A DNA stretch of 64,000 nucleotides from Chitinophagales bacterium (GCA_017303415.1 JAFLBJ010000001.1:1984001-2048000), one strand, 5' to 3'; shown: positions 1 through 64,000, counted from the stretch's first letter. Notes: a model not told the origin generated them from the letters alone. Numbers and translations: made by a program.

Positions 1-2
1 TG

Positions 3-764
3 GTGGAGAAGGAGGGAATGGGCTTTTTTCGGATTTTCCCGTTTATCGTTGGTTCGGTCACCCATGATGTGGTTTCACATCCCCGGTTGGCCTATAAGGC
101 GGCTCGGTCGTTTGGACGCTTTACCCGTTCTCTTGCCGGCCTTCCCATGGAACAATTGCAAACAACCCTCGAAGCCTTTCATGATCTTTCCCTCCGGTAT
201 CAACAGTTCACTGAGGCCCTGGAAAAAGGAAACCCCGAACGGATCAGAGATTCGGCCTACCTGATCGACCAGGCCAGAGAATTGTCTTTTCTCGTTAACA
301 AATACCAATCCATTCGGCAGGATCCTGCATTCTTACTCCGGCCTACGCATCATGATACCAAGATCAGCAATGTATTGTTTAATAAACAAGGCCAGGCCCT
401 TTGTGTGATCGATCTTGATACGGTGATGCCTGGTTATTTTCTCAGCGACCTGGGAGATATGATGCGGACCTACCTGAGTCCGGTAAGCGAAGAAGAACAG
501 GATTTTTCCCGTATCGAGGTGAGGGAGGAATATAAATCAGCGGTACTGGAAGGGTATTTGTCAGCAATGAAACCCGTTTTAAGTCCCGCAGAACTCGAAT
601 CAGTCGATTTTGCCGGGCCTTATATTATATATATGCAAGCTCTTCGGTTTTTAACCGATCATTTGAACAATGACAGGTATTATGGAGCAAAATACCAGGG
701 GCATAATAAACAAAGAGCGGAGAATCAGTTGGTTTTATTAAATAAACTAATGACCGACCGGTAG
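3..764 (+). CDS. APH-family phosphotransferase, 5' end cut by the window edge
   Basis: This is the C-terminal part of an aminoglycoside-phosphotransferase (APH) fold kinase. The visible 253 residues hold the catalytic loop HHDTKISN (about 116-123), in which Asp is the expected base and Asn binds metal. A second metal motif, IDLDT (about 136-140), takes the place of the kinase DFG. The ATP-binding N-lobe lies outside the window, and the first in-frame GTG at position 3 is not a believable start. Members of this family in Bacteroidota phosphorylate sugars or small alcohols (for example N-acetylhexosamine kinases), so antibiotic resistance should not be assumed. The substrate cannot be read from this fragment. 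The gene ends with TAG and is followed by about 200 bases with no recognisable element. Confidence 0.8.
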   Translation: MEKEGMGFFRIFPFIVGSVTHDVVSHPRLAYKAARSFGRFTRSLAGLPMEQLQTTLEAFHDLSLRYQQFTEALEKGNPERIRDSAYLIDQARELSFLVNKYQSIRQDPAFLLRPTHHDTKISNVLFNKQGQALCVIDLDTVMPGYFLSDLGDMMRTYLSPVSEEEQDFSRIEVREEYKSAVLEGYLSAMKPVLSPAELESVDFAGPYIIYMQALRFLTDHLNNDRYYGAKYQGHNKQRAENQLVLLNKLMTDR

Positions 765-972
765 TCTTAGCTATGGAGTAGAACTTTTTTTTCTCTGTAA
801 ATTTTATGGATGACGGAAAATCACCTCTGCCAATCTTGTGTAAAAACAATCACGGTATTTCTATGGTAGTTTTTGGCTTACCAGAATATATACTTTGTAT
901 ACTGATCAGTTCGCTTTCTTGAAGGCTTTCTCTTGACACGGTATTTTTTATAATCTTTAAAAGTTTGCTATT

Positions 973-2031
973 ATGAAAAAAAGAACCCTTTTTTTCCTGG
1001 GCGTATTATGCGCCTTTGGATATCTTTCTTGTAGTAAAAATGTGGAGCCAAAAGAGGAGGAATTGCTTTCCACTCAGGAAGACAGCCGGGGAGGTCACCA
1101 CAATGGAAGCAGTTGTGATCCTGATGATCTGATTGAACCGGGAGCACAGGTAGTTACCCTGGGGGAAGGATATAGTTTTACAGAAGGCCCTGCTGTTGAC
1201 AAATGGGGTAATGTGTTTTTTACTGATCAACCCAACGATAAAATTTATAAATGGAATGCGCAAACCGGGCAGATCACTAATTTTCTAACAGGTACAGGTC
1301 GTTCAAACGGAATGGCATTTGATAAACATGGCAACCTGATCGCCTGCGCCGATATGCATGGTGAGATTTGGAAAATCCGACCAAACGGTACGCATACCGT
1401 ATTGGTGAACAATTACCGGGGCAAACTCCTGAATGGTCCAAATGATGTCTGGATCAATCCCAAGACAGGAGGTATGTATATTACCGATCCCATCTTTCCC
1501 CGCGGTTACTGGGATGAAAATGATCCGCGCAAGCAAGGCTGGCCCCCCACTCATTCTGAACAGGCGGCCACCGGTAAGGGAGGGCATGTTTATTATCTGG
1601 CACCCGGAAGCCATAGTTTGGTTCGGGTAACCAATGAAGCAATGGGATGGGATGCCGATTCATGGCCAAATGGAGTAGTAGGAACACCCGATGGTAAAAA
1701 ACTATATGTCAATAAATGGGAAGGAGATAATATGGGTGGAACCTGGGTATTTGACATTAAACCCAATGGACGTTTGGCCAACATGCGCAAGTTTATTGAA
1801 ATGGGAGGGGATGGAATGTCAATGGATGAAAAAGGAAATATTTACATCAGCAATGGTTTGGGTGTAAATATTTTTTCACCCCAGGGTGTTCAGATCACAA
1901 CCATCTCCACGGGAAGCGGAGCGACCAATAACGTTTTTGCCGGCAGAAATGAGAAAACCCTGTTTATCACAGGACCTGTCGATAAAGTTTCTTCCATCAA
2001 AATGAAGGTCAAAGGAGTCGAGAAATTTTAA
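973..2031 (+). CDS. SMP-30/gluconolactonase-like secreted lipoprotein
   Basis: A 352-residue six-bladed beta-propeller of the SMP-30/gluconolactonase/LRE family, likely acting outside the inner membrane. The N-terminus is a lipoprotein signal peptide with the acylated Cys at residue 20 (YLSC), followed by a short polar linker. Family metal-site signatures are visible: Glu71 in FTEGPAVDKWGN, Asn157 in LNGPNDVW, and the PNGVVGTPDGKKLYV stretch near residues 232-246, which carries the usual Asp. The repeated pattern of a small hydrophobic strand followed by D-x-x-G-N fits propeller blades. Relatives hydrolyse lactones of sugar acids, but the true substrate is unknown. It is monocistronic and is followed by a strong palindromic terminator. 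Confidence 0.85.
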   Translation: MKKRTLFFLGVLCAFGYLSCSKNVEPKEEELLSTQEDSRGGHHNGSSCDPDDLIEPGAQVVTLGEGYSFTEGPAVDKWGNVFFTDQPNDKIYKWNAQTGQITNFLTGTGRSNGMAFDKHGNLIACADMHGEIWKIRPNGTHTVLVNNYRGKLLNGPNDVWINPKTGGMYITDPIFPRGYWDENDPRKQGWPPTHSEQAATGKGGHVYYLAPGSHSLVRVTNEAMGWDADSWPNGVVGTPDGKKLYVNKWEGDNMGGTWVFDIKPNGRLANMRKFIEMGGDGMSMDEKGNIYISNGLGVNIFSPQGVQITTISTGSGATNNVFAGRNEKTLFITGPVDKVSSIKMKVKGVEKF

Positions 2032-2080
2032 TCACATATTGGAAACGCCTATTGCCAACTTCCCATTAAAATTCAAAGGA

Positions 2081-2112
2081 AATACCCCTGATCGATCAGG
2101 GGTATTTTTTTT
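2081..2112 (+). terminator. Rho-independent terminator after the SMP-30-like gene
   Basis: A perfect 26-bp palindrome with 13-bp arms (centre ATCGAT, arms reading AATACCCCTGATC) is followed by a run of seven T. It lies about 50 bases after the stop codon. Confidence 0.85.
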
Positions 2113-2192
2113 AAATATTTAATTGAACAAGGCCTGATGACCTTTTCCCCTTTCTCCGATGAAGGGGTATCAGATCATCAAAAACCATATTT

Positions 2193-2912
2193 ATGCCCCA
2201 TTCTTCCCGTTTCCGCCATCTTTTATTTCTTTTATTACCCGCCTTTTTCCTGCTATTTTCCTGCAAAAAGGAGTCGGTAAAGAAAAACCTGGACCTTGAA
2301 TCCTGTGATGCCCAGACTGCCAAAGGTCACCTCACCTTTAATGCTGCAACCGGTATCTATACCTACAATACAAGAGGAGGGGGTGTCATTACCATCAATC
2401 TAAAAAACGATATTAAGGTTACGCATTCCGGATATCCCGGGTTCAAGATAGAAATATGGGGAATCATAGTTCCAGCACCGGGGGCCACGCTACTTGGGGG
2501 TGACCACGAAAACCTCAACGGAAAACATATCAAAGACCGGTTGGGACTACACCGATCTATACTTTTTCCGGATGGAACCAAACTCACCATGCGTGCTGTT
2601 GCCAGCAATAACCATATGGCCTCTATCAGCATCATGGATGGGGATGAAGCGCACCATATAAACGGAACCTGTGGTACATTAAACCTGAGTGTGGTCGACA
2701 GCGAAATAGCCCAGCAACTCGATGAGGCCGTGGCCGACGGGGAAACGAGCACCTTTGAAATATCCGCAACCGGCCTCCTCTTTGTCACCATCTATCAGGA
2801 AGATACCCATGGTAACAAAGTGGAGAACAGAATTCTGCTGGGCGAACTCGAAAAAGCCAATCCCAACCTGGTCAGGGATTATTATGATGACCCGAGGTTA
2901 GGGCATACCTAG
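2193..2912 (+). CDS. Hypothetical lipoprotein
   Basis: A 239-residue protein I do not recognise. It starts with a basic n-region, a long Leu/Phe-rich core and a lipobox with Cys at residue 24 (LFSC), followed by KKES, so it is predicted to be a lipoprotein. The rest alternates short beta-strand-like segments with Gly, Asn and Asp turns and has no clear catalytic motif, suggesting a beta-sandwich or similar all-beta fold. It sits between the SMP-30-like gene's terminator and another small secreted protein (27 bases on). No function is assigned. Confidence 0.65.
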   Translation: MPHSSRFRHLLFLLLPAFFLLFSCKKESVKKNLDLESCDAQTAKGHLTFNAATGIYTYNTRGGGVITINLKNDIKVTHSGYPGFKIEIWGIIVPAPGATLLGGDHENLNGKHIKDRLGLHRSILFPDGTKLTMRAVASNNHMASISIMDGDEAHHINGTCGTLNLSVVDSEIAQQLDEAVADGETSTFEISATGLLFVTIYQEDTHGNKVENRILLGELEKANPNLVRDYYDDPRLGHT

Positions 2913-2938
2913 TATTTTCTTCCCGTATTTTTGGGGGA

Positions 2939-3289
2939 ATGAAATTTTCTGTAATCATACTCCTTACAGTCCTTGGCACAAGGTCCTGCCAGAACAAAGA
3001 ACTCACTGGCACTTGGGTCAATGAAGTGGATTCTCTTGCTAAGATGATTTTCTTCAAGAACAAATTCTGGAGTGTGTATGATCAGGACACCTTGAGCCAG
3101 GGTACATTTAAAAGGATGAGATATTCTTGCGATACTACCTACCTCGAAAAGAAAGTAAAGGCAGATTTTATTTGGTTGAAAGACGAAGATGAAACTTGTT
3201 ATGAAATAACCGGTATTTCAGACTCGATATTAGCCTATCGGCACACAACAAGCGGCAGGCTACATGTTTTTAATAAATATAAACAATGA
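2939..3289 (+). CDS. Small hypothetical secreted protein
   Basis: A 116-residue protein with a short hydrophobic N-terminus and a Cys at residue 17. The residues before it (TRSC) are a poor lipobox, so either lipidation or simple secretion is possible. The core pattern LTGTWV ... SQGTFKR ... SDSILAYRH resembles small lipocalin-like Bacteroidota lipoproteins, in which a Gly-Thr-Trp motif opens the barrel. It starts 27 bases after the preceding lipoprotein gene on the same strand and may share its transcript. The function is unknown. Confidence 0.6.
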   Translation: MKFSVIILLTVLGTRSCQNKELTGTWVNEVDSLAKMIFFKNKFWSVYDQDTLSQGTFKRMRYSCDTTYLEKKVKADFIWLKDEDETCYEITGISDSILAYRHTTSGRLHVFNKYKQ

Positions 3290-3412
3290 GTTTCACCAGA
3301 GATGCCTGACCAGGTGGTCCATGAAATGTTTCAGATTTTCTCCGACATACTTTTTTTCATCAATAAAAAATTGGTTGACACCAGTAGCGGAATTAAGCTT
3401 TTCAAATTGAAA

Positions 3413-3446
3413 AAAAAAGCCCCCAGTAAAACTGGGGGCTTTTTTC
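3413..3446. terminator. Bidirectional terminator after tRNA-Leu
   Basis: A perfect 15-bp stem (AAAAAAGCCCCCAGT and its complement) with a 3-base AAA loop and T runs on both strands. It lies directly downstream of the minus-strand tRNA and could also stop plus-strand transcripts from the small secreted-protein gene. Confidence 0.85.
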
Positions 3447-3451
3447 TTTTG

Positions 3452-3533
3452 TGCCCAGGACTGGATTCGAACCAGCACACCTCGCGGCGCCGCCACCTGA
3501 AGACGGTGCGTCTACCAATTTCGCCACCTGGGC
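3452..3533 (-). tRNA. tRNA-Leu (anticodon CAG)
   Basis: Read on the minus strand, this is an 82-base class II tRNA. The acceptor stem GCCCAGG pairs with CCTGGGC, the D arm contains AATTGGTAGA, and the anticodon stem is CCGTC/GGCGG with loop TTCAGGT, giving anticodon CAG. A variable arm (GCGCCGCGAGGTGT region) and T loop GGTTCGAATCC follow. The discriminator base is A and the terminal CCA is not encoded, so the CCA-adding enzyme found later in this window would be needed. It lies just behind the DMT transporter gene on the same strand. Confidence 0.95.
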
Positions 3534-3577
3534 TACGGGGGTGCAAATTTAAGGGATAATATGAATGGGGAAAAACT

Positions 3578-4516
3578 TTATTCAGGCTTTTTATCGCGGT
3601 TTTTAGCCGGAACCCAGCCCAATAAAACCACTCCTCCCAGTACGAGCAGGGTGCCAATGATCTGTGTGGCAAATATGGGTTCATCCAGCAACCACCAGGC
3701 CTGAATAATCGTGGAGACAGGGCCGATGCTCGAGATGATGGCGGAATTATTTGAGCCAATCCGCCTGGTACCGGCACTGATCAGAAAACTTGGAATTACA
3801 GTGGCTACCACCCCCAGGGCCAGGCCATACCATACAAAATCAGCCGACTGATCAAGGATGGAATAATTTCCCGCCACAAGAAAATGCATAAACACCCCAA
3901 AACTGGAGGAGAGCATCACGTAGGCCGTAAATCGTGTTGTTCCTACCTGCGGGATGAGTCTTCCACTACCGGATATGTAAATGGCAAACGTAATGGAACA
4001 AAGAAAAATAAGTCCGGTACCCAGGAAAAAACCGGGTTTATCACTGTCAATGGTCAGTTCACCCACATAGGCCAACAGAATACCGGCATAGGTCAGGGCA
4101 AGCGCCCATCGTTGGCGCTTGGGAACCTTTTCTTTGAATGCCCAGGCATTGATCAATACTGAAAAACTTGGATAGAGAAACAGGATGAGCCGTTCCAGTC
4201 CGGCGGAAATGTATTGAAGCCCCATGAAATCAAACAGGCTGCTGAGATAGTAACCTGCTAAACCCAGACCCAGAATATAGATCCATTGTTTACGGGTTAA
4301 TGGGGCTATACCTCCTTTCGGACGGCTCCACCACGCGGCCAACAAATAAAAGGGCAGGGCAAAAAACATGCGGGCAGCCAACAGGGATACCGCATCCACA
4401 GGGGTATCCCGAAAAGCCAGTTTGACCAGCACGGCCTTGGTGGAAAAGAAAAGCGAACCCACCACGGTAAGCAGCAGGCCGGCAAGGGTCATTTTATGCA
4501 CTGACTGCCTGGTCAC
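3578..4516 (-). CDS. EamA/DMT-family transporter
   Basis: A 312-residue integral membrane protein with about ten hydrophobic helices arranged as two EamA repeats, the usual size for the drug/metabolite transporter superfamily. Substrates of this family range from amino acids to metabolites, and the sequence does not tell which. The frame opens with GTG directly after the dapD stop, and an ATG eight codons later (near 4492) is an alternative start. The zero-base junction with dapD implies a shared transcript and translational coupling, but a role in lysine or diaminopimelate export would be only a guess. Confidence 0.85.
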   Translation of the reverse strand: MTRQSVHKMTLAGLLLTVVGSLFFSTKAVLVKLAFRDTPVDAVSLLAARMFFALPFYLLAAWWSRPKGGIAPLTRKQWIYILGLGLAGYYLSSLFDFMGLQYISAGLERLILFLYPSFSVLINAWAFKEKVPKRQRWALALTYAGILLAYVGELTIDSDKPGFFLGTGLIFLCSITFAIYISGSGRLIPQVGTTRFTAYVMLSSSFGVFMHFLVAGNYSILDQSADFVWYGLALGVVATVIPSFLISAGTRRIGSNNSAIISSIGPVSTIIQAWWLLDEPIFATQIIGTLLVLGGVVLLGWVPAKNRDKKPE

Positions 4517-5323
4517 CTATACAGATACATTGAAATCGCGCAAGGCATCATTGAGACTGGTTTTAAGATCTGTACTGGGTTTGCGTTGACCGATTATCAG
4601 GGCACAACCCACTCCGTATTCGCCGGCAGGGAATTTTTTATTATAGGTTCCCGGGATAACGACCGACCGGGCAGGTACACGCCCTTTGTATTCAACGGGT
4701 GCACTGCCACTGACATCTATGATCTTGGTGCTTTGGGTAAGTACTACATTGGCTCCCAATACGGCTTCTTTTTCCACGATCACCCCTTCCACCACGATAC
4801 ATCGGCTGCCAATAAAACAACCATCTTCCACAATTACCGGGCTGGCCTGCAGGGGTTCCAGCACCCCGCCAATTCCCACACCACCACTGAGGTGAACACC
4901 CTTCCCGATCTGGGCACAACTACCAACCGTTGCCCAGGTATCTACCATCGTGCCTTCGTCAACATAGGCTCCGATATTGACATAACTCGGCATCAACACC
5001 ACATTTTTCGCCAGGAAAGCACCATAACGCGCCACCGCATGGGGAACAGCCCTTACACCGAGCTCCTTGTAGTTCTTTTTGAGTAACATCTTATCATAAA
5101 ACTCAAATGGCGCCAGGTCCCAGGTCTGCATTTGCTGTATCCCAAAATATAGCAGGATGGCCTGTTTTACCCACTCGTTTACCTCCCATCCGGAAGCAGT
5201 GGGAGAGGCCGTACGCAATCGGCCTTTGTCTACTTCCTCAATGACGGCACGAACAGCATCGGTATATTTTGAATCTTTTAAAAGTTCACGGTTGGCCCAG
5301 GCTTCGAGTATCAGTTCCTTCAT
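4517..5323 (-). CDS. dapD: Tetrahydrodipicolinate N-succinyltransferase
   Basis: A 268-residue cytoplasmic enzyme of the succinylase branch of lysine/meso-diaminopimelate synthesis. It transfers succinyl from succinyl-CoA to 2,3,4,5-tetrahydrodipicolinate. The middle and C-terminal parts show left-handed beta-helix hexapeptide repeats (VLMPSYVNIGAYVDEGTM, VIVEDGCFIGSRCIVVEG), and the length is that of the family. The start is an ATG with a -7-like box (TATTTTCG) 13 bases upstream. It is followed without a gap by the DMT transporter. The divergent neighbour across a repeat-filled 209-base region is the Sua5/YrdC-family gene. Confidence 0.95.
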   Translation of the reverse strand: MKELILEAWANRELLKDSKYTDAVRAVIEEVDKGRLRTASPTASGWEVNEWVKQAILLYFGIQQMQTWDLAPFEFYDKMLLKKNYKELGVRAVPHAVARYGAFLAKNVVLMPSYVNIGAYVDEGTMVDTWATVGSCAQIGKGVHLSGGVGIGGVLEPLQASPVIVEDGCFIGSRCIVVEGVIVEKEAVLGANVVLTQSTKIIDVSGSAPVEYKGRVPARSVVIPGTYNKKFPAGEYGVGCALIIGQRKPSTDLKTSLNDALRDFNVSV

Positions 5324-5336
5324 GGAATTTTTTTTG

Positions 5337-5344
5337 CGAAAATA
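5337..5344 (-). promoter_or_regulatory. Candidate -7 box for dapD
   Basis: TATTTTCG on the minus strand matches the Bacteroidota -7 consensus TAnnTTTG with one change. It lies 13 bases upstream of the dapD ATG. No convincing -33 TTTG is seen. Confidence 0.4.
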
Positions 5345-5360
5345 GGCATAAGGGCTTGTT

Positions 5361-5503
5361 TAACCACAGAGGCACAGAGACTCGGAGAATTATTGGCCTA
5401 TAATTAGACTTTATCTAGGATCGCAATGGAAACTATCAAGTAGTATCAATAACCTTAAAGTATTCGAAAATGTAACGCTGTGTCTCTGCGCCTCTGCGGT
5501 TAT
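5361..5503. repeat. Inverted-repeat element, family A (8-bp units, first copy)
   Basis: The left arm is TAACCACAGAGGCACAGAGA. The right arm near 5479-5502 is its near-exact reverse complement (TAACCGCAGAGGCGCAGAGA when flipped), with a roughly 90-base AT-rich spacer between them. Each arm consists of 8-bp units of the type CACAGAGR. A second copy with the same arms and spacer length lies at 40137-40278. The spacer has no ORF. The element fills the divergent dapD/Sua5-family intergenic region. Confidence 0.8.
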
Positions 5504-5518
5504 CCACTTTCAAATTTC

Positions 5519-5526
5519 TACCTTTG
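5519..5526 (+). promoter_or_regulatory. -7 box abutting the Sua5/YrdC gene
   Basis: TACCTTTG is an exact TAnnTTTG match ending only 6 bases before the ATG at 5533. If used, transcription would start at or next to the start codon, giving a leaderless mRNA. Confidence 0.55.
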
Positions 5527-5532
5527 TCCGCA

Positions 5533-6099
5533 ATGATGTACGAGCAAGAAGATATTGAGCTGGCACTTGAAACCTTGCGTAAAGGCGGCCTCCTGCTTTA
5601 CCCCACCGATACGATCTGGGGGATAGGCTGTGACGCGACCAACCGGTCCGCCGTGGAGAAGGTATATGCACTCAAAAAAAGGGAGGATACCAAGGCCCTG
5701 ATCGTGTTGGTGGCGGAAGAACGGGATATCTATGAATATACCGCCGCCCCGGACCCTGAAATTTTCGATTATCTGGAAAGAACAAGTAGGCCAACCACGG
5801 TGGTATATCAAGGAGCATTAGGGTTGGCGGAAAACCTGATCGCTCAGGATGGGTCTGTGGGTATTCGTATTTGCCGGGATCCTTTTTGCCGCGCGCTGAT
5901 CAAAAGACTCCAAAAACCAATGGTCTCCACCTCCGCCAATATCTCAGGCCAACCCGCTCCGGGATGGTTTGGGGAGGTAAGCGAAGAGGTAAAATCGGGA
6001 GTAGATTATATTGTAAAATACCGACAGGATGACAGAGAGCCGGCAACCCCATCATCCGTGGTTCGGTTCAGGCAGGGCCAGGTCGAAATTTTGAGATAA
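5533..6099 (+). CDS. L-threonylcarbamoyladenylate synthase family (Sua5/YciO/YrdC)
   Basis: A 188-residue YrdC-domain protein. The family makes threonylcarbamoyl-AMP from Thr, bicarbonate and ATP, the first step of the t6A37 tRNA modification. Family signatures are visible: GGLLLYPTDTIWGIGCDATN at the start of the domain, a KKREDTKALIVLV-type loop, and STSANISG near residue 138. The size is that of the single-domain form without the Sua5 C-terminal domain. An in-frame TTG lies three codons upstream, but the ATG at 5533 gives the normal N-terminus. Its TAA stop touches the outer edge of a palindromic element. YciO-like paralogues cannot be excluded. Confidence 0.85.
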   Translation: MMYEQEDIELALETLRKGGLLLYPTDTIWGIGCDATNRSAVEKVYALKKREDTKALIVLVAEERDIYEYTAAPDPEIFDYLERTSRPTTVVYQGALGLAENLIAQDGSVGIRICRDPFCRALIKRLQKPMVSTSANISGQPAPGWFGEVSEEVKSGVDYIVKYRQDDREPATPSSVVRFRQGQVEILR

Positions 6100-6100
6100 C

Positions 6101-6203
6101 CCTCCGTGTCCTTCGTGCCCCTTCGTGTTCTTCGTGCCCTCCTACGCAAGTCGGGCGTAGGAGGACACGAAGGTCACAAAGGAGCCACAAAGGACACGAA
6201 GAA
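6101..6203. repeat. Imperfect palindrome, family B (CTTCGTGYY units)
   Basis: The left half consists of degenerate 9-10 base units around CTTCGTG. The right half has the complementary CACGAAGG/CACAAAGG units. The closing stem is CCTACGC/GCGTAGG with a 7-base loop. It fills the gap between the Sua5-family gene and the GT9 gene and ends about 10 bases before the GT9 ATG, so the hairpin would sit in or next to that gene's 5' leader. Confidence 0.75.
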
Positions 6204-6213
6204 GAAATTTTAA

Positions 6214-7212
6214 ATGAAGAAGATTCTGATCATACAAACCGCTTTCATCGGCGATGTCATTTTAGCCACCGGCTTGATTGAAAAGTTGAAACAAAACTTT
6301 CAAGATGCTGAAATTGATATGCTTGTCAGAAAGGGGAATGAATCGTTGCTTCAAAACAATCCACACCTGAGAAATCGACTAATTTGGGATAAAAAGACAG
6401 GAAAGATCAGGAATCTCTTCCGGATTCTCGGGCAGATACGTCGAAATAAATACGATATCGTGGTCAATGTACACCGGTTTGCCAGCAGTGGATTTTTGAC
6501 CGGGTTTTCAGGTGCGAAGGAACGTATCGGGTTCATTAAAAACCCATTGAGTTGGTTATTTACAAAAAAAGTAGAACACAAAATCGGCCAGGGACATGAA
6601 ATTGATCGCAACCAGGCATTGATCGCACACCTTATGCCAGACGACCCGGGGCCAGCCGGGAAACCAAAGTTGTATCCTGCGACCACGGATTATGAACGGG
6701 TCATGCAATGGTCGAAAAACAAACCATATATTACTCTATCTCCTGCTTCGGTCTGGTTTACCAAGCAATTTCCTCCTGAAAAGTGGGTCGAGTTGATAGA
6801 GAATTTGCCTTCCAATCATCATCTTTACTTGCTTGGAGGACCTGGAGATAAAGATCTGGTTAATAGTATAATTGAAAAAGTTACTTTAAATAAAATAGCA
6901 AGCAAAAATCTTTGTGGAGAACTGAGTTTTCTTCAGTCGGCTGCCATGATGAGTGAAGCGGCGATGAACTATGTAAACGATTCAGCTCCCTTGCATATGG
7001 CCTCCGCAATGAATGCCCCGGTGACCGCTATTTTCTGTTCCACTGTTCCGGAATTTGGGTTCACCCCCTTGTCCGACCGGTCAACGATTGTGGAAGTGGA
7101 GGAGAAATTGACCTGCCGACCCTGTGGTTTGCATGGGAAGCGGGAATGTCCAGAAGGGCATTTTAAATGCGCATTGGATATAAAAGTGGAGAAATTATTG
7201 GAGGTTATTTAA
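6214..7212 (+). CDS. Glycosyltransferase family 9 (heptosyltransferase-like)
   Basis: A 332-residue GT-B fold protein similar to LPS heptosyltransferases. The N-terminus KILIIQTAFIGDVILATGL is the typical GT9 start, and the second domain shows LGGPGDKDL, LCGELSFLQSAAMM and the nucleotide-sugar region YVNDSAPLHMASAMNAPVTAIF. A Cys-rich tail (TCRPCGLHGKRECPEGHFKC) is common in Bacteroidota members. It probably adds a heptose or related sugar to the lipopolysaccharide core at the cytoplasmic face of the inner membrane; the exact sugar is inferred from the family only. No other LPS gene is nearby. The next 90 bases are AT-rich with no gene. Confidence 0.88.
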   Translation: MKKILIIQTAFIGDVILATGLIEKLKQNFQDAEIDMLVRKGNESLLQNNPHLRNRLIWDKKTGKIRNLFRILGQIRRNKYDIVVNVHRFASSGFLTGFSGAKERIGFIKNPLSWLFTKKVEHKIGQGHEIDRNQALIAHLMPDDPGPAGKPKLYPATTDYERVMQWSKNKPYITLSPASVWFTKQFPPEKWVELIENLPSNHHLYLLGGPGDKDLVNSIIEKVTLNKIASKNLCGELSFLQSAAMMSEAAMNYVNDSAPLHMASAMNAPVTAIFCSTVPEFGFTPLSDRSTIVEVEEKLTCRPCGLHGKRECPEGHFKCALDIKVEKLLEVI

Positions 7213-7302
7213 TATCTATTTTAATTTTATATAACTGATATAATTTGTTTAAATAGAATAATTTGTATAGTATAATTTTTCTCTGAGAAACTAAATTTTA
7301 AG

Positions 7303-8724
7303 ATGACTATCCCTTGTACAAATAAAGAACTTTTCCTGCTCAACAAGATCGCCCACGCGGCGGCCGAGTTGGGGGTGGAGACCTATTTGGTCGGGGGATT
7401 TGTGCGTGATAAGTTACTCAACAGACCTACCAAAGATGCCGATATTGTTTGTGTGGGCGATGGAATTGAATTGGCCCGGGCAGTAGCCCATCGTTTCAGC
7501 CCTCATTTGCATGTCAGTTACTTCAAGAATTTTGGTACGGCGCAGATCAAAACAGAGGATGGTTTTGAGGTGGAATTTGTGGGTGCGAGAAAAGAGAGCT
7601 ATGCTTATCATAGCCGGAAACCAGAGGTGTCTCCTGGCAATATGGCAGACGATCAGCTTCGCCGCGACTTCACGATCAATGCCCTCGCGATCAGTTTGAA
7701 CAAGGATGATTTTGGGAACCTGGTGGACCCGTTCAATGGAATTTCAGATCTGAATGCCGGGATTCTTAGGACTCCCCTGGAACCCGAACAAACCTTTAGT
7801 GATGACCCCTTACGGATGATGCGGGCGATCCGGTTTGCCACCCAGTTGAATTTTACCATCGAGGAAAAGACCTGGAAGGCGATCGGGAATGAAGCCGAAA
7901 GGATCCGGATCGTTTCGCAGGAAAGGATCACCGATGAGCTAAACAAGATCCTTGCCTGTCCCAAACCCTCCATCGGATTTGACCTATTGTATCAGTCCGG
8001 TTTGCTCCATATTATTTTCCCCCAGATGGTGGACCTGGCCGGGGCAGAGTACAAGGACGGGGTAGGACATAAGGATAATTTTTACCATACCCTTCAGGTT
8101 GTCGATAATGTGGCCCGGAATTCGGACGATCTCTGGTTGCGCTGGGCGGCCGTGTTGCATGATATTGCTAAACCCGCTACCAAGCGGTTTGAGGAGGGGC
8201 ATGGCTGGACATTTCACGGCCATGAAGTAGTTGGTGGCCGGATGGTCCCCAAAATATTCGCCCAGCTCAAATTGCCCCAGAATGAGAAAATGCGCTTTGT
8301 CCGCAAACTGGTGGAATTGCACTTAAGACCCATCAGTTTGACCAAAGAGAATATCACAGATTCTGCTATCCGGCGCCTGCTTTTTGATGCCGGGGAGGAG
8401 TTTGAGTCACTGATGATGCTTTGCGAAGCAGATATCACTTCCAAGAATCAATGGAAGGTCAAAAAGTTCCTTGCAAATTTTAAAATGGTCAGGGAGCGTT
8501 GCGCCGAAGTGGAGGAAAGCGACCGGATTCGAAGCTGGCAACCGCCGATCACCGGCGAGATAATAATGAAGACCTTTGGGATACCACCATCCCGTCCCGT
8601 GGGGGATATAAAAAATGCGGTAAGAGACGCCATTCTAGACGGGATAATCCCCAATACCTACGAGGCTGCCTATGCCTATATGGTGGAAAAAGCCCGGGAG
8701 CACCGGCTGGAACCGGTCATTTAA
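7303..8724 (+). CDS. cca: CCA tRNA nucleotidyltransferase with HD domain
   Basis: A 473-residue class II nucleotidyltransferase that adds or repairs the 3' CCA of tRNAs without a template. The head domain opens with YLVGGFVRDKLLNRPTKDAD (about 28-47), holding the GG and catalytic DxD motifs. RRDFTINALAI follows, then the RNA-binding neck (DDPLRMMRAIRFA). The C-terminal half has an HD-type phosphohydrolase motif (VLHDIAKP near residue 285). The tRNA-Leu gene in this window lacks an encoded CCA, so the enzyme is needed for its maturation. It starts with a plain ATG after an AT-rich gap and ends just before the pRiA4b-like gene. Confidence 0.93.
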   Translation: MTIPCTNKELFLLNKIAHAAAELGVETYLVGGFVRDKLLNRPTKDADIVCVGDGIELARAVAHRFSPHLHVSYFKNFGTAQIKTEDGFEVEFVGARKESYAYHSRKPEVSPGNMADDQLRRDFTINALAISLNKDDFGNLVDPFNGISDLNAGILRTPLEPEQTFSDDPLRMMRAIRFATQLNFTIEEKTWKAIGNEAERIRIVSQERITDELNKILACPKPSIGFDLLYQSGLLHIIFPQMVDLAGAEYKDGVGHKDNFYHTLQVVDNVARNSDDLWLRWAAVLHDIAKPATKRFEEGHGWTFHGHEVVGGRMVPKIFAQLKLPQNEKMRFVRKLVELHLRPISLTKENITDSAIRRLLFDAGEEFESLMMLCEADITSKNQWKVKKFLANFKMVRERCAEVEESDRIRSWQPPITGEIIMKTFGIPPSRPVGDIKNAVRDAILDGIIPNTYEAAYAYMVEKAREHRLEPVI

Positions 8725-8731
8725 AATTGCC

Positions 8732-8739
8732 TATTTTTG
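8732..8739 (+). promoter_or_regulatory. -7 box abutting the pRiA4b ORF-3-like gene
   Basis: TATTTTTG matches TAnnTTTG exactly and ends 4 bases before the ATG at 8744, predicting a leaderless or nearly leaderless transcript. Confidence 0.5.
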
Positions 8740-8743
8740 TTGC

Positions 8744-9316
8744 ATGGCGGTATTAAAATTCAGGATCTATTTTGAAGAGGACGAAAGCATTTACAGGGAT
8801 GTGGCCATCAAGCATACACAGACCTTTCTGGAGTTACATGCGATCATCCTAAAGGCCTATGAGTTTGATAATAAGCACAAGGCGACCTTTTTCCGGAGCA
8901 ATGACCATTGGCAACGGGGAAGGGAGATCACGTTGGAAAAATATGAAAGGGACTACAAGGCACCACCCCTCCTGATGGAAGAAACCACCATTGGGTCGGA
9001 GATCCGTGACCCCAACCAAAAATTCATTTACCTCTACGATTTCAATAAGAATTGGAGCTTCATGGTGGAACTAATCCATGTGTCCAAAGAGGAAAGCCAG
9101 AAACTCGTTTATCCTGCCCTCGTCCGTTCCGAAGGGATCGCCCCCAGTCAGTATGGAACCAAGGGGTTATTGGGAGAGAAATTTGCCGATGTGGAAGAAA
9201 AATATGACCTGACCCAGGTAGGGGAAGGATTTAGTGAAGAAGGGGAAGAAGGGACAGGCAGCGCTGACGGAGATGAGATTGCCGGAGAAGAAGAAACGCC
9301 TTCTGAAGAATTCTAA
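8744..9316 (+). CDS. pRiA4b ORF-3-like protein
   Basis: A 190-residue acidic protein of the plasmid pRiA4b ORF-3/IS1096-passenger family (a small alpha+beta domain of unknown biochemical role). Typical features are the start LKFRIYFEEDESIYRDVAIK, the TFLELHAIILKAYEFD helix, and the FIYLYDFNKNWSFMVELI strand pair. The last 35 residues are almost all Glu, Gly, Ser and Asp. The frame is open 24 codons further upstream, inside the cca 3' end, but the ATG at 8744 fits the family start and lies right behind a -7 box. Despite the family name there is no transposase nearby, so it looks like a resident gene, placed before miaA. The function is unknown. Confidence 0.75.
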   Translation: MAVLKFRIYFEEDESIYRDVAIKHTQTFLELHAIILKAYEFDNKHKATFFRSNDHWQRGREITLEKYERDYKAPPLLMEETTIGSEIRDPNQKFIYLYDFNKNWSFMVELIHVSKEESQKLVYPALVRSEGIAPSQYGTKGLLGEKFADVEEKYDLTQVGEGFSEEGEEGTGSADGDEIAGEEETPSEEF

Positions 9317-9391
9317 CCTCGCGTCCCTTGGCGTCTTTGCGGTTAATTCTTACCGCCAATCCGCTAAGTCGCTAAGAGGCGCAAAGAAACA
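9314..9391. repeat. Imperfect palindrome, family C (first copy)
   Basis: The element begins TAACCTCGCGTCCCTTGGCG, continues TCTTTGCGGTTA, and is followed by a partly complementary half (ACCGCCAA ... CGCTAAG ... GGCGCAAAG). The first three bases are the TAA stop of the pRiA4b-like gene. A related copy lies at 62604-62694, where the same outer TAACCTC supplies the icd stop codon. Confidence 0.65.
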
Positions 9392-9394
9392 GCC

Positions 9395-10249
9395 TTGAAC
9401 TTTACAAAACCTACAGTGATCCTGGTCGCAGGGCCAACGGCCGTCGGAAAAACCCGGAAGGCCATTGAGCTCGCACTTCAATACAAGACCGAGATCATTT
9501 CTGCGGACAGCCGTCAGTGTTATCGGGAAATGAATATCGGGGTAGCCCGACCAACCCCGGAAGAACTCGCGGCAGTGCCCCACCACTTTATTGCTTCCCA
9601 TTCCATACACGATAACCTGAATGCTGCCTGGTATGAGAAATTTGCATTGGATAAGGTAAATGAACTATTTACCCGACATACAGTGGTGGTCATGGTGGGA
9701 GGTACAGGCTTATACATCAAAGCCTTTATGGAAGGATTGGATGAGATACCGGAAACAGATCCGGTGATTCGTGCATCGGTTATCCGTGACTATGAAGAAA
9801 AGGGATTACACTGGCTGCAGGAGGAAGTAAAACAAAATGACCCCGTTTTTTTTGCCCAAGGCGAAAACCAAAATCCTCACCGGCTCATGCGGGCTCTGGA
9901 AGTAGTGCGCTCCACCGGAAAATCCATCCTGAGCTTTCGAAAAGGAGAGAAGGCCCAACGCCCATTTGATATAAAAATGCTGGTGATGGATCTGCCCCGC
10001 CCTCAATTGTATGAGCGGATCGATCAACGCGTGGATGAAATGGTCAACGCCGGATTAGAAGAGGAAGCCCGCGGATTGTACGCATTCCGGCACTTATCCG
10101 CCTTACAAACTGTAGGCTATCAGGAATGGTTTGACTACTTCGATGGAAACACCTCCCGCGAGGAAGCAATAGCACTGATAAAACAACATACCCGAAACTA
10201 TGCCAAAAGGCAGGGGACGTGGTTTAGGAAGATGGGAGGTGAAGCGTGA
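9395..10249 (+). CDS. miaA: tRNA dimethylallyltransferase
   Basis: A 284-residue cytoplasmic enzyme that transfers a dimethylallyl group to A37 of tRNAs reading UNN codons (i6A). It has the P-loop GPTAVGKT (residues 13-20), the ISADSRQCYREMNIG segment, the GGTGLYIKAF motif, and the late QTVGYQEW and RNYAKRQGTWFR motifs, so it is complete. The only possible start between the preceding in-frame stop (TAA at 9374) and the P-loop is TTG at 9395; there is no ATG or GTG. The 3' end runs into a GTGAGRC palindrome, which encodes the last codons and the TGA stop. Confidence 0.93.
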   Translation: MNFTKPTVILVAGPTAVGKTRKAIELALQYKTEIISADSRQCYREMNIGVARPTPEELAAVPHHFIASHSIHDNLNAAWYEKFALDKVNELFTRHTVVVMVGGTGLYIKAFMEGLDEIPETDPVIRASVIRDYEEKGLHWLQEEVKQNDPVFFAQGENQNPHRLMRALEVVRSTGKSILSFRKGEKAQRPFDIKMLVMDLPRPQLYERIDQRVDEMVNAGLEEEARGLYAFRHLSALQTVGYQEWFDYFDGNTSREEAIALIKQHTRNYAKRQGTWFRKMGGEA

Positions 10250-10316
10250 GGCGTGAGACGTGAAACGTGAGATGTGAGAAATCTCACGCCTCACGTTTCA
10301 CGCCTCACGTCTCATA
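10244..10316. repeat. Heptamer palindrome, family D (first copy)
   Basis: The left arm is five degenerate copies of CGTGAGR and the right arm five of the complement. They meet at GTGAGA-AA-TCTCAC, giving a long hairpin on either strand. It lies exactly between the convergent miaA and FadL-like genes. The TGA stops of both (10247-10249 plus, 10312-10314 minus) are part of the repeat units. It could serve as a two-way terminator, although it has no T run. Confidence 0.85.
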
Positions 10317-11868
10317 TCTTAAACCCAACCGTCAAAAGAACATTCCCTCCATTATCCCTCAGGTCAGCATAAGTATTCAACCTTGGCGCATTTACGCGAT
10401 AGGGGAAATTGACATCTTTAACGATCCGGTGTACATAGGTGAGATCAACGAACATGCCTTTGTTACGATAACCAAGTCCGCCGCTCAGGTTCATCCGGTT
10501 GCCTTTTAATTCTTTGTCTTTGTACGGGTTGCCCATATAAGAGAACCCGGCACGCGCCATCAGGGTTTTGAATTTTAATTCACCACCTACCCGAAAATTA
10601 AAGGTGCCTTTATAGATCAGGTCGATTGCGGAATTATAGGGAGCGAAAATATCGGCAGAGGTAGTTTCATCCTGTGGGGCGAACTTCATCCATTTGTAGT
10701 TGATATATTCGATATCGGCAGTAAGGAAACCTTTTTGTTGTTCGATATTGGCCACTTCGCGAAATACATAGGAACCACTCAGGATAAAACGGGTTGGGGA
10801 ATTTAATACATATCTGTTCTCAGGTATTTGCCCATTGGTAAACACAGTTGATTTCACACTATCGACTCCCTGGCCCACGCCAAAGAGATTCTCCACATCA
10901 CCGGTCATCGTTGAAGTAAATGTTTCTTTCAGCATCATCCAGTTGGGGGTATGTACGGCCAATCCGATACGGATATAGTCACGCGGTCTCCAGATAAATC
11001 CACCCCGCAGGTTAACACCCACTCCAGTAAGCTTGTAGTTTTCGACATAGCGGAGATAACCAAAGTCATTGTCTGTATCTCCACTGGCATCCGATTCCGT
11101 AAACGAACTGATTCGATCCATTTTGATGATGGGGATACCAAGGCTTGCACCCAGGTAGAATTTGCGGTTGAAATCTTCCGCGATACCTAGGGTAAGTTCG
11201 GTGATGCCACCACTCGTATTGATGATCTGTTCCTGATCAGAGATAGAGGCAAATTCTGGTCTGGCAATTACTTGCAGGTTGCCCCCTATGGTAGCGGTGT
11301 CAACCAGGTAGGTATAGAGCGCCATTTTGGTTTGAAGGGAAATATTATCGCTGTTGAGGGCGCCATCAATATCCAATCCTGAACCGGAAAATTCATCGGC
11401 AAGGGGTTCGGCAAAACTGCTATAGTTATTCTGACCTTTATAATACGATGTTTGATTGAAATTAGCGGTCTGCGTCAGGGTCAGTGCAAAGGCGGAACTG
11501 CGTTGACGTCCCATTCCTCCAAAAACAAAGCCGGTCGTTCCTAAGTTGAATTTGGAATAAGAATCGCCTTTGCTGTTGGTGCCCCGGAAGTCTCCTTTAC
11601 CGCGTCCAAATTGAAAGGCAGGTGTAAAAATAAAATCAGAGGTTTTGAAGAAGGCCAATCCAGCCGGGTTTACATGATTGGCGGTCGCATCTCCTCCTAA
11701 GGAGCCCATGGCTCCGCCAATGGCCTGACTTCTGGCTGTACCATTTGGGTAGGTCCATGACAAACGAAGGGCTTCTTCCGGTATCTGGGCAAAGGCGGTT
11801 CCTCCCATGACCAGGAGGGCAATGGTTAAAATCGGCGATCTCATGTTACGATTTTGATGGATCATCAA
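10312..11868 (-). CDS. FadL/OmpP1-type outer membrane protein
   Basis: A 518-residue outer membrane beta-barrel of the OmpP1/FadL/TodX kind, which moves hydrophobic compounds across the outer membrane. The signal peptide ends at AFAQ. The mature start RLSWTYPNGTARSQAIGGAMG followed by SLGGDATANHVNPAGLAF is the conserved N-terminal hatch region, and the rest is strand-rich and ends in a typical barrel terminus. The first ATG overlaps the stop of the upstream lipoprotein gene as ATGATGA, implying translational coupling; an ATG eight codons on (11844) gives a shorter n-region. Its TGA stop lies in the family D palindrome. Confidence 0.85.
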   Translation of the reverse strand: MMIHQNRNMRSPILTIALLVMGGTAFAQIPEEALRLSWTYPNGTARSQAIGGAMGSLGGDATANHVNPAGLAFFKTSDFIFTPAFQFGRGKGDFRGTNSKGDSYSKFNLGTTGFVFGGMGRQRSSAFALTLTQTANFNQTSYYKGQNNYSSFAEPLADEFSGSGLDIDGALNSDNISLQTKMALYTYLVDTATIGGNLQVIARPEFASISDQEQIINTSGGITELTLGIAEDFNRKFYLGASLGIPIIKMDRISSFTESDASGDTDNDFGYLRYVENYKLTGVGVNLRGGFIWRPRDYIRIGLAVHTPNWMMLKETFTSTMTGDVENLFGVGQGVDSVKSTVFTNGQIPENRYVLNSPTRFILSGSYVFREVANIEQQKGFLTADIEYINYKWMKFAPQDETTSADIFAPYNSAIDLIYKGTFNFRVGGELKFKTLMARAGFSYMGNPYKDKELKGNRMNLSGGLGYRNKGMFVDLTYVHRIVKDVNFPYRVNAPRLNTYADLRDNGGNVLLTVGFKI

Positions 11869-12629
11869 TTACCTCCGCGGGTTGGCCGGCTTACGCCACC
11901 GCCGCTGCTCGAAGAACCTGAACTGGAGGACCCGGAGCTGCTGCTATTATTATTGCTCGATGGGGTATAACTCCTGTCGGGACGGGAGGTAGAATTTGAA
12001 TTATTAGAATTGGTATTTGAGTTGCTGTAACTGGAATTATTGTTTCCGGAGAACCAACGATTGACCCGGTTGCTCAAGCCATTCGTATTCACATTCGAAT
12101 TGGAATTGTTATACGAACTGCTGACACCGGTACCGGGGCGAATGATCGCTGGGCGACCTGATTTTGAAGTCAGGTTGGTGTTGGAATTTTGCGCGTTTGC
12201 ATATCCCGCCAGGTTAAAATTCCGGGGTGGGGTATACGCAGGTCGGCTTTCTTTTCCAAGTCCGGGATTTACGATCACCACATTGCCAGGGCAATAAGGG
12301 TTGTAATAATAGTTCCAGGAATTATAAGGATTGTAATAGGATCCGTAGTAGTAATTATATCCATAACTGTACCGGTCAAAATAGTACCAGTCATTCAACT
12401 CTGACCAACGATATCGATCAGATACCTTCATCCGCAGGTAACGGTCATCATAGTATTCATCATCGTACTGATAACGACCATCACGACGGTTATCTACACG
12501 GACATAATCATCCACCTCACGTTGAGGAGAATAATAGACATCATCGGGTGTCTGTCCGGTTTTGTAGGCTGTGGTACAGCTGCCCAGTACAAGGGCGGTG
12601 AGAGAAGCAAGTAGAATTTGACGTTTCAT
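11865..12629 (-). CDS. Tyr- and Asn/Ser-rich low-complexity lipoprotein
   Basis: A 254-residue lipoprotein with the lipobox LGSC (Cys18) and strikingly biased composition. Residues about 50-115 are packed with Tyr, Asp and Arg (many YY and YNPY repeats). From about 145 on the chain is mainly Asn, Ser, Thr and Gly, ending in Ser/Gly runs and a short basic PTRGGN tail. No catalytic domain is evident. The gene overlaps the start of the FadL-like gene by 4 bases, so the two products are made together, and this one may be a surface or periplasmic partner of the porin (inference). No clear -7 box is seen. Confidence 0.75.
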   Translation of the reverse strand: MKRQILLASLTALVLGSCTTAYKTGQTPDDVYYSPQREVDDYVRVDNRRDGRYQYDDEYYDDRYLRMKVSDRYRWSELNDWYYFDRYSYGYNYYYGSYYNPYNSWNYYYNPYCPGNVVIVNPGLGKESRPAYTPPRNFNLAGYANAQNSNTNLTSKSGRPAIIRPGTGVSSSYNNSNSNVNTNGLSNRVNRWFSGNNNSSYSNSNTNSNNSNSTSRPDRSYTPSSNNNSSSSGSSSSGSSSSGGGVSRPTRGGN

Positions 12630-12665
12630 GACCGTGGATTTATGCAGTAATCGATATGAAGTTAC

Positions 12666-12673
12666 TACATTTG
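12666..12673 (+). promoter_or_regulatory. -7 box for proS
   Basis: TACATTTG matches TAnnTTTG. It would give a leader of about 80-85 bases before the proS ATG. I see no T-box or other riboswitch fold in that leader. Confidence 0.45.
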
Positions 12674-12758
12674 CGGCGAAACCAATAGGGAAAGAACAAG
12701 CTTATTAAAGTTTTAACAGTTCAGGATCAATGGTTTGTTTCAAAATTAGCAATTGATT

Positions 12759-14237
12759 ATGAGTAAAGAGATCACCTCCAGGGCCGCCGATTATTCACAA
12801 TGGTACAATGACCTGATATTGAAGGGCGAACTGGCCGATTATTCAGCCGTACGCGGATGTATGGTCATCAAACCATACGGATTTGCCCTTTGGGAGAATA
12901 TGCGTGATGTGTTGGATAAGATGTTCAAGGATACCGGGCACCAGAATGCTTATTTCCCGCTATTCGTACCAAAGAGTCTTTTTGAAGCCGAGGAAAAAAA
13001 TGCCGAAGGCTTTGCCAAAGAATGTGCAGTGGTAACGCATTACCGGTTAATAGCGGATCCAAATAAAAAGGGAAAACTCATGGTCGACCCGGAGGCTAAA
13101 CTGGAAGAGGAACTCGTGGTTCGTCCCACCAGTGAAGCTATTATCTGGAACACTTACAAAGACTGGATCCAATCATACCGCGATCTTCCCATCCTGGTGA
13201 ACCAGTGGGCCAATGTGGTCCGATGGGAAATGCGTACACGTTTGTTCCTGCGCACCGCCGAATTCCTGTGGCAGGAAGGCCACACGGCCCATGCCACCAA
13301 AGAAGAAGCCATTGAAGAAACTGTAAAAATGTTGGGCGTGTATGCCCAGTTTGCCGAAGAATACATGGCCCTGCCCGTGATAAAGGGAGTAAAAAGCGAA
13401 AGTGAGCGATTTGCCGGGGCGGTAGATACCTACTGTATCGAGGCGCTTATGCAGGATGGAAAAGCCCTGCAGGCAGGTACTTCGCATTTCCTGGGACAAA
13501 ATTTTGCCAAGGCATTTGAAGTTAAATACCTCACCAGGGAGAACCAGCAGGAATATGTTTGGGCCACCAGTTGGGGCGTAAGTACCCGGTTGATCGGTGC
13601 GCTGGTGATGGCACACAGTGACGACAAAGGATTGGTATTACCTCCAAGGATCGCGCCTGTGCAGGTAGTGATCGTGCCGATTTACAAAGGGGAAGAGTCA
13701 AAAAAAATGATCGATGCCCGTGTCGCGGAGATGGTAGCTCAATTCAAAACCGCCGGAATCCGGGTTAAATATGATGATAACGACAATAACCGTCCGGGTT
13801 GGAAATTTGCCGAACACGAACTGAAAGGGGTACCCATTCGCCTGGCCATTGGCGCGCGTGACCTGGAAAATAATGTGGTGGAAATGGCCCGTCGCGATAC
13901 TGGGGAAAAAGAAAGCGTATCGCTGGAAGGGTTGACGGAAAGAATACAGGGGTTGTTGGTTACTATTCAGCAAAATTTATTCGATCGCGCAGCTGCGTAT
14001 CGGGATGCACATATCACTAAAGCTGATTCCTGGGATGAATTCACCAAGATTCTGGAAGAGAAAGGTGGGTTTGTTTCCGCGCATTGGGATGGTACACCCG
14101 AAACCGAACAGGCCATCAAGGAAAAAACCAAAGCCACCATCCGGTGTATTCCACTGAACAATACACCTGAGGAAGGAAAGTGTATTTTAACAGGTAAGCC
14201 GAGCAGCCAAAGGGTATTATTTGCGCAGGCGTATTAA
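12759..14237 (+). CDS. proS: Prolyl-tRNA synthetase (archaeal/eukaryote-like type)
   Basis: A 492-residue class II aminoacyl-tRNA synthetase that charges tRNA-Pro. It is the short form without the bacterial editing insertion. Motif 2 ([20 protein letters not shown]), the [12 protein letters not shown] segment and motif 3 ([20 protein letters not shown]) are intact, followed by an anticodon-binding domain ([13 protein letters not shown]) and the C-terminal zinc-type domain of this class. An in-frame TTG lies two codons upstream, but the ATG at 12759 is the natural start. It is convergent with the RDD gene across a short 30-base gap. Confidence 0.95.
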
Positions 14238-14238
14238 G

Positions 14239-14259
14239 CTAATAGCTAATAACTATTAG
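14239..14259. terminator. Short hairpin between proS and the RDD gene
   Basis: CTAATAG, CTAATAA and CTATTAG follow each other, so the outer two heptamers form a 7-bp stem with a 7-base loop. There is no T run, so termination is only possible. The heptamer layout resembles a minimal version of the larger palindromes in this window. Confidence 0.35.
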
Positions 14260-14267
14260 ATATAAAG

Positions 14268-15083
14268 CTATTTCACTGAAAGATAATTATAGTCCTTCAG
14301 CGCCGTTGCCAGAAAATCATACGGGTTCATTGACGTATCGATTTTCAGATGCGACTTGATCTTTTCTGTGGCGGTATAAGCAAGATTGAAATCTCCATTC
14401 TTATGGGCCGTATCCAGAATGCTTTTTATGGCATTGATATCCTTGTCACTCAACTGCATGATCTGGGGAAAATGCGGGGTGTAACTTTCCTCCACCTCCC
14501 GAAATACCGTGTCCTGGATATCCGCTTTGTTCTTGGTACGCACTATGATCGTCTGGGCCAATACATCGCCCAGTCGTTGTGATTTTTTGGAGGATGCCAC
14601 CAGAATCAGATCGGTGATCATCAAACCCAAAATGATCACCAGGGCCCATCGCAATTCAGGATACCGAAAGGCGCTGGGGAATGTGGCCAGAATCAGAATG
14701 GCCACTACCATCATCAGATCGGATACCCGTATCAGCCACCGTATCAGGTATTGGCTTGGACTGGCTTTTCCTCCATTTTCATTCACCACTCTCAAACCGG
14801 CCACTTTTTTCCCTATACTTTGTCCATTGGTGAATATTTCAAAAGCCAGGTAATAAAATATCACGGGAAACCAAAGTACTATCTCAAATATCTGGGCAAA
14901 GGTGGAGGGCCTGAATGGGTTGGATGAATTGGAAATAATAAGACCCAGCAGCCGGTAGGCCAGTAACAGGTAAACGATCTGCAACACCATATCCAGCAAC
15001 CAGGCCAGGAAGCGGCGATAGAATTCGCTGACCTCAAATTCGATATCAAGGTTAAAAGAAGTGGGAATCTTTACCAGGGGCAT
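14268..15083 (-). CDS. RDD family membrane protein
   Basis: A 271-residue protein with an RDD domain: FYRRFLAWLLDMV contains the first Arg/Asp pair, and the segments GQSIGKKVAGLRVV and QRLGDVLAQT are characteristic. Three to four hydrophobic helices are followed by an 85-residue soluble tail with a helical C-terminus. RDD proteins are of uncertain function; some act in ion exchange or transport. An in-frame extension of 31 codons upstream is encoded by an AATAAGR repeat tract and is rejected, because MPLVKIPTSFNLDIEFEV is the usual family start in Bacteroidota. It is divergent from the SpoIIM-MoxR operon, with which RDD genes are often associated. Confidence 0.85.
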   Translation of the reverse strand: MPLVKIPTSFNLDIEFEVSEFYRRFLAWLLDMVLQIVYLLLAYRLLGLIISNSSNPFRPSTFAQIFEIVLWFPVIFYYLAFEIFTNGQSIGKKVAGLRVVNENGGKASPSQYLIRWLIRVSDLMMVVAILILATFPSAFRYPELRWALVIILGLMITDLILVASSKKSQRLGDVLAQTIIVRTKNKADIQDTVFREVEESYTPHFPQIMQLSDKDINAIKSILDTAHKNGDFNLAYTATEKIKSHLKIDTSMNPYDFLATALKDYNYLSVK

Positions 15084-15085
15084 GG

Positions 15086-15116
15086 TTAAAAATAAGAAAT
15101 AAGGAATAAGAAATAA
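15086..15116. repeat. AATAAGR heptamer tract, family E (single arm)
   Basis: Four to five degenerate copies of a heptamer of the form AATAAGR lie just upstream of the RDD gene start, with no complementary arm nearby. It looks like half of the palindromes at 20497-20592 and 21303-21375. Confidence 0.55.
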
Positions 15117-15179
15117 AAAATTCACGAATCGACAGGGGGATAGCCAACAAATCACTATTTTACGATATAATCTCAATTT

Positions 15180-16148
15180 TTGCGCGAAGCCTTATTCATC
15201 AAGAAGAACAAAGAACGCTGGCAACGGATACAACATGGCCAGGTGGCGGATGCAGACGAATTGGCGACGGAGTTTACACGCCTGATCGATGACCTTTCTT
15301 ACGCCAAAACCTTTTATCCGGGCAGCCGTGTTACTAATTATGTCAATAGCCTGGCTTCCCGTATTTACCTGGATATTTACCGCAACCGGAAAGAACGTTC
15401 CAGTCGCCTCGTGGATTTTTGGAAATATGACCTTCCCATGGTCATTCGTAAACATCACCGGGTTATTCTTCTTTCCACCATCATTTTTATCGTCTTTGCG
15501 GCCGTCGCTTTTGTCACCGCTTCGCGGGATGAGGAAATTTTAAATGAAATATTAGGACAGGATTATGTGGATATGACCCGGGAGAATATTCGAAATGGCA
15601 ACCCGTTTGGTGTATATGAGAATGAAAATGTGTTTGTGATGTGGCTGCGTATCATGATCAATAATATCGGGGTGGCTGTAAAAGCTTTTATTTCAGGAAT
15701 ATTTTTTGGCATACCTACCTTGTACATTCTTGCCTCCAACAGTTTTATGGTGGGTGCCTTTGATCAGCTTTTTTATCGGGAAGGGTTGGGTCTTGATTTT
15801 TTTCTTGTTGTGTTTATCCATGGCACCCTGGAGTTGACGGCCATTATCCTGGCGGCAGGAGCCGGATTGATCCTGGGGAAAGGCTTTTTGTTGCCCGGTA
15901 CGCTTAGTCGACTTGATTCTGTTAAGATGGCCGCAAAAGAAGGAGCCAAGATCATCCTCGGTTTATTTCCGGTTTTTGCTCTGGCCGCTTTTTTTGAGGG
16001 GTTCATCACCCGATTATATAATGATGTGCCAGTACTGACGATCCTCGTGGTGGTGGCCTCCATCGTATTTGTGATTTGGTATTTTATCATCTATCCTTTC
16101 CGCGTGGAAAAGAAACTGGCGGATAAATTCTGGGAGGAGAGGGGATGA
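15180..16148 (+). CDS. SpoIIM-like (stage II sporulation protein M family) membrane protein
   Basis: A 322-residue membrane protein of the SpoIIM/DUF95 family, which is widespread outside sporulating bacteria. A soluble N-terminus (REALFIKKNKERWQ ... DLSYAKTFYPGS) precedes about five helices, with the conserved ENVFVMWLRIMINNIGVAVKAF and FIHGTLELTAI motifs. The start is TTG at 15180; REALFIKKN is the expected family N-terminus and no ATG is available. It is the first gene of a tightly packed operon with DUF4129, DUF4350, MoxR and DUF58, overlapping the next gene by ATGA. Its role is unknown, probably in envelope maintenance together with the MoxR system. Confidence 0.88.
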   Translation: MREALFIKKNKERWQRIQHGQVADADELATEFTRLIDDLSYAKTFYPGSRVTNYVNSLASRIYLDIYRNRKERSSRLVDFWKYDLPMVIRKHHRVILLSTIIFIVFAAVAFVTASRDEEILNEILGQDYVDMTRENIRNGNPFGVYENENVFVMWLRIMINNIGVAVKAFISGIFFGIPTLYILASNSFMVGAFDQLFYREGLGLDFFLVVFIHGTLELTAIILAAGAGLILGKGFLLPGTLSRLDSVKMAAKEGAKIILGLFPVFALAAFFEGFITRLYNDVPVLTILVVVASIVFVIWYFIIYPFRVEKKLADKFWEERG

Positions 16149-16954
16149 AAAATCTACATACATATCTTCTCCTGGCCTTTTTTGGATTTCTTTCACAAGC
16201 GGGCTTTGCCCAGCAGGAGGAATATCCCCATGAGATGGACACGGTGGTCATAACCGATGCGCCAGTCGTCGATGAGGTCGTTGCTGTGCCTGCTACAACA
16301 GGCGAAGACCTGTCAAGGTATGTGGTTCCCAAAGAAGCGTATAAGAGTTTTGAAGATAAATGGGATTGGAGAAAGTTCCCGGCTGATTCGGTTTCGCGCT
16401 TTGAAAAGGACCCCGAATTCTGGTATGCAAATTATCCCTTCCAGGAAGATGAACCCATCAGGGAAACGAAAAATAGATCCGTGCTTAACCAAAGCTGGAT
16501 ATTCAACCTGCTTTGGATTTTGATACTGCTGTCATTTGTTGGGCTGCTTATCTGGTTTCTGTCCCAAAACGGAATCGGGTTCTTTAAAAATGATCAGGCA
16601 TTGGTAAAAGGAGAGGCAGAAGGAATGCAGGAGGAGGAAGACATATTTTCAATTCCCTACAGTTATAAGATCGAGAGTGCGGAAAAGGACGGCAATTACC
16701 GACTGGCCGTTCGCTACCTTTTTCTTCAATTACTAAAAGGATTATCAGAACGAGGTACTATCCAATATAAACCCGACCGCACAAATCTCGACTACCTGAT
16801 GCAATTACATGGCCGCCCGGAATATGCCAGGTTCTTTCAGGCCATGCGGCATTATGAATATGTGTGGTATGGTCAGTTTAGTCCCCTGGAAGGAAACTAC
16901 CGGGAGATACGCCAGTTCTTCCTGGAATTTTATAAAAAGGAGGGTATGGCATGA
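16145..16954 (+). CDS. DUF4129-containing membrane protein
   Basis: A 269-residue protein with a signal peptide (cleavage after FAQ), a periplasmic segment of about 95 residues, one transmembrane helix (IFNLLWILILLSFVGLLIWF, about residues 119-138) and a cytoplasmic helical domain. The C-terminal part (YRLAVRYLFLQLLKGLSERG ... TNLDYLMQL) is the DUF4129 signature. ATGA overlaps at both ends show tight coupling to the SpoIIM and DUF4350 genes. The function is unknown; in MoxR operons it is thought to be part of a membrane complex. Confidence 0.8.
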   Translation: MKNLHTYLLLAFFGFLSQAGFAQQEEYPHEMDTVVITDAPVVDEVVAVPATTGEDLSRYVVPKEAYKSFEDKWDWRKFPADSVSRFEKDPEFWYANYPFQEDEPIRETKNRSVLNQSWIFNLLWILILLSFVGLLIWFLSQNGIGFFKNDQALVKGEAEGMQEEEDIFSIPYSYKIESAEKDGNYRLAVRYLFLQLLKGLSERGTIQYKPDRTNLDYLMQLHGRPEYARFFQAMRHYEYVWYGQFSPLEGNYREIRQFFLEFYKKEGMA

Positions 16955-18168
16955 AGAAGTATTTACCCATCTTTTTTCTTTTACTGATGATCGGCGCGCT
17001 CGTGTTGCTGATCATTGGATCTTCCTCCGCATCATCCGGTAAACGGAGAATGGACGGGCGATTGGCGATTGGAAAAATTTCCAAAAAGCCCTATGGGCAC
17101 TATGTCGCCTATTCCGGATTAAGTACACTTTTTAAAAAAGCAGATATCATTCCTACAGGCTTTGATAATGCCTACCTGGACAGCCTTCAGGAGTTTTCTA
17201 CAGGAAATGCCCTGGTGATCATTACTGATCAATTCAACCCAACAGAAAAGGAAATGGGAAATTTAATGCGGTTTGCCTCCTATGGCAATACGATCTTTCT
17301 CAGTACCCGAAGCATTTCCTATCAGGTGGAGAAAACACTTTCTGTTACGCTCGAAGAAGAAGTATTTCCTTACTATGATTCGCTGACCGTTGAACTCAAT
17401 ACACCTCCTTTTACATCCAAACAATCTTTTACCTACCCGGGTTATGAGTTTGCCTCACCTGCCCATTCATGGAACGATAGCCTGGTCGATATTCTCGCAA
17501 CTTCGGTGGAGGGCAAGCCATTGATGTTTCGCTATCACGCGGGTGGAGGAAATATTTTCATGCACCTGGCACCCTTATCCCTGTCCAATTATTTCCTCCT
17601 CCATAAAAAGAACCTGCCCTATTACGAACAACTTTTTTCGCTGATACCTTCTTCGGTACAAAAAATCTATTGGGATGAATATTTTTCACAAAAAAACCTG
17701 AACAACCAGCAACCCAATCCCAAGCAAGCCAATTGGTGGACGGTGATGATGCGTTATCCCTCCATGAAGGCGGCACTTTGGATCGCGCTCATAACCCTGA
17801 TCATATACGTGCTGCTGGAAATGAGACGCCGGAGAAGACAGATACCCGTGCTTCCGGTACCCAGAAATGATTCACTCGATTTTGTACGCACCATTGGGCG
17901 GTTATATCATGAACGGGGTGATCACCGTAACCTGTGTATCAAGATGGGGTCGTATTTTCTGGAGCATGTTAGAAACCGATATCGGGTGACAACTACCCGG
18001 CTGGATGATGAGCTGGTAAAGACCCTTCATTTTAAATCCGGTTATCCGGAACCCGAGATCCGGTATATTCTCTCCTTTATTGCCCAATTGGAAAAAGAAC
18101 ATTCGGTTTCAGTGTGGCAATTGCAAGACTTTTATCAACAATTAGAAAAATTCTATAAACAAGCCTGA
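16951..18168 (+). CDS. DUF4350-containing membrane protein
   Basis: A 405-residue protein with an N-terminal helix (residues 4-26), an extracytoplasmic DUF4350-like domain (GHYVAYSGLSTLFKKADIIP, then an ALVIITDQFNPTEKEM strand-loop), a second helix near residues 270-290 (KAALWIALITLIIYVLLEM), a basic RRRRR patch and a cytoplasmic helical tail. The DUF4350 fold is related to Rossmann-like glutamine amidotransferase domains without catalytic residues. It starts on the stop of the DUF4129 gene and ends 1 base before moxR. Confidence 0.8.
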   Translation: MKKYLPIFFLLLMIGALVLLIIGSSSASSGKRRMDGRLAIGKISKKPYGHYVAYSGLSTLFKKADIIPTGFDNAYLDSLQEFSTGNALVIITDQFNPTEKEMGNLMRFASYGNTIFLSTRSISYQVEKTLSVTLEEEVFPYYDSLTVELNTPPFTSKQSFTYPGYEFASPAHSWNDSLVDILATSVEGKPLMFRYHAGGGNIFMHLAPLSLSNYFLLHKKNLPYYEQLFSLIPSSVQKIYWDEYFSQKNLNNQQPNPKQANWWTVMMRYPSMKAALWIALITLIIYVLLEMRRRRRQIPVLPVPRNDSLDFVRTIGRLYHERGDHRNLCIKMGSYFLEHVRNRYRVTTTRLDDELVKTLHFKSGYPEPEIRYILSFIAQLEKEHSVSVWQLQDFYQQLEKFYKQA

Positions 18169-18169
18169 T

Positions 18170-19147
18170 ATGGACGAACAAATGTACCAGCCCCGAGTTG
18201 ACCTGACAGCCCTCAATGAGGCGGTCAACAATATCCGCTCCGAGATCAAGAAGATCATTGTCGGACAGGATGAGATGGTCAAGTTGATCCTGGCCGCGAT
18301 CCTGGCCGATGGCCATGTATTGATTGAAGGGGTGCCGGGTGTGGCAAAAACACTCACCGCTAAATTGGTTGCCCGAAGTATCAATGCCGGTTTTTCACGT
18401 ATCCAGTTTACGCCCGACCTGATGCCTTCCGATGTATTGGGTACCCCGGTGTTCAATCCACGTGAAGCGGTATTTGATTTCAAACCAGGTCCCGTATTCA
18501 GTAATATCGTACTCATTGATGAGATCAACCGGGCACCGGCCAAGACCCAATCTGCCCTTTTTGAGATCATGGAAGAACGACAGGCCACAGTAGATGGAAA
18601 GACCTATCCCATGGCGTCCCCGTTTATGGTATTGGCCACCCAGAACCCGATCGAACAGGAAGGAACCTATCGTTTACCCGAGGCGCAACTGGATCGTTTC
18701 CTTTTCAAAGTACTGGTACCTTATCCTACTGAAGAGCAGGAGGTGGCTATGCTTAAACTCTTTCATGAAATGGGTAGTGCAAAACCGGTTGATAAAGTAC
18801 AACCCGTATTACATGGGGATCAGATCAACCAGATCAGGCAGCAGGTAAAGACCTTGCTGATCGAGGATAAACTGATGGCCTTTATTGCCCGTTTGATCCA
18901 GCAGACCCGAAATCATAAATCCATCTACCTTGGCGCATCGCCCCGGGCTTCATTGGCCATCATGCACGCGGCAAAGGCCATGGCTGCCTTGTCGGGGAGA
19001 GATTTTGTGACCCCGGAAGATATTCTTTCCATCGTCGCGCCTGTACTTCGCCACCGGATCATTCTGGCTCCCGAAAAGGAAATGGAAGGTGTTACTGAAG
19101 ATGAGGTAATCAAACAGGTCATTGAAGGAATGGAAGTACCCAGGTAA
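18170..19147 (+). CDS. MoxR-family AAA+ ATPase
   Basis: A 325-residue cytoplasmic AAA+ ATPase, the energy-using member of the operon. Walker A is GVPGVAKT (about 54-61), Walker B IVLIDEINRAP, and sensor 1 VLATQNPIEQEGTYRLPEAQ. The C-terminal lid (LGASPRASLAIMHAAKAMAALSGRDFV) is complete. MoxR ATPases work as chaperones that mature or activate envelope or metal-containing complexes, commonly with DUF58 and von Willebrand factor A proteins. Here the DUF58 gene follows with no gap, but no BatA/BatB-type vWA gene is adjacent. Confidence 0.93.
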   Translation: MDEQMYQPRVDLTALNEAVNNIRSEIKKIIVGQDEMVKLILAAILADGHVLIEGVPGVAKTLTAKLVARSINAGFSRIQFTPDLMPSDVLGTPVFNPREAVFDFKPGPVFSNIVLIDEINRAPAKTQSALFEIMEERQATVDGKTYPMASPFMVLATQNPIEQEGTYRLPEAQLDRFLFKVLVPYPTEEQEVAMLKLFHEMGSAKPVDKVQPVLHGDQINQIRQQVKTLLIEDKLMAFIARLIQQTRNHKSIYLGASPRASLAIMHAAKAMAALSGRDFVTPEDILSIVAPVLRHRIILAPEKEMEGVTEDEVIKQVIEGMEVPR

Positions 19148-20494
19148 ATGGATTATCATTCTTTGTTCATGCTAAGATCATTTTACTTACATACCAGAGC
19201 TTATGTTGCCGCAGGGGTAGTGGCCCTGATCTTTGCGGCGAGTTATTTCCTGCCCTGGCTATACCAGGCGGCATTGATCGCCCTCGTACTTTTTTTACTC
19301 ACCCTGGTGGTTGATGTAATGCTTTTATATGGCAACAAAAAAGGGGTAACCGCAAACCGGGTAGTAGGGGAGCGGTTTAGCCATGGAGATGAGAATGAGG
19401 TAAGAATAAATCTACAGAATGAATATCCCTTCCCCGTAGCGGTTTCCATCATTGAAGAACTACCCGATCAATTTCAGGAGAGATACAAAGCGGTCAATAA
19501 ATTACTTCCCGGAAAATCTGTCGCGGAACACCATTACCAACTCAAACCGCTTACACGGGGAGAATATATTTTTAACCAAACCATATTGATGGTTACCAGC
19601 CCCCTGAGTCTGGTAAGCCGCCGCCTGGCTTTTGGAACCAATCAAACCGTAAAAGTGTATCCTTCTTATATGCAAATGCGCCGGTATCAACTACTGGCCA
19701 TTAGCAATCGGTTGGAGGAAGCGGGTGTAAAAAGGGTACGTCGTCTGGGACACAGCATGGAATTTGAACAAATCAAGGAGTATGTTCTGGGTGATGATTA
19801 CCGAACGGTAAACTGGAAGGCCTCCGCCCGCCGAAGCGACCTGATGGTGAATACCTTTACCGATGAAAGAAGCCAGCAGATCTATTGTGTGATCAATAAA
19901 GGCCGGGTAATGAAAATGCCTTTTCGGGGAATGTACCTGCTGGATCATGCCATCAATGCCGCATTGGTGTTGAGTAATGTGGCATTGGCAAAGCAGGATA
20001 AGGCAGGCCTGATCACCTTTGCGGAAAATATTGATACCTTTTTACCGGCTGACCGAAAACCAACGCAGATCAACCTGATCCTCGAATCGCTCTACAAACA
20101 ACAAACCCGGTTTCTTGAACCCGATCTGGAAAAGTTATTTTCGGTGATCAGGAACCGGATAAGCCACCGAAGCCTATTGGTGTATTTTACCAATTTCGAG
20201 TCATTCGAAAGCATGGAAAGACAATTACCCTCTCTCCAGCGGATCGCCCGTTATCACCTGCTCCTGGTGGTTCTATTTGAAAATACAGAACTCCGCACAC
20301 TCCAGCAAAGCAAGGCCGAAACCGTTGAAGATATTTATATCAAGACCATTGGCGAAAAATTCAGCAACGAGAAAAGACGCATGGTCCGCGAACTGCAAAA
20401 GAATGGGATACTATCCATTCTGTCCGCACCGGAAGACCTGACGGTGAACACGATCAATAAGTATCTGGAGGTGAAGAACAGGATGTCGATTTGA
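19148..20494 (+). CDS. DUF58 domain protein
   Basis: A 448-residue protein with two N-terminal hydrophobic segments (about 18-55), a beta-rich region and a vWA-like DUF58 domain with the signature EYVLGDDYRTVNWKASARR (about 213-231). It starts directly after the moxR stop; an internal Met at residue 8 is an alternative start. DUF58 proteins are the usual partners of MoxR ATPases and are thought to bind client proteins at the membrane. It is the last gene of the operon, and an AATAAGR palindrome separates it from truB. Confidence 0.87.
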   Translation: MDYHSLFMLRSFYLHTRAYVAAGVVALIFAASYFLPWLYQAALIALVLFLLTLVVDVMLLYGNKKGVTANRVVGERFSHGDENEVRINLQNEYPFPVAVSIIEELPDQFQERYKAVNKLLPGKSVAEHHYQLKPLTRGEYIFNQTILMVTSPLSLVSRRLAFGTNQTVKVYPSYMQMRRYQLLAISNRLEEAGVKRVRRLGHSMEFEQIKEYVLGDDYRTVNWKASARRSDLMVNTFTDERSQQIYCVINKGRVMKMPFRGMYLLDHAINAALVLSNVALAKQDKAGLITFAENIDTFLPADRKPTQINLILESLYKQQTRFLEPDLEKLFSVIRNRISHRSLLVYFTNFESFESMERQLPSLQRIARYHLLLVVLFENTELRTLQQSKAETVEDIYIKTIGEKFSNEKRRMVRELQKNGILSILSAPEDLTVNTINKYLEVKNRMSI

Positions 20495-20496
20495 AT

Positions 20497-20592
20497 AATC
20501 AGAAATAAGGAATAACAAATATGAAATACGGGACAGAAATAACCAGTACTCCCTAATTTCTTATTCCTTATTCCTTATTTCTTATTTCCTTT
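20497..20592. repeat. Heptamer palindrome, family E (two arms)
   Basis: The left arm is degenerate AAATAAG/GAATAAC/AAATATG units and the right arm (about 20554-20592) their complement, CTTATTC/CTTATTT units, separated by about 20 bases. It fills the gap between the DUF58 gene and truB. The right edge forms a TTCCTTTG sequence 4 bases before the truB ATG, one base off a -7 box. Confidence 0.65.
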
Positions 20593-20597
20593 GCATC

Positions 20598-21302
20598 ATG
20601 TCTCTTAATGCGCCTTCTGTTTACGAAACCGGTCAGGTACTCCTGATCGACAAGCCCCTTCGCTGGACCTCCTTTGATGTTGTACGAAAGATCAGAAACC
20701 TGATACGTATCAAGAAAGTGGGGCATGCCGGAACACTCGATCCCCTGGCAACTGGCCTGCTCATTGTGTGCACGGGAAAATTTACCAAAAAGATCAATGA
20801 GTATATGGCCCGGGAGAAGGAATACACCGGCACGTTCACCCTTGGGGCAACAACACCCACTTATGATCTTGAGAGCGAGCCCACTGATTTTAAACCATTG
20901 GAGGACATCGATCGGAACACCCTTATTGAACAAACAGCATCCTTTACCGGTGATATTCTTCAAATACCTCCGGCCCATTCAGCTATTAAAGTGGATGGGA
21001 AAAGGGTATATGAACTGGCGAGGCAAGGGAAGGAAGTAAAACTCGATCCACGCCCGGTAACCATTAAGGAATTTGAGATCACACGAATTGAATTACCCGA
21101 GGTTGATTTCCGGGTGGTGTGTACCACAGGGACCTATATCCGTAGCCTGGCTAATGATTTTGGAGCGGCATTGGGGTGTGGGGCCTATCTCAGCAAACTT
21201 TGTCGCACCCGCATCGGTGAGTTTCGGTTGGAAGAAGCGAAAGATATGCAGGAGTTTGAAAAGGAAATCAAGAGCGTAATTGAAAAGACTGGCGGGAGTT
21301 AA
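20598..21302 (+). CDS. truB: tRNA pseudouridine-55 synthase
   Basis: A 234-residue enzyme that converts U55 of the T loop to pseudouridine in nearly all tRNAs. The catalytic motif GHAGTLDPLATGLL contains Asp48. The IPPAHSAIKVDGKRVYELAR segment and the GTYIRSLANDFGAALGC motif are intact, and the short C-terminus without a PUA domain is normal for Bacteroidota. The start ATG lies right behind a repeat element and a near -7 box. It is convergent with the BamA-like gene. Confidence 0.95.
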   Translation: MSLNAPSVYETGQVLLIDKPLRWTSFDVVRKIRNLIRIKKVGHAGTLDPLATGLLIVCTGKFTKKINEYMAREKEYTGTFTLGATTPTYDLESEPTDFKPLEDIDRNTLIEQTASFTGDILQIPPAHSAIKVDGKRVYELARQGKEVKLDPRPVTIKEFEITRIELPEVDFRVVCTTGTYIRSLANDFGAALGCGAYLSKLCRTRIGEFRLEEAKDMQEFEKEIKSVIEKTGGS

Positions 21303-21375
21303 ACAGGGAATAGGGAAAAAGGAATAAGGAAGGTGAAATAAGGAAGAGCAGAACACTATACTTCCTTATTAATTC
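21303..21375. repeat. Purine-rich heptamer repeat between truB and the BamA-like gene
   Basis: GGAATAG, GGAATAAGG and GAAATAAGGAAG units form the left side, and a shorter CTTCCTTATTAATTC complement forms the right side. It appears to be an eroded family E element between convergent genes. Confidence 0.5.
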
Positions 21376-21388
21376 AATAATTCGATTC

Positions 21389-23749
21389 TTAGAAACGTAC
21401 AAACGGATAGTTGATCCCCAACTGAAATACGCCATGTAACAACGTACCTCCGTTCCATTTATAAAACCATTTGCTTTGTGCCTCGGCATTGCTTGGGGCC
21501 GGAGTAGGGTTGCGTGCCTTGAGGGAATAATCCAGGCGGACAACCAGGAATTCAAAGTCAAACCGCAAGCCAGTACCCACACCCACGGCCAGGTCTTTAA
21601 AGAATTTTTTCAAACTCGTCAGTTCACCTCCCGGAAAGTCATCGTTCGGCCGGATGAACCAGACATTGCCAATATCACTGAACAAAGCACTGGTGACCTT
21701 ATATCCGGCAATTTGTGCCAGCGGAAAACGGAATTCAATATTTGTCTCAAACATGAAATCTCCAAACCGGAAAGGAGCTTCCTCCCGGGTTTTTAGTGAG
21801 GACCCTGGCCCAAGGCTACGCAGGTTCCAGGCTCGCATGCTATTGGGCCCACCCGGGAAGAACTGCCGGAAATAGGGCATTTGGATATCACTGTTGCGGG
21901 TACGTGTCTTGAGGGCGATACCGACACCACTATAGAAACGGGTGACCAATTGGTTTCTGCCAAAATTCATGCTGCGTACAAATTCAGCATCAAACTTGAC
22001 GAAACGATATAAGCTGTCGAATAACTTGGCATCGATAAGTCGTGACAGCAAGCCGGATTCTTCGAAATTGGCGCTAAACAGGTTTACATTTTTCCCTTTA
22101 CCTCCCGTGATTTTGAATCCTGCCTGACCCGATACTACCAATCCCTGGTTGAAGATGTTTTTGAAAGAAGGATTACGGTCGATCAGTGAACTCAGGCTAT
22201 CGCGGCGTTGAAGAACCGTGTATTCAATATTGGGTAATACAATGCGGAGTGATTTATTCTTCCAGGCAATATCATACCCCCAGGAGAGGTTCAGCGAGTT
22301 AACAATGAAATAATCCTTCCGGTCTGTGTTGCTATAGGCTATGGAAAGACTGGTCTTGGCTCTTTCCTTGGCCGATGCCCGGATAAAGGAGGGATTGGGA
22401 ATCAAGCGGGGAAAATTGATCGTATAGCTTACCCCGGCTTGTTGGGCGGCAATGAACTTTCCCTTTGTACTTAGTTCGGTATTGATCCGCGCATTGAGGT
22501 TATACTGGTTGGCCGAACGGGCAAAATTGCGGTTGAGCAAGGTGGCATTCGCGCCAAGCCCCAGCAGGTTACCCTGTATCAGGGCATTATTGCTTCCACT
22601 TACCTCCAGATTGGTTGTAAAGGAATACCGGCTGGCCGGGGTTAGGAAAATATTGAAATCCACCGTATCAGAGCCAGGTCTTGTTACCTGTTCAATATTC
22701 ACGAGTCGCCATGCTCCAAGGCCATTGAACCGGTTGACTGTTTTGAGGTATTGTTGCTGATTATATAGGTCACCCCGCTTGAAATAGATGTATTGAGAGA
22801 GAAATTTCCAGCCAAAAAAATCAGTGTATCGGACAACGCTGTAACTCGAATCGATATGGTTGACCTTTCTGTCTGCAGCAATTGAATCTCCGGTATAATC
22901 GGGGAAAACAGTGGTATGTCCAACATAGAATTTGGTCAGCCGTGTTGGGTTGAATCCCGGTTTTAGGATGAACTCAATATTGGCCGTCGGGTTTTCCATC
23001 CGCTTTCGCCTTTCTTCGAGTTGGAGAATCTGTTCAAAAGGGTCAAGGGTAGGGGCGAGTAAAGAGGCATCGAGTGTATCCCAAACGGCCACTAATTCTT
23101 CCCGAGAAAACCGAAGGTACCCGTTGTTACGGTAGAGCGTGACCAATCGGTCGATCTCTGTTGAAATATTTTGTTTGGAAAATGCATCCCCTTTCCTGAG
23201 TATGGATTTATCAGCTGATTGAAGAGCCAGAGCCTGAAGATCCGCTTTGTTAGGATGATAGGAGCCTGTATCGTTCAGGTTGTATGCTACAGAGTCTATG
23301 TGGATCATTTTCCCCGGTCTGACATGAAAGTCCACAGTCGTTCTGAACTGGTCACCATGTTTGTTATTGGGAACAACCACCAGACTCGTATCAAACCAGA
23401 TCGTATCTCGGTAATAGCCCAGTGAGTTAAGCAGGTCACGCATAAAGAGCACAGACCGTTGGGCATGAGTGCTGTCATAGGCAGGCGGGTTGCGCAAAAC
23501 CTCGCGGATCAACTGGCCAACTGTCCGGATACGGATACTGTCATCCAGTTGGTTTCGGAGGCGGGAAGAAAGGGATTTACGCTCATCCTTTGAAAAGTCA
23601 CCCTGCAATTGGATATTTGTTTCGTAGACAAAGGGTTTGTTGGGGGGATACCCCTTAGGAACCACACCACAGGAGGAAACCAGGACAACCGCCATCCCGA
23701 AAAGGATGGCTGGTAGTAGGGGAGCATATTTTTCCTGCCAGCCTTTCAA
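21389..23749 (-). CDS. BamA/TamA-like outer membrane assembly protein with lipoprotein signal
   Basis: A 786-residue Omp85-superfamily protein. The N-terminus is a lipoprotein-type signal with Cys27 (VSSC), unusual for an Omp85 barrel but common in the Bacteroidota TamA-like group. POTRA-like segments occupy roughly residues 45-350, and the D15 surface-antigen barrel the C-terminal 350, with the motif FFPGGPNSMRAWNLRSLGPG (the conserved L6 loop) and a terminal aromatic residue (NYPFVRF). It likely inserts or exports proteins or lipids at the outer membrane. The start is TTG at 23749, since no ATG precedes the signal peptide; Met19 would remove most of its n-region. It is divergent from the SpoU gene. 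Confidence 0.85.
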   Translation of the reverse strand: MKGWQEKYAPLLPAILFGMAVVLVSSCGVVPKGYPPNKPFVYETNIQLQGDFSKDERKSLSSRLRNQLDDSIRIRTVGQLIREVLRNPPAYDSTHAQRSVLFMRDLLNSLGYYRDTIWFDTSLVVVPNNKHGDQFRTTVDFHVRPGKMIHIDSVAYNLNDTGSYHPNKADLQALALQSADKSILRKGDAFSKQNISTEIDRLVTLYRNNGYLRFSREELVAVWDTLDASLLAPTLDPFEQILQLEERRKRMENPTANIEFILKPGFNPTRLTKFYVGHTTVFPDYTGDSIAADRKVNHIDSSYSVVRYTDFFGWKFLSQYIYFKRGDLYNQQQYLKTVNRFNGLGAWRLVNIEQVTRPGSDTVDFNIFLTPASRYSFTTNLEVSGSNNALIQGNLLGLGANATLLNRNFARSANQYNLNARINTELSTKGKFIAAQQAGVSYTINFPRLIPNPSFIRASAKERAKTSLSIAYSNTDRKDYFIVNSLNLSWGYDIAWKNKSLRIVLPNIEYTVLQRRDSLSSLIDRNPSFKNIFNQGLVVSGQAGFKITGGKGKNVNLFSANFEESGLLSRLIDAKLFDSLYRFVKFDAEFVRSMNFGRNQLVTRFYSGVGIALKTRTRNSDIQMPYFRQFFPGGPNSMRAWNLRSLGPGSSLKTREEAPFRFGDFMFETNIEFRFPLAQIAGYKVTSALFSDIGNVWFIRPNDDFPGGELTSLKKFFKDLAVGVGTGLRFDFEFLVVRLDYSLKARNPTPAPSNAEAQSKWFYKWNGGTLLHGVFQLGINYPFVRF

Positions 23750-23777
23750 ATTGTATTGCTAATCGTAATTCGTTATA

Positions 23778-24527
23778 ATGCTGAGTAAAAACCAGATCAA
23801 ATATATCCAAAGTTTAGGCCAGAAAAAATTCAGGGATGCGGAGAAGGTATTTCTGGTAGAGGGACCCAAATCCGTACATGAATTTTTAACAAACCCTACA
23901 ACAAAGATACACCAGGTATATGCCGTAAAAGATTGGTGTGAAAAACATTCTTCCGGTTATGCGGGTATTCCGTTGACAGAGGTCGATGAAATAGAATTAG
24001 AAAGGATATCCCAGCTCTCCACACCTAACCAGGTATTATTAATCGCTGCCCAATATGAGGAGGCAGTAGATATCGACCCCGGCGGGCATTGGACATTGGC
24101 CCTGGATACGATCCAGGACCCGGGAAACATGGGAACGATTCTTCGTATTGCCGATTGGTTTGGGATAAAACAGGTGGTTTGCAGTGAAGACTGTGCCGAC
24201 TGGTACAATCCCAAGGTTGTTCAATCATCCATGGGAAGTCTTGGCCGTCTCCGCCTTTCCCGGAGGCCATTAGCTGATTGGTTGGGAAAATGGCACCAGA
24301 TACCTGTTTATGCCGCCGTGTTGAATGGCACACCTGTTCAGCAGGTGACGCGCAATAAGGAAGGGATCTTATTGATCGGAAATGAATCGAGAGGATTGGA
24401 ATTGTCTGTGTTGGAAAAGGCAAAGATAAAAGTGACAATACCAAGGATTGGGGAGGCAGAATCTTTGAATGCGGCTGTTGCCACAGGAATCCTTCTTTCC
24501 CACCTTATTGAAAGCGGATCGCTTTGA
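23778..24527 (+). CDS. TrmH/SpoU-family RNA methyltransferase
   Basis: A 249-residue SPOUT methyltransferase that 2'-O-methylates rRNA or tRNA using AdoMet. An N-terminal L30e-like substrate-binding part (SKNQIKYIQSLGQKKFRDAE) precedes the knot domain with motif 1 (LDTIQDPGNMGTILRIADWF), motif 2 (ILLIGNESRGL) and motif 3 (VTIPRIGEAESLNAAVATGI). Whether the target is rRNA or tRNA cannot be told. Its last 23 bases overlap the 3' end of the convergent ABC permease gene. Confidence 0.9.
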   Translation: MLSKNQIKYIQSLGQKKFRDAEKVFLVEGPKSVHEFLTNPTTKIHQVYAVKDWCEKHSSGYAGIPLTEVDEIELERISQLSTPNQVLLIAAQYEEAVDIDPGGHWTLALDTIQDPGNMGTILRIADWFGIKQVVCSEDCADWYNPKVVQSSMGSLGRLRLSRRPLADWLGKWHQIPVYAAVLNGTPVQQVTRNKEGILLIGNESRGLELSVLEKAKIKVTIPRIGEAESLNAAVATGILLSHLIESGSL

Positions 24528-25740
24528 CCGGCTGTACCCTTCTTACGATCAGGGAAGGGATCATCAATACCAGCAGGCTAACGAGTAATGTACCCCCTAC
24601 CACCAGCCCAACCTGCCACCAGACGATCTTTACCGCGGCTGAATCAAGATAATAGGATTCCTCCTGCAAGCGGACAAAGCCGGTTGTTTGCTGTAACCAG
24701 AGTAAACCCAATGCTACAGCTGTACCCAATAAGATACCTGTAACCGTAATAATGGCAGATTGAAATAAAAATACTTTTTGCACCATCCAGTTACTGGCTC
24801 CAAGCGACTTCAGGATTCCGATCATCCGTAATCTTTCCAGCACAAGTATGATAAGACAGGTAACGAGATTGATCAAAGCCACCGCTGCCATAACAATGAT
24901 CAGAATATTTCGGTTTTGGTCAAGGATCTTCAACCAGTCAAATATTTCCGGATAAATATCAGTTACCGCGCGTGCGTCCCATTCCTGCGGGAATGCAGAA
25001 AGGGTGAAGACCTCCTCCGCCAGGGCATCCATTTTTTGATAATCATCAATATAGATTTCATACCCACCGATCTGCTCAGGCCCCCATTCATTCAGCCGGC
25101 GAATCAGGGACAGGTCTCCAATGGCAAATGATTTATCGTATTCCTCTATACCTGTTTTGAAAATACCCACCACCTTCAGTTTGTCCGGGCGGATCGAGCC
25201 ATCCGGCTTGACAAAATAGATAATTGGCTGATCGTTGAGTTTTAATTTGAGCTGATTGGCCATGTAGGTGGAGATGATAATCTCCCGGCTATAACTGCTG
25301 TCCGTAAAACGGATAAACCGGCCTTCCTGCAAAAATGGCTTCAGGTGAGTGGTATCATAGGTCTTATCAAACCCCTTTACCAGAACCCCTTCGATCTCGC
25401 TGTTGATCCTTAAAATCGAATACCGGGTGGCAAAAGGGTGGATCGATCGGATGCCGGGAACCTTTCTTACCGCCTGTTCCAGCCGGATATTCCGCTTCAC
25501 CGGCAATTCCTCCGAAGTATTCCCCTGCCCGGGTTGTCGTTGTTGTACCCTTACATGCCCTAAAAAGCTGAATACCTTCTCGCTAACGGCTTCCTGGAAC
25601 CCATTGACCAGGGCAAGCGTAACGATCATGACCGCTACGCTGATCAGGGTAGCGGTGGTAGACAGCCGGATGATAAAACGGGAAAAAGACCGCTGTCTGT
25701 TAAAGGCGATGCGCCTGGCTATGAAGCTTGCAACGTTCAA
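24505..25740 (-). CDS. LolC/LolE-like ABC transporter permease (FtsX/MacB type)
   Basis: A 411-residue inner membrane protein with one N-terminal helix (LISVAVMIVTLALVNGF), a large periplasmic MacB-PCD domain and three C-terminal FtsX-type helices (LIIVMAAVALINLVTCLIIL, VFLFQSAIITVTGILLGTAV, VGLVVGGTLLVSLLVLMIP). This layout fits the lipoprotein-releasing LolCDE permeases. The frame is open for another 49 codons upstream but would overlap the divergent plug gene. The TTG at 25740 gives the usual NVASFIARRIAF start and is preferred. The partner ATPase is not in the window. Confidence 0.85.
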   Translation of the reverse strand: MNVASFIARRIAFNRQRSFSRFIIRLSTTATLISVAVMIVTLALVNGFQEAVSEKVFSFLGHVRVQQRQPGQGNTSEELPVKRNIRLEQAVRKVPGIRSIHPFATRYSILRINSEIEGVLVKGFDKTYDTTHLKPFLQEGRFIRFTDSSYSREIIISTYMANQLKLKLNDQPIIYFVKPDGSIRPDKLKVVGIFKTGIEEYDKSFAIGDLSLIRRLNEWGPEQIGGYEIYIDDYQKMDALAEEVFTLSAFPQEWDARAVTDIYPEIFDWLKILDQNRNILIIVMAAVALINLVTCLIILVLERLRMIGILKSLGASNWMVQKVFLFQSAIITVTGILLGTAVALGLLWLQQTTGFVRLQEESYYLDSAAVKIVWWQVGLVVGGTLLVSLLVLMIPSLIVRRVQPVKAIRFQ

Positions 25741-25794
25741 TAGGTGATCTTGGTCTTCAAAAATAAGCGGGAAATGGATAATATTGCTATATAA

Positions 25795-27078
25795 ATGCAA
25801 CTGAACCTCTATAAGCGACCATTGCTGGTATTGCTGGCCATCGGTTTTTTGTGCTCTTACCAGACAAATGCCCAGTTGCCCGACCATGTATTCAGGGGAC
25901 AGATCGGCGCGATCAAACTCATTCGAACCGGTGACCCATACAGTTACCCGATAATACGGCTCAACAGTGCCGATGAGTTAACCCTCACCTTTGATGATCT
26001 TGAATCGGGGGTTAAGAACTATTATTACACCTATCAACTCTGTAATGCCGATTGGACACCGGTGAACCTGAGTGCCTTTGATTATATCCGCGGCTTTCAA
26101 AATACAAGGATCAATAATTACCGAAATTCCTCGATCGCGTTTACCCGGTACACGAATTATCAGGCAAAGGTTCCGGAAAGAAATAGTGTCCCTTCCCGTT
26201 CGGGAAATTACCTGCTAAAAGTTTTCCTGAACAGCGATACTTCGCAATTGGTGTTTACCAAACGCTTTCTGGTAGTGGACGCAAAAACCTCCGTAGGCGT
26301 CCAGGTGATGCAGCCTTTTAATGGGGCGCTTTACAATTCGCATCAGAAGGTGAGAACCATCGTTTCAACCAGTAATCAGGTCAACTCATTCAATCAGCAG
26401 GATATCAAAGTGGTCCTTCTTCAGAATTTTGTATGGCCTACAGCGGTTACGCTTTCCCGACCGGATATTTACCGGGGTAATTATTTTGAGTATAATGACG
26501 AAAACAGGACCGTGTTTCCGTCGGGTCAGGAATGGCGATGGATCGATCTTCGAAGCCTCCGCCTGAGTAGTGAACGGGTTTGGAAGATGGATAAGCAGGC
26601 CAGGCGGACAGATGTTTACATAAAACCCGATATGGAGAGATCGGGAAAAGGGTATATCCAGTACCTGGACCTGAACGGCTTTTTTACCCTTGAAACCACA
26701 GATAACCTCAATCCATACTGGCAAACCGATTATGCCTATGTCCATTTTACCTATCAGCCACCCGGAGGTAAATCCTATGTTGGAAAAGATATCTATGTGT
26801 TTGGGGAGTTGACAAACTATGCCAATGATTCTGCCGCGAAGATGACCTTCAATGAGGAAAGAGGCATCTATGAGGCAACGCTTTTCCTGAAACAAGGGTA
26901 CTATAATTATCGGTATATCACCCGCTCTGCGACAGGTGATGCCACCAGCTTTGAGGACACCGAGGGCAATTATTGGGGCACAGAGAATGGCTATACAGCC
27001 CTGGTTTACTATCGTCCGTTTGGTGGAAGAAGCGATGAATTGATCGGGCTTACCACTGTCAATTCCATTGCCCGGTAA
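25795..27078 (+). CDS. Type IX secretion system plug protein (DUF5103)
   Basis: A 427-residue secreted protein matching the DUF5103 family, named Plug in the type IX secretion system. In that system Plug binds the giant SprA translocon when it is idle and closes the pore; this role is known from the family. It has a signal peptide (cleavage near NAQ, residue 26). The core shows LTLTFDDLESGVKNYYYTYQ (about 63-82), DYIRGFQNTRINNYRNSSIA and a C-terminal ADP-DUF-like region YDLNG/YVFGELTNYAND. It is monocistronic, divergent from the LolC-like gene and followed by the SRP RNA gene. No other T9SS gene is in the window. Confidence 0.88.
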   Translation: MQLNLYKRPLLVLLAIGFLCSYQTNAQLPDHVFRGQIGAIKLIRTGDPYSYPIIRLNSADELTLTFDDLESGVKNYYYTYQLCNADWTPVNLSAFDYIRGFQNTRINNYRNSSIAFTRYTNYQAKVPERNSVPSRSGNYLLKVFLNSDTSQLVFTKRFLVVDAKTSVGVQVMQPFNGALYNSHQKVRTIVSTSNQVNSFNQQDIKVVLLQNFVWPTAVTLSRPDIYRGNYFEYNDENRTVFPSGQEWRWIDLRSLRLSSERVWKMDKQARRTDVYIKPDMERSGKGYIQYLDLNGFFTLETTDNLNPYWQTDYAYVHFTYQPPGGKSYVGKDIYVFGELTNYANDSAAKMTFNEERGIYEATLFLKQGYYNYRYITRSATGDATSFEDTEGNYWGTENGYTALVYYRPFGGRSDELIGLTTVNSIAR

Positions 27079-27117
27079 TCTGTTGCCTTTTGCCTCAATC
27101 CATTTCAAATTATTACC

Positions 27118-27125
27118 TATCTTCG
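27118..27125 (+). promoter_or_regulatory. Candidate -7 box for the SRP RNA
   Basis: TATCTTCG, one base off TAnnTTTG, ends 5 bases before the mature SRP RNA 5' end. That is the spacing expected for a transcript starting at the GGCAGG end. The same TATCTTCG appears before sucC and the Porin_10 gene. Confidence 0.5.
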
Positions 27126-27130
27126 CGCCC

Positions 27131-27225
27131 GGCAGGTCTTACACGACCAGCTCCTGCTGAACCTCCCCAGGGCCGGAAGGCAGCAAGGATAGGCGGTTGT
27201 AGCGGTGCGATGTGAGTAGCCTGCC
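27131..27225 (+). ncRNA. ffs: Signal recognition particle RNA (small 4.5S type)
   Basis: About 95 bases whose ends GGCAGG and CCTGCC pair. The conserved domain IV core is visible as CTGAACC...CCAGGGCCGGAAGGCAGCAAGG, with the GGAA tetraloop and asymmetric loop that bind Ffh. A T-rich stretch (GTTTTTTAATTTT) right after the 3' end serves as terminator. It sits between the T9SS plug gene and the transaldolase-like gene; the open frame of the latter runs back into the RNA but should not be used. Confidence 0.93.
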
Positions 27226-27244
27226 GTTTTTTAATTTTACCAAC

Positions 27245-27898
27245 ATGAAATTTTTTATCGATACAGCCAATCTGGCTCAAATCAAAGAAGCAAACGAATT
27301 AGGTATTCTCGATGGGGTAACAACCAACCCCTCCCTGATGGCCAAAGAAGGGATCCAGGGCGACGAAGCCGTAATGAACCATTATAAGGCCATTTGCGAA
27401 CTCGTAGACGGCGACATCAGCGCCGAAGTAATCTCTACGGATTTTAAAGGAATCATCGAAGAAGGAAAAGTATTAGCGGCACTTCATCCGAATATTGTCG
27501 TTAAAGTTCCCATGATCAAAGACGGTATCAAAGCCATTAAATGGTTTACCGATAATGGGATCAAAACAAACTGTACCCTGGTATTTTCTGCCGGACAGGC
27601 AATTCTTTGTGCCAAAGCAGGAGCAACCTACGTATCTCCTTTCATCGGCCGTATCGATGACAGTGGCTGGGATGGAGTACAACTGATCGAACAAATTTCA
27701 CACATCTATACTGTGCAGGGTTTTAAAACCGAAATCCTGGCGGCCTCCATTCGCAATCCGAACCATATCATCCGCTGTGCAGAAGCCGGCGCCGATGTTT
27801 GTACCTGCCCGCTCGATTCCATTATGGGATTGCTTAAACACCCGCTGACGGATATTGGGTTGGCGAAGTTTTTGGAAGATGCGAAGAAGTTCAAGTGA
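27245..27898 (+). CDS. Transaldolase/fructose-6-phosphate aldolase family protein
   Basis: A 217-residue short transaldolase (TalC/FSA subfamily). It has the strand-start motif MKFFIDTANL, TTNPSLMAKEG, the Schiff-base lysine Lys87 in NIVVKVPMI, TNCTLVFSAGQAILCAKAGA and SPFIGRIDD. Proteins of this size act either as transaldolase in the pentose phosphate pathway or as fructose-6-phosphate aldolase; in Bacteroidota the transaldolase role is usually assumed. The ATG at 27245 follows the SRP RNA terminator closely, and the upstream part of the frame lies inside that RNA. Confidence 0.93.
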   Translation: MKFFIDTANLAQIKEANELGILDGVTTNPSLMAKEGIQGDEAVMNHYKAICELVDGDISAEVISTDFKGIIEEGKVLAALHPNIVVKVPMIKDGIKAIKWFTDNGIKTNCTLVFSAGQAILCAKAGATYVSPFIGRIDDSGWDGVQLIEQISHIYTVQGFKTEILAASIRNPNHIIRCAEAGADVCTCPLDSIMGLLKHPLTDIGLAKFLEDAKKFK

Positions 27899-27911
27899 GA
27901 TTTACCATCAC

Positions 27912-28250
27912 TCAATCCTCTGTTTTCCGTTTCACCCAAATTGTCACCTCCCTCCACAATTCCGGCCTTTCCCGCAATACAGCTTTTACGACCACTTTCT
28001 CTTCGGTAAAATCAAGTGGAAGGAACAACTCATTTCCGGTAAACACACCTCCGCTTGCCGAAAAATCAATTTCTCGCGTAGAGAGCGGTTTCCAACGGCC
28101 ATTGGACATTTTCCCATCTACATTGATATAATTATGGGTGCCTTTTTTCAGACTGTCGGTATAGAGATGAAAGAAGATACTATCCACTTTTTGGGCCTGT
28201 ATTCCAGCCGAAAAGCCAAGCAGTACAACGAGAAATAGGAGGAATTTCAT
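27912..28250 (-). CDS. Small secreted hypothetical protein
   Basis: A protein of about 112 residues with a clear signal peptide (KFLLFLVVLLGFSAGIQAQ) and a mature domain of about 93 residues rich in beta-strand pattern, with the phrases KKGTHNYINVDGK and WKPLSTREIDF. It may be a small Ig-like or lipocalin-type fold, but I do not recognise the family. Start candidates are ATG at 28265, 28256 and 28250; the last gives a standard signal peptide. It is convergent with the transaldolase gene (13-base gap). Confidence 0.65.
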   Translation of the reverse strand: MKFLLFLVVLLGFSAGIQAQKVDSIFFHLYTDSLKKGTHNYINVDGKMSNGRWKPLSTREIDFSASGGVFTGNELFLPLDFTEEKVVVKAVLRERPELWREVTIWVKRKTED

Positions 28251-28374
28251 GGTCATATGATTCATATATCAGAAAATTGGATGCATGGGAAAAAGGGCAA
28301 TCCGAATTTCTTAATTATTTTTTAATATCCTTAACATTTAATACGGGAAAGAGAAAGACACCTGGAGAAGGCTA

Positions 28375-28929
28375 TCAAAAATATTTAATCTCTTTGTCTC
28401 CAAACCGAAGTTTGTGAATATGATTGGACTCCGGAAATACCTCAAATATTAAAGTTCCCCCTTCTGGTAGCATTTCAAAATCTTCCCGGTTCAACTGAAT
28501 TAACTGGTGCTGCTCGATTGGAGTTCGAACAAAGAATTTACTAAAAACTGGCATTTCATGTTTAACCAGGGAAAAGGCAATTTCCTTCTTGATTCCTTTC
28601 TGAAGATCTCTACGAAACCCATGAGCTTCTTTTCTGTAAAAACGATAAAAATAGAAGGTCAGCAGAGAGAAGGCGCCTATACCGAAAAAAGGCACCACGT
28701 GAAAAAACTGTTCCTCAAGTTTCAGTTTTGATGTTCTTCCATAGCCTTGAATGATGGCCAGGATGATTATTCCTATTAAAGAGAGATAGGTTAATCCAAT
28801 ATAGGCTGACTTTTTCTGCCACAGTTGATAAAGCACCATTTTGTCCTCGTTGGAAAGTGGCAGGTCTCTGGACAAAGGTTCAAACTTATGCTCAGCAGAG
28901 GCGATGATCCGAACGGGCCTTTCTTTCAA
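28375..28929 (-). CDS. Hypothetical membrane protein with two helices
   Basis: A 184-residue protein with two transmembrane helices (about 44-62 and 76-94) and a soluble C-terminal region of about 90 residues (FRRDLQKGIKKEIAFSLVKH ... FEMLPEGGTLIFEVFPESN) that looks like a small beta domain. No family is recognised. It follows sucC on the same strand with 14 bases between them and may be cotranscribed, but a link to the TCA cycle is not implied. The 110 bases after it show nothing recognisable. Confidence 0.6.
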   Translation of the reverse strand: MKERPVRIIASAEHKFEPLSRDLPLSNEDKMVLYQLWQKKSAYIGLTYLSLIGIIILAIIQGYGRTSKLKLEEQFFHVVPFFGIGAFSLLTFYFYRFYRKEAHGFRRDLQKGIKKEIAFSLVKHEMPVFSKFFVRTPIEQHQLIQLNREDFEMLPEGGTLIFEVFPESNHIHKLRFGDKEIKYF

Positions 28930-28943
28930 TAGCTTTTTTTTAA

Positions 28944-30155
28944 TCAGGCAACAGCCTTCTTCACCAGATCGGCGGCTTCACTTAGCAAGATCGCAGACTG
29001 TACTTTGAGGCCGCTTTCATCGATCAGTTTTTTGGCTTCTTCGGCATTGGTACCCTGCAGGCGGACAATGATGGGAACATGAATATTTCCCATATTCTGA
29101 TAGGCATCAATAACGCCCTGGGCTACACGGTCACAACGAACGATACCACCGAAAATATTGATGAGAATTGCTTTTACATTGGGGTCTTTCAGGATAATCT
29201 TGAAACCGGCTTCAACCGTTTGTGCATTGGCGGTACCACCTACATCCAGAAAGTTAGCAGGTTCGCCACCACTGAGTTTGATCATATCCATGGTAGCCAT
29301 GGCCAAGCCTGCTCCATTTACCATACAACCTACGTTTCCATCGAGTTTCACGAAATTCAGATTGTATTGTCCAGCTTCTACCTCTGTCGGGTCTTCTTCA
29401 GTTACATCCCGAAGAGCCGCCAGATCGGCATGACGCATCAGGGCGTTATCATCCAGGTTCATTTTACAATCCACAGCCACGATCTTATCATCGGAGGCTT
29501 TGAAAAGCGGGTTGATCTCAAGCATACTGCAATCCAGTCCAACATACGCGTTGTAGAGATTGGTCACGAATTTGACCATGTTTTTGAAAGCCTCACCTTT
29601 CAGTCCCAGGTTGAAGGCGATCTTACGTGCCTGGAAGGGGAGGAGGCCACCACCGGGGTGAACCCATTCTTTGAATATTTTTTCAGGGGTATCATGGGCC
29701 ACATCTTCAATGTTCATACCTCCTTCGGTGCTGTACATGATCACATTTTGCCCCTTGGTACGGTCAAGCAGAATGGAGAGGTAGTATTCCTTTCTTTCGC
29801 TTGGGCCATCGTAATACATATCCTGAGCTACGAGGATCTTATTCACCACTTTCCCCGCGGCCCCGGTTTGCAGGGTTACGAGCGTACCACCCAGGATACC
29901 TTTCGAAAACTCCACCACTTCCTCCAGGTTCTTGCCCACTTTTACTCCGTTTACACCGGTTTCTTTGATCTTGCCTTTTCCCCGGCCACCCGCGTGGATC
30001 TGCGCTTTCACAACTGCAAAGGGGCTTCCAAACTGGGTTTTGATCTGGCGATAGGCTTCTTCCGCTTCGTGAATGGTGCCACAGGCAAATCCTTCCTGTA
30101 CCGGAACATTGTATTTCTTAAGCAATTCCTTGGCCTGGTATTCGTGGAGGTTCAT
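28944..30155 (-). CDS. sucC: Succinyl-CoA synthetase beta subunit
   Basis: A 403-residue ATP-grasp subunit that with the alpha subunit converts succinyl-CoA to succinate with ATP or GTP formation in the TCA cycle. The start MNLHEYQAKELLKKYNVPVQ, the AQIHAGGRGKGKIKETGVNG loop, the DCKMNLDDNALMR metal-binding segment, and the C-terminal GGIVRCDRVAQGV and VRLQGTNAEEAKKLI are all canonical. The alpha-subunit gene sucD is not adjacent, as is common in Bacteroidota. A -7-like TATCTTCG lies 18 bases upstream of the ATG. Confidence 0.96.
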   Translation of the reverse strand: MNLHEYQAKELLKKYNVPVQEGFACGTIHEAEEAYRQIKTQFGSPFAVVKAQIHAGGRGKGKIKETGVNGVKVGKNLEEVVEFSKGILGGTLVTLQTGAAGKVVNKILVAQDMYYDGPSERKEYYLSILLDRTKGQNVIMYSTEGGMNIEDVAHDTPEKIFKEWVHPGGGLLPFQARKIAFNLGLKGEAFKNMVKFVTNLYNAYVGLDCSMLEINPLFKASDDKIVAVDCKMNLDDNALMRHADLAALRDVTEEDPTEVEAGQYNLNFVKLDGNVGCMVNGAGLAMATMDMIKLSGGEPANFLDVGGTANAQTVEAGFKIILKDPNVKAILINIFGGIVRCDRVAQGVIDAYQNMGNIHVPIIVRLQGTNAEEAKKLIDESGLKVQSAILLSEAADLVKKAVA

Positions 30156-30173
30156 GCGAAAATTGATTTGCCG

Positions 30174-30181
30174 CGAAGATA
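30174..30181 (-). promoter_or_regulatory. Candidate -7 box for sucC
   Basis: TATCTTCG on the minus strand, one base off TAnnTTTG, lies 18 bases before the sucC ATG. No -33 element is apparent. Confidence 0.45.
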
Positions 30182-30223
30182 AAGAAATTGACTGATAGAT
30201 GAGGAGGGGTGGATGCAGGACTA

Positions 30224-31513
30224 TCAGCTATTTTCCAGCAACCAGGCCGCCATTTTTCGGGAGGCTTCCAATACCTTAAAACAATATTGCTCAAGAAACC
30301 CTTCCGGTAAAGGTTGGTGAAGGGGAAATGTATAACTGGCGCTTAATGCTTTGGCGCCATCAAAGTCAACATACGATAGTCGGGCGGAGAGCTCCTCCGG
30401 GGGACGATTAAAATCTTCACCAGGAAGAATGGCGATCCCACATTCATCCAGCAACCGTTCGCAAAGCACTGCGCTATTCCGGATTTCTTTTTTATGGAGG
30501 AGGGTGGATAAAGGGGTAAAATCAAGAAAAAGGTAGAACCCGCCAGTAGGGTCATTGACCCGGATACCGGCTTCCCGCAAAATGGCTGCTGTTTCCTTGC
30601 CCAACGCCGCAAGAATTCTACGGGCATGCCAGAGGTAATCTTCAATTTCCCTGCCTCCGGCAAAGGCCTGAATGGCCGCATATTGAATGGGGGCCGATAC
30701 CGAGGTATAGGTTTCACTGGCCACAGCAGCCATGGCCTCCATCAGCCAATGCAGATCGGAAGGAAATGAAAATGTACCCAATCGCCAGCCGCCGGCCCCA
30801 CACCATTTGGACAGACCAGAACTTAATATCGTCCCTTCCGGATAGAATTTTGCCAGGGAAACATGATTCCCTTCATGGTGCAATTGACCGTAGATTTCAT
30901 CGGACAGTATGATCACTCCATTTTCCCGGCATACCCTGGCCAGGCTTTCCAGATGGGCTTTTTCATAGGTCACCCCATCCGGATTACCCGGATAATTCAG
31001 GATAAGGAGAAAGGGGCCTTTGCCCTTCCCGGATTGAAGAAAATCCTGTAACAGGTCGGGCTGAAGCCTCCAGTTTTCCTCCACGCGGGTGTGGAGTACA
31101 TGAACCGTATTGCCAATAATTTTTGCCTGTGGCAAATAGGAAACCCAACTCGGACTGGGAATCAATACTTCTCCTTCAAATACCATTTGCAATAAAAAAA
31201 GAAGCTCTTTGGAACCAGGCCCAATGATCACATGCTCCGCCTGACGATCTACACCATCCTTACGCTGATGGAAATCCGCCACAGCCTGACGTAATTCCGG
31301 CAAGCCCTGAACATGCAGATAATCCTTTTGGGGCGCGTATAGCCTTAAGGCATTAACGACCGGCTCAGGAACCGGAAATGGGGATTGCCCCAGGCCCAGT
31401 TTGAATATGGTCTTTCCCTGTGCGGTCAGTTCGCGGCATCGCTGATTGATCCGAAGCGTTGGCGACTCTTTTAACCCAATTACATTTGGGTTCAGATAAA
31501 GATGTCTGTTCAT
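30224..31513 (-). CDS. Class I/II PLP-dependent aminotransferase
   Basis: A 429-residue fold-type I aminotransferase. Visible residues are the Asn in LNYPGNPDG (about 172-180), Asp205 and Tyr208 in LSDEIYGQ for the PLP ring, and Lys236 in SSGLSKWCGAGGWRLG for the internal aldimine, followed by Arg244. It resembles aspartate/aromatic-type aminotransferases, but the substrate is not evident. It lies 34 bases behind the KamA-like radical-SAM gene on the same strand, so the two are likely cotranscribed and may act on the same or related amino acids (inference). Confidence 0.88.
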   Translation of the reverse strand: MNRHLYLNPNVIGLKESPTLRINQRCRELTAQGKTIFKLGLGQSPFPVPEPVVNALRLYAPQKDYLHVQGLPELRQAVADFHQRKDGVDRQAEHVIIGPGSKELLFLLQMVFEGEVLIPSPSWVSYLPQAKIIGNTVHVLHTRVEENWRLQPDLLQDFLQSGKGKGPFLLILNYPGNPDGVTYEKAHLESLARVCRENGVIILSDEIYGQLHHEGNHVSLAKFYPEGTILSSGLSKWCGAGGWRLGTFSFPSDLHWLMEAMAAVASETYTSVSAPIQYAAIQAFAGGREIEDYLWHARRILAALGKETAAILREAGIRVNDPTGGFYLFLDFTPLSTLLHKKEIRNSAVLCERLLDECGIAILPGEDFNRPPEELSARLSYVDFDGAKALSASYTFPLHQPLPEGFLEQYCFKVLEASRKMAAWLLENS

Positions 31514-31547
31514 CAGAAGGAGAAAATTATTTTCGCGTTTGGTTAAG

Positions 31548-32873
31548 TTAAAGCAATTGACTTAATTCTTTTTCATAAAAAAATTCTTTGTCACCAAAAG
31601 CAGGCTTTAACTCATCCAACCAGGTTGCCTTATCATCATATTCAGCAAAGAATGGTCGGGCCACCCAATCCGGGTTACGCCCCTGAAGGAAACGCAGGGT
31701 CATTACTTTTTTACCATTGATCTCCCCAACACCAAGCATCTGAACCTTACCGGGTGTGGCACTCATGCTGGGTCCTCTTACCGTGCGACAAACACCGCTC
31801 ACCTTTTGGTAGGCATTACGGAATATATCCCAGGCTTCTATCAGAGGCACGGCAAAATAATGCTGGGCACCGGTATCCCTGGCCATAAACATATAATAGG
31901 GGATACAATTCAGATTGACCTGCATACGCCACATCTCTGCCCATACGGAGGCATTGGCGTTGATATGTTGCATGATGGGGGATTGGGTCCTGATCTGAGC
32001 GCCTGTGGCCCTGATCTGCCGGATGGCTTTTTGAACGGCCGGTGTCGATAACTCAATCGGATGATTGAAATGGGCCATGATCGCCAGATTACGACCACTT
32101 CGCACAATGCGTTCGAAGATGCGGAGCATATTGCTGGCATCAGGGCCATCCAGAAATTTATATGGCCAATAACCCAGGGCCTTGGTACCAATACGAATGG
32201 TTTGTAAATGGGGAATGTCGGCTTTCAATATGGCATCGATATAACCTTCAAACAATTCACTTTTCATGATCATGGGGTCACCACCCGTGAAAAGCAGGTC
32301 GGTTACCTCTTTATGTTCCTGTAAATACCGGGTCAATAACTCTGTTTCCCGCATGGCAAATTTCCATTCATCCATGCCAACAAACTGGGGCCAGCGAAAA
32401 CAAAAACTACAATAGGCATGACAGGTCTGACCCTGACTTGGAAAAAAGAGTACCGTTTCCCGGTATTTGTGTTGCATGCCCGTAAGACGCTGCCCGTCGA
32501 TCTCCGGCACATTGTGTTCCAATTGACCGGCCGGGTGGGGGTTAAGCTCAAGTCTTATCTGATGCGCAAGGGCCTTGATCTCCTCACGCGATGCATCTTT
32601 TTTTACCAAACTACGCATGGCCTCATAATGCATAGGCCTTAACATCTCCTTTCGGGGAAAGGTCAATGTAAAAATGGGATCATCGGGTACACGGTCCCAG
32701 TCGATCAATTCTTCAATGACATAATTGTTCGATTTAAAAGGCAGAATGTGGCTGACGATCTCGATATCGTCCAATAGCTCCTTGCTGAGATGAGCGAGCT
32801 GAGGTATCTGCCTGTAGTTATGTTGCGCATACGAACGATAAGCGTAAGACTTTTGTGGGGGCTTGATCAACAT
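31548..32873 (-). CDS. KamA-family radical SAM protein (lysine 2,3-aminomutase-like)
   Basis: A 441-residue radical-SAM enzyme with the Fe-S cluster cysteines Cys151, Cys155 and Cys158 (CHAYCSFCFRW) and the AdoMet-binding TGGDP (196-200), in the order of lysine 2,3-aminomutase. In true KamA the PLP-lysine lies in a glycine-run motif; here the corresponding place appears to be SATPGK with Lys376. The enzyme may therefore be a PLP-dependent aminomutase for another amino acid or a diverged relative. A perfect AAGGAGGT Shine-Dalgarno sits 3 bases before the ATG, and a TATGTTTG box about 46 bases upstream. The aminotransferase gene follows on the same strand. Confidence 0.85.
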   Translation of the reverse strand: MLIKPPQKSYAYRSYAQHNYRQIPQLAHLSKELLDDIEIVSHILPFKSNNYVIEELIDWDRVPDDPIFTLTFPRKEMLRPMHYEAMRSLVKKDASREEIKALAHQIRLELNPHPAGQLEHNVPEIDGQRLTGMQHKYRETVLFFPSQGQTCHAYCSFCFRWPQFVGMDEWKFAMRETELLTRYLQEHKEVTDLLFTGGDPMIMKSELFEGYIDAILKADIPHLQTIRIGTKALGYWPYKFLDGPDASNMLRIFERIVRSGRNLAIMAHFNHPIELSTPAVQKAIRQIRATGAQIRTQSPIMQHINANASVWAEMWRMQVNLNCIPYYMFMARDTGAQHYFAVPLIEAWDIFRNAYQKVSGVCRTVRGPSMSATPGKVQMLGVGEINGKKVMTLRFLQGRNPDWVARPFFAEYDDKATWLDELKPAFGDKEFFYEKELSQLL

Positions 32874-32876
32874 AAT

Positions 32877-32884
32877 ACCTCCTT
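32877..32884 (-). promoter_or_regulatory. Strong Shine-Dalgarno of the kamA-like gene
   Basis: AAGGAGGT on the minus strand, full anti-SD complementarity, with only 3-4 bases to the ATG. Such a site stands out here because most genes in this window have no recognisable ribosome binding site. Confidence 0.7.
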
Positions 32885-32919
32885 GTTTTAGAGTGAATAA
32901 ATAGTAAAAGAACTGTTTA

Positions 32920-32927
32920 CAAACATA
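32920..32927 (-). promoter_or_regulatory. -7 box for the kamA-aminotransferase pair
   Basis: TATGTTTG on the minus strand matches TAnnTTTG and would give a leader of about 40 bases before the kamA-like ATG. Confidence 0.45.
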
Positions 32928-33050
32928 ACCTTTCTCGGTGGCTTAACCTGACGAATCGGATGAATTAGGTCTATCTGCCTAAGCACCAGTGAAAAACAAT
33001 TTGGTTTGTTTCAAATATGTTTCTCATTTTTGCAGGCAATTGAATAAAGA

Positions 33051-33872
33051 ATGGAAAATCTGCTGCACAAAATAGAGGAAGCAAGTAGCTTTCTTGCCGG
33101 TAAATTCAGCACCCGTCCGCAAGTTGGTGTGGTACTCGGTAGTGGCCTTGGAAGTTTTGTCAATGAGTTGAAAGTAGAGATAGAGATTCCCTATGGGGAC
33201 ATTCCCAATTTCCCAGTTTCAACGGTAGAAGGACATAGTGGAAAATTGATCTTTGGGTTTATGGCAGGAAAACCAGTGGTCTGTATGGCGGGTCGTTTTC
33301 ATTTCTATGAGGGTTATACACCCGATGAAGTGGTTTTCCCTGTTCGGGTAATGATCAGATTGGGTATCCATCATTTATTTCTGTCGAATGCAGCCGGTGG
33401 TGTAAATGCTTCTTATTCTGTTGGCGACCTGATGATCATTAAAGACCATATCAGTTTTGCCACCAAGAACCCTCTTTTGGGAAAAAATATACCAGAATTA
33501 GGTCCTCGTTTTCCGGATATGAGTGAGCCCTATAAGAAAGACCTGATCAAAAAAGCAAAGGAGATCGGTCATCAACACGGCATCGAATTACATGAAGGGG
33601 TTTACTTTGGTGTAACCGGGCCAACATTTGAAACCAGGGCTGAGTACCGGATGATCCAACTGATCGGCGGAGATGCGGTCGGCATGTCCACGGTACAGGA
33701 ATGTATAGCTGCCAACCACATGGGTATCCCTGTTTTTGCCATCAGCGTCATCACGGATATCGGGGTTCGGGAGGATGAGAATGTGATCACCCATGAAGAA
33801 GTGCTCCATTTTGCCCGCGCTGCAGAACCAAAACTGACCCTGATCTTCCGGGAATTGATCCATTCACTTTAA
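33051..33872 (+). CDS. punA: Purine nucleoside phosphorylase I
   Basis: A 273-residue trimeric-type PNP that splits purine nucleosides with phosphate to base and ribose-1-phosphate. It has the phosphate loop VGVVLGSGLGSF, VEGHSGKLIFG, AGRFHFYEGYTPDEV, the LSNAAGGVN segment, YFGVTGPTFETRAEYRMIQ and the purine-binding ISVITDIGV stretch (with Asp where human PNP has Asn). The start is an ATG. Upstream CATTTTTG, one base off a -7 box, lies 18 bases before it. It is monocistronic. Confidence 0.95.
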   Translation: MENLLHKIEEASSFLAGKFSTRPQVGVVLGSGLGSFVNELKVEIEIPYGDIPNFPVSTVEGHSGKLIFGFMAGKPVVCMAGRFHFYEGYTPDEVVFPVRVMIRLGIHHLFLSNAAGGVNASYSVGDLMIIKDHISFATKNPLLGKNIPELGPRFPDMSEPYKKDLIKKAKEIGHQHGIELHEGVYFGVTGPTFETRAEYRMIQLIGGDAVGMSTVQECIAANHMGIPVFAISVITDIGVREDENVITHEEVLHFARAAEPKLTLIFRELIHSL

Positions 33873-33895
33873 CGTGCCATTTCAGGATGCCTGAT

Positions 33896-33903
33896 TATCT
33901 TCG
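33896..33903 (+). promoter_or_regulatory. Candidate -7 box for the Porin_10 gene
   Basis: TATCTTCG, one base off TAnnTTTG, ends 18 bases before the GTG start of the porin gene. Confidence 0.4.
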
Positions 33904-33921
33904 CCTATTGTTTATCGGCTC

Positions 33922-35961
33922 GTGAACAGATCCTTATACTATATATTGCTGATCGCCCTTATGGGGCCCCTGGCCCTGTTTGGACAGCGCAGACCCGGGC
34001 TGCGAACGGTGGATGAATCGGTATTGACAAATTCCGCTGCCAGAAGCCTTGGTAATATACGTTCGGGTGGATCAGGAAAATCTGCCGATAGCCTCGAACG
34101 CCGGGATTATTCGGATGATACGATCGCCATTTCTTACCGGATGCCCACCACCACACTGGCACTCAAACTGGATTCCTCTATCCGTGACTTTACCACCCGG
34201 TTCCCCATTCCTGCCGACCATATTTACCTTGGCAATAATGGTACGCCTACACGGTCCCTCTTGTTTACCCCCATCCTGCAACCCGGATGGGATGCCGGTT
34301 TTCACGCGCTGGATGTGTACCGTTGGAAGCTGGAGAATGTCCGCTTTTTTAATACCACCAAACCATATACCGAGCAGAATTATATGCTTGGAAGCCAGAC
34401 CGAGCAGATGATCGAAGCCTTTCACACCCAAAATGTAAAACCCAACTGGAATATCCTGTTCAATTACCGCCTTATCAATTCTCCTGGTTATTTCAAGAAC
34501 CAAAAGACCAATCACAATAACTATCTCGTTACCTCCTGGTACCAATCGCCAAAGAAACGCTACAATAACTATTTTGCTTTCCTGGCCAACAACCTGCTGG
34601 CTGGTGAAAACGGCGGATTATTGAATGACCAGGATTACCTGAATGATCCGATCTACAAGGATCGCTTCAATATTCCCACCCAATTGGGAGGAGATGGATC
34701 AGCCATTACCGGCTTCTTTACCAATACCGTCACCACGGGTAACAAATACAAGGATATCCATTTCATGATGCGGCAGCAATATGATCTTGGAAAAAAAGAC
34801 TCGCTGGTTACCGATTCCACGATCGTCCCCTTGTTTTATCCACGTCTTCGGTTTGAGCATACCCTCTCGTATCATTTATACAATTACCGGTTCACTGATG
34901 GCCTGGCCGATACCGGTTATTATAACACCTATTACGGTCAAGGATTCACCGATCTGATCGATACGTTCACTTTGGGAGATAAATGGAACCGACTGGTTAA
35001 TGATTTTTCCATTATCCAGTTTCCGGATGCCAATAACCTACAGCAATATGTAAAATTGGGGGCGGCACTGGAAAACCTGACGGGTCAGTTCCTTTCAGGT
35101 AAACACCAGTTCCATAATTTTTATGCCCATGGTGAATACCGAAACCGTACCCGTAATCGGAAATGGGATATGGCCCTGGCCGGAACCTTGTACATCAATG
35201 GATTGAATGGGGGGGATTATCAGGCACAGGTTAGCCTTAAACGGTTTTTACCCAAAAATGGCGCTTCACTCGAGTTGGGCTTTAATAATACCAATCGCAG
35301 CCCCTCCTTTATTTTTGATACCCGCAGCAGTTTCTATCTGGAATCTGCCCGCGATTTTCAAAAGGAAAATATAACGCTGATCTCCGCTTCCATCTTTCAA
35401 CCCAAATGGAACCTTCGGTTGACCGGACAATATTACCTGGTCAGTAATATGACCTATTTCAATGGTTATTACCAACCACAGCAGGAATCGTCGCTTTTCA
35501 ATGTATTACAGGTAACCATTCAAAAGGTATTTCATTTAGGAAAACATTGGAACTGGTATTCCGATATCTATATCCAGCAAAAGACAGGGGACGTGGAACT
35601 CAATCTTCCGGTTGTGTTTACCCGCCAAAGGATCGCGCTGGAAGGACTTTTCTTCACTAATCTTAATCTCTCTACAGGGCTGGAGTTCCGTTACCATACA
35701 CCCTATAAACCAGATGCCTATTCACCCGTTCTGGGCCGCTTTTTTTACCAGGATAACCTGAGTGTCAACAACCTCCCGGATATTCATGCTTTTATGCATT
35801 TCCGCATTCGGAACATGAAGGTCTATTTACGGGTTGAAAACCTGAATACGGCCACAAATAAGTATGGGTTTGGGTTTTATAACAATAATGTGGTGGCGCC
35901 AGGCTATATCAACCCTGGCATGGTGGTCAGGCTTGGTATCTTCTGGAATTTTGTTAACTAA
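33922..35961 (+). CDS. Putative outer membrane porin (Porin_10 family)
   Basis: A 679-residue outer membrane beta-barrel. The signal peptide ends near ALFGQ (residue 22), and the chain then contains many alternating amphipathic strands with aromatic belts. The conserved early part (DHIYLGNNGTPTRSLLFTP ... GWDAGFHALDVYRW) and NYMLGSQTEQMI are typical of the Bacteroidota Porin_10 group. The substrate is unknown. The start codon is GTG, with no nearby ATG that would preserve the signal peptide. A weak CCCC/GGGG hairpin after the gene (near 35993-36004) overlaps the promoter of the metal island and may be an imperfect terminator. Confidence 0.82.
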   Translation: MNRSLYYILLIALMGPLALFGQRRPGLRTVDESVLTNSAARSLGNIRSGGSGKSADSLERRDYSDDTIAISYRMPTTTLALKLDSSIRDFTTRFPIPADHIYLGNNGTPTRSLLFTPILQPGWDAGFHALDVYRWKLENVRFFNTTKPYTEQNYMLGSQTEQMIEAFHTQNVKPNWNILFNYRLINSPGYFKNQKTNHNNYLVTSWYQSPKKRYNNYFAFLANNLLAGENGGLLNDQDYLNDPIYKDRFNIPTQLGGDGSAITGFFTNTVTTGNKYKDIHFMMRQQYDLGKKDSLVTDSTIVPLFYPRLRFEHTLSYHLYNYRFTDGLADTGYYNTYYGQGFTDLIDTFTLGDKWNRLVNDFSIIQFPDANNLQQYVKLGAALENLTGQFLSGKHQFHNFYAHGEYRNRTRNRKWDMALAGTLYINGLNGGDYQAQVSLKRFLPKNGASLELGFNNTNRSPSFIFDTRSSFYLESARDFQKENITLISASIFQPKWNLRLTGQYYLVSNMTYFNGYYQPQQESSLFNVLQVTIQKVFHLGKHWNWYSDIYIQQKTGDVELNLPVVFTRQRIALEGLFFTNLNLSTGLEFRYHTPYKPDAYSPVLGRFFYQDNLSVNNLPDIHAFMHFRIRNMKVYLRVENLNTATNKYGFGFYNNNVVAPGYINPGMVVRLGIFWNFVN

Positions 35962-36005
35962 TTGAGAAAGAATGGTACAGAACCCAAAATAACCCCGGCT
36001 GGGGC

Positions 36006-36036
36006 TTTTGGAGTTTAAAACCCTTGACTATCTTTG
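36006..36036 (+). promoter_or_regulatory. Promoter of the metal island (HYC_CC_PP gene)
   Basis: TTTTG at 36006-36010 and TATCTTTG at 36029-36036 fit the Bacteroidota -33 and -7 boxes with an 18-base spacer. The -7 box ends 5 bases before the ATG at 36042, so the mRNA is predicted to be leaderless or nearly so. Confidence 0.6.
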
Positions 36037-36041
36037 CTGGG

Positions 36042-36428
36042 ATGAAGAGAACCGGTATTGCCATATTACTTTTCCTCTATTTCGCTTTCAGCAGTGGGAT
36101 TGTGATTAATCTGCACTACTGTATGGGTCGGTTCGATTCAGTACAGATCGGTAACTCCCCATCTGAGTATTGTGGAAAATGCGGCATGCATTCCGATTTT
36201 TCCAACGGCTGTTGTCATGATGAGGTCAAGATCATCAAGATCGCGGATGACCAACAACCTTCTTCCATTTTCAATTTACCTCTTTTCACCGCCCTCATCC
36301 TGCCGGAACAACCTGTTTATTTAGAACAGGCAACAAGCTCCGTTCAGGATAAGGTAGTGTATAAAACCCATTCACCACCTCTTCATAAACAGGATACCTA
36401 TCTTGTTAATGGTGTTTTCAGAATCTGA
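36042..36428 (+). CDS. HYC_CC_PP family protein
   Basis: A 128-residue protein with an N-terminal hydrophobic segment and the three motifs that name this Bacteroidota family: HYC (residues 25-27), a cysteine group CGKCGM...CC (44-49 and 57-58), and PP near the C-terminus (HSPPLHK). It is probably anchored to or secreted across the inner membrane, and the Cys/His sites suggest metal binding. The biochemical role is unknown. The frame opens at 36024, but the ATG at 36042 follows directly on a promoter. It begins a run of metal-related genes (HMA protein, TlpA, HMA-TonB receptor). Confidence 0.8.
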   Translation: MKRTGIAILLFLYFAFSSGIVINLHYCMGRFDSVQIGNSPSEYCGKCGMHSDFSNGCCHDEVKIIKIADDQQPSSIFNLPLFTALILPEQPVYLEQATSSVQDKVVYKTHSPPLHKQDTYLVNGVFRI

Positions 36429-36524
36429 GAATGACCGGAAACCGCCTGTTCGGTTATCAGTTTACCGGATGAAATCCCTTCTCCGGAAAGGTCAATCTTA
36501 TTTACAACTAAAAAATTAATGATC

Positions 36525-37055
36525 ATGAAAACGATTCGTTCTATATCCTTTGTACTATTCACCTTTGTATTTGGTTTTGCTTCACAAGCGCAGGACCTCA
36601 AAGAAGAAAGCTTTAATGTTTCAGGTAATTGTGGTATGTGTAAGACCACCATTGAAAAAGCAGCAAAAGCAGCAGGGGTGGAATATGCAGACTGGAACAA
36701 GGAAACCAAAGTACTCACCATTCGTTATAAAGCACAATCCACCAACGGAGCCAAAGTGCAGGAAGAGATCGCGAAGGCCGGATATGATAATGTAGGTGCT
36801 AAAGCCACCAAAGAATCATATGATAAGTTGCCTGCTTGTTGCAAGTATGATCGTGCAGAGAAATCAGCCGATGCGGCTTCCTGCTGCAGCGATAAGAAAT
36901 GCGAGGCTGGTAAATGTGCAGAAGGAAAATGCACCGATGGAAAATGTGCCGAAGGAAAGGAATGCAAAGGTTGCAAAGGTGAAAAAGGACACAAAGGGGA
37001 AAAAAATGTGGCAATGGACTGTTGCAAGAATGGTAAATGTGAAAAACACAGCTAA
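36525..37055 (+). CDS. Secreted HMA-domain protein with metallothionein-like Cys-rich tail
   Basis: A 176-residue protein with a signal peptide (cleavage near SQAQ, residue 23), a heavy-metal-associated domain with the GNCGMC site (residues 34-39), then YDKLPACCKY (about 99-108). It ends in a tail of about 55 residues with eleven further Cys, much of it repeating as K-C-x-x-G pentads. The HMA site should bind Cu(I) or Zn(II), and the tail could sequester several ions like a metallothionein (inference). The HMA plus LPxCC unit is repeated in the N-terminus of the TonB receptor two genes downstream. An in-frame ATG two codons earlier is an alternative start. Confidence 0.85.
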   Translation: MKTIRSISFVLFTFVFGFASQAQDLKEESFNVSGNCGMCKTTIEKAAKAAGVEYADWNKETKVLTIRYKAQSTNGAKVQEEIAKAGYDNVGAKATKESYDKLPACCKYDRAEKSADAASCCSDKKCEAGKCAEGKCTDGKCAEGKECKGCKGEKGHKGEKNVAMDCCKNGKCEKHS

Positions 37056-37074
37056 GAATTTATAACAAACACCT

Positions 37075-37563
37075 ATGATCCGTTATAAAACAATATTCTT
37101 CCTGATTGCCCTTTCTCTGGGCAGTTTGTCGGCCATGGCCCAACCCCGTTTTGGGAAACCGGCCACGGAAATCGCCCTGCCAACAGAGGCAGGCGATACG
37201 ATAACATTATCTTCCCTGAAAGGGAAGGTGGTCTTACTCGATTTTTGGGCGTCCTGGTGCGGTCCCTGTCGGGTATCCAATAAAGGCCTGGGTAAATTGT
37301 ATGAAAAATACAAGGACAAAGGCTTTGAGATTTACGGGGTCTCCCTTGATGAAAACAAGAAGGCCTGGATAAATGCCGTGAAAAAGGATAAGATCACCTG
37401 GTTGCAGGTGAATGACAATGGGGGATGGGAGGCAAAGACCGCTTTGCAATGGAATATCAATCAGATACCTACTTCCTACCTCATCGATAAACAAGGCATC
37501 CTTATTGGCATGGACCTTGAACCCGAACAATTAGAAGCCCTTTTGGAGGATCTATTGAAATAA
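37075..37563 (+). CDS. TlpA-family thioredoxin-like disulfide reductase
   Basis: A 162-residue secreted thioredoxin-fold protein. The signal peptide ends at AMAQ (residue 23), the active site is WASWCGPC with Cys62 and Cys65, and the cis-proline loop is INQIPTSYLID. Such TlpA/ResA-type proteins keep cysteines reduced in the periplasm. Placed 19 bases after the Cys-rich HMA protein and 25 bases before the HMA-TonB receptor, it probably reduces the metal-binding cysteines of these neighbours (inference). Confidence 0.9.
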   Translation: MIRYKTIFFLIALSLGSLSAMAQPRFGKPATEIALPTEAGDTITLSSLKGKVVLLDFWASWCGPCRVSNKGLGKLYEKYKDKGFEIYGVSLDENKKAWINAVKKDKITWLQVNDNGGWEAKTALQWNINQIPTSYLIDKQGILIGMDLEPEQLEALLEDLLK

Positions 37564-37588
37564 CGGACATGGGCGAAAATACGCGCTC

Positions 37589-40126
37589 ATGAAAATATTT
37601 TTTTTAATCGTACTTCTTGTCCCGGGCCTGTTCATACAGGCCCAGGATAAGGGTCGTACAGCAGATACCACAATCAGTTTCCTTGTCATGGGCAATTGCG
37701 ATATGTGTAAAAAACGTATCGAAGAAGCTGCAAAAGGTAAAGGGGTTTCCAAAGCACAATGGGATCAGGTCAGTAAAGCATTGACCGTTACCTATCAACC
37801 CAGGGTTACATCGGTGGAGAAGATCCATGACCGCATTGCCACCGCCGGACATGATACTCCCTTGCGTACAGCCCGTGATGAAGTGTACAATGCCCTGCCG
37901 GATTGTTGTTTGTACCGGGCAGGTTCTCACCTGACCATGGAAGAAGATGCCGTCTATGGCGTTGTATTGGAAATTGATGCACAGCAACAATACAAACCGC
38001 TCGCGGGCGCTTCCATCTTACTTGGTGGTACCACCGAAGGGTTATCGACCAATGAGAATGGGTATTTTAAGATTCCCCATGTTCCGGAGAATGGATTCCT
38101 GCTCGTCAGTTATTCAGGATTTCAGGCAAGCCGCATTGATATTCAACCAGGGCAACACCTCAGTATCATCCTCAACGCGGCCCATGAATTGCAGGAAGTG
38201 AGGATCATCTCCTCCAGAAGACCTGCTTATGTATCTCCCCAATCTGTTATCCGGACACAGATCATGACGGATAAGGAATTGACCAAGGCCGCTTGTTGTA
38301 ACCTCTCCGAAAGTTTTGAGACAAATTCTTCCGTCGATGTTTCCTTTAATGATGGCGTGACTGGAACAAAACAGATCCAGTTAATGGGACTGGCCGGACA
38401 ATACACGTATATGACCGTGGAGAATATGCCCGGGCCTCGTGGCCTCGCGATCGCCGGTGGCCTGAACTCAATACCCGGTACCTGGATCGAATCCATTCAA
38501 CTGACCAAAGGACCGGGTTCAGTACTAAATGGCCCGGAAGGATTGGCCGGACAGGTAAACATCGAATTAAAGAAACCGGAGAAGATGGAAAAATTGTTCC
38601 TCAATGGTTATGTGAACCAAATGGGCAAGACAGACCTCAACCTGAACCTTTCCAGACAACTCAGCAAGAAATGGTCTACAGCCCTTCTGGTCCACCATGC
38701 TTTTATGAATAACCGGGAGGTAGATTTTAATGAGGATGGATTTCGTGATATACCAACAGGTACCTTAAGCACCCTCCTGAACCGCTGGCGCTATGATAAT
38801 GGAAAAGGAATGATGGTACAGGCCGGAGCAAGGTTATTATGGGAAGATAAAACCGCCGGACAAACCCAATATGATCCTGCCCAACACCGCAATTCCATGA
38901 GTGTATATGGAATGGGCATGGAGTCGCGCCGATATGAATTGTTTGGGAAATGGGGTTATGTATTTCCCAAAAAGAAATACAGTAGCCTGGGCCTTCAGGT
39001 TTCCCACTTTGTACATGATCAGGAAGATCATTTTAGTTGGAGAGAATATTCGGCCAGACAAGGAAACCTTTATGCCAACCTGATCTATCAATCCATATTC
39101 TCCAATACCAATCATAAGTTTAAAACAGGATTGAGTTATACGACCGATGATATACAGGAAAAATTCATCAACCAATCCTTTGACCGTGTGGAAAGAACCA
39201 GCGGTGCATTCTTTGAATATTCCGGTTCCTCTGGTAAACAATGGGAGTGGGTCATTGGATTAAGGGGTGACCAGAATAATCTTTATGGATTCTATGTTAC
39301 TCCAAGGGTACACCTGCGTTTTCAACCACGATCCAAAACCGTGGTTCGCCTAAGCGCAGGACGAGGTCAACGCACTGCGAATATCCTGGCCGAGAACCGG
39401 GTGGTATTTATCAGTGCCCGCAATCTGTCCTTCCTTAACACATCACCCGGAAAAGCGTATGGCCTCGATCCGGAAATTGCCTGGAATTTGGGAATTTCCA
39501 TCGACCAACGGTTTCGCCTGGCAGGTCGTGATGGGAATATTGCCTTTGACCTGTTTCATACCTACTTCCAGAATCAGGTCGTCATTGATATGGAGGGATC
39601 TGCCAGGAAACTGGATATTTATAACCTGGATGGAAAATCATTTGCCAACAGTTTCCAAACAGAGATCCAGTATGAGGTATTACCCCGTCTGGATGCCCGG
39701 ATCGCCTATCGCTATTATGATGTACAGGTCACCTACCAGGGGAGTTTAAAACAAAAACCATTTGTTTCACCTCATCGCGCCTTCATCAACCTGGCCTATA
39801 CCCTCGCAGGTTGGAAATGGGATGCTACACTGAGTTATTATAGTCCTAAGCGATTGCCCACAACCGAAGATAACCCGGTCGGGTTCCGTTTTCCCGAACG
39901 ATCACCAGGCTATACCCTCCTCAATATGCAGGTAAGCAAAAGCCTTGGTAAGAATAACCCCCTGGAGTTTTACCTCGGCGGGGAAAACCTCGGCGGAATT
40001 ATTCAAAAAGAACTGATCATTGCACCCCAGGATCCATTTGGGCCTTTATTTGATGCCTCTCTGGTTTGGGGTCCGGTAACAGGCAGAATGTTGTATGCCG
40101 GGTTCAGATGGAAAATCGGAGAATAG
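37589..40126 (+). CDS. TonB-dependent receptor with N-terminal HMA metal-binding domain
   Basis: An 845-residue outer membrane receptor with an unusual order of parts: signal peptide (to about 19), HMA domain (about 30-95, site MGNCDMC at 34-40), linker with YNALPDCCLY (100-109), carboxypeptidase-regulatory domain (about 123-203), TonB plug (about 215-330) carrying a Cys pair ACCNLSESFETN (Cys236-237), then the barrel. The HMA and LPxCC parts are clearly related to the secreted HMA protein two genes upstream. The likely cargo is a transition metal or metal chelate, plausibly copper; this is inference. It is the last gene of the first metal block and is followed by a family A repeat. Confidence 0.88.
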   Translation: MKIFFLIVLLVPGLFIQAQDKGRTADTTISFLVMGNCDMCKKRIEEAAKGKGVSKAQWDQVSKALTVTYQPRVTSVEKIHDRIATAGHDTPLRTARDEVYNALPDCCLYRAGSHLTMEEDAVYGVVLEIDAQQQYKPLAGASILLGGTTEGLSTNENGYFKIPHVPENGFLLVSYSGFQASRIDIQPGQHLSIILNAAHELQEVRIISSRRPAYVSPQSVIRTQIMTDKELTKAACCNLSESFETNSSVDVSFNDGVTGTKQIQLMGLAGQYTYMTVENMPGPRGLAIAGGLNSIPGTWIESIQLTKGPGSVLNGPEGLAGQVNIELKKPEKMEKLFLNGYVNQMGKTDLNLNLSRQLSKKWSTALLVHHAFMNNREVDFNEDGFRDIPTGTLSTLLNRWRYDNGKGMMVQAGARLLWEDKTAGQTQYDPAQHRNSMSVYGMGMESRRYELFGKWGYVFPKKKYSSLGLQVSHFVHDQEDHFSWREYSARQGNLYANLIYQSIFSNTNHKFKTGLSYTTDDIQEKFINQSFDRVERTSGAFFEYSGSSGKQWEWVIGLRGDQNNLYGFYVTPRVHLRFQPRSKTVVRLSAGRGQRTANILAENRVVFISARNLSFLNTSPGKAYGLDPEIAWNLGISIDQRFRLAGRDGNIAFDLFHTYFQNQVVIDMEGSARKLDIYNLDGKSFANSFQTEIQYEVLPRLDARIAYRYYDVQVTYQGSLKQKPFVSPHRAFINLAYTLAGWKWDATLSYYSPKRLPTTEDNPVGFRFPERSPGYTLLNMQVSKSLGKNNPLEFYLGGENLGGIIQKELIIAPQDPFGPLFDASLVWGPVTGRMLYAGFRWKIGE

Positions 40127-40136
40127 AATTGAGTTG

Positions 40137-40278
40137 AACCACAGAGACGCAGAGACACAAAGGAGGTTTATTACCCGTTATTGATTAGTAATTATTGCCA
40201 TTGGTACCAATATCGCAATCTTTTAATAATCAACAATTAATAATAATCCTCCGCTGTGTCTCTGCGTCTCTGCGGTTT
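40137..40278. repeat. Inverted-repeat element, family A (8-bp units, second copy)
   Basis: The left arm is AACCACAGAGACGCAGAGAC and the right arm, flipped, is AACCGCAGAGACGCAGAGAC, separated by about 90 AT-rich bases. The same architecture and nearly the same arms occur at 5361-5503. The two spacers do not align well, so only the arms and the length are shared. No ORF lies inside. Confidence 0.8.
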
Positions 40279-40338
40279 AAAAATCCCCTGAATAAGCAGA
40301 TTTTTCCAAAAGAGTAGAACATCTGTTATAAAAATTCG

Positions 40339-40375
40339 TATATTCGTCTAAATATAATTTTAGACACGCCTAAAA
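40339..40375 (+). promoter_or_regulatory. Promoter with DtxR/MntR-type operator before the second TonB receptor
   Basis: A -7-like box TATATTCG (40339-40346) is directly followed by two overlapping dyads: GTCTAAA-6-TTTAGAC (40346-40365) and TTTTAGAC-AC-GCCTAAAA (40358-40375, 7 of 8 bases paired). The second has the layout of binding sites of DtxR/IdeR/MntR-type metal repressors (TTTAGGC...GCCTAAA). The predicted transcription start falls inside, so a bound repressor would block it. It lies 10 bases before the GTG start. Confidence 0.6.
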
Positions 40376-40385
40376 AATATTTCAA

Positions 40386-42665
40386 GTGAAACGAATTTTA
40401 ACGATGGGGTACCTCCTGGGTATGTCCTTGTTGGGGCAGGCACAGGAAACCGTGGCGGAGGGGAAAATAATCAATCAGGAAGGCGAGCCGATATTGGCAG
40501 CCACAATTCAATGGCAAAAAAGAAAGGCTATCTCTGATAGCACGGGTTATTTCCGCCTGACCATTCCAACCAAGGGGAAAATAAGTTTACACATATCTGC
40601 CATGGGCTATGAGCCTTTGGATACTGTGATGACATCGGTGATGAATGGGGTATTTAAATTAACACGCGAAGTAAAAGTAGGAGAGGAAGTAGTGATAACC
40701 GGGACATTAAGATCGGTGCGACGTTCGGAAAGCCCGGTGGCAGTAGAGATATTCACTCCGCAATTCTTCAAGCGTAATCCCGCTCCGAGTATATTCGAGG
40801 CCTTGCAACAAGTGAATGGTGTTAGGCCACAATTAAATTGCAACGTATGTAATACCGGCGATATTCATATCAATGGGCTGGAAGGTCCCTATACCATGGT
40901 GACCATCGATGGTATGCCAATTGTCAGCAGTCTGGCTTCGGTATATGGATTGTTTGGAATACCGGTACAGTTGATTGACCGGGTGGAGATCGTCAAAGGT
41001 CCTGCTTCCGGATTATATGGATCGGAAGCCATTGGAGGGCTGATCAATATCATTACGCGCCAACCCGAGAAAGCACCCCGTTGGGCGATCGATGGTATGA
41101 CTAGCTCCTGGAGCGAACAGCAATGGGATATAGGCTCCAGATTCAGGATAGGAAAAAAGGCCAGCCAATTACTGGGCATAAATTATTACAGGTACCAGCT
41201 ACCGGTGGACAACAATGAAGATGGATTTACCGATCTAACCCTGCAACACCGTGTTTCGATATTCAGCAAATTATCGCTGGCGCGCAAAATGAACCGGGAA
41301 GCCCATCTGGCAGGCCGGTATTTTTATGAGGATCGCTGGGGTGGGCAGATGAACTGGACCCCTGCTTTTCGGGGGAGTGATAGTATATATGGCGAAAGCA
41401 TTTACACCAACCGTTGGGAAATAATTGGTAAATATCAACTGCCCATTCCCGGCAACTGGAATTTTTCTTTTTCGGGTACAGGTCACCGGCAGAATTCATT
41501 TTATGGTATTACTCCGTATTTCGCCCGACAACATATCGGATTTGGCCAATTGTTAGGGCATTTGAGATTTGCCCCAAGGCACCAGACTTTAATTGGATTG
41601 GCCTTGCGTTATAACCGCTACGACGACAATTCTACAGCAACAAGAGATACCCTGACAGGAGCCAACCGACCCGATCGTTATTTATTACCCGGGTTATTTC
41701 TTCAGGATGAATGGGATCTTCAAGACCGGAAAACCCTGCTCACCGGTATTCGGTTTGATCATCACCCCATACATGGCATGGTGTTTACCCCAAGAGTTGC
41801 TTTTAAATGGGGACTTAGCGAAAGAACCGTTTTTCGGTTGAACGCCGGTACGGGCTTTCGGGTGGTCAATCTTTTTACCGAGGAACATGCAGCATTGACT
41901 GGCGCAAGGGTAGTGGAGATTCGTGAGGCCCTGAAACCCGAAAGAAGTATGAATGTCAATCTTAACCTGACCTCTCGCTGGAAATGGGGCCTGCATCATT
42001 TCTCGACTGATATATCCTCCTGGTATTCTTATTTCCACAACCAGATTTTGCCAGACTATGACACAGATCCCAATAAGATCATTTATCAGAATATGAAGGG
42101 TCATTCACGGTCAGTCGGAATGACCGTTAACCTGGAATGGAACTGGGCCAATCGTTTCCGTTTACAGACCGGTCTTACATTACAGGATGTAGCCCGAGTG
42201 GAAAAGATCAATGGCAAAGGATCCAAGCAACCACTGGTATTGACCGAAAAATGGAGTAGTACATGGTCTGCCTCCTATACTTTCCCCAATGCCCGATGGG
42301 TATTGGATTTTACCGGGAATCTATATGGTCCCATGCGCCTTCCACTGCTTTCCAATGTGGATCCACGACCCGGTATGTCACCCATTTGGGGAATTCAAAA
42401 TCTGCAAATGACCTGGAAGGCGGGTAAAAAAATTGAAGTGTATGGGGGAATAAAAAACCTGTTTGACTGGACACCCGACCGGGCGGCACCTTTTCTGATC
42501 GCCAGGGCGAACGATCCCTTTGATAAGCAGGTGAGTTATGATGCAGAAGGAAAGGTTCTGGCAACACCAGACAATCCTTATGCCCTGAGTTTTGACCCTA
42601 CCTATGTGTTTGCACCTAACCAGGGTCGGAGAGGGTTCTTAGGAATGCGCTTTACCGTTCAATGA
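40386..42665 (+). CDS. TonB-dependent receptor with CNVC motif in the plug
   Basis: A 759-residue receptor: signal peptide (to about residue 20), carboxypeptidase-regulatory domain (about 23-95), plug (about 105-230) with the clear GLYGSEAIGGLINIITR motif, and a barrel ending in a Phe-Thr-Val-Gln terminus. The plug contains NCNVCNTGDIHINGLEGPYT (about 151-170), two cysteines that could hold a metal or a disulfide. This group of receptors is common in Bacteroidota metal loci. The start codon is GTG. The upstream DtxR-type palindrome suggests repression by a metal-sensing regulator and hence uptake of iron, manganese or a related ion, but the ligand is unproven. Confidence 0.88.
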   Translation: MKRILTMGYLLGMSLLGQAQETVAEGKIINQEGEPILAATIQWQKRKAISDSTGYFRLTIPTKGKISLHISAMGYEPLDTVMTSVMNGVFKLTREVKVGEEVVITGTLRSVRRSESPVAVEIFTPQFFKRNPAPSIFEALQQVNGVRPQLNCNVCNTGDIHINGLEGPYTMVTIDGMPIVSSLASVYGLFGIPVQLIDRVEIVKGPASGLYGSEAIGGLINIITRQPEKAPRWAIDGMTSSWSEQQWDIGSRFRIGKKASQLLGINYYRYQLPVDNNEDGFTDLTLQHRVSIFSKLSLARKMNREAHLAGRYFYEDRWGGQMNWTPAFRGSDSIYGESIYTNRWEIIGKYQLPIPGNWNFSFSGTGHRQNSFYGITPYFARQHIGFGQLLGHLRFAPRHQTLIGLALRYNRYDDNSTATRDTLTGANRPDRYLLPGLFLQDEWDLQDRKTLLTGIRFDHHPIHGMVFTPRVAFKWGLSERTVFRLNAGTGFRVVNLFTEEHAALTGARVVEIREALKPERSMNVNLNLTSRWKWGLHHFSTDISSWYSYFHNQILPDYDTDPNKIIYQNMKGHSRSVGMTVNLEWNWANRFRLQTGLTLQDVARVEKINGKGSKQPLVLTEKWSSTWSASYTFPNARWVLDFTGNLYGPMRLPLLSNVDPRPGMSPIWGIQNLQMTWKAGKKIEVYGGIKNLFDWTPDRAAPFLIARANDPFDKQVSYDAEGKVLATPDNPYALSFDPTYVFAPNQGRRGFLGMRFTVQ

Positions 42666-42709
42666 CCTCAAACCAATTGCCCAGACTACAGTATATGCGA
42701 AGAATTGAG

Positions 42710-42717
42710 TACATTTG
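42710..42717 (+). promoter_or_regulatory. -7 box abutting the small metal-island gene
   Basis: TACATTTG matches TAnnTTTG and ends only 3 bases before the ATG at 42721, so a transcript from it would start at the start codon itself. Confidence 0.55.
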
Positions 42718-42720
42718 CCC

Positions 42721-43104
42721 ATGCGAAAAGGCACCGCCGCCATATTACTCATTGTGTTCACCCTCTCGCATACTGAATTGCACCAGTTCATAAAAATACC
42801 GGTGTTGTTTGAGCATTTCCGCGAACATCGAATCGAAGATCCGGGTTTAGGCTTCCTCGCATTTCTGCGGATGCATTACGAAAAAATAGTGATCGATGAA
42901 GATTATTCACGCGATCAACAATTACCCTTCCGGGATGCTGACTGTGGGATCATAAGCGCCTCAGCCACGGATATTCCCCCGCAGGCCATTCGTTTCGAAC
43001 GACAATCCCCCAACGAATTCCCGCTGCATTTTACCCCGAAAAGAAACATAGCCTATACGCATCTTCACCTGGCTGACATATTTCAACCTCCCCGGTTAGC
43101 CTGA
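42721..43104 (+). CDS. Small conserved secreted protein upstream of the RND pump
   Basis: A 127-residue protein with a hydrophobic N-terminus (TAAILLIVFTLSHT), a His/Glu-rich stretch (TELHQFIKIPVLFEHFREHR), the phrase LAFLRMHYEK, an acidic-to-basic motif DEDYSRDQQLPFRD (about 58-71), a Cys, and a C-terminal LHLADIFQPPRLA. The chain has many His and could bind a metal. The terminal PP motif recalls the HYC_CC_PP protein at the other end of the island. I know small proteins of this type next to CusA-like genes in Bacteroidota but no function for them. The ATG at 42721, not the upstream frame, fits the promoter. Confidence 0.7.
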   Translation: MRKGTAAILLIVFTLSHTELHQFIKIPVLFEHFREHRIEDPGLGFLAFLRMHYEKIVIDEDYSRDQQLPFRDADCGIISASATDIPPQAIRFERQSPNEFPLHFTPKRNIAYTHLHLADIFQPPRLA

Positions 43105-43176
43105 TTCTCGTCTTTATTACTTTAGCTTTTCCATTGAAGGGCTATACACCATTTTATTTACCGTACAAGAAAAGAC

Positions 43177-46100
43177 ATGCTCAACAAGCTCATTCAATTT
43201 TCTGTCCGGAATAAGCTGATCATTGGTTTGTGCACCATTGGTCTGATCATTTGGGGTACGCTCAATGTGATGCGGCTTCCTATTGATGCGCTTCCGGATA
43301 TAACGAGTAACCAGGTGCAGGTGATCACTGTATCGCCCAGCCTGGCTGCACCCGAAGTGGAAAGGTTGGTCACCTTTCCCATAGAACAAGTCAATGCAAA
43401 TATTCCCGGTATTGATGAGATCCGATCGATCTCCCGTTTTGGTCTGTCTGTTGTGACCATAGTTTTTAATGATAAGACCGATCTCTATTGGGCCCGCCAG
43501 CAAGTATCGGAACGCATCAACCAGGTACGTGATCAGATACCCGCTTCTGCCGGTCGCCCGGAACTGGCGCCTGTAACCACCGGGCTTGGAGAAGTATATC
43601 AGTATATTCTTCGCCCGGCACCAGGTTTTGAAAGCAAATACGACCTCACCGAATTACGTACCATTCAGGATTGGATCGTACGCAAGCAGTTGCTTGGTAC
43701 ACCTGGTGTGGCCGATGTGAGTAGTTTTGGAGGTTACCTCAAACAGTATGAAGTGGCCATTATTCCAGCTAAGCTAAAAAGCATGGGCGTAACGCTCGAT
43801 GATCTGTTTACAGCGCTGGAAAAAAATAATGAGAACTCAGGCGGTGCCTATATTGAAAAAGGACAAGGCTCTTTATTCATTCGGACTGAAGGACTGGTAA
43901 AGGATCCGGAAGATCTGAAGAAGATCGTGGTACGGCACCATACCAGCGGACTTCCTGTCTTTCTTCGTGATGTAGCGGAAGTTCGCATTGGTCATGCTGT
44001 GCGATACGGGGCCATGACCTATCAGGATAAGGGAGAAGTGGCCGGAGGCGTGGTCCTGATGTTAAAAGGCGCCAATGCATCTGCCGTGATCAAGGATGTG
44101 AAAGAGCGTATTGCGGCCATTCAACAAACATTACCCGAAGGAGTAATTCTTGAACCTTTTTATGACCGGACAAAAATGGTTTCAAAGGCCATGGGTACGG
44201 TGGAAAAGAATTTACTGGAAGGGGCCTTGATCGTCATCTTCATTCTCGTTCTCTTTTTAGGAAATCTCCGGGCCGGGCTGATTGTCGCTTCCGTGATCCC
44301 GCTTGCCATGCTTTTCGCTGTGATCATGATGAACCTGTTTGGCGTTTCAGGAAACCTGATGAGCCTTGGTGCGCTCGATTTTGGCCTTATTGTAGATGGG
44401 GCCGTGATCATTGTTGAGGCCGTCATACACCGGTTGTCACACAGCAAACACCTCAATAAAGTGATCCATATAACCCAGGGTGAAATGGACAATGAGGTAC
44501 AGGCTTCTGCCGGAAAAATGATGAATTCAGCCGTATTTGGACAGATCGTGATCCTCATCGTTTACCTGCCGATCCTTTCACTCGTAGGCATCGAAGGAAA
44601 AATGTTTAAACCCATGGCGCTGACGGTTTCTTTTGCCCTGATCGGAGCATTTCTCTTATCACTGACCTATGTGCCCATGATCAGTTCGGTATTTCTTTCC
44701 AAAAAAATAAGCCACAAAGAAAACTGGTCAGATAAACTGATGAAGTGGATTCATGGATTGTACAGACCCGTGTTGAATCTTGCGTTGCGTTTTCCAAAGA
44801 CATTGGTCCTCACAATCGTATTGGTGTTTGGATTGAGCCTTTTTATCATGTCGCGGTTGGGTGGAGAATTCATTCCGGAACTGGAGGAAGGAGATTTTGC
44901 CGTGGATGCCCGTTTACTTACCGGTAGTTCCCTGAGTGAAACGATCCGGAATTCAACCCGGGCAGCAGCCATCCTGCAACAATTTCCGGAAGTAGAGAAG
45001 ATCGTTACCCGCATTGGGGCCAGTGAGATACCTACCGATCCCATGCCGGTGGAGATGACAGATATAATCATTTCCCTGAAGCCAAAAGAAGAATGGACCA
45101 CCGCCTCCAGTTCAGATGAACTGGCCAATAAAATGAGTGAAGCATTACAGGTGATACCCGGAATGACCTCCGGCTTTCAGTTCCCGGTTCAAATGCGTTT
45201 TAATGAACTGATATCAGGTGCCAGACAGGATGTTGTATGTAAGATCTTTGGTGATGACCTGGATAGCCTGGCAGCTTATGCGCAGGAATTGGGTGCACTC
45301 GTGCATAAAGTAGATGGAGCCAAGGATATTTATATTGAAACGGTAACCGGCCTTCCGCAGGTGGTGATCAATTATCGCCGCGAAGCCCTGGCGCATTATC
45401 AGTTAAATGTGGCGGATGTGAACCGCGCGGTACGGACCGCCTTTGCAGGAGAAAGCGCCGGATTGGTCTTCGAACAGGAAAAAAGGTTTGATCTGGTGGT
45501 ACGGTTAGATGAAAGCTCCCGGCAGGATCTCCATGATGTAGAACAACTCCTCATTGCCTCCCCAATTGGAATTCAAATACCTCTTTATCAGGTTGCCAGT
45601 GTGGAGATAAAGGAAGGGCCCAACCAGGTACAACGGGAGAATACCCGGAGAAGGATCATTGTAGGGTTCAATGTTCGTGGACGGGATGTGAAATCTGCAG
45701 TAAAGGAACTGGAAGAAAAGGTGGGAGCACAATTGAAGATGGAACCAGGTTACACCGTAAAGTATGGAGGACAGTTTGAAAATCTGGTTGAAGCTTCCAA
45801 CCGGCTGGCTATTGCGGTACCTGCCGCTTTGTTATTGATTCTCGTTATGCTCTATTTCGCTTTTGGTTCCCTGCGTTATGGAGTTTTGATCTTTTCCGCC
45901 ATACCCCTTTCTGCGATCGGTGGTGTGATCGGATTATGGGTCAGGGGAATGCCCTTTAGCATTTCAGCCGGAGTCGGGTTCATCGCGCTATTTGGTGTGG
46001 CTGTGTTAAACGGGATTGTATTGATCGCCGAATTCAACCGGCTTAAGAAACAAGGATTACATGACCTAAATATGATCATTATGGAAGGAACAAAGATCCG

Positions 46101-47541
46101 GTTAAGACCTGTGATCATGACAGCGGCAGTGGCCTCCCTGGGATTTTTGCCCATGGCCCTGAGCCATGGCGTAGGCGCCGAGGTACAAAGACCACTGGCT
46201 ACAGTAGTGATCGGAGGGTTGATCTCGGCCACATTCCTCACGCTGGTAGTATTGCCGGTTTTATACCGTTGGGTAGAGAAACTCCGGTTTAGAAGCAAGG
46301 CTAAACATATTGAAATGACCATTGTACTCGCTTTGTTCATTTTCCCGGCAACTGCACAGCAACCTGTACCAGAGCGAATGAGCCTGGAACAAATGCATTC
46401 ACTGGCCGATAAACAAAACCTGCGGATCATGGCCATGGAGAAAGAACAGGCTTATTGGAAAGCCATGCAGGGTGGTGTATTTGATCCGGCCAAAACGATG
46501 ATCGGAATGGAATATGGCAACATAAACAGTTTGAATAATGATACCCGTTTTTCCATCAATCAATCTTTTTCCTTACCGGCCGTCTATCAACGCCAACGTG
46601 ATTTGTATCGATCCGAGGAAGGACTTAAACAGGTAGCCACTGAATTACAGAAAAGCGCCCTGCACCGCGAAATCACCCTTTTATACTATGACCTGGCCTT
46701 GTTGGAGGAAAGGGCCAGCTTACTGAACCGCATCGATTCTACCTATAGCCGGATCTTGCGCGCGGCCGAACTACGGTATAAAACAGGAGAGTCAAATATA
46801 CTTGAGAAAACCAGTGCAGAGGCCCAAATGCAGTATTTTCAGTTGCAACGCGAGGAGATCGAATCTGACCAGACAAAACTTATGGTTCAATTGGCTAGGT
46901 TGCTCCATGTAAAAGATCCTGTACGTCCGCTACAGGGTTCACTCCGCCTGATCGCACCGGTGCTATCCGATTCAGTAGCTGTTGACCAACATCCACTCGG
47001 ACGTTTGGGAAAGCAAGAGGAGATATTGGCGGGGTCACGGGTGGCGGTTGAGCGGTCCCGCTTATTACCAGAATGGGGGTTGGGCTATTCCAACCAATCG
47101 ATCATCGGATTTCAAAGCCGGGACGGAATCAATCAGACCTATTTTGGTGGGGGTGAACGTTTCCATACCGTCGGACTAAATATTGCCGTACCTCTTTTTA
47201 ACAAAGCAACCCGTTCGCGTATCAGGGCAGCCAGGGAGCAGGAAAAAGTAGCAGGTCTGAATAGGGAGTATAACGAAGAATACCTCCGGACGGAACGGCA
47301 GCACTGGACCATGGAATATCTGAAACAAGGGAAATACATTGCCTACTTTGAATCTACTGGCTTGAAACAATCGGACCTGATCATTAAAAATGCCAGACTG
47401 GCGTTTGATAAGGGCGAAATCAGTTATCTGGAATGGAGCCAGCTTATGCGCAATGCTATTGAGATCCAGTTGAACTACCTGCAGGCCCTTCGATTGAATA
47501 ATCACGCGGCTGCTGAATTAAATTATCTATCCGGAAAATGA
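43177..47541 (+). CDS. CzcA/CusA-type heavy-metal RND pump fused to a TolC-like outer membrane factor
   Basis: A 1454-residue fusion. Residues 1 to about 1040 form a complete heavy-metal-efflux RND transporter with twelve helices and porter domains. The helix 4 motif ALDFGLIVDGAVIIVE holds Asp401, Asp407 and Glu414, the CzcA pattern for divalent cations. From Met1047 an in-frame signal-peptide-like stretch (MTIVLALFIFPATAQQ) opens a TolC-type outer membrane efflux domain (to 1454) with long coiled helices. The two halves are separate genes in Proteobacteria. The pump would move Co, Zn, Cd or Cu from periplasm or cytoplasm to the outside. The adaptor gene follows 8 bases on. Confidence 0.93.
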   Translation: MLNKLIQFSVRNKLIIGLCTIGLIIWGTLNVMRLPIDALPDITSNQVQVITVSPSLAAPEVERLVTFPIEQVNANIPGIDEIRSISRFGLSVVTIVFNDKTDLYWARQQVSERINQVRDQIPASAGRPELAPVTTGLGEVYQYILRPAPGFESKYDLTELRTIQDWIVRKQLLGTPGVADVSSFGGYLKQYEVAIIPAKLKSMGVTLDDLFTALEKNNENSGGAYIEKGQGSLFIRTEGLVKDPEDLKKIVVRHHTSGLPVFLRDVAEVRIGHAVRYGAMTYQDKGEVAGGVVLMLKGANASAVIKDVKERIAAIQQTLPEGVILEPFYDRTKMVSKAMGTVEKNLLEGALIVIFILVLFLGNLRAGLIVASVIPLAMLFAVIMMNLFGVSGNLMSLGALDFGLIVDGAVIIVEAVIHRLSHSKHLNKVIHITQGEMDNEVQASAGKMMNSAVFGQIVILIVYLPILSLVGIEGKMFKPMALTVSFALIGAFLLSLTYVPMISSVFLSKKISHKENWSDKLMKWIHGLYRPVLNLALRFPKTLVLTIVLVFGLSLFIMSRLGGEFIPELEEGDFAVDARLLTGSSLSETIRNSTRAAAILQQFPEVEKIVTRIGASEIPTDPMPVEMTDIIISLKPKEEWTTASSSDELANKMSEALQVIPGMTSGFQFPVQMRFNELISGARQDVVCKIFGDDLDSLAAYAQELGALVHKVDGAKDIYIETVTGLPQVVINYRREALAHYQLNVADVNRAVRTAFAGESAGLVFEQEKRFDLVVRLDESSRQDLHDVEQLLIASPIGIQIPLYQVASVEIKEGPNQVQRENTRRRIIVGFNVRGRDVKSAVKELEEKVGAQLKMEPGYTVKYGGQFENLVEASNRLAIAVPAALLLILVMLYFAFGSLRYGVLIFSAIPLSAIGGVIGLWVRGMPFSISAGVGFIALFGVAVLNGIVLIAEFNRLKKQGLHDLNMIIMEGTKIRLRPVIMTAAVASLGFLPMALSHGVGAEVQRPLATVVIGGLISATFLTLVVLPVLYRWVEKLRFRSKAKHIEMTIVLALFIFPATAQQPVPERMSLEQMHSLADKQNLRIMAMEKEQAYWKAMQGGVFDPAKTMIGMEYGNINSLNNDTRFSINQSFSLPAVYQRQRDLYRSEEGLKQVATELQKSALHREITLLYYDLALLEERASLLNRIDSTYSRILRAAELRYKTGESNILEKTSAEAQMQYFQLQREEIESDQTKLMVQLARLLHVKDPVRPLQGSLRLIAPVLSDSVAVDQHPLGRLGKQEEILAGSRVAVERSRLLPEWGLGYSNQSIIGFQSRDGINQTYFGGGERFHTVGLNIAVPLFNKATRSRIRAAREQEKVAGLNREYNEEYLRTERQHWTMEYLKQGKYIAYFESTGLKQSDLIIKNARLAFDKGEISYLEWSQLMRNAIEIQLNYLQALRLNNHAAAELNYLSGK

Positions 47542-47548
47542 TCTTAAA

Positions 47549-48682
47549 ATGAATCATATGAAATTTTTTAAAATAACTATACTGGTTTTCCTGTTTTCCT
47601 GTGGCGCTAAAACGGAAACCGAACAGCCTGTTCAGGAGACTGCGGAACAGAAGACCACACTCACCGATGCGCAGATAAAAAGCGCCGGTTTGCTTACCGA
47701 TACCATTCGCATGGAAACCCTGCATACGGAAATCCTGGTGAATGGAGTGGTGGATGTGCCGCCACAAAATATGATTTCCGTAAGCTTCCCGCTGGGAGGT
47801 TATCTCCGTACCACCGACCTTTTACCCGGGATGCATGTCAACCGGGGTCAGGTCATTGCCCGTATCGAAGACCCTTCACTGGTTCAATTACAGCAGGATT
47901 ATCTTGTTGCCAAAGCCAAATTAACGTACCTGGAGCTGGATTTTGAACGCCAGCGGGAGCTGAACGCCGATGAGGTGAATACGGCCAAGCAATTTCAACA
48001 GGTACAGGCAGATTTTGTGGCCCAGAAAGTTACCATTAGGGCCCTGGGAGAAAAGTTGCGCCTGGTCAATATCGATCCTGAAAAATTAAATGAAAATACC
48101 ATTTCGCGAAGCGTACCCATCTATTCACCCATTAATGGATTTGTGTCAAAGGTCAATGTGAATATTGGGAAATATGTAAATCCTGCTGATGTATTGTTTG
48201 AGCTGATCAATCCGGATGATATGCATGCGGCACTCACCGTTTTTGAGAAGGACCTTCCATTTGTTCAACCCCGGCAACGGGTAAAAGTAAGTTTTGTGGA
48301 AGATCCGCTTAAGGAATATGAATGTGAGGTACTATTGGTTACAAAGAATGTGGATGAGAACCGGGGAGCGCTGGTTCATTGTCATTTTGAAACGCAACCC
48401 AAACAATTATTGCCGGGTATGTTTCTTAACGCTCGTATTCAGGTGGATAATGTGAAAACGCTCGCCGTTCCCGAAGAAGCCCTGGTGCGCTATGCCAATA
48501 ATGAGTATTTGATTAAAGTAACCGGTAAAAATACCTATGAACTTTTACCGGTTGTTTCCGGCGTGAAACAGGAGGGTAAAGTAGCCGTATCATCCAGCAA
48601 AGAAAACCTGACCGACGTGGTAGTGGTAACGAAAGGCGCATATACCGTGCTGTCGGCGATGATGAATAAGGGGGAGGAGTGA
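47549..48682 (+). CDS. RND efflux periplasmic adaptor (CusB/CzcB type), lipoprotein
   Basis: A 377-residue membrane fusion protein that bridges the RND pump and the outer membrane factor. The lipoprotein signal ends at FLFSC (Cys18). The barrel-sandwich/lipoyl halves (VVDVPPQNMISVSFPLGGYL, then VPIYSPINGFVSKVNVNIGKYV) enclose a helical hairpin (about 112-165), followed by the beta-barrel and membrane-proximal domains. The His/Met-rich N-terminal metal site of CusB is not evident. ATGs at 47549 and 47558 are both possible. It is cotranscribed with the CzcA-TolC fusion, completing a tripartite pump. Confidence 0.92.
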   Translation: MNHMKFFKITILVFLFSCGAKTETEQPVQETAEQKTTLTDAQIKSAGLLTDTIRMETLHTEILVNGVVDVPPQNMISVSFPLGGYLRTTDLLPGMHVNRGQVIARIEDPSLVQLQQDYLVAKAKLTYLELDFERQRELNADEVNTAKQFQQVQADFVAQKVTIRALGEKLRLVNIDPEKLNENTISRSVPIYSPINGFVSKVNVNIGKYVNPADVLFELINPDDMHAALTVFEKDLPFVQPRQRVKVSFVEDPLKEYECEVLLVTKNVDENRGALVHCHFETQPKQLLPGMFLNARIQVDNVKTLAVPEEALVRYANNEYLIKVTGKNTYELLPVVSGVKQEGKVAVSSSKENLTDVVVVTKGAYTVLSAMMNKGEE

Positions 48683-48683
48683 G

Positions 48684-48832
48684 GGTGGTTGTTGGGAGTT
48701 GGATGTTGGATGACGGATGACAGATGACAGATGACGGATGACGGAGGTTTGCTGTGCGAGACCAGAGGTCTCGCACAGCAAGTCCAACATCCAACATCTA
48801 ACCTCCAACCTCCCAACTCCCAACTCCCACCA
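48684..48832. repeat. Composite hairpin element, family F
   Basis: The outer left arm is TTGGGAG/TTGGATG heptamers, and the outer right arm the complement CCAACAT/CCAACTC. Between them lie about five unpaired ATGACRG heptamers and a central perfect 13-bp hairpin, GCTGTGCGAGACC-AGA-GGTCTCGCACAGC (48751-48779). It fills the gap from the adaptor gene to the tex promoter. The upstream extension of the tex frame through it should not be translated. Confidence 0.8.
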
Positions 48833-48840
48833 AACTTCCC

Positions 48841-48848
48841 TACATTTG
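48841..48848 (+). promoter_or_regulatory. -7 box for tex
   Basis: TACATTTG, an exact TAnnTTTG match, ends 17 bases before the ATG at 48866, giving a leader of about a dozen bases. Confidence 0.5.
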
Positions 48849-48865
48849 CGCCCCTAACACACTCT

Positions 48866-51118
48866 ATGGAAGTAAAATACCTTATACAGATCGCTGGTGA
48901 ATTGAACCTTTCGGTCAAACAAATTACCAATGTAAGCGCCCTGCATACAGAAGGCGCGACCATCCCTTTTATATCCCGATATAGAAAAGAAGCCACGGGC
49001 AATATGGATGAAGTCCAGGTGGGCGCGGTGATCGGCCGGCTGAAATATTTTTCCGAATTGGAAAAACGCAAGGAAACGGTCATCAAGACAATCGAAGAGG
49101 CCGGCAAATTGACTCCCGAACTCAGGAAACGGATTGAAGATTGTGTACAATCAACCGAGCTTGAAGATATTTATCTGCCCTTTAAACCCAAACGCAAGAC
49201 CCGTGCCACCATGGCCATCGAAAAAGGGTTGGAACCTTTGGCTAAATTGATCTTCGAACAAAAGCAACAGGAGATCACGGCAGCCATACAATCTGCCTTG
49301 AATGAGGAGGTAAAAACAAAGGAAGACGCCCTTCAGGGTGCAAGGGATATCATAGCAGAGTGGGTGGCCGAGAACGAACATGCCAGGAATAAGGTCAGAC
49401 AACTCTTTACCGAATCAGCCATTGTGAACTCCCGGGTATTGACCACTAAGAAGGATGAAGAAGAGGCCCAGAAATACCGGGATTATTTTGAGTACAGCGA
49501 ACCATTGGATAAATGTCCCTCTCACCGCATATTGGCCATGCGTCGTGGTGAAAAGGAAGGCTTCCTTATCATGACGATCCAGATTGAAAAGGAAGCTGCT
49601 CAGGAGGAACTCAAACGAATATTCATCACGGGCGCAGGTGCAGCTTCCCAGGAAGTAGCGCTTGCCATTGAAGATAGCTTTGTGCGTTTGCTTAAACCTT
49701 CGATTGAAACGGAGTTCAGAATGTTGAGCAAAACCAGGGCCGATGAAGAAGCCATTAAAGTCTTTGCCGAAAACCTTCGCCAACTTTTGCTGGCCTCTCC
49801 ACTGGGAAGTAAACGGGTAATGGCCATTGATCCCGGTTTTCGGACCGGTTGCAAAGTAGTTTGCCTGGATGAGCAGGGAAATTTCTTAAAGTACAATACC
49901 ATTTTCCCTCACGCCCCACAAAATGATCATACCGGTGCGGTACTTACTTTAAAGGAACTGGTAGCTACCTATAATATTGAAGCCATAGGCTATGGTAACG
50001 GCACAGCCAGTAAGGAAACTGATCAATTGGTCAGGGGAATTGATTTTGGACGCCCTGTATCAGTATTTATGGTCAATGAAAGCGGGGCCTCTATCTATTC
50101 AGCGAGTGAGGTGGCCCGGGAAGAATTCCCTGACGAGGATGTCACTGTTCGTGGGGCGATCAGTATCGGCCGGCGCCTGCTGGATCCCCTGAGTGAATTG
50201 GTGAAGATCGATGCAAAAAGCATCGGGGTGGGGCAGTACCAGCATGATGTAAACCAGACCCGTTTAAAAGAATCGCTCGACCAGGTGGTGGAAAGTTGTG
50301 TAAACTATGTTGGCGTTGACCTGAATACAGCCAGCCGGCATTTGCTGACCTATGTTTCGGGTTTAAGTGCCACCGTGGCCCGAAACATAGTGGACTATCG
50401 CAGCCGCCATGGTGGGTTTCGTACACGGGAAGAATTAAAAAAGGTGACGATGCTTGGTCCCAAGGCCTTTGAACAATGCGCGGGTTTTCTTCGCATACCC
50501 GGAGCCGATAACCCATTGGATAATTCAGCGGTTCACCCGGAAAGTTATCATGTGGTGGAATCCATGGCCAAACAGTTACAATGCACCGTACAAGACCTTG
50601 TGAAGGATACCGGGTTGCGTAAACAAATCAAAGTACGCGATTTTGTCAGTGAATCAATCGGAGAATACACCATTTCCGATATCATTAAAGAGCTGGAGAA
50701 GCCGGGCCGGGATCCCCGCTCACCAATTGAAGAGTTTCGTTTTGCCGAAGGTGTAAATACCATGAACGATCTGAAGCCGGGTATGAAAGTGCCGGGTATT
50801 GTCACCAATATCACCAATTTTGGCGCTTTTGTCGATATCGGGGTAAAACAGGATGGGCTTGTACATATCTCTCACCTTAGCAACCGGTTCATCGCCGATC
50901 CCAACGAAGCGGTTAAGCTGAATCAAAAAGTAATGGTGACCGTGCTGGAAGTGGATGTGGCCCGGAAAAGGGTTTCGCTTTCCATGAAAGACAATGCGGA
51001 AAAAACCAATGAAAGAACACCAAAACCTGGGTTTAAACAGGAAAAAAATTCCAAACCTCAACCATTGAATGATTTTCAGGCGAAGCTGATGGAGTTGAAG
51101 AAGAATTTTAAGTCGTGA
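48866..51118 (+). CDS. tex: Tex-family transcription accessory protein (S1 domain RNA-binding)
   Basis: A 750-residue nucleic-acid-binding protein. In order it has the Tex N-terminal helical domain (VKQITNVSALHTEGATIPFI, FISRYRKEATGNMDEVQ), a YqgF/RNase H-like domain (KRVMAIDPGFRTGCKVVCLD), helix-hairpin-helix repeats (VGVDLNTASRHLLTYVSGLS), and a C-terminal S1 domain (GIVTNITNFGAFVDIGVKQD, about residues 645-720). Tex affects transcription and RNA handling, but its exact activity is unsettled. The natural start is the ATG at 48866; the 45-codon upstream frame lies in a repeat. The TGA stop is in a family D palindrome. Confidence 0.95.
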   Translation: MEVKYLIQIAGELNLSVKQITNVSALHTEGATIPFISRYRKEATGNMDEVQVGAVIGRLKYFSELEKRKETVIKTIEEAGKLTPELRKRIEDCVQSTELEDIYLPFKPKRKTRATMAIEKGLEPLAKLIFEQKQQEITAAIQSALNEEVKTKEDALQGARDIIAEWVAENEHARNKVRQLFTESAIVNSRVLTTKKDEEEAQKYRDYFEYSEPLDKCPSHRILAMRRGEKEGFLIMTIQIEKEAAQEELKRIFITGAGAASQEVALAIEDSFVRLLKPSIETEFRMLSKTRADEEAIKVFAENLRQLLLASPLGSKRVMAIDPGFRTGCKVVCLDEQGNFLKYNTIFPHAPQNDHTGAVLTLKELVATYNIEAIGYGNGTASKETDQLVRGIDFGRPVSVFMVNESGASIYSASEVAREEFPDEDVTVRGAISIGRRLLDPLSELVKIDAKSIGVGQYQHDVNQTRLKESLDQVVESCVNYVGVDLNTASRHLLTYVSGLSATVARNIVDYRSRHGGFRTREELKKVTMLGPKAFEQCAGFLRIPGADNPLDNSAVHPESYHVVESMAKQLQCTVQDLVKDTGLRKQIKVRDFVSESIGEYTISDIIKELEKPGRDPRSPIEEFRFAEGVNTMNDLKPGMKVPGIVTNITNFGAFVDIGVKQDGLVHISHLSNRFIADPNEAVKLNQKVMVTVLEVDVARKRVSLSMKDNAEKTNERTPKPGFKQEKNSKPQPLNDFQAKLMELKKNFKS

Positions 51119-51188
51119 TTTTCGTGAGACGTGAGGCGTGAATCGTGAGACATCTCACGTCTCACGTCTCACGCCTCACGAAAATCAC
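51114..51188. repeat. Heptamer palindrome, family D (second copy)
   Basis: About 37-bp arms of CGTGAGR-type units meet at GTGAGA-CA-TCTCAC; the outer ends CGTGATTTTCGTGAG pair with CTCACGAAAATCAC. It lies between convergent tex and the ATP-grasp-like gene, and the TGA stops of both (51116-51118 plus, 51185-51187 minus) are inside it. Confidence 0.85.
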
Positions 51189-52381
51189 ATCTCAAACCAA
51201 CAAAAACTCCCCCCCACCCATTCTTTATCCTTATTATACCTGACACCGATCATTTTTCCTTTGCTTAATCGGGCGAGGTGATTGGTAGGGACGGGGCGGT
51301 CCATACCTTCTTTCCAAAAATAAAAAATGCGGATCTCTACCTTGGCCGGATCATCCGGCGTTTCGATGACCTCGGCATATTTTACTTTTCGTTGCAGGAT
51401 CCAGTTCTCCGGTTCTTTTACCTTTTGTATATCTTCTTCTGTTACATCGATCACAACACCCTGGCCGGCAAAGGAGAACAGGGGTTTTAAAACATAATTC
51501 TCCAGATCTGCCGGTACCTGTTTTATCTCATGTAAAAAATAAGTGGGTGGGATATAAGGATGATGAATAAATGGAATGGTGTATTTGCTGATGCGGTAGA
51601 ACCAATTGGGGTGAGGCGCCCATTCCACTTCAAGGGGTTCAAAAAGGATCTTCCCCTTTTCCCGGACCTCGGGTGTCTGCTGTTGAAGATCGTCAAAGAT
51701 GAGGCGGTTATAGATGCGGTGAATGGGTGTCTTAACCCCTTCCCGCATATAGAAAAGTTTATTTCCTTCTTTGATCAATTCGGTCAGGCATACCGGTTGG
51801 ATGCCGAAGAAATCCTGTGTACAATAAAAGTCGATCCTTGTCTTTTGCTGATGTGGAAAAATCTCCAGCAGGATCACATTTTCGGGAGCATGATCACCCA
51901 GTACGATCTCCCGGAATAATTTCAAATAGCTGGCCCTTTCAAATCCGCCCAGGTAATCCGAGAAACCCGGGGGCTTGGGAAAATACTTATCAAATATTTC
52001 AGGCAATATGACCTCATAGGCAAAGAGTGTTGGGAAGCCCTGCATCTCGATCAATTGCGGTTCATAATCCCCTTGTTCATTTACACAGACCCCAAAATCA
52101 AAGGCAATGAAATGAGCCTGTTCATTTTCGCAGGGAACGGAGAGCGAAGGAGGTACCGCCGCAGCGGTCATGTTTTTAAATTCCGGGTTAAGGATCACAT
52201 CCACGATGCTTTCACAGGCATCGATCATTTTTGCTGTGAATTCCTTGGGTACAAAGACCGGGGTTTCTGCCACCCGGAATTCAATTGCCCCCGGATGGAG
52301 GGCATTGAGTTCTTTCAAAAAGGCCTCATATTTTTCCTGGGTAAAAGATTGGTTGAAGGCTTTGCGCAGTGCAGGGATCAT
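51185..52381 (-). CDS. ATP-grasp-like protein of unknown substrate
   Basis: A 398-residue cytoplasmic protein without signal or helices. The C-terminal half shows ATP-grasp traits: ENYVLKPLFSFAGQGVVIDV resembles the nucleotide-binding Lys-Pro and Gly-rich loop, followed by NWILQRKV and VEIRIFYFW with the acidic metal-binding residues. The N-terminal half carries DFGVCVNEQGDYEPQLIEMQ, similar to circularly permuted ATP-grasp ligases such as the glutathionylspermidine-synthase group. This assignment rests on motif pattern and needs a profile search. It is convergent with tex. The hydrolase and amidotransferase genes next door are not in the same operon. Confidence 0.5.
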   Translation of the reverse strand: MIPALRKAFNQSFTQEKYEAFLKELNALHPGAIEFRVAETPVFVPKEFTAKMIDACESIVDVILNPEFKNMTAAAVPPSLSVPCENEQAHFIAFDFGVCVNEQGDYEPQLIEMQGFPTLFAYEVILPEIFDKYFPKPPGFSDYLGGFERASYLKLFREIVLGDHAPENVILLEIFPHQQKTRIDFYCTQDFFGIQPVCLTELIKEGNKLFYMREGVKTPIHRIYNRLIFDDLQQQTPEVREKGKILFEPLEVEWAPHPNWFYRISKYTIPFIHHPYIPPTYFLHEIKQVPADLENYVLKPLFSFAGQGVVIDVTEEDIQKVKEPENWILQRKVKYAEVIETPDDPAKVEIRIFYFWKEGMDRPVPTNHLARLSKGKMIGVRYNKDKEWVGGSFCWFEM

Positions 52382-52433
52382 ACTGATTGTTGTATTTTTT
52401 TGTCACGATGCATTCATCGGGTAAACATGAGAA

Positions 52434-53456
52434 CTAAAAACTTCCGTTATCCACCTCTTTGATAAAGGATATCACCCCCGGAAAAAAATGTTCCTGGTCA
52501 TCCCACATGCAAAGATGGCTTCCATTAGGGCAAAATAAATATTTTCCTTTTTGCACCATCTCACTTTGTTTTTTCATGGTCTCGGGGTCCATGGTATCAT
52601 ATTTAGCTCCTACCATCAGGGTGGGGACAGAGATATCTTTAAGCCGGTCCTTGATATCCCAGGAAATCAACCGACCGCCTGTTTTGAATTCACTCGGCCC
52701 CTGCATCATCACATAGATTTCCTTGTTATAATGCTTAAAGGAGCGATTAACCGGTTCGGGCCATTCTGCCAGACGGCAAATATGTTTGGAATAATACTCA
52801 CTGAATACAAGTTCCTGATAAACGGGATTGTCAAATTCACCACGGGCTTCGTAGCCCTGCAGGGAATCCACCAGAGAGGCCCGCATATCTTTTCTTAAAA
52901 CAAGATTATATTTTTCATAATCCGGAATACTCGCCATCATATTGCAAACGATCAGTCCTTTCAGATTTTGCTGATATTTTAATGCATACTCCATGGCCAG
53001 AATACCTCCCCAGGAATTGCCCAGCACATAGAAATTCTGTTTATCAGCCCCAATGGCTTTTCGAACCTGCTCTACTTCTTCCACAAATCGTTCAGTCATC
53101 CACAAGGAGCTATCCTTAGGCTGATCACTGTAGTAGGATCCCAATTGATCATACTCATAAAATTCAAATCCTTCCTTGGGGAAATAGCTTTCAAAACATT
53201 CCATGTATTCATGGGTAAAAGCAGGCCCGCCGTGAAGCAACAAGACTTTGATCCTTGGGTTGTTGCCAAAACGTTTTGTCCAAACTTTGAATTTTCCAAC
53301 CGGTGTTTCAATGGGTATCATCTGTATCCCGGCTGTCTTGATCCCTTTTTCTTCCCAATCAAAATAGCCTCCTTTTTCCATGGCCTTGTCTTTTTCGGGT
53401 AGTTGACAGGCCAGAAAGGGGAGGAGCAATAAAAGGGGCAGCAGTTTGGTGCGCAT
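52434..53456 (-). CDS. Alpha/beta-hydrolase lipoprotein (proline iminopeptidase-like)
   Basis: A 340-residue protein with a lipoprotein signal (TKLLPLLLLLPFLAC) and an alpha/beta-hydrolase domain. The oxyanion region is LLLHGGPAFTHEY, the nucleophile elbow GNSWGG, the acid lies in VGAKYDTMDPETM, and the His in CPNGSHLCMWDD. This pattern is that of proline iminopeptidases and related peptidases (MEROPS S33). It probably acts in the periplasm or at the outer membrane on short peptides. The frame runs 56 codons further upstream, into the divergent gene; ATG at 53456 (or 53462) gives the signal peptide. Confidence 0.85.
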   Translation of the reverse strand: MRTKLLPLLLLLPFLACQLPEKDKAMEKGGYFDWEEKGIKTAGIQMIPIETPVGKFKVWTKRFGNNPRIKVLLLHGGPAFTHEYMECFESYFPKEGFEFYEYDQLGSYYSDQPKDSSLWMTERFVEEVEQVRKAIGADKQNFYVLGNSWGGILAMEYALKYQQNLKGLIVCNMMASIPDYEKYNLVLRKDMRASLVDSLQGYEARGEFDNPVYQELVFSEYYSKHICRLAEWPEPVNRSFKHYNKEIYVMMQGPSEFKTGGRLISWDIKDRLKDISVPTLMVGAKYDTMDPETMKKQSEMVQKGKYLFCPNGSHLCMWDDQEHFFPGVISFIKEVDNGSF

Positions 53457-53494
53457 ATGCATGATTTTCCAATGAATGTACTTAAAAAAATCAT

Positions 53495-53502
53495 TATGTT
53501 TG
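53495..53502 (+). promoter_or_regulatory. -7 box abutting the glutamine amidotransferase gene
   Basis: TATGTTTG matches TAnnTTTG and ends 5 bases before the ATG at 53508, again predicting a leaderless transcript and deciding the start over the frame opening at 53457. Confidence 0.5.
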
Positions 53503-53507
53503 CGCCC

Positions 53508-54338
53508 ATGTTGACAGAAGCCCGGAAGATCCGAATTGCTATTCTCGACCTGTATGAAGGACATCCCAATCAGGGTATGCGTTGTCTTCGCGAGATCATC
53601 AATCAATGGGGGGAATTTCAGCACCTGGAGACAGAATATCAGGAGTTTGATGTGCGGCTGAAGAACGAAGTGCCGGATATGTCTTTTGATATCTACATTT
53701 CCAGCGGTGGGCCGGGCAGTCCTCTCGAATCACGCTATTCCGATTGGGAAGCGGCCTATTTTTCCTGGTTAAAAGAACTGGAACGGTGGAATGAGAACCC
53801 GGATCATGTGCAGAAGAAATTCGTATTTTTTATTTGCCATTCCTTCCAATTGGTTTGCAGGCACTACAATGTGGCACTGGTGACCAAACGCAAATCAACA
53901 GCCTTTGGTGTTTTTCCAATTCATATGCTGGATGATGAAGGCCAGGAACCTGTTTTCGATGGACTGAAAGATCCTTTTTATTCCGTAGATAGCCGGGACT
54001 ATCAGGTGATCCAACCTAACCACTCTTTGTTAAAAAAGATGGGTGCCCGAATTCTTTGTATTGAAAAGAACCGGCCACATGTGCCGTATGAAAGGGCCGT
54101 GATGGGCGTGCGGTTCAATCCCTATATGATCGGTACGCAGTTTCACCCCGAAGCAGATGCCGTGGGTATGAGTATGTACCTTCAAACAGAAGACAAGAAA
54201 AAGACCGTGATCGAAAACCATGGAGAAGAAAAATGGAAGAGCATGATCGAACACCTGAATGACCCCGACAAGATCATGTGGACCTATTCACATATTTTAC
54301 CTAATTTTTTGAGCCAGGCGGCGAGATATGAAGCGTGA
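53508..54338 (+). CDS. Class I glutamine amidotransferase domain protein
   Basis: A 276-residue protein of the GMP-synthase amidotransferase fold. The catalytic triad is visible as Cys110 in FICHSFQL and His213/Glu215 in GTQFHPEAD, with the oxyanion motif SSGGPGSP (65-72). It is longer than a bare GATase domain, with a C-terminal helix-rich tail (about 225-276). Which synthase uses the released ammonia is unknown, and there is no synthase domain in this chain. It is divergent from the hydrolase gene. The last codons and the TGA lie in a family D palindrome. Confidence 0.85.
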   Translation: MLTEARKIRIAILDLYEGHPNQGMRCLREIINQWGEFQHLETEYQEFDVRLKNEVPDMSFDIYISSGGPGSPLESRYSDWEAAYFSWLKELERWNENPDHVQKKFVFFICHSFQLVCRHYNVALVTKRKSTAFGVFPIHMLDDEGQEPVFDGLKDPFYSVDSRDYQVIQPNHSLLKKMGARILCIEKNRPHVPYERAVMGVRFNPYMIGTQFHPEADAVGMSMYLQTEDKKKTVIENHGEEKWKSMIEHLNDPDKIMWTYSHILPNFLSQAARYEA

Positions 54339-54390
54339 ATCGTGAGACGTGAGTAAGAACCCCACTCACGCCTCACGATTCACGTCTCAC
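54334..54390. repeat. Heptamer palindrome, family D (third copy)
   Basis: CGTGAATCGTGAGACGTGAG pairs with a right arm of CTCACGCCTCACGATTCACG units around a spacer of about 10 bases. The TGA of the amidotransferase gene (54336-54338) and the TGA of the convergent 95-residue gene (54380-54382, minus) both lie in its arms. Confidence 0.8.
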
Positions 54391-54667
54391 CCCTCACCAT
54401 TGATGTCACTTCCTCAATCGTTTCCGCCAACATTTTTTCCTTACTCAAAATCCAATCCGGTATTTTCCGTCCGGGTATTTTCCAACCCTTCTCTTCACGC
54501 GCCATGGAGAACATGATCCGTTCTCCCCGGTCGTCCACCACATCCACCGAGAACCCTGAAGAAGCCGGGTTGTCTTTATTGAATTGTCGGAAATTAAATT
54601 CCCTTAACCTTCCGGCCGCATTGATCAGCCGGGTAAATTGTATCATCTTCACAAATCGTATATCCAT
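54380..54667 (-). CDS. Small hypothetical protein
   Basis: A 95-residue basic cytoplasmic protein without signal or helices. The conserved-looking start MDIRFVKMIQFTRLINAAGR continues LREFNFRQ, and the middle VDVVDDRGERIMFSM suggests strands followed by a helical end (EKMLAETIEEVTSMV). No family is recognised. A minus-strand TAATTTTG (54738-54745), about 70 bases upstream, may be its -7 box. The 240 bases upstream hold no other gene; a TCAGG-6-CCTGA dyad near 54747-54762 could be an operator but is weak. Confidence 0.6.
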   Translation of the reverse strand: MDIRFVKMIQFTRLINAAGRLREFNFRQFNKDNPASSGFSVDVVDDRGERIMFSMAREEKGWKIPGRKIPDWILSKEKMLAETIEEVTSMVRGET

Positions 54668-54908
54668 CGGCTTTGGTTTGTAAGGTCAATCCCATCAATT
54701 TCTATGCAAATACGCCGGTTTTGTGGATAACTCATGCCAAAATTATCAGGGTATAGCCTGATCGAGGTTTTTCGCGGAGATTTACGAAAATATATGGGTA
54801 ACCAAATTCGGATTTTTTCACACATGTATCATCGGGCCATGGGGTATTTCGCTTCAGGCAAATAAGGCTTCAGGCAGTCTGTAAGTCATGAATAAATGTT
54901 AGGCTAAC

Positions 54909-57314
54909 CTATCCGCCTACCCGGTTGATCTCTTCTTCTGCGCCACTGGATGAGCGACGGGAAGGCTTATTATTTTTTCCAAATCGCCAGGAAAGAGAAA
55001 GGTTGACCAATCGGGTATCCCTTTTGAGGATAAAATATTCGGTGGATTGCTCAAAGTCGGTCAATCCTTCCATACGAACGGTGTAAAGCAGGTCACGGGC
55101 ATTCAATTTCAACGTACCCTTATTCTTCCATATTTGTTTGGCCAGTCCCAGCGATAGCTGTCCGGTGGGTTCCAGTACCTCCTGAATGTCGTTTTGGTTT
55201 CGGCTGATATAAAACCCTGTACATTCGGCTGTCCAACCTTTTCCTAACCGGAATTGATTGTTCATATTGACCTGGAACTGGTAAATACTGGCCCGGATGG
55301 GTTTCCACAATTCCCCTTCGATGACCTTGTGATTAAAAATCGTCTCCAGGGTTAGTGACCACCATTTTGCCGGATCCAGTTGTGCGCTAATGGATAAACC
55401 CCATACCTGGAGTTTACCAATATTCCCTTCGGTATATTTTACCAGTCCGGTAGCGGTATCCGAATAGAAGATCTGAGAGATATAGTCGCGTGTCTGGCTA
55501 TAACTCACACTGGTATTGAGTTTTTCCTTGTAGGTATGACCCAATTCCCAGTTCCAGGCATATTGAGGCAGAAAATAGGGATTCCCTTGCTGATAGGTGT
55601 ATTTGTTGATAACAAATACAAAGGGGTTTAATTTTTGAAAGGCAGGCCGGTCGATCCTTCTGCCCATGGTCAGGCTTAATTGATTGGAACTATCCAACTG
55701 GTATTGAAGAAAAAGACTGGGGAAGAGACTGTTATACTTTCTGGTGAAAGAAGAATCCGGGTTTATGGCATTCCCCAGTTGATGACCGGTGTATTGGGTA
55801 TGCTCATACCGAAGACCGCTCTGGAGGTTCCAGCGGCCCACTTCTTTTTTAAGGGTAAGATAGGCAGCATGAATGGTTTCGCGGTACTTGAAGTGATTGG
55901 ATTTGCCCAGATCTTCTTCCCATCCATTGCCGAGGTCCATGGCATATTGGGCAATATTCTCCGTGGTAATGCGCGCCGATTTCCAGCCGGTTTCCAATAT
56001 GAGTTGTTTGTCAAACTTGTGTTCATAATCCAGCTTCCCGGTATAGATCCGTATCGTTGAGGGGATATGCCCATTGATCATTTCCAGATAACCTCCCGGG
56101 CCGCTCACCTCATTTTCGAATAATTGGTCATTGATGATCCGGTAACGGAAATGATCAAGGTCGATGGATAAATTTCCCCGTTCGCCAAATTGGTGACGGC
56201 CATTGAGGTTGATGCCACTGTTTCGCCAGTCAGTTGTGTTCTCTCCATAGGTATGGATGACTGAATCTGACTGTCCATTTGGCCCCAGCCATAAGGCATC
56301 GCTCCGGCTTCTGCTGTATCGCGAGAGATTCGTGGTTGTTACAGTCAATCCGATCGAGGTATGCTTGCCAATTTGTTGATCAATACCCGTTCGCACGGTC
56401 TGCGTAAGTCCACCTCCCTCTGTAAGAAAGGGTTGGTCAAGTTGCGATTCAGGGGTAACATTATCCGGGGCATAATAGGTGCGCAAGGCAAACATGTCCA
56501 TGAAATTCCTGTTTGCATTCATGGTGTAGTTAAAGAACAGGTTGGTACTGTTCTTTTTGTAATTCAGCAGCAGGCTATTATTTGACTTGGGTAACCGGCC
56601 CTGCCCATACGAAACGGTCAGGCTGCCATTCCATCCATCCTGTTTGTTCTTCTTGGTTTTAATATTGATGATCCCGGCATTTCCCGCTGCATCATATCGC
56701 GCCGGTGGATTATCCATGATCTCAATAACATCTACCTGAGAAGCATTCATGCCGGAGAGAAGATTGCTCAGATCGGCCCCGCTGACATATACCTGTTTAT
56801 CATCGATCAATATCAATACACCCGATTTCCCCTTCAGACTTATATTCCCATTTCGGTCGATGGTGATACCCGGAGATTTTTCCAATACCTCCATTACGGT
56901 GGCCCCGGCATTTGTGATGCCTGCATCTACATTGACGATCGTCTTATCGGCCAGTATCCTTACCGGTGGTTTACGCGAGGTAACCTGCACCTCTTTCAGC
57001 GTAGCGATCTCTTTGGATAATTGTATTGAGATTTCCATGCCCGTGGAAGGGAAAGGCAGGGACTTTGTTTGATATCCTATCAGGCTCGCCCGTATTACAA
57101 GTTCACCGCTTGTTTTGGTAGAAAATAATCCACGCCCCAGTGAATCGGTAAAAAGTCGCGTGACCTGTGTGGAATCTGATGGAAGCAGGACCTCAATCGT
57201 GACATGGGCCAAGGGTTTGCCTGACTCATCCACAACCAGGACAGTTCTTTGTTGCTGGCCCTGGGCAAAAATTGTGGCCAGGGTTAATAACAGAAGTAGG
57301 AGAGGCTTAGACAT
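54909..57314 (-). CDS. TonB-dependent receptor, outer membrane beta-barrel family
   Basis: An 801-residue receptor-like protein: signal peptide (to about 20), carboxypeptidase-regulatory domain (about 22-105), short plug (VNVDAGITNAGATVMEVLEK, then GVLILIDDKQVYVSGADLS) and the OMP_b-brl_3-type barrel (from about 330). The early barrel shows KNKQDGWNGSLTVSYGQGR and later LSLTMGRRIDRPAFQKLNPF, typical of this Bacteroidota branch, which often lacks a strong TonB box and has no known ligand. It is monocistronic, with no obvious -7 box, and diverges from the small hypothetical gene at 57496. Confidence 0.88.
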   Translation of the reverse strand: MSKPLLLLLLTLATIFAQGQQQRTVLVVDESGKPLAHVTIEVLLPSDSTQVTRLFTDSLGRGLFSTKTSGELVIRASLIGYQTKSLPFPSTGMEISIQLSKEIATLKEVQVTSRKPPVRILADKTIVNVDAGITNAGATVMEVLEKSPGITIDRNGNISLKGKSGVLILIDDKQVYVSGADLSNLLSGMNASQVDVIEIMDNPPARYDAAGNAGIINIKTKKNKQDGWNGSLTVSYGQGRLPKSNNSLLLNYKKNSTNLFFNYTMNANRNFMDMFALRTYYAPDNVTPESQLDQPFLTEGGGLTQTVRTGIDQQIGKHTSIGLTVTTTNLSRYSRSRSDALWLGPNGQSDSVIHTYGENTTDWRNSGINLNGRHQFGERGNLSIDLDHFRYRIINDQLFENEVSGPGGYLEMINGHIPSTIRIYTGKLDYEHKFDKQLILETGWKSARITTENIAQYAMDLGNGWEEDLGKSNHFKYRETIHAAYLTLKKEVGRWNLQSGLRYEHTQYTGHQLGNAINPDSSFTRKYNSLFPSLFLQYQLDSSNQLSLTMGRRIDRPAFQKLNPFVFVINKYTYQQGNPYFLPQYAWNWELGHTYKEKLNTSVSYSQTRDYISQIFYSDTATGLVKYTEGNIGKLQVWGLSISAQLDPAKWWSLTLETIFNHKVIEGELWKPIRASIYQFQVNMNNQFRLGKGWTAECTGFYISRNQNDIQEVLEPTGQLSLGLAKQIWKNKGTLKLNARDLLYTVRMEGLTDFEQSTEYFILKRDTRLVNLSLSWRFGKNNKPSRRSSSGAEEEINRVGG

Positions 57315-57495
57315 AACCGTGACAATATATCTAAATATTTGACGACAAAAAGGTGTTTTTATGCCAGTGGTGTTAAAGTAGGTACGAGTAACCCCCTAAT
57401 TTGTCCACCTTGCACAATAAGCGGCCGGGGAAAGAGTTTGAAATGTATTGACTTTCTGGTAAACTGTATTTTTTAAGACCTTAAAATCAGTGCAT

Positions 57496-58005
57496 ATGGA
57501 AAAGCGAATAACCGGTCTGCCGCACCCTATCCTTACACAAATGGTACACAACACAACCTCCTGGGTTGGGCATTTTGAGCATGATCCCCGAACCCGCGAA
57601 GCGGGTCAGGTATTCTCCTGTCCTGATGAAACAGAACTGGGGGGTATCCAAATTTTCTCCGATCTCGTCCATCACCCCGGCAGAGTCCTTTTGGAACTCT
57701 ACCGCTTTGACCTGGAAAACCAGGAATGGGGTCCATTACTTGCTTCCTCCGAAAGGCAGGTAGACAGGGAAGATGATTCTTCCTGGATCCAGTTCCGGGT
57801 AGACCCTGTTCACCTCGAAAAAGGGAGCCAGTATGGGTTTATCGTCAGTAGCCAGGAGGCCTTTGTGGCGCTTGGCGAAGCGGCGTGGCCTACCGATGCT
57901 TCCCATCCCTGGGGAAAAGAATGGTCGGCCAGTGATGTGGATGCTGACGGACATTTTTATGATCATTTCTCTCTGGCCTTCAAACTCGATCAGGAAAAGG
58001 AATAA
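57496..58005 (+). CDS. Hypothetical protein, possibly beta-sandwich
   Basis: A 169-residue soluble protein without signal peptide. The alternating pattern (QVFSCPDETELGGIQIFSDL, RVLLELYRFDLENQEWGPLL, WIQFRVDPVHLEKGSQYGFI) looks like a jelly-roll or carbohydrate-binding-like beta-sandwich, followed by a Trp-rich end (GKEWSASDVDADGHFYDHF) that could bind calcium through its acidic DVDADG stretch. No family is recognised. It lies 52 bases before the sialate esterase gene on the same strand. The ATG at 57496 is preferred over a GTG two codons earlier. Confidence 0.6.
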   Translation: MEKRITGLPHPILTQMVHNTTSWVGHFEHDPRTREAGQVFSCPDETELGGIQIFSDLVHHPGRVLLELYRFDLENQEWGPLLASSERQVDREDDSSWIQFRVDPVHLEKGSQYGFIVSSQEAFVALGEAAWPTDASHPWGKEWSASDVDADGHFYDHFSLAFKLDQEKE

Positions 58006-58057
58006 TTATAAAAATTAGAAAGGTGATTTACCTTTAGTGCCATCAAAAACCTGGCAC

Positions 58058-59989
58058 ATGAGATCTCTTTTTGTTTTGCTTCTCTCCTTGCTGCTGATCA
58101 ATAAGGCCGATGGTCAGCTTCGGCTTCCTGCGCTTTTTTCTGATCATATGGTCCTGCAACGTGACCAAAGCACCCACGTCTGGGGATGGGCTGCTCCCGA
58201 TACGGAAGTACAGGTGGAATTTATGAGCAAGATCTATTCGGTCTATGCGAATGCCCGAGGGCAATGGTCAGTTTACCTCGAACCTGTTAAAGGCGGGGTT
58301 ATTGGAACCCTCGTTATCCGTTCAGGTAAGGAGACCCTTTCCTTCAGCGATGTGGTAGGTGGTGAGGTATGGGTTTGCAGTGGCCAGAGCAATATGGAAT
58401 GGCGAATGGATATGCTTCCAACCACCTATCCGGAAGAGCTCAAAACAGCGAAGAATGACCAACTCCGGTTTATTACCGTAAACAAATCTTTAGCAACCTC
58501 TGCCAATGAGGACCTGGATATTCAATACCCGTGGACCTCGATCAGTCCCGCTACAGTGGGTCATTGCTCCGCGGTGGCGTATTGGTTTGGTAAGAAACTC
58601 CAAAAAGAACTCAACGTACCTGTTGGCCTGATCGTTACCGCCTGGGGCGGTACGCCTGCAGAAGCCTGGACCTCTTTTGAAGGGCTCTATGGATTTCCGC
58701 ATTACCAGCAGGTTTATCGGGATAAGATCAGGCCGATGGACCTGGCCAATCTTTCCCAAAAGAAAAAAGAACTCTACCAGCAATTCCTCGAACAGATTAA
58801 AGCCAGTGCTGATTATTCCCGCAAAGTACTTCAACCGGGATTTGATGATGCGCAATGGAAGGAAATGGTTTTGCCACGTCCCTGGGAGGAAATGGGTTAT
58901 CCCGCCCTCGATGGGATTGTCACCTATCGAATCCGTTTTACGGTAAATAAATCCGATGCAGGTAAGCCTGCGGTGCTTAATACACCAGGGATCGACGATA
59001 TTGATTCTACCTACCTGAACGGTACTTTTCTGGGTACAACCTCTGTTTGGGATAAACCCAGGACCTATACCATTCCAGCCGGTGTGCTAAAGGCAGGGAC
59101 AAATATTCTTGCTGTCCGGGTACAGGATAACCAGGGGGGTGGGGGATTTGCAGCGGTACCGGAAAAGTTTCATGTAAAGGTGGGTAATAAGATTATTCCC
59201 CTGTCCGGAAAAGCGAAGTTTGAGATCATTGCCGAATTAAAAGACCTTACCGCAGGACATGGTGCCATTGAACACCAGCCTTCGGTACTCTACAACGCGA
59301 TGATCGCCCCGATCATCCCGCTTCGATTCAAAGGCGCTATCTGGTACCAGGGAGAAAGCAATGCCAATACAAAGGAGCAATCCCTGGAATACAGGCAGCT
59401 CTTTCCCGCCATGATCCGCGATTGGAGAAATAAAGCAGGAAATGATTTTCCCTTTTTGTTTGTTCAATTGGCTTCCTTTGGCGCGGTGACAAAAGAACCT
59501 GTAGAAAGCAACTGGGCCCTTTTACGCGAAGCACAATTGTTTACGCTTCAACTTCCCAACACCGGCATGGCCGTTACAACGGATGTAGGAAATCCGCTGG
59601 ATATTCATCCTGTACGCAAGCAGGAAGTGGGCGAACGATTGGCAGCAGAGGCCATGCATACCACCTATGGGAAAATGGAGCTGGTGAGTCAGGGGCCAAT
59701 GTTTACATACGCGACAACAGAGGGGGATAAAATGACGCTTACGTTTACGCATATTGGTTCCGGATTGGAGGCAAGAGGCGGCGTATTAAAACATTTTGCT
59801 GTTGCCGGAGAAGATAGAAAATTCTATTGGGCGGACGCTACGATCAAAGACAACAAGGTGGTTCTAAGTTGTAAACAAGTGCCCAAACCAGTGGCTGTTC
59901 GTTATGCATGGTCAGACAGCCCGATAGATGCCAATTTGTTCAATAAGGAAGGATTTCCGGCTTCTCCATTTCGTACCGATAGTTGGTAG
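58058..59989 (+). CDS. Sialate O-acetylesterase-like secreted esterase
   Basis: A 643-residue secreted SGNH-type esterase of the sialate-O-acetylesterase family, which removes acetyl groups from sialic acids or other glycans. It has a signal peptide (cleavage near ADGQ), then VWVCSGQSNMEWRMDML with the catalytic Ser near residue 111, GLIVTAWGGTPAEAW, an inserted beta-sandwich (about 285-370), WYQGESNANTKEQS, and the DIHPVRKQEVGERLA block (about 515) carrying the catalytic His. All motifs are present. The natural start is the ATG at 58058; a GTG seven codons earlier is in frame. It may work with outer membrane receptors on host or plant glycans (inference). Confidence 0.88.
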   Translation: MRSLFVLLLSLLLINKADGQLRLPALFSDHMVLQRDQSTHVWGWAAPDTEVQVEFMSKIYSVYANARGQWSVYLEPVKGGVIGTLVIRSGKETLSFSDVVGGEVWVCSGQSNMEWRMDMLPTTYPEELKTAKNDQLRFITVNKSLATSANEDLDIQYPWTSISPATVGHCSAVAYWFGKKLQKELNVPVGLIVTAWGGTPAEAWTSFEGLYGFPHYQQVYRDKIRPMDLANLSQKKKELYQQFLEQIKASADYSRKVLQPGFDDAQWKEMVLPRPWEEMGYPALDGIVTYRIRFTVNKSDAGKPAVLNTPGIDDIDSTYLNGTFLGTTSVWDKPRTYTIPAGVLKAGTNILAVRVQDNQGGGGFAAVPEKFHVKVGNKIIPLSGKAKFEIIAELKDLTAGHGAIEHQPSVLYNAMIAPIIPLRFKGAIWYQGESNANTKEQSLEYRQLFPAMIRDWRNKAGNDFPFLFVQLASFGAVTKEPVESNWALLREAQLFTLQLPNTGMAVTTDVGNPLDIHPVRKQEVGERLAAEAMHTTYGKMELVSQGPMFTYATTEGDKMTLTFTHIGSGLEARGGVLKHFAVAGEDRKFYWADATIKDNKVVLSCKQVPKPVAVRYAWSDSPIDANLFNKEGFPASPFRTDSW

Positions 59990-60015
59990 GTAGTATTAGA
60001 CGGACTAAAGAATAA

Positions 60016-60056
60016 AAAAAGGATGGCACAAACATTAAGTTTGTGCCATCCTTTTT
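60016..60056. terminator. Bidirectional terminator between the esterase and ahcY
   Basis: An 18-bp stem (AAAAAGGATGGCACAAAC and its complement) with a 5-base loop ATTAA and flanking A/T runs on both strands, between convergent genes. Confidence 0.9.
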
Positions 60057-60118
60057 AATATGAAAAATTTAAAGATCGGAGGTAACTGTGAAAACCTTGT
60101 AATCGATCTTTTCAGCAA

Positions 60119-61444
60119 TTAATATCTGTACAACTCAGACTTGAACGGTCCATTCTGGGGAATACCCAGATAAGAGGCCTGCTCATTGGTCAGTACATCC
60201 AGTTCCACACCGATCTTGGCGAGGTGCAGACGGGCTACTTTCTCATCCAGGTGTTTGGGAAGAACATATACTTTGTTTTCGTAGCTCTTGTGGTTGGTCC
60301 ATAATTCGATCTGGGCCAGGGTCTGGTTGGTGAAGGAGTTACTCATTACAAAGGAGGGGTGACCCGTAGCGCAACCCAGGTTAACCAGGCGGCCTTCGGC
60401 CAACAGAATGATATCCTTACCATCTACATTGTAGAGGTCAACCTGAGGTTTGATCGTGTCTTTGGTATGACCGTAGTTGTCATTCAACCAGGCTACGTCG
60501 ATCTCGATATCAAAGTGACCGATATTGCAGACAATGGCTTTGTCTTTCATCAATTTGAAATGTTCGCCTGTGATCAGGTCGCGGCAACCGGAAGCGGTTA
60601 CAACGATATCCGCTTCTTTCACGGCGTCTTTCATTTTCTTCACTTCAAAACCGTCCATAGCAGCCTGAAGAGCACAGATCGGATCGATCTCAGTAACGAT
60701 CACACGGCAACCGGCACCGGCCAAAGAGGCAGCGGAACCTTTACCTACATCACCATAACCACCTACAACAGCCACTTTACCTGCCAGCATCACGTCAGTG
60801 GCGCGGCGGATACTGTCAACCAGTGATTCCTTACAACCGTATTTGTTGTCAAATTTCGATTTGGTTACGCTATCGTTTACGTTGATGGCGGGAATAGGCA
60901 GGGTGCCTTTTGCCATACGCTCATACAGACGGTGAACACCAGTAGTGGTTTCTTCACTCAGTCCTTTCACATGCTGGATCAGTTCGGGGTACACATCGAA
61001 TACCATATTGGTCAGGTCACCACCATCATCGAGGATCATGTTCAGGGGGCGGTCAGCACCACCAAAGAACAGGGTCTGCTCGATACACCAGTCAGCTTCC
61101 GCTTGTGTCTGCCCTTTCCAGGCAAATACACCAATACCGGCAGCAGCAATCGCCGCAGCAGCATGGTCCTGGGTAGAAAAGATATTACAGGAACTCCATT
61201 TTACTTCGGCACCCAGGGCAACCAGGGTTTCGATCAAAACGGCGGTCTGGATGGTCATATGTAAACATCCGGCGACACGGGCACCTTTCAGGGGTTGGCT
61301 TGCGCCATATTCATTACGGAGGGCCATCAGACCGGGCATTTCAGCCTCAGCAAGACGGATCTCTTTACGACCCCACTCAGCCAGTTCAATATTGGCCACT
61401 TTATAGGGCAATTTGAAATCAATGGATTTGGTAGTTGTAGACAT
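60119..61444 (-). CDS. ahcY: Adenosylhomocysteinase
   Basis: A 441-residue NAD-dependent enzyme that hydrolyses S-adenosylhomocysteine to adenosine and homocysteine, removing the product of methyltransferases. It shows [20 protein letters not shown] near the start, the NAD loop [26 protein letters not shown] and the C-terminal [18 protein letters not shown] with the conserved Lys and Tyr. It has its own promoter on the minus strand and is divergent from an Lrp-family regulator, which might control it (inference). Confidence 0.97.
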
Positions 61445-61463
61445 GCTTTAGGTTTTATAGCCA

Positions 61464-61496
61464 CAAAGGTAGGCTCATAGTGGAATATTCCAACAA
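61464..61496 (-). promoter_or_regulatory. Promoter of ahcY (-7 and -33 boxes)
   Basis: On the minus strand TTGTTG (61491-61496) and TACCTTTG (61464-61471) are separated by 19 bases, a full match to the Bacteroidota promoter pattern. The start codon is 19 bases downstream of the -7 box. No SAH riboswitch is seen. Confidence 0.65.
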
Positions 61497-61561
61497 TTAT
61501 TGATAATTTAGTGTTTTATTCTAAAATAGCTTTCTTTTATTATTGAATATTCTGTCTACTT

Positions 61562-62071
61562 ATGAAAAAAATGAGCAAAAAAGAGGATAATACTATGACC
61601 GCTCCTTCTCTGGACACAAAGGACATGGAAATACTGTCCCTTTTGCAGGAAAATGCCCGGATGTCGGTCAAAGAAATAGCAGAAAGGGTGCATTTAACCC
61701 CGACCCCTGTTCATGAAAGGATCAAACGCCTGGAAGATACCGGGGTGATTAAACAGTACGCGGCCTTATTGGATCCGGCCAGTGTAAAGAAAAGCCTGAT
61801 GGTTATCTGTTATGTTTCCATTAGGCAACATAATAAGAACGCGGGTATCAAATTCATCAAAGCCATTCAGGAAATGCCCGAAGTGATCGAGTGTTATAAT
61901 ATCTCGGGCGAATTTGATTTTATGCTAAAAGTGGTGGCGGAAAATATGGATTCCTACTACAATTTTCATGTCAACAAACTCAGCCAGATCGAGAACATGG
62001 GGCAGGTGCAGAGTGTGTTTGTGATGGGAGTGATTAAGGATACGCATGTGTTGGTGGAGCGTGAGGCGTGA
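61562..62071 (+). CDS. Lrp/AsnC-family transcription regulator
   Basis: A 169-residue DNA-binding regulator. The N-terminal winged helix-turn-helix contains LLQENARMSVKEIAERVHLT and PTPVHERIKRLEDTGVIKQY (about 30-66), and the C-terminal RAM/ligand-binding domain shows VIECYNISGEFDFMLKVV. Lrp proteins sense amino acids and control their metabolism as octamers or dimers. It is divergent from ahcY, so control of methionine/homocysteine recycling is a reasonable guess. The start could be the ATG at 61562, 61571 or 61595. The last codons and TGA lie in a family D palindrome. Confidence 0.9.
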   Translation: MKKMSKKEDNTMTAPSLDTKDMEILSLLQENARMSVKEIAERVHLTPTPVHERIKRLEDTGVIKQYAALLDPASVKKSLMVICYVSIRQHNKNAGIKFIKAIQEMPEVIECYNISGEFDFMLKVVAENMDSYYNFHVNKLSQIENMGQVQSVFVMGVIKDTHVLVEREA

Positions 62072-62118
62072 ATCGTGAGACGTGAAAGGTCTCACGATTC
62101 ACGATTCACGTCTCACGT
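62060..62118. repeat. Heptamer palindrome, family D (fourth copy)
   Basis: CGTGAGGCGTGAATCGTGAG units pair with a right arm of CTCACGATTCACGATTCACG units around a 4-base centre. The Lrp TGA (62069-62071) and the convergent GNAT TGA (62099-62101, minus) are both within the arms, and the last five GNAT codons (VRRES) are made of repeat. Confidence 0.85.
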
Positions 62119-62599
62119 CTTTCTCCATCACAAAATCATCCATCACAAATCCATTTCCAATATCAAGTACCACTTCTTCCCGCACTATAAAACCAAGACG
62201 GTCGTAGAAGGTTTTTGCCGGATTGTTTTTATTGACCTGTAAGATGATCTTTTTTCCCCCTTGCTTTTTTACGGCATCATTTACCTGATCAACCAGTGCT
62301 CTTCCGGTTCCTTTGCCGTGCTGCGAGGGTAGGACATACAGTTTATGCAATTTGAATTCTTCGGAGGAAAGACGCTGATAAGCGGCGAATCCCACCAGAG
62401 TATTCTGGTTTTCCGCGAGCAGAAAAACACAGCCTTCTTCCATTTGTTTTTGCAGGGCTGCTTCGCTGTACATCATTTCAAGCATATAATCTATCTGCTC
62501 GCTGGAAATAATGGAACTATAGGTTTCGGGCCAGATCGCAAAAGCCAGCGACCGGATGTGGGGAATGTCTTCTTGTTTGGCTTCTCTGATGGATCGCAT
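62099..62599 (-). CDS. GNAT-family N-acetyltransferase
   Basis: A 166-residue acetyltransferase with the acetyl-CoA loop VLPSQHGKGTGRALVDQV (Q-x-x-G-x-G/A) and ILQVNKNNPAKTFYDRLGF near the end, typical of small-molecule or protein acetylators. The substrate is unknown. It starts with ATG just before a family C element, and its C-terminus (DVRRES) and stop are encoded by a family D palindrome, so the last residues may differ from its orthologues. It is convergent with the Lrp gene. Confidence 0.85.
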   Translation of the reverse strand: MRSIREAKQEDIPHIRSLAFAIWPETYSSIISSEQIDYMLEMMYSEAALQKQMEEGCVFLLAENQNTLVGFAAYQRLSSEEFKLHKLYVLPSQHGKGTGRALVDQVNDAVKKQGGKKIILQVNKNNPAKTFYDRLGFIVREEVVLDIGNGFVMDDFVMEKDVRRES

Positions 62600-62603
62600 T
62601 ATC

Positions 62604-62694
62604 GAATAAATAAGCGTCCCTTAGTGCCAGGGCGTCCTGCAGTTAAATTTACTGCGAAGTTGCAAAGGCGCTAAGGGAACGCGGGGAGGTTAGC
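62604..62694. repeat. Imperfect palindrome, family C (second copy)
   Basis: The inner arms GCGTCCCTTAGTGCC and GGCGCTAAGGGAACGC face each other across about 45 bases. Read on the minus strand the outer end is TAACCTCCCCGCGTTCCCTT, then AGCGCCTTTGC, the same motif order as the element at 9314-9391. The first bases give the TAA stop of icd. Confidence 0.7.
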
Positions 62695-63922
62695 CTAATT
62701 TTTTCTTCAGGTTTTCATCAATGGCATCCAGGAATTCCTCAGTATAGAGGTAATGTTCTCCATGATTCACCTTGTTACCATGGATACATACCGCGAGGTC
62801 CTTTGTCATCTTACCACTTTCTACTGTTTCAATACACACAGCCTCCAGGGCATTGGCAAAATCGATCAGGGCCTGATTGTTATCCAGTTTACCACGAAAA
62901 GCCAAGCCACGTGTCCAGGCAAAGATCGACGCGATGGGGTTGGTGGATGTGGGCTTACCCTTCTGATGTTCACGGTAGTGACGTGTCACTGTTCCGTGAG
63001 CGGCTTCAGCTTCCATTGTTTTCCCGTCAGGTGTGATCAATACGGAGGTCATGAGGCCGAGTGAACCAAATCCCTGGGCAACCGTATCGCTTTGTACATC
63101 ACCATCATAATTCTTACAAGCCCAGACAAAATTGCCATTCCATTTCAGGGCGCTGGCCACCATGTCATCGATCAGGCGATGTTCATAGATGATACCGGCG
63201 GCATCAAATTTGGCCTTGAATTCATTTTGATAGATCTCTTCAAAAATATCTTTGAAACGCCCATCGTATTTCTTGAGGATGGTATTCTTGGTGGAGAGAT
63301 AAAGAGGCCATTTTTTGCTCAGGGCCATATTGAAGCAGCTCCGTGCAAAGCCAATGATACTTTCATCGGTATTGTACATGGTCATGGCCACTCCATCGCC
63401 TTTATAATTGTACACTTCAAAAACCTGCGCTTCGCCACCACCTTCGGGTGTAAAGGTCATGGTGAGCTTTCCTTTTCCTTTGATCACGGTATCCGTAGCC
63501 CGGTATTGGTCACCAAATGCATGACGTCCCACAATGATGGGGGCGGTCCAATTGGTCACAAGACGGGGTACATTCTTCATTACGATCGGTTCGCGGAATA
63601 CAGTGCCATCCAGAATATTCCGGATCGTTCCATTGGGGCTCTTCCACATTTGTTTCAGGTTGAACTCTTTTACCCTTGCTTCATCCGGGGTAATGGTGGC
63701 ACACTTGATACCCACACCATGTTCTTTGATCGCATTGGCTGCATCAATCGTGACCTGGTCATTGGTCGCATCCCGATACTCCATACCGAGGTCATAGTAT
63801 TTGATATCCACTTCCAAATAAGGAAGGATGAGTTTGTCTTTGATGAATTTCCAGATAATCCTTGTCATTTCATCGCCGTCCAGTTCCACGACTGGATTGG
63901 CCACCTTGATTTTTTGTGCCAT
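62690..63922 (-). CDS. icd: NADP-dependent isocitrate dehydrogenase
   Basis: A 410-residue enzyme of the eukaryote-like NADP-IDH group, which oxidises isocitrate to 2-oxoglutarate in the TCA cycle. It shows [40 protein letters not shown] (substrate loop with the phosphate-binding Ser), the metal-binding [10 protein letters not shown] and [20 protein letters not shown], and [16 protein letters not shown] for NADP. It is complete. With sucC it marks an oxidative TCA cycle. A promoter is visible 26 bases upstream; the remaining 78 bases to the right window edge hold nothing else. Confidence 0.96.
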
Positions 63923-63948
63923 AATTCTTGTAATGTTTTGAATAGCTG

Positions 63949-63977
63949 CAAATTTAGGGGTTTCCGTAAATGTTCAA
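63949..63977 (-). promoter_or_regulatory. Promoter of icd (-7 and -33 boxes)
   Basis: On the minus strand TAAATTTG (63949-63956) and an upstream TTG (63975-63977) are 18 bases apart. The -7 box lies 26 bases before the start codon. Confidence 0.55.
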
Positions 63978-64000
63978 CCCGATACCCGAATCGGGCATTT

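Follow-up and report, generated by a model that had tools for sequence, protein, structure and literature searches.

A TonB-dependent receptor from a Chitinophagales bacterium carries a heavy-metal-associated (HMA) domain at its N-terminus, ahead of the plug, with a further cysteine pair behind it. With a probability of about one half, we consider that this protein imports a soft metal, as the ion or as a chelate, and has its periplasmic acceptor covalently attached; copper would be the most likely substrate. The evidence lies in the order of the domains, six invariant cysteines, a recurrent gene neighbourhood and fusions of the HMA module at both ends of the receptor. The arrangement points to a direct hand-over in some receptors, in which an imported soft metal, probably copper, goes to a carrier without first being released.

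The receptor is encoded in a window of 64,000 nucleotides, the whole stretch of DNA that was analysed. The host genome is 3.7 Mb in size and its relatives among the searched genomes include Chitinophagaceae (Bacteroidota). The gene belongs to a run of co-directional genes on the + strand (36042–48682) that starts with an HYC_CC_PP protein and ends with an RND adaptor (Table 1). The RND pump and its outer-membrane efflux protein occupy a single open frame of 1454 codons, and the small secreted protein that precedes them gave no Pfam match. A scan of the operon against Rfam detected neither a riboswitch nor any other Rfam RNA, and the number of sites obtained in a promoter and terminator scan was about equal to that for shuffled sequence.

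Table 1. Genes of the operon and parts of the HMA-bearing receptor, in coordinates of the window.
Feature	Coordinates	Strand	Evidence and remarks
HYC_CC_PP protein	36042..36428	+	NF047658, 44.3 bits, cut-off 28; operon head; signal peptide
Secreted HMA carrier, 178 aa, 15 Cys	36519..37055	+	Pfam HMA, E 5e-06; clade support 100/99
TlpA/ResA-like secreted thioredoxin (WCGPC)	37075..37563	+	AhpC-TSA/Thioredoxin_8, E about 1e-20
HMA-TonB-dependent receptor, 845 aa	37589..40126	+	Pfam; AlphaFold2; Foldseek to BtuB/Cir/FepA-type receptors
Receptor HMA domain, residues 28-92	37670..37864	+	CxxC at 37697-37708; loop His88
Receptor YNALPDCCLY tail, residues 100-109	37886..37915	+	Cys106-Cys107; in 21/21 aligned fused receptors
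Receptor carboxypeptidase-like regulatory domain, residues 132-204	37982..38200	+	PF13715 (CarbopepD_reg_2), 41.4 bits
Receptor plug, residues 222-321	38252..38551	+	PF07715, 36.9 bits, cut-off 23.9
Plug AACC (Cys236-Cys237)	38288-38299	+	Invariant in 36/36 fused and unfused receptors
Receptor beta-barrel, residues 335-845	38591..40123	+	AlphaFold2 strands, block pLDDT mostly 83-92
Second TonB receptor, plug CNVC	40386..42665	+	Pfam Plug and barrel
Small secreted protein, no family assigned	42721..43104	+	Kept in same-genus operon (L067)
CzcA/CusA-family RND pump fused to outer-membrane efflux protein	43177..47541	+	TIGR00914, 1173 bits; OEP
RND periplasmic adaptor	47549..48682	+	TIGR01730, above cut-off

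An initial annotation of this DNA had described an HMA metal site followed by the phrase Y-x-x-LP-x-CC-x-Y in both the receptor and the secreted carrier, and both proteins were found in place with these elements (YNALPDCCLY in the receptor and YDKLPACCKY in the carrier). Pfam domains and cysteine positions bear out its further description of the receptor, in which the module comes before the carboxypeptidase-like and plug domains and the plug adds a cysteine pair. The full order is signal peptide, HMA domain, Y-LP-x-CC-x-Y tail, carboxypeptidase-like domain, plug with AACC and barrel. An LQEV-type segment after the carboxypeptidase-like domain is a candidate TonB box. The phrase had also been called rare, which it is not: the HMA-LPxCC module is present in 111 of 117 family genomes.

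The metal site of the receptor HMA domain, GNC-DM-C, comprises C37-x-x-C40. The whole receptor has six cysteines, arranged as three pairs (C37 and C40, C106 and C107, C236 and C237), and none of the six varies among 21 aligned fused receptors. The same holds for His88 of the HMA loop, within the motif GHD. Its position in the loop would be that of His61 in Synechocystis Atx1, a residue located at the metal-bridged interface of the Zn(Atx1)2 structure (PMC3763678). A one-residue insertion changes CxxC to CxxxC in the fused receptor L070 (the same as L011 and L115; GACDALC), and L117 likewise has CxxxC (GVCAAYC). Since the plug AACC is kept in fused and unfused receptors alike, it would form part of the core receptor, and the HMA cysteine pairs would belong to the acceptor.

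Assignment of the receptor HMA domain by Pfam is borderline overall, with 24.4 bits for the annotated protein, just below the cut-off of 24.8, and 29.4 bits, above it, in a six-frame search of the genome. AlphaFold2 folds residues 28–110 into an HMA-like unit (block pLDDT about 84–94) and produces a normal barrel with strands from residue 335 on; the plug is poorly modelled, with pLDDT values (30–60) too low to judge Cys–Cys distances. The Pfam barrel model has no match in the receptor. Foldseek retrieves classical TonB receptors, the best being Cir, BtuB, PqqU and FepA (E about 2e-23 to 2e-22), with TM-scores to the targets of up to 0.78. Relatives of the HMA module in the PDB are mostly domains of copper ATPases and CopZ, together with MerP and domains of zinc ATPases (ZntA); none of these HMA relatives covers the LPxCC tail. 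The module shares with CopZ, Atx1, CopA and ATP7B the CxxC HMA core, and profile matches span most of the domain, but it differs from them in the YxxLPxCCxY tail, in being secreted and in its fusion to an outer-membrane receptor.

Copper receptors of the TonB type have been described. OprC of Pseudomonas, a reported copper importer, binds copper through a plug cysteine (PMC8610252). OprC/NosA and the window receptor are alike in being TonB-dependent and in consisting of a plug and a barrel, but the OprC/NosA ligand set comes without an HMA domain (PMC8610252). Of the OprC motifs CxxxM and HxM, neither is found in the window receptor, and none of the 36 aligned receptors has both. A copper site of the OprC type was rejected for the window receptor on account of this absence. 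In Bordetella, the cruR-crtA-PepSY operon encodes CrtA (BfrG), a copper transporter (PMC12914433, PMC9426467) of a subfamily with a conserved ligand site that includes an essential histidine (PMC12914433). The CrtA operon resembles that of the window in that a small secreted cysteine-containing protein with a C-terminal Pro-Pro heads a TonB receptor, which in Bordetella is under copper regulation; the former operon starts with a DUF2946 gene whose motif is RAPP, the latter with HYC_CC_PP. As far as searched, the CrtA paper mentions no HMA domain (PMC12914433), whereas the window receptor has one.

Receptors of the STN and SusC/RagA (CarbopepD_reg) types likewise possess a periplasmic extension in front of the plug, and the carboxypeptidase-like domain is a further point of agreement. 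The window receptor goes beyond these in having an extra metal-carrier domain at the front, one that matches a gene which is separate in relatives. There is also a likeness to MerP/MerT, where a secreted HMA protein is the periplasmic acceptor for a metal-transport system. MerP, however, is a separate protein that serves an inner-membrane transporter, whereas the acceptor in the window belongs to an outer-membrane receptor.

The relationship between the fused domain and the separate gene was followed across Bacteroidota. About 22 of the receptor homologues in the 117 family genomes are fused and the rest are unfused, and the HMA-LPxCC module was used as a separate query in an independent search of the same genomes. 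Unfused receptors are adjoined by a free HMA gene of about 115–180 codons, and RefSeq labels such pairs simply as a TonB-dependent receptor and a heavy-metal-associated domain protein. We fetched 20 family loci in which the receptor has no N-terminal HMA part. An adjacent co-directional free gene is present in 18 of them, upstream in 17 and downstream in one (G082); of the other two, G088 (L106) is a C-terminal fusion and G016 has no HMA gene nearby. A phylum sample of 32 genomes outside the family yielded one fused receptor and 31 that are unfused, with an HMA gene on the same strand immediately 5′ in 12 and immediately 3′ in ten, and a non-adjacent one or none in nine; this sample is slightly biased because four of the 5′ cases (G183, G257, G272 and G296) gained score from an in-frame upstream HMA gene. 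The adjacency that would be expected by chance is about 0.002 per genome, given one to three modules per ~4 Mb genome. Homologues without the HMA part, which the initial annotation had named as evidence against its proposal, thus do exist in the literal sense, yet they mostly keep the module next door (18/20 in the family set and 22/31 across the phylum). The nine phylum-wide receptors without an adjacent HMA gene are counted against the importer with an attached acceptor.

The fused design is not a rarity: an HMA part at the N-terminus of the receptor recurs in many Chitinophagaceae, Sphingobacterium and Saprospiraceae. A named collection contains the fused form in Chitinophagaceae such as Segetibacter koreensis, Flavisolibacter ginsengisoli and Pinibacter, in 12 Sphingobacterium loci with the variant AACCDLSE, and in Saprospiraceae, Haliscomenobacteraceae and one Flammeovirgaceae genome. 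This collection is skewed towards HMA-bearing receptors since the query contained the HMA part, and the adjacency figures given above are those of the family loci and of the phylum-wide genomes.

Fusion has also occurred at the opposite end. In L106:8120-10456 the HMA-LPxCC module is located at the C-terminus, directly past the last barrel strand, and the sister of this receptor is that of L105, which has its free HMA gene on the 3′ side. In the four biased 5′ cases mentioned above the HMA gene and the receptor share a reading frame that is interrupted, within the combined match, by only one or two TAA codons, so that joining the two would appear to need little change. A tree of 116 receptors, made by a quick method with one support value, places five changes (gains or losses) of the N-terminal fusion, at least three of them forced by well supported branches. 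The fusion appears, then, to have arisen more than once or to have been lost. Gene fusions in some genomes and separate adjacent genes in relatives make up a Rosetta-stone pattern, and because of it these comparisons support the receptor and the HMA carrier module as functional partners.

This distribution bears on two alternatives. The HMA part might be a periplasmic sensor or gate that alters the plug or TonB coupling, or that signals, and does not carry metal. N-terminal extensions of TonB receptors are often used for signalling, as with STN domains, and the module does sit before the carboxypeptidase-like domain, away from the pore. We nevertheless think a sensor or gate unlikely: relatives encode the module as a free secreted carrier, for which transfer is the better fit, one receptor bears it at the opposite end, and the conserved neighbourhood contains no anti-sigma partner. 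That a common domain was acquired by chance and does nothing special in this receptor is highly improbable. HMA domains are certainly widespread, being found in 14 of 14 control genomes, but the aligned fused receptors all keep the CxxC, the loop histidine, LPxCC and AACC, the fusion recurs and the separate genes stay adjacent.

The free carrier of the window has C38-x-x-C41 ahead of its LPxCC phrase and a cysteine-rich, metallothionein-like C-terminus (about residues 120–178). It scores 27.2 bits against Pfam HMA (cut-off 24.8) and in a single BLASTP comparison shares 42% identity with the receptor module over 107 residues (E 2e-23). In a tree of 45 modules, this carrier groups with four others in a clade separate from the fused modules (support 100/99). 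Other genomes possess a cassette of HYC, cysteine-rich HMA carrier, second HMA protein, thioredoxin and outer-membrane-like protein, which in seven of 16 fetched loci is followed by relatives of the second receptor of the window (45–63% identity; L187–L193). The second receptor had been passed over in the initial annotation. The carrier and thioredoxin would thus be its usual company, with the HMA receptor set between them. Since the set of HYC, carrier, second HMA protein and thioredoxin recurs with the other receptor type, the window appears to merge two cassettes; a similar join is seen in G091.

We therefore rejected the free carrier as a duplicate of the receptor's own HMA domain, as it falls in a separate clade and travels with the second receptor. 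The relay between carrier and receptor proposed in the initial annotation gains partial support: fusions and adjacency favour a partnership of the receptor with an HMA carrier, but the clade and the cassette of this particular carrier speak against it as the receptor's counterpart. Cross-talk between products of the two cassettes is possible, because all of them would meet in the periplasm.

Three further observations concern these components. The second TonB receptor, with its CNVC cysteine pair in the plug, represents another receptor cassette of the metal type. Open frames of ~277–310 aa in G044, G050:C7, G080:C4, G029:C8 and G118 contain the HMA-LPxCC module as well, fused to a further partner. 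Upstream of the receptor in L080 (8353-8916, − strand) and in L085 there is an AraC-type regulator with an HMA-like N-terminus (NMVC.RC), a candidate regulator.

The substrate is likely to be a soft metal. Among such metals copper is favoured ahead of the others, though the choice is not settled. The direction would be import, going by general knowledge of TonB receptors. The type of the HMA domain speaks for copper, its profile hits being mostly copper ATPases and CopZ. In G021, which is of the same genus, a copper-type P-ATPase is encoded directly 3′ of the receptor (TIGR01511, 609.7 bits, cut-off 397), and HMBD, DUF3347 and CusA-family genes lie near other copies of the receptor. The same relay might instead handle a divalent metal (Zn, Cd, Co or Ni) or mercury, which we regard as rather unlikely. 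The points in its favour, which also count against copper, come from the RND pump, a plasmid and the HMA relatives. The closest solved structure to the pump is that of the zinc pump ZneA (4k0e), the DFG..VDGA segment is kept and the CusA methionine triad M573/M623/M672 is replaced by D/M/E, so that two of the three methionines are absent. Plasmid pHALHY01 of Haliscomenobacter hydrossis (L204) combines two TonB receptors, an RND pump of the window type and an adaptor with a ZntA-like (Zn/Cd-type) P-ATPase, and MerP and ZntA domains are among the HMA relatives. We accordingly rejected any reading of copper from the pump, which looks like a divalent-metal type. However, an RND cluster is found in just three of 41 family loci and its genes lie outside the conserved cassette, the ATPase next to the same-genus receptor is of the copper type, and Cu(I) is a good match for Cys–Cys pairs that come with neither Asp nor Glu. 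The pHALHY01 island also carries a di-heme oxidoreductase.

The pump enters into one more alternative, in which the carrier, the thioredoxin and the HMA parts would bind surplus metal for the RND system, and the ligand taken up by the receptors would be a chelator or something unrelated. Such a detoxification role would agree with the pump and adaptor downstream in the window, with the resemblance of the cysteine-rich carrier tail to a metal sponge and with the location of cassettes, in several genomes, close to genes for P-type ATPases or members of the CusA family. We judge it decidedly unlikely, since most genomes conserve a core of HYC, HMA and receptor with no pump, and a TonB importer would be an odd tool for the purpose.

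For an importer with an attached acceptor the following sequence of events can be envisaged. TonB-driven movement of the plug would expose metal at the AACC pair, on the first plug helix and beside the TonB-box region. The metal would then pass by thiol exchange to the CxxC of the HMA domain and the LPxCC pair at the receptor N-terminus, and from this unit to soluble periplasmic HMA carriers, so that the ion would never be free in the periplasm. The secreted thioredoxin may keep the cysteine pairs of the relay reduced. Fusion at either end fits such a relay, as the N- and C-termini of TonB receptors are both periplasmic.

The gene at the head of the operon may add a layer of control. HYC_CC_PP proteins are present in 101 of the 117 family genomes and precede the HMA gene or the receptor in most loci of both cassettes. 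In 30 sequences only G19, C27, C44, C57, C58, P112 and P113 are invariant. The distance from CC to PP is 54.7 (s.d. 2.0) and falls within 52–58 in 50 of 54 sequences, that from HYC to CC is more variable (s.d. 5.0), and column identity between CC and PP drops to 0.24. The PP motif is mostly [HNK][ASG]PP, with PP almost invariant, and is placed about 16 residues from the C-terminus. AlphaFold2 models residues 1–65, the signal peptide and cysteine part, well and leaves the remainder unstructured. Set against the other coding regions of these loci, the CC–PP stretch is rich in C over G (median percentile 0.93), an effect that amino-acid composition could cause in part.

These features recall CruR of Bordetella, a DUF2946 protein that senses copper through CXXC and on which the ribosome stalls at RAPP 45 residues further on, thereby controlling a copper TonB receptor through Rho (PMC9426467). 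The arrest has been demonstrated in vitro (PMC12992588). CruR and HYC_CC_PP share the layout of a small secreted cysteine-containing protein with a C-terminal Pro-Pro at the head of a TonB-receptor operon, but RAPP is three residues from the end of CruR. The DUF2946 profile (PF11162) has no match in 30 HYC_CC_PP members at E values up to 5 (HMMER, filters applied), and membership of that family was rejected. Because of this, and of a motif that is mostly [HNK][ASG]PP, HYC_CC_PP would be an analogue of CruR from an apparently unrelated family. It is possible that HYC_CC_PP is a metal-sensing arrest leader peptide. A metal-binding mini-domain would then stand at a constant distance from a Pro-Pro stall site, and its metal-driven folding would control expression of the receptor. 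That the cassette combines a built-in thiol relay, from the plug CC to the HMA CxxC/LPxCC, with a copper-sensing ribosome-arrest leader of this kind is a tentative proposal, which we think less likely than not.

TonB copper receptors (OprC and CrtA) and HMA carriers are already known. We found no published description of a receptor with a built-in HMA acceptor, or of an HMA-TonB receptor fusion, in the literature searched, which was mostly without subscription journals. The exit of metal from a TonB receptor into the periplasm is poorly understood, and the fused receptor offers a single-protein test case in which each transfer step could be probed through mutation of the three cysteine pairs. 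The reading favoured here, an importer with an attached acceptor, would identify a widespread and, as far as our searches go, undescribed cassette for soft-metal acquisition in Bacteroidota, where outer-membrane copper uptake is poorly known. A recent survey in EMBO J reported copper-related RAPP/RGPP leaders to be missing from Bacteroidota (PMC12992588); if the head gene is a leader, control by copper through ribosome arrest would be extended to this phylum.
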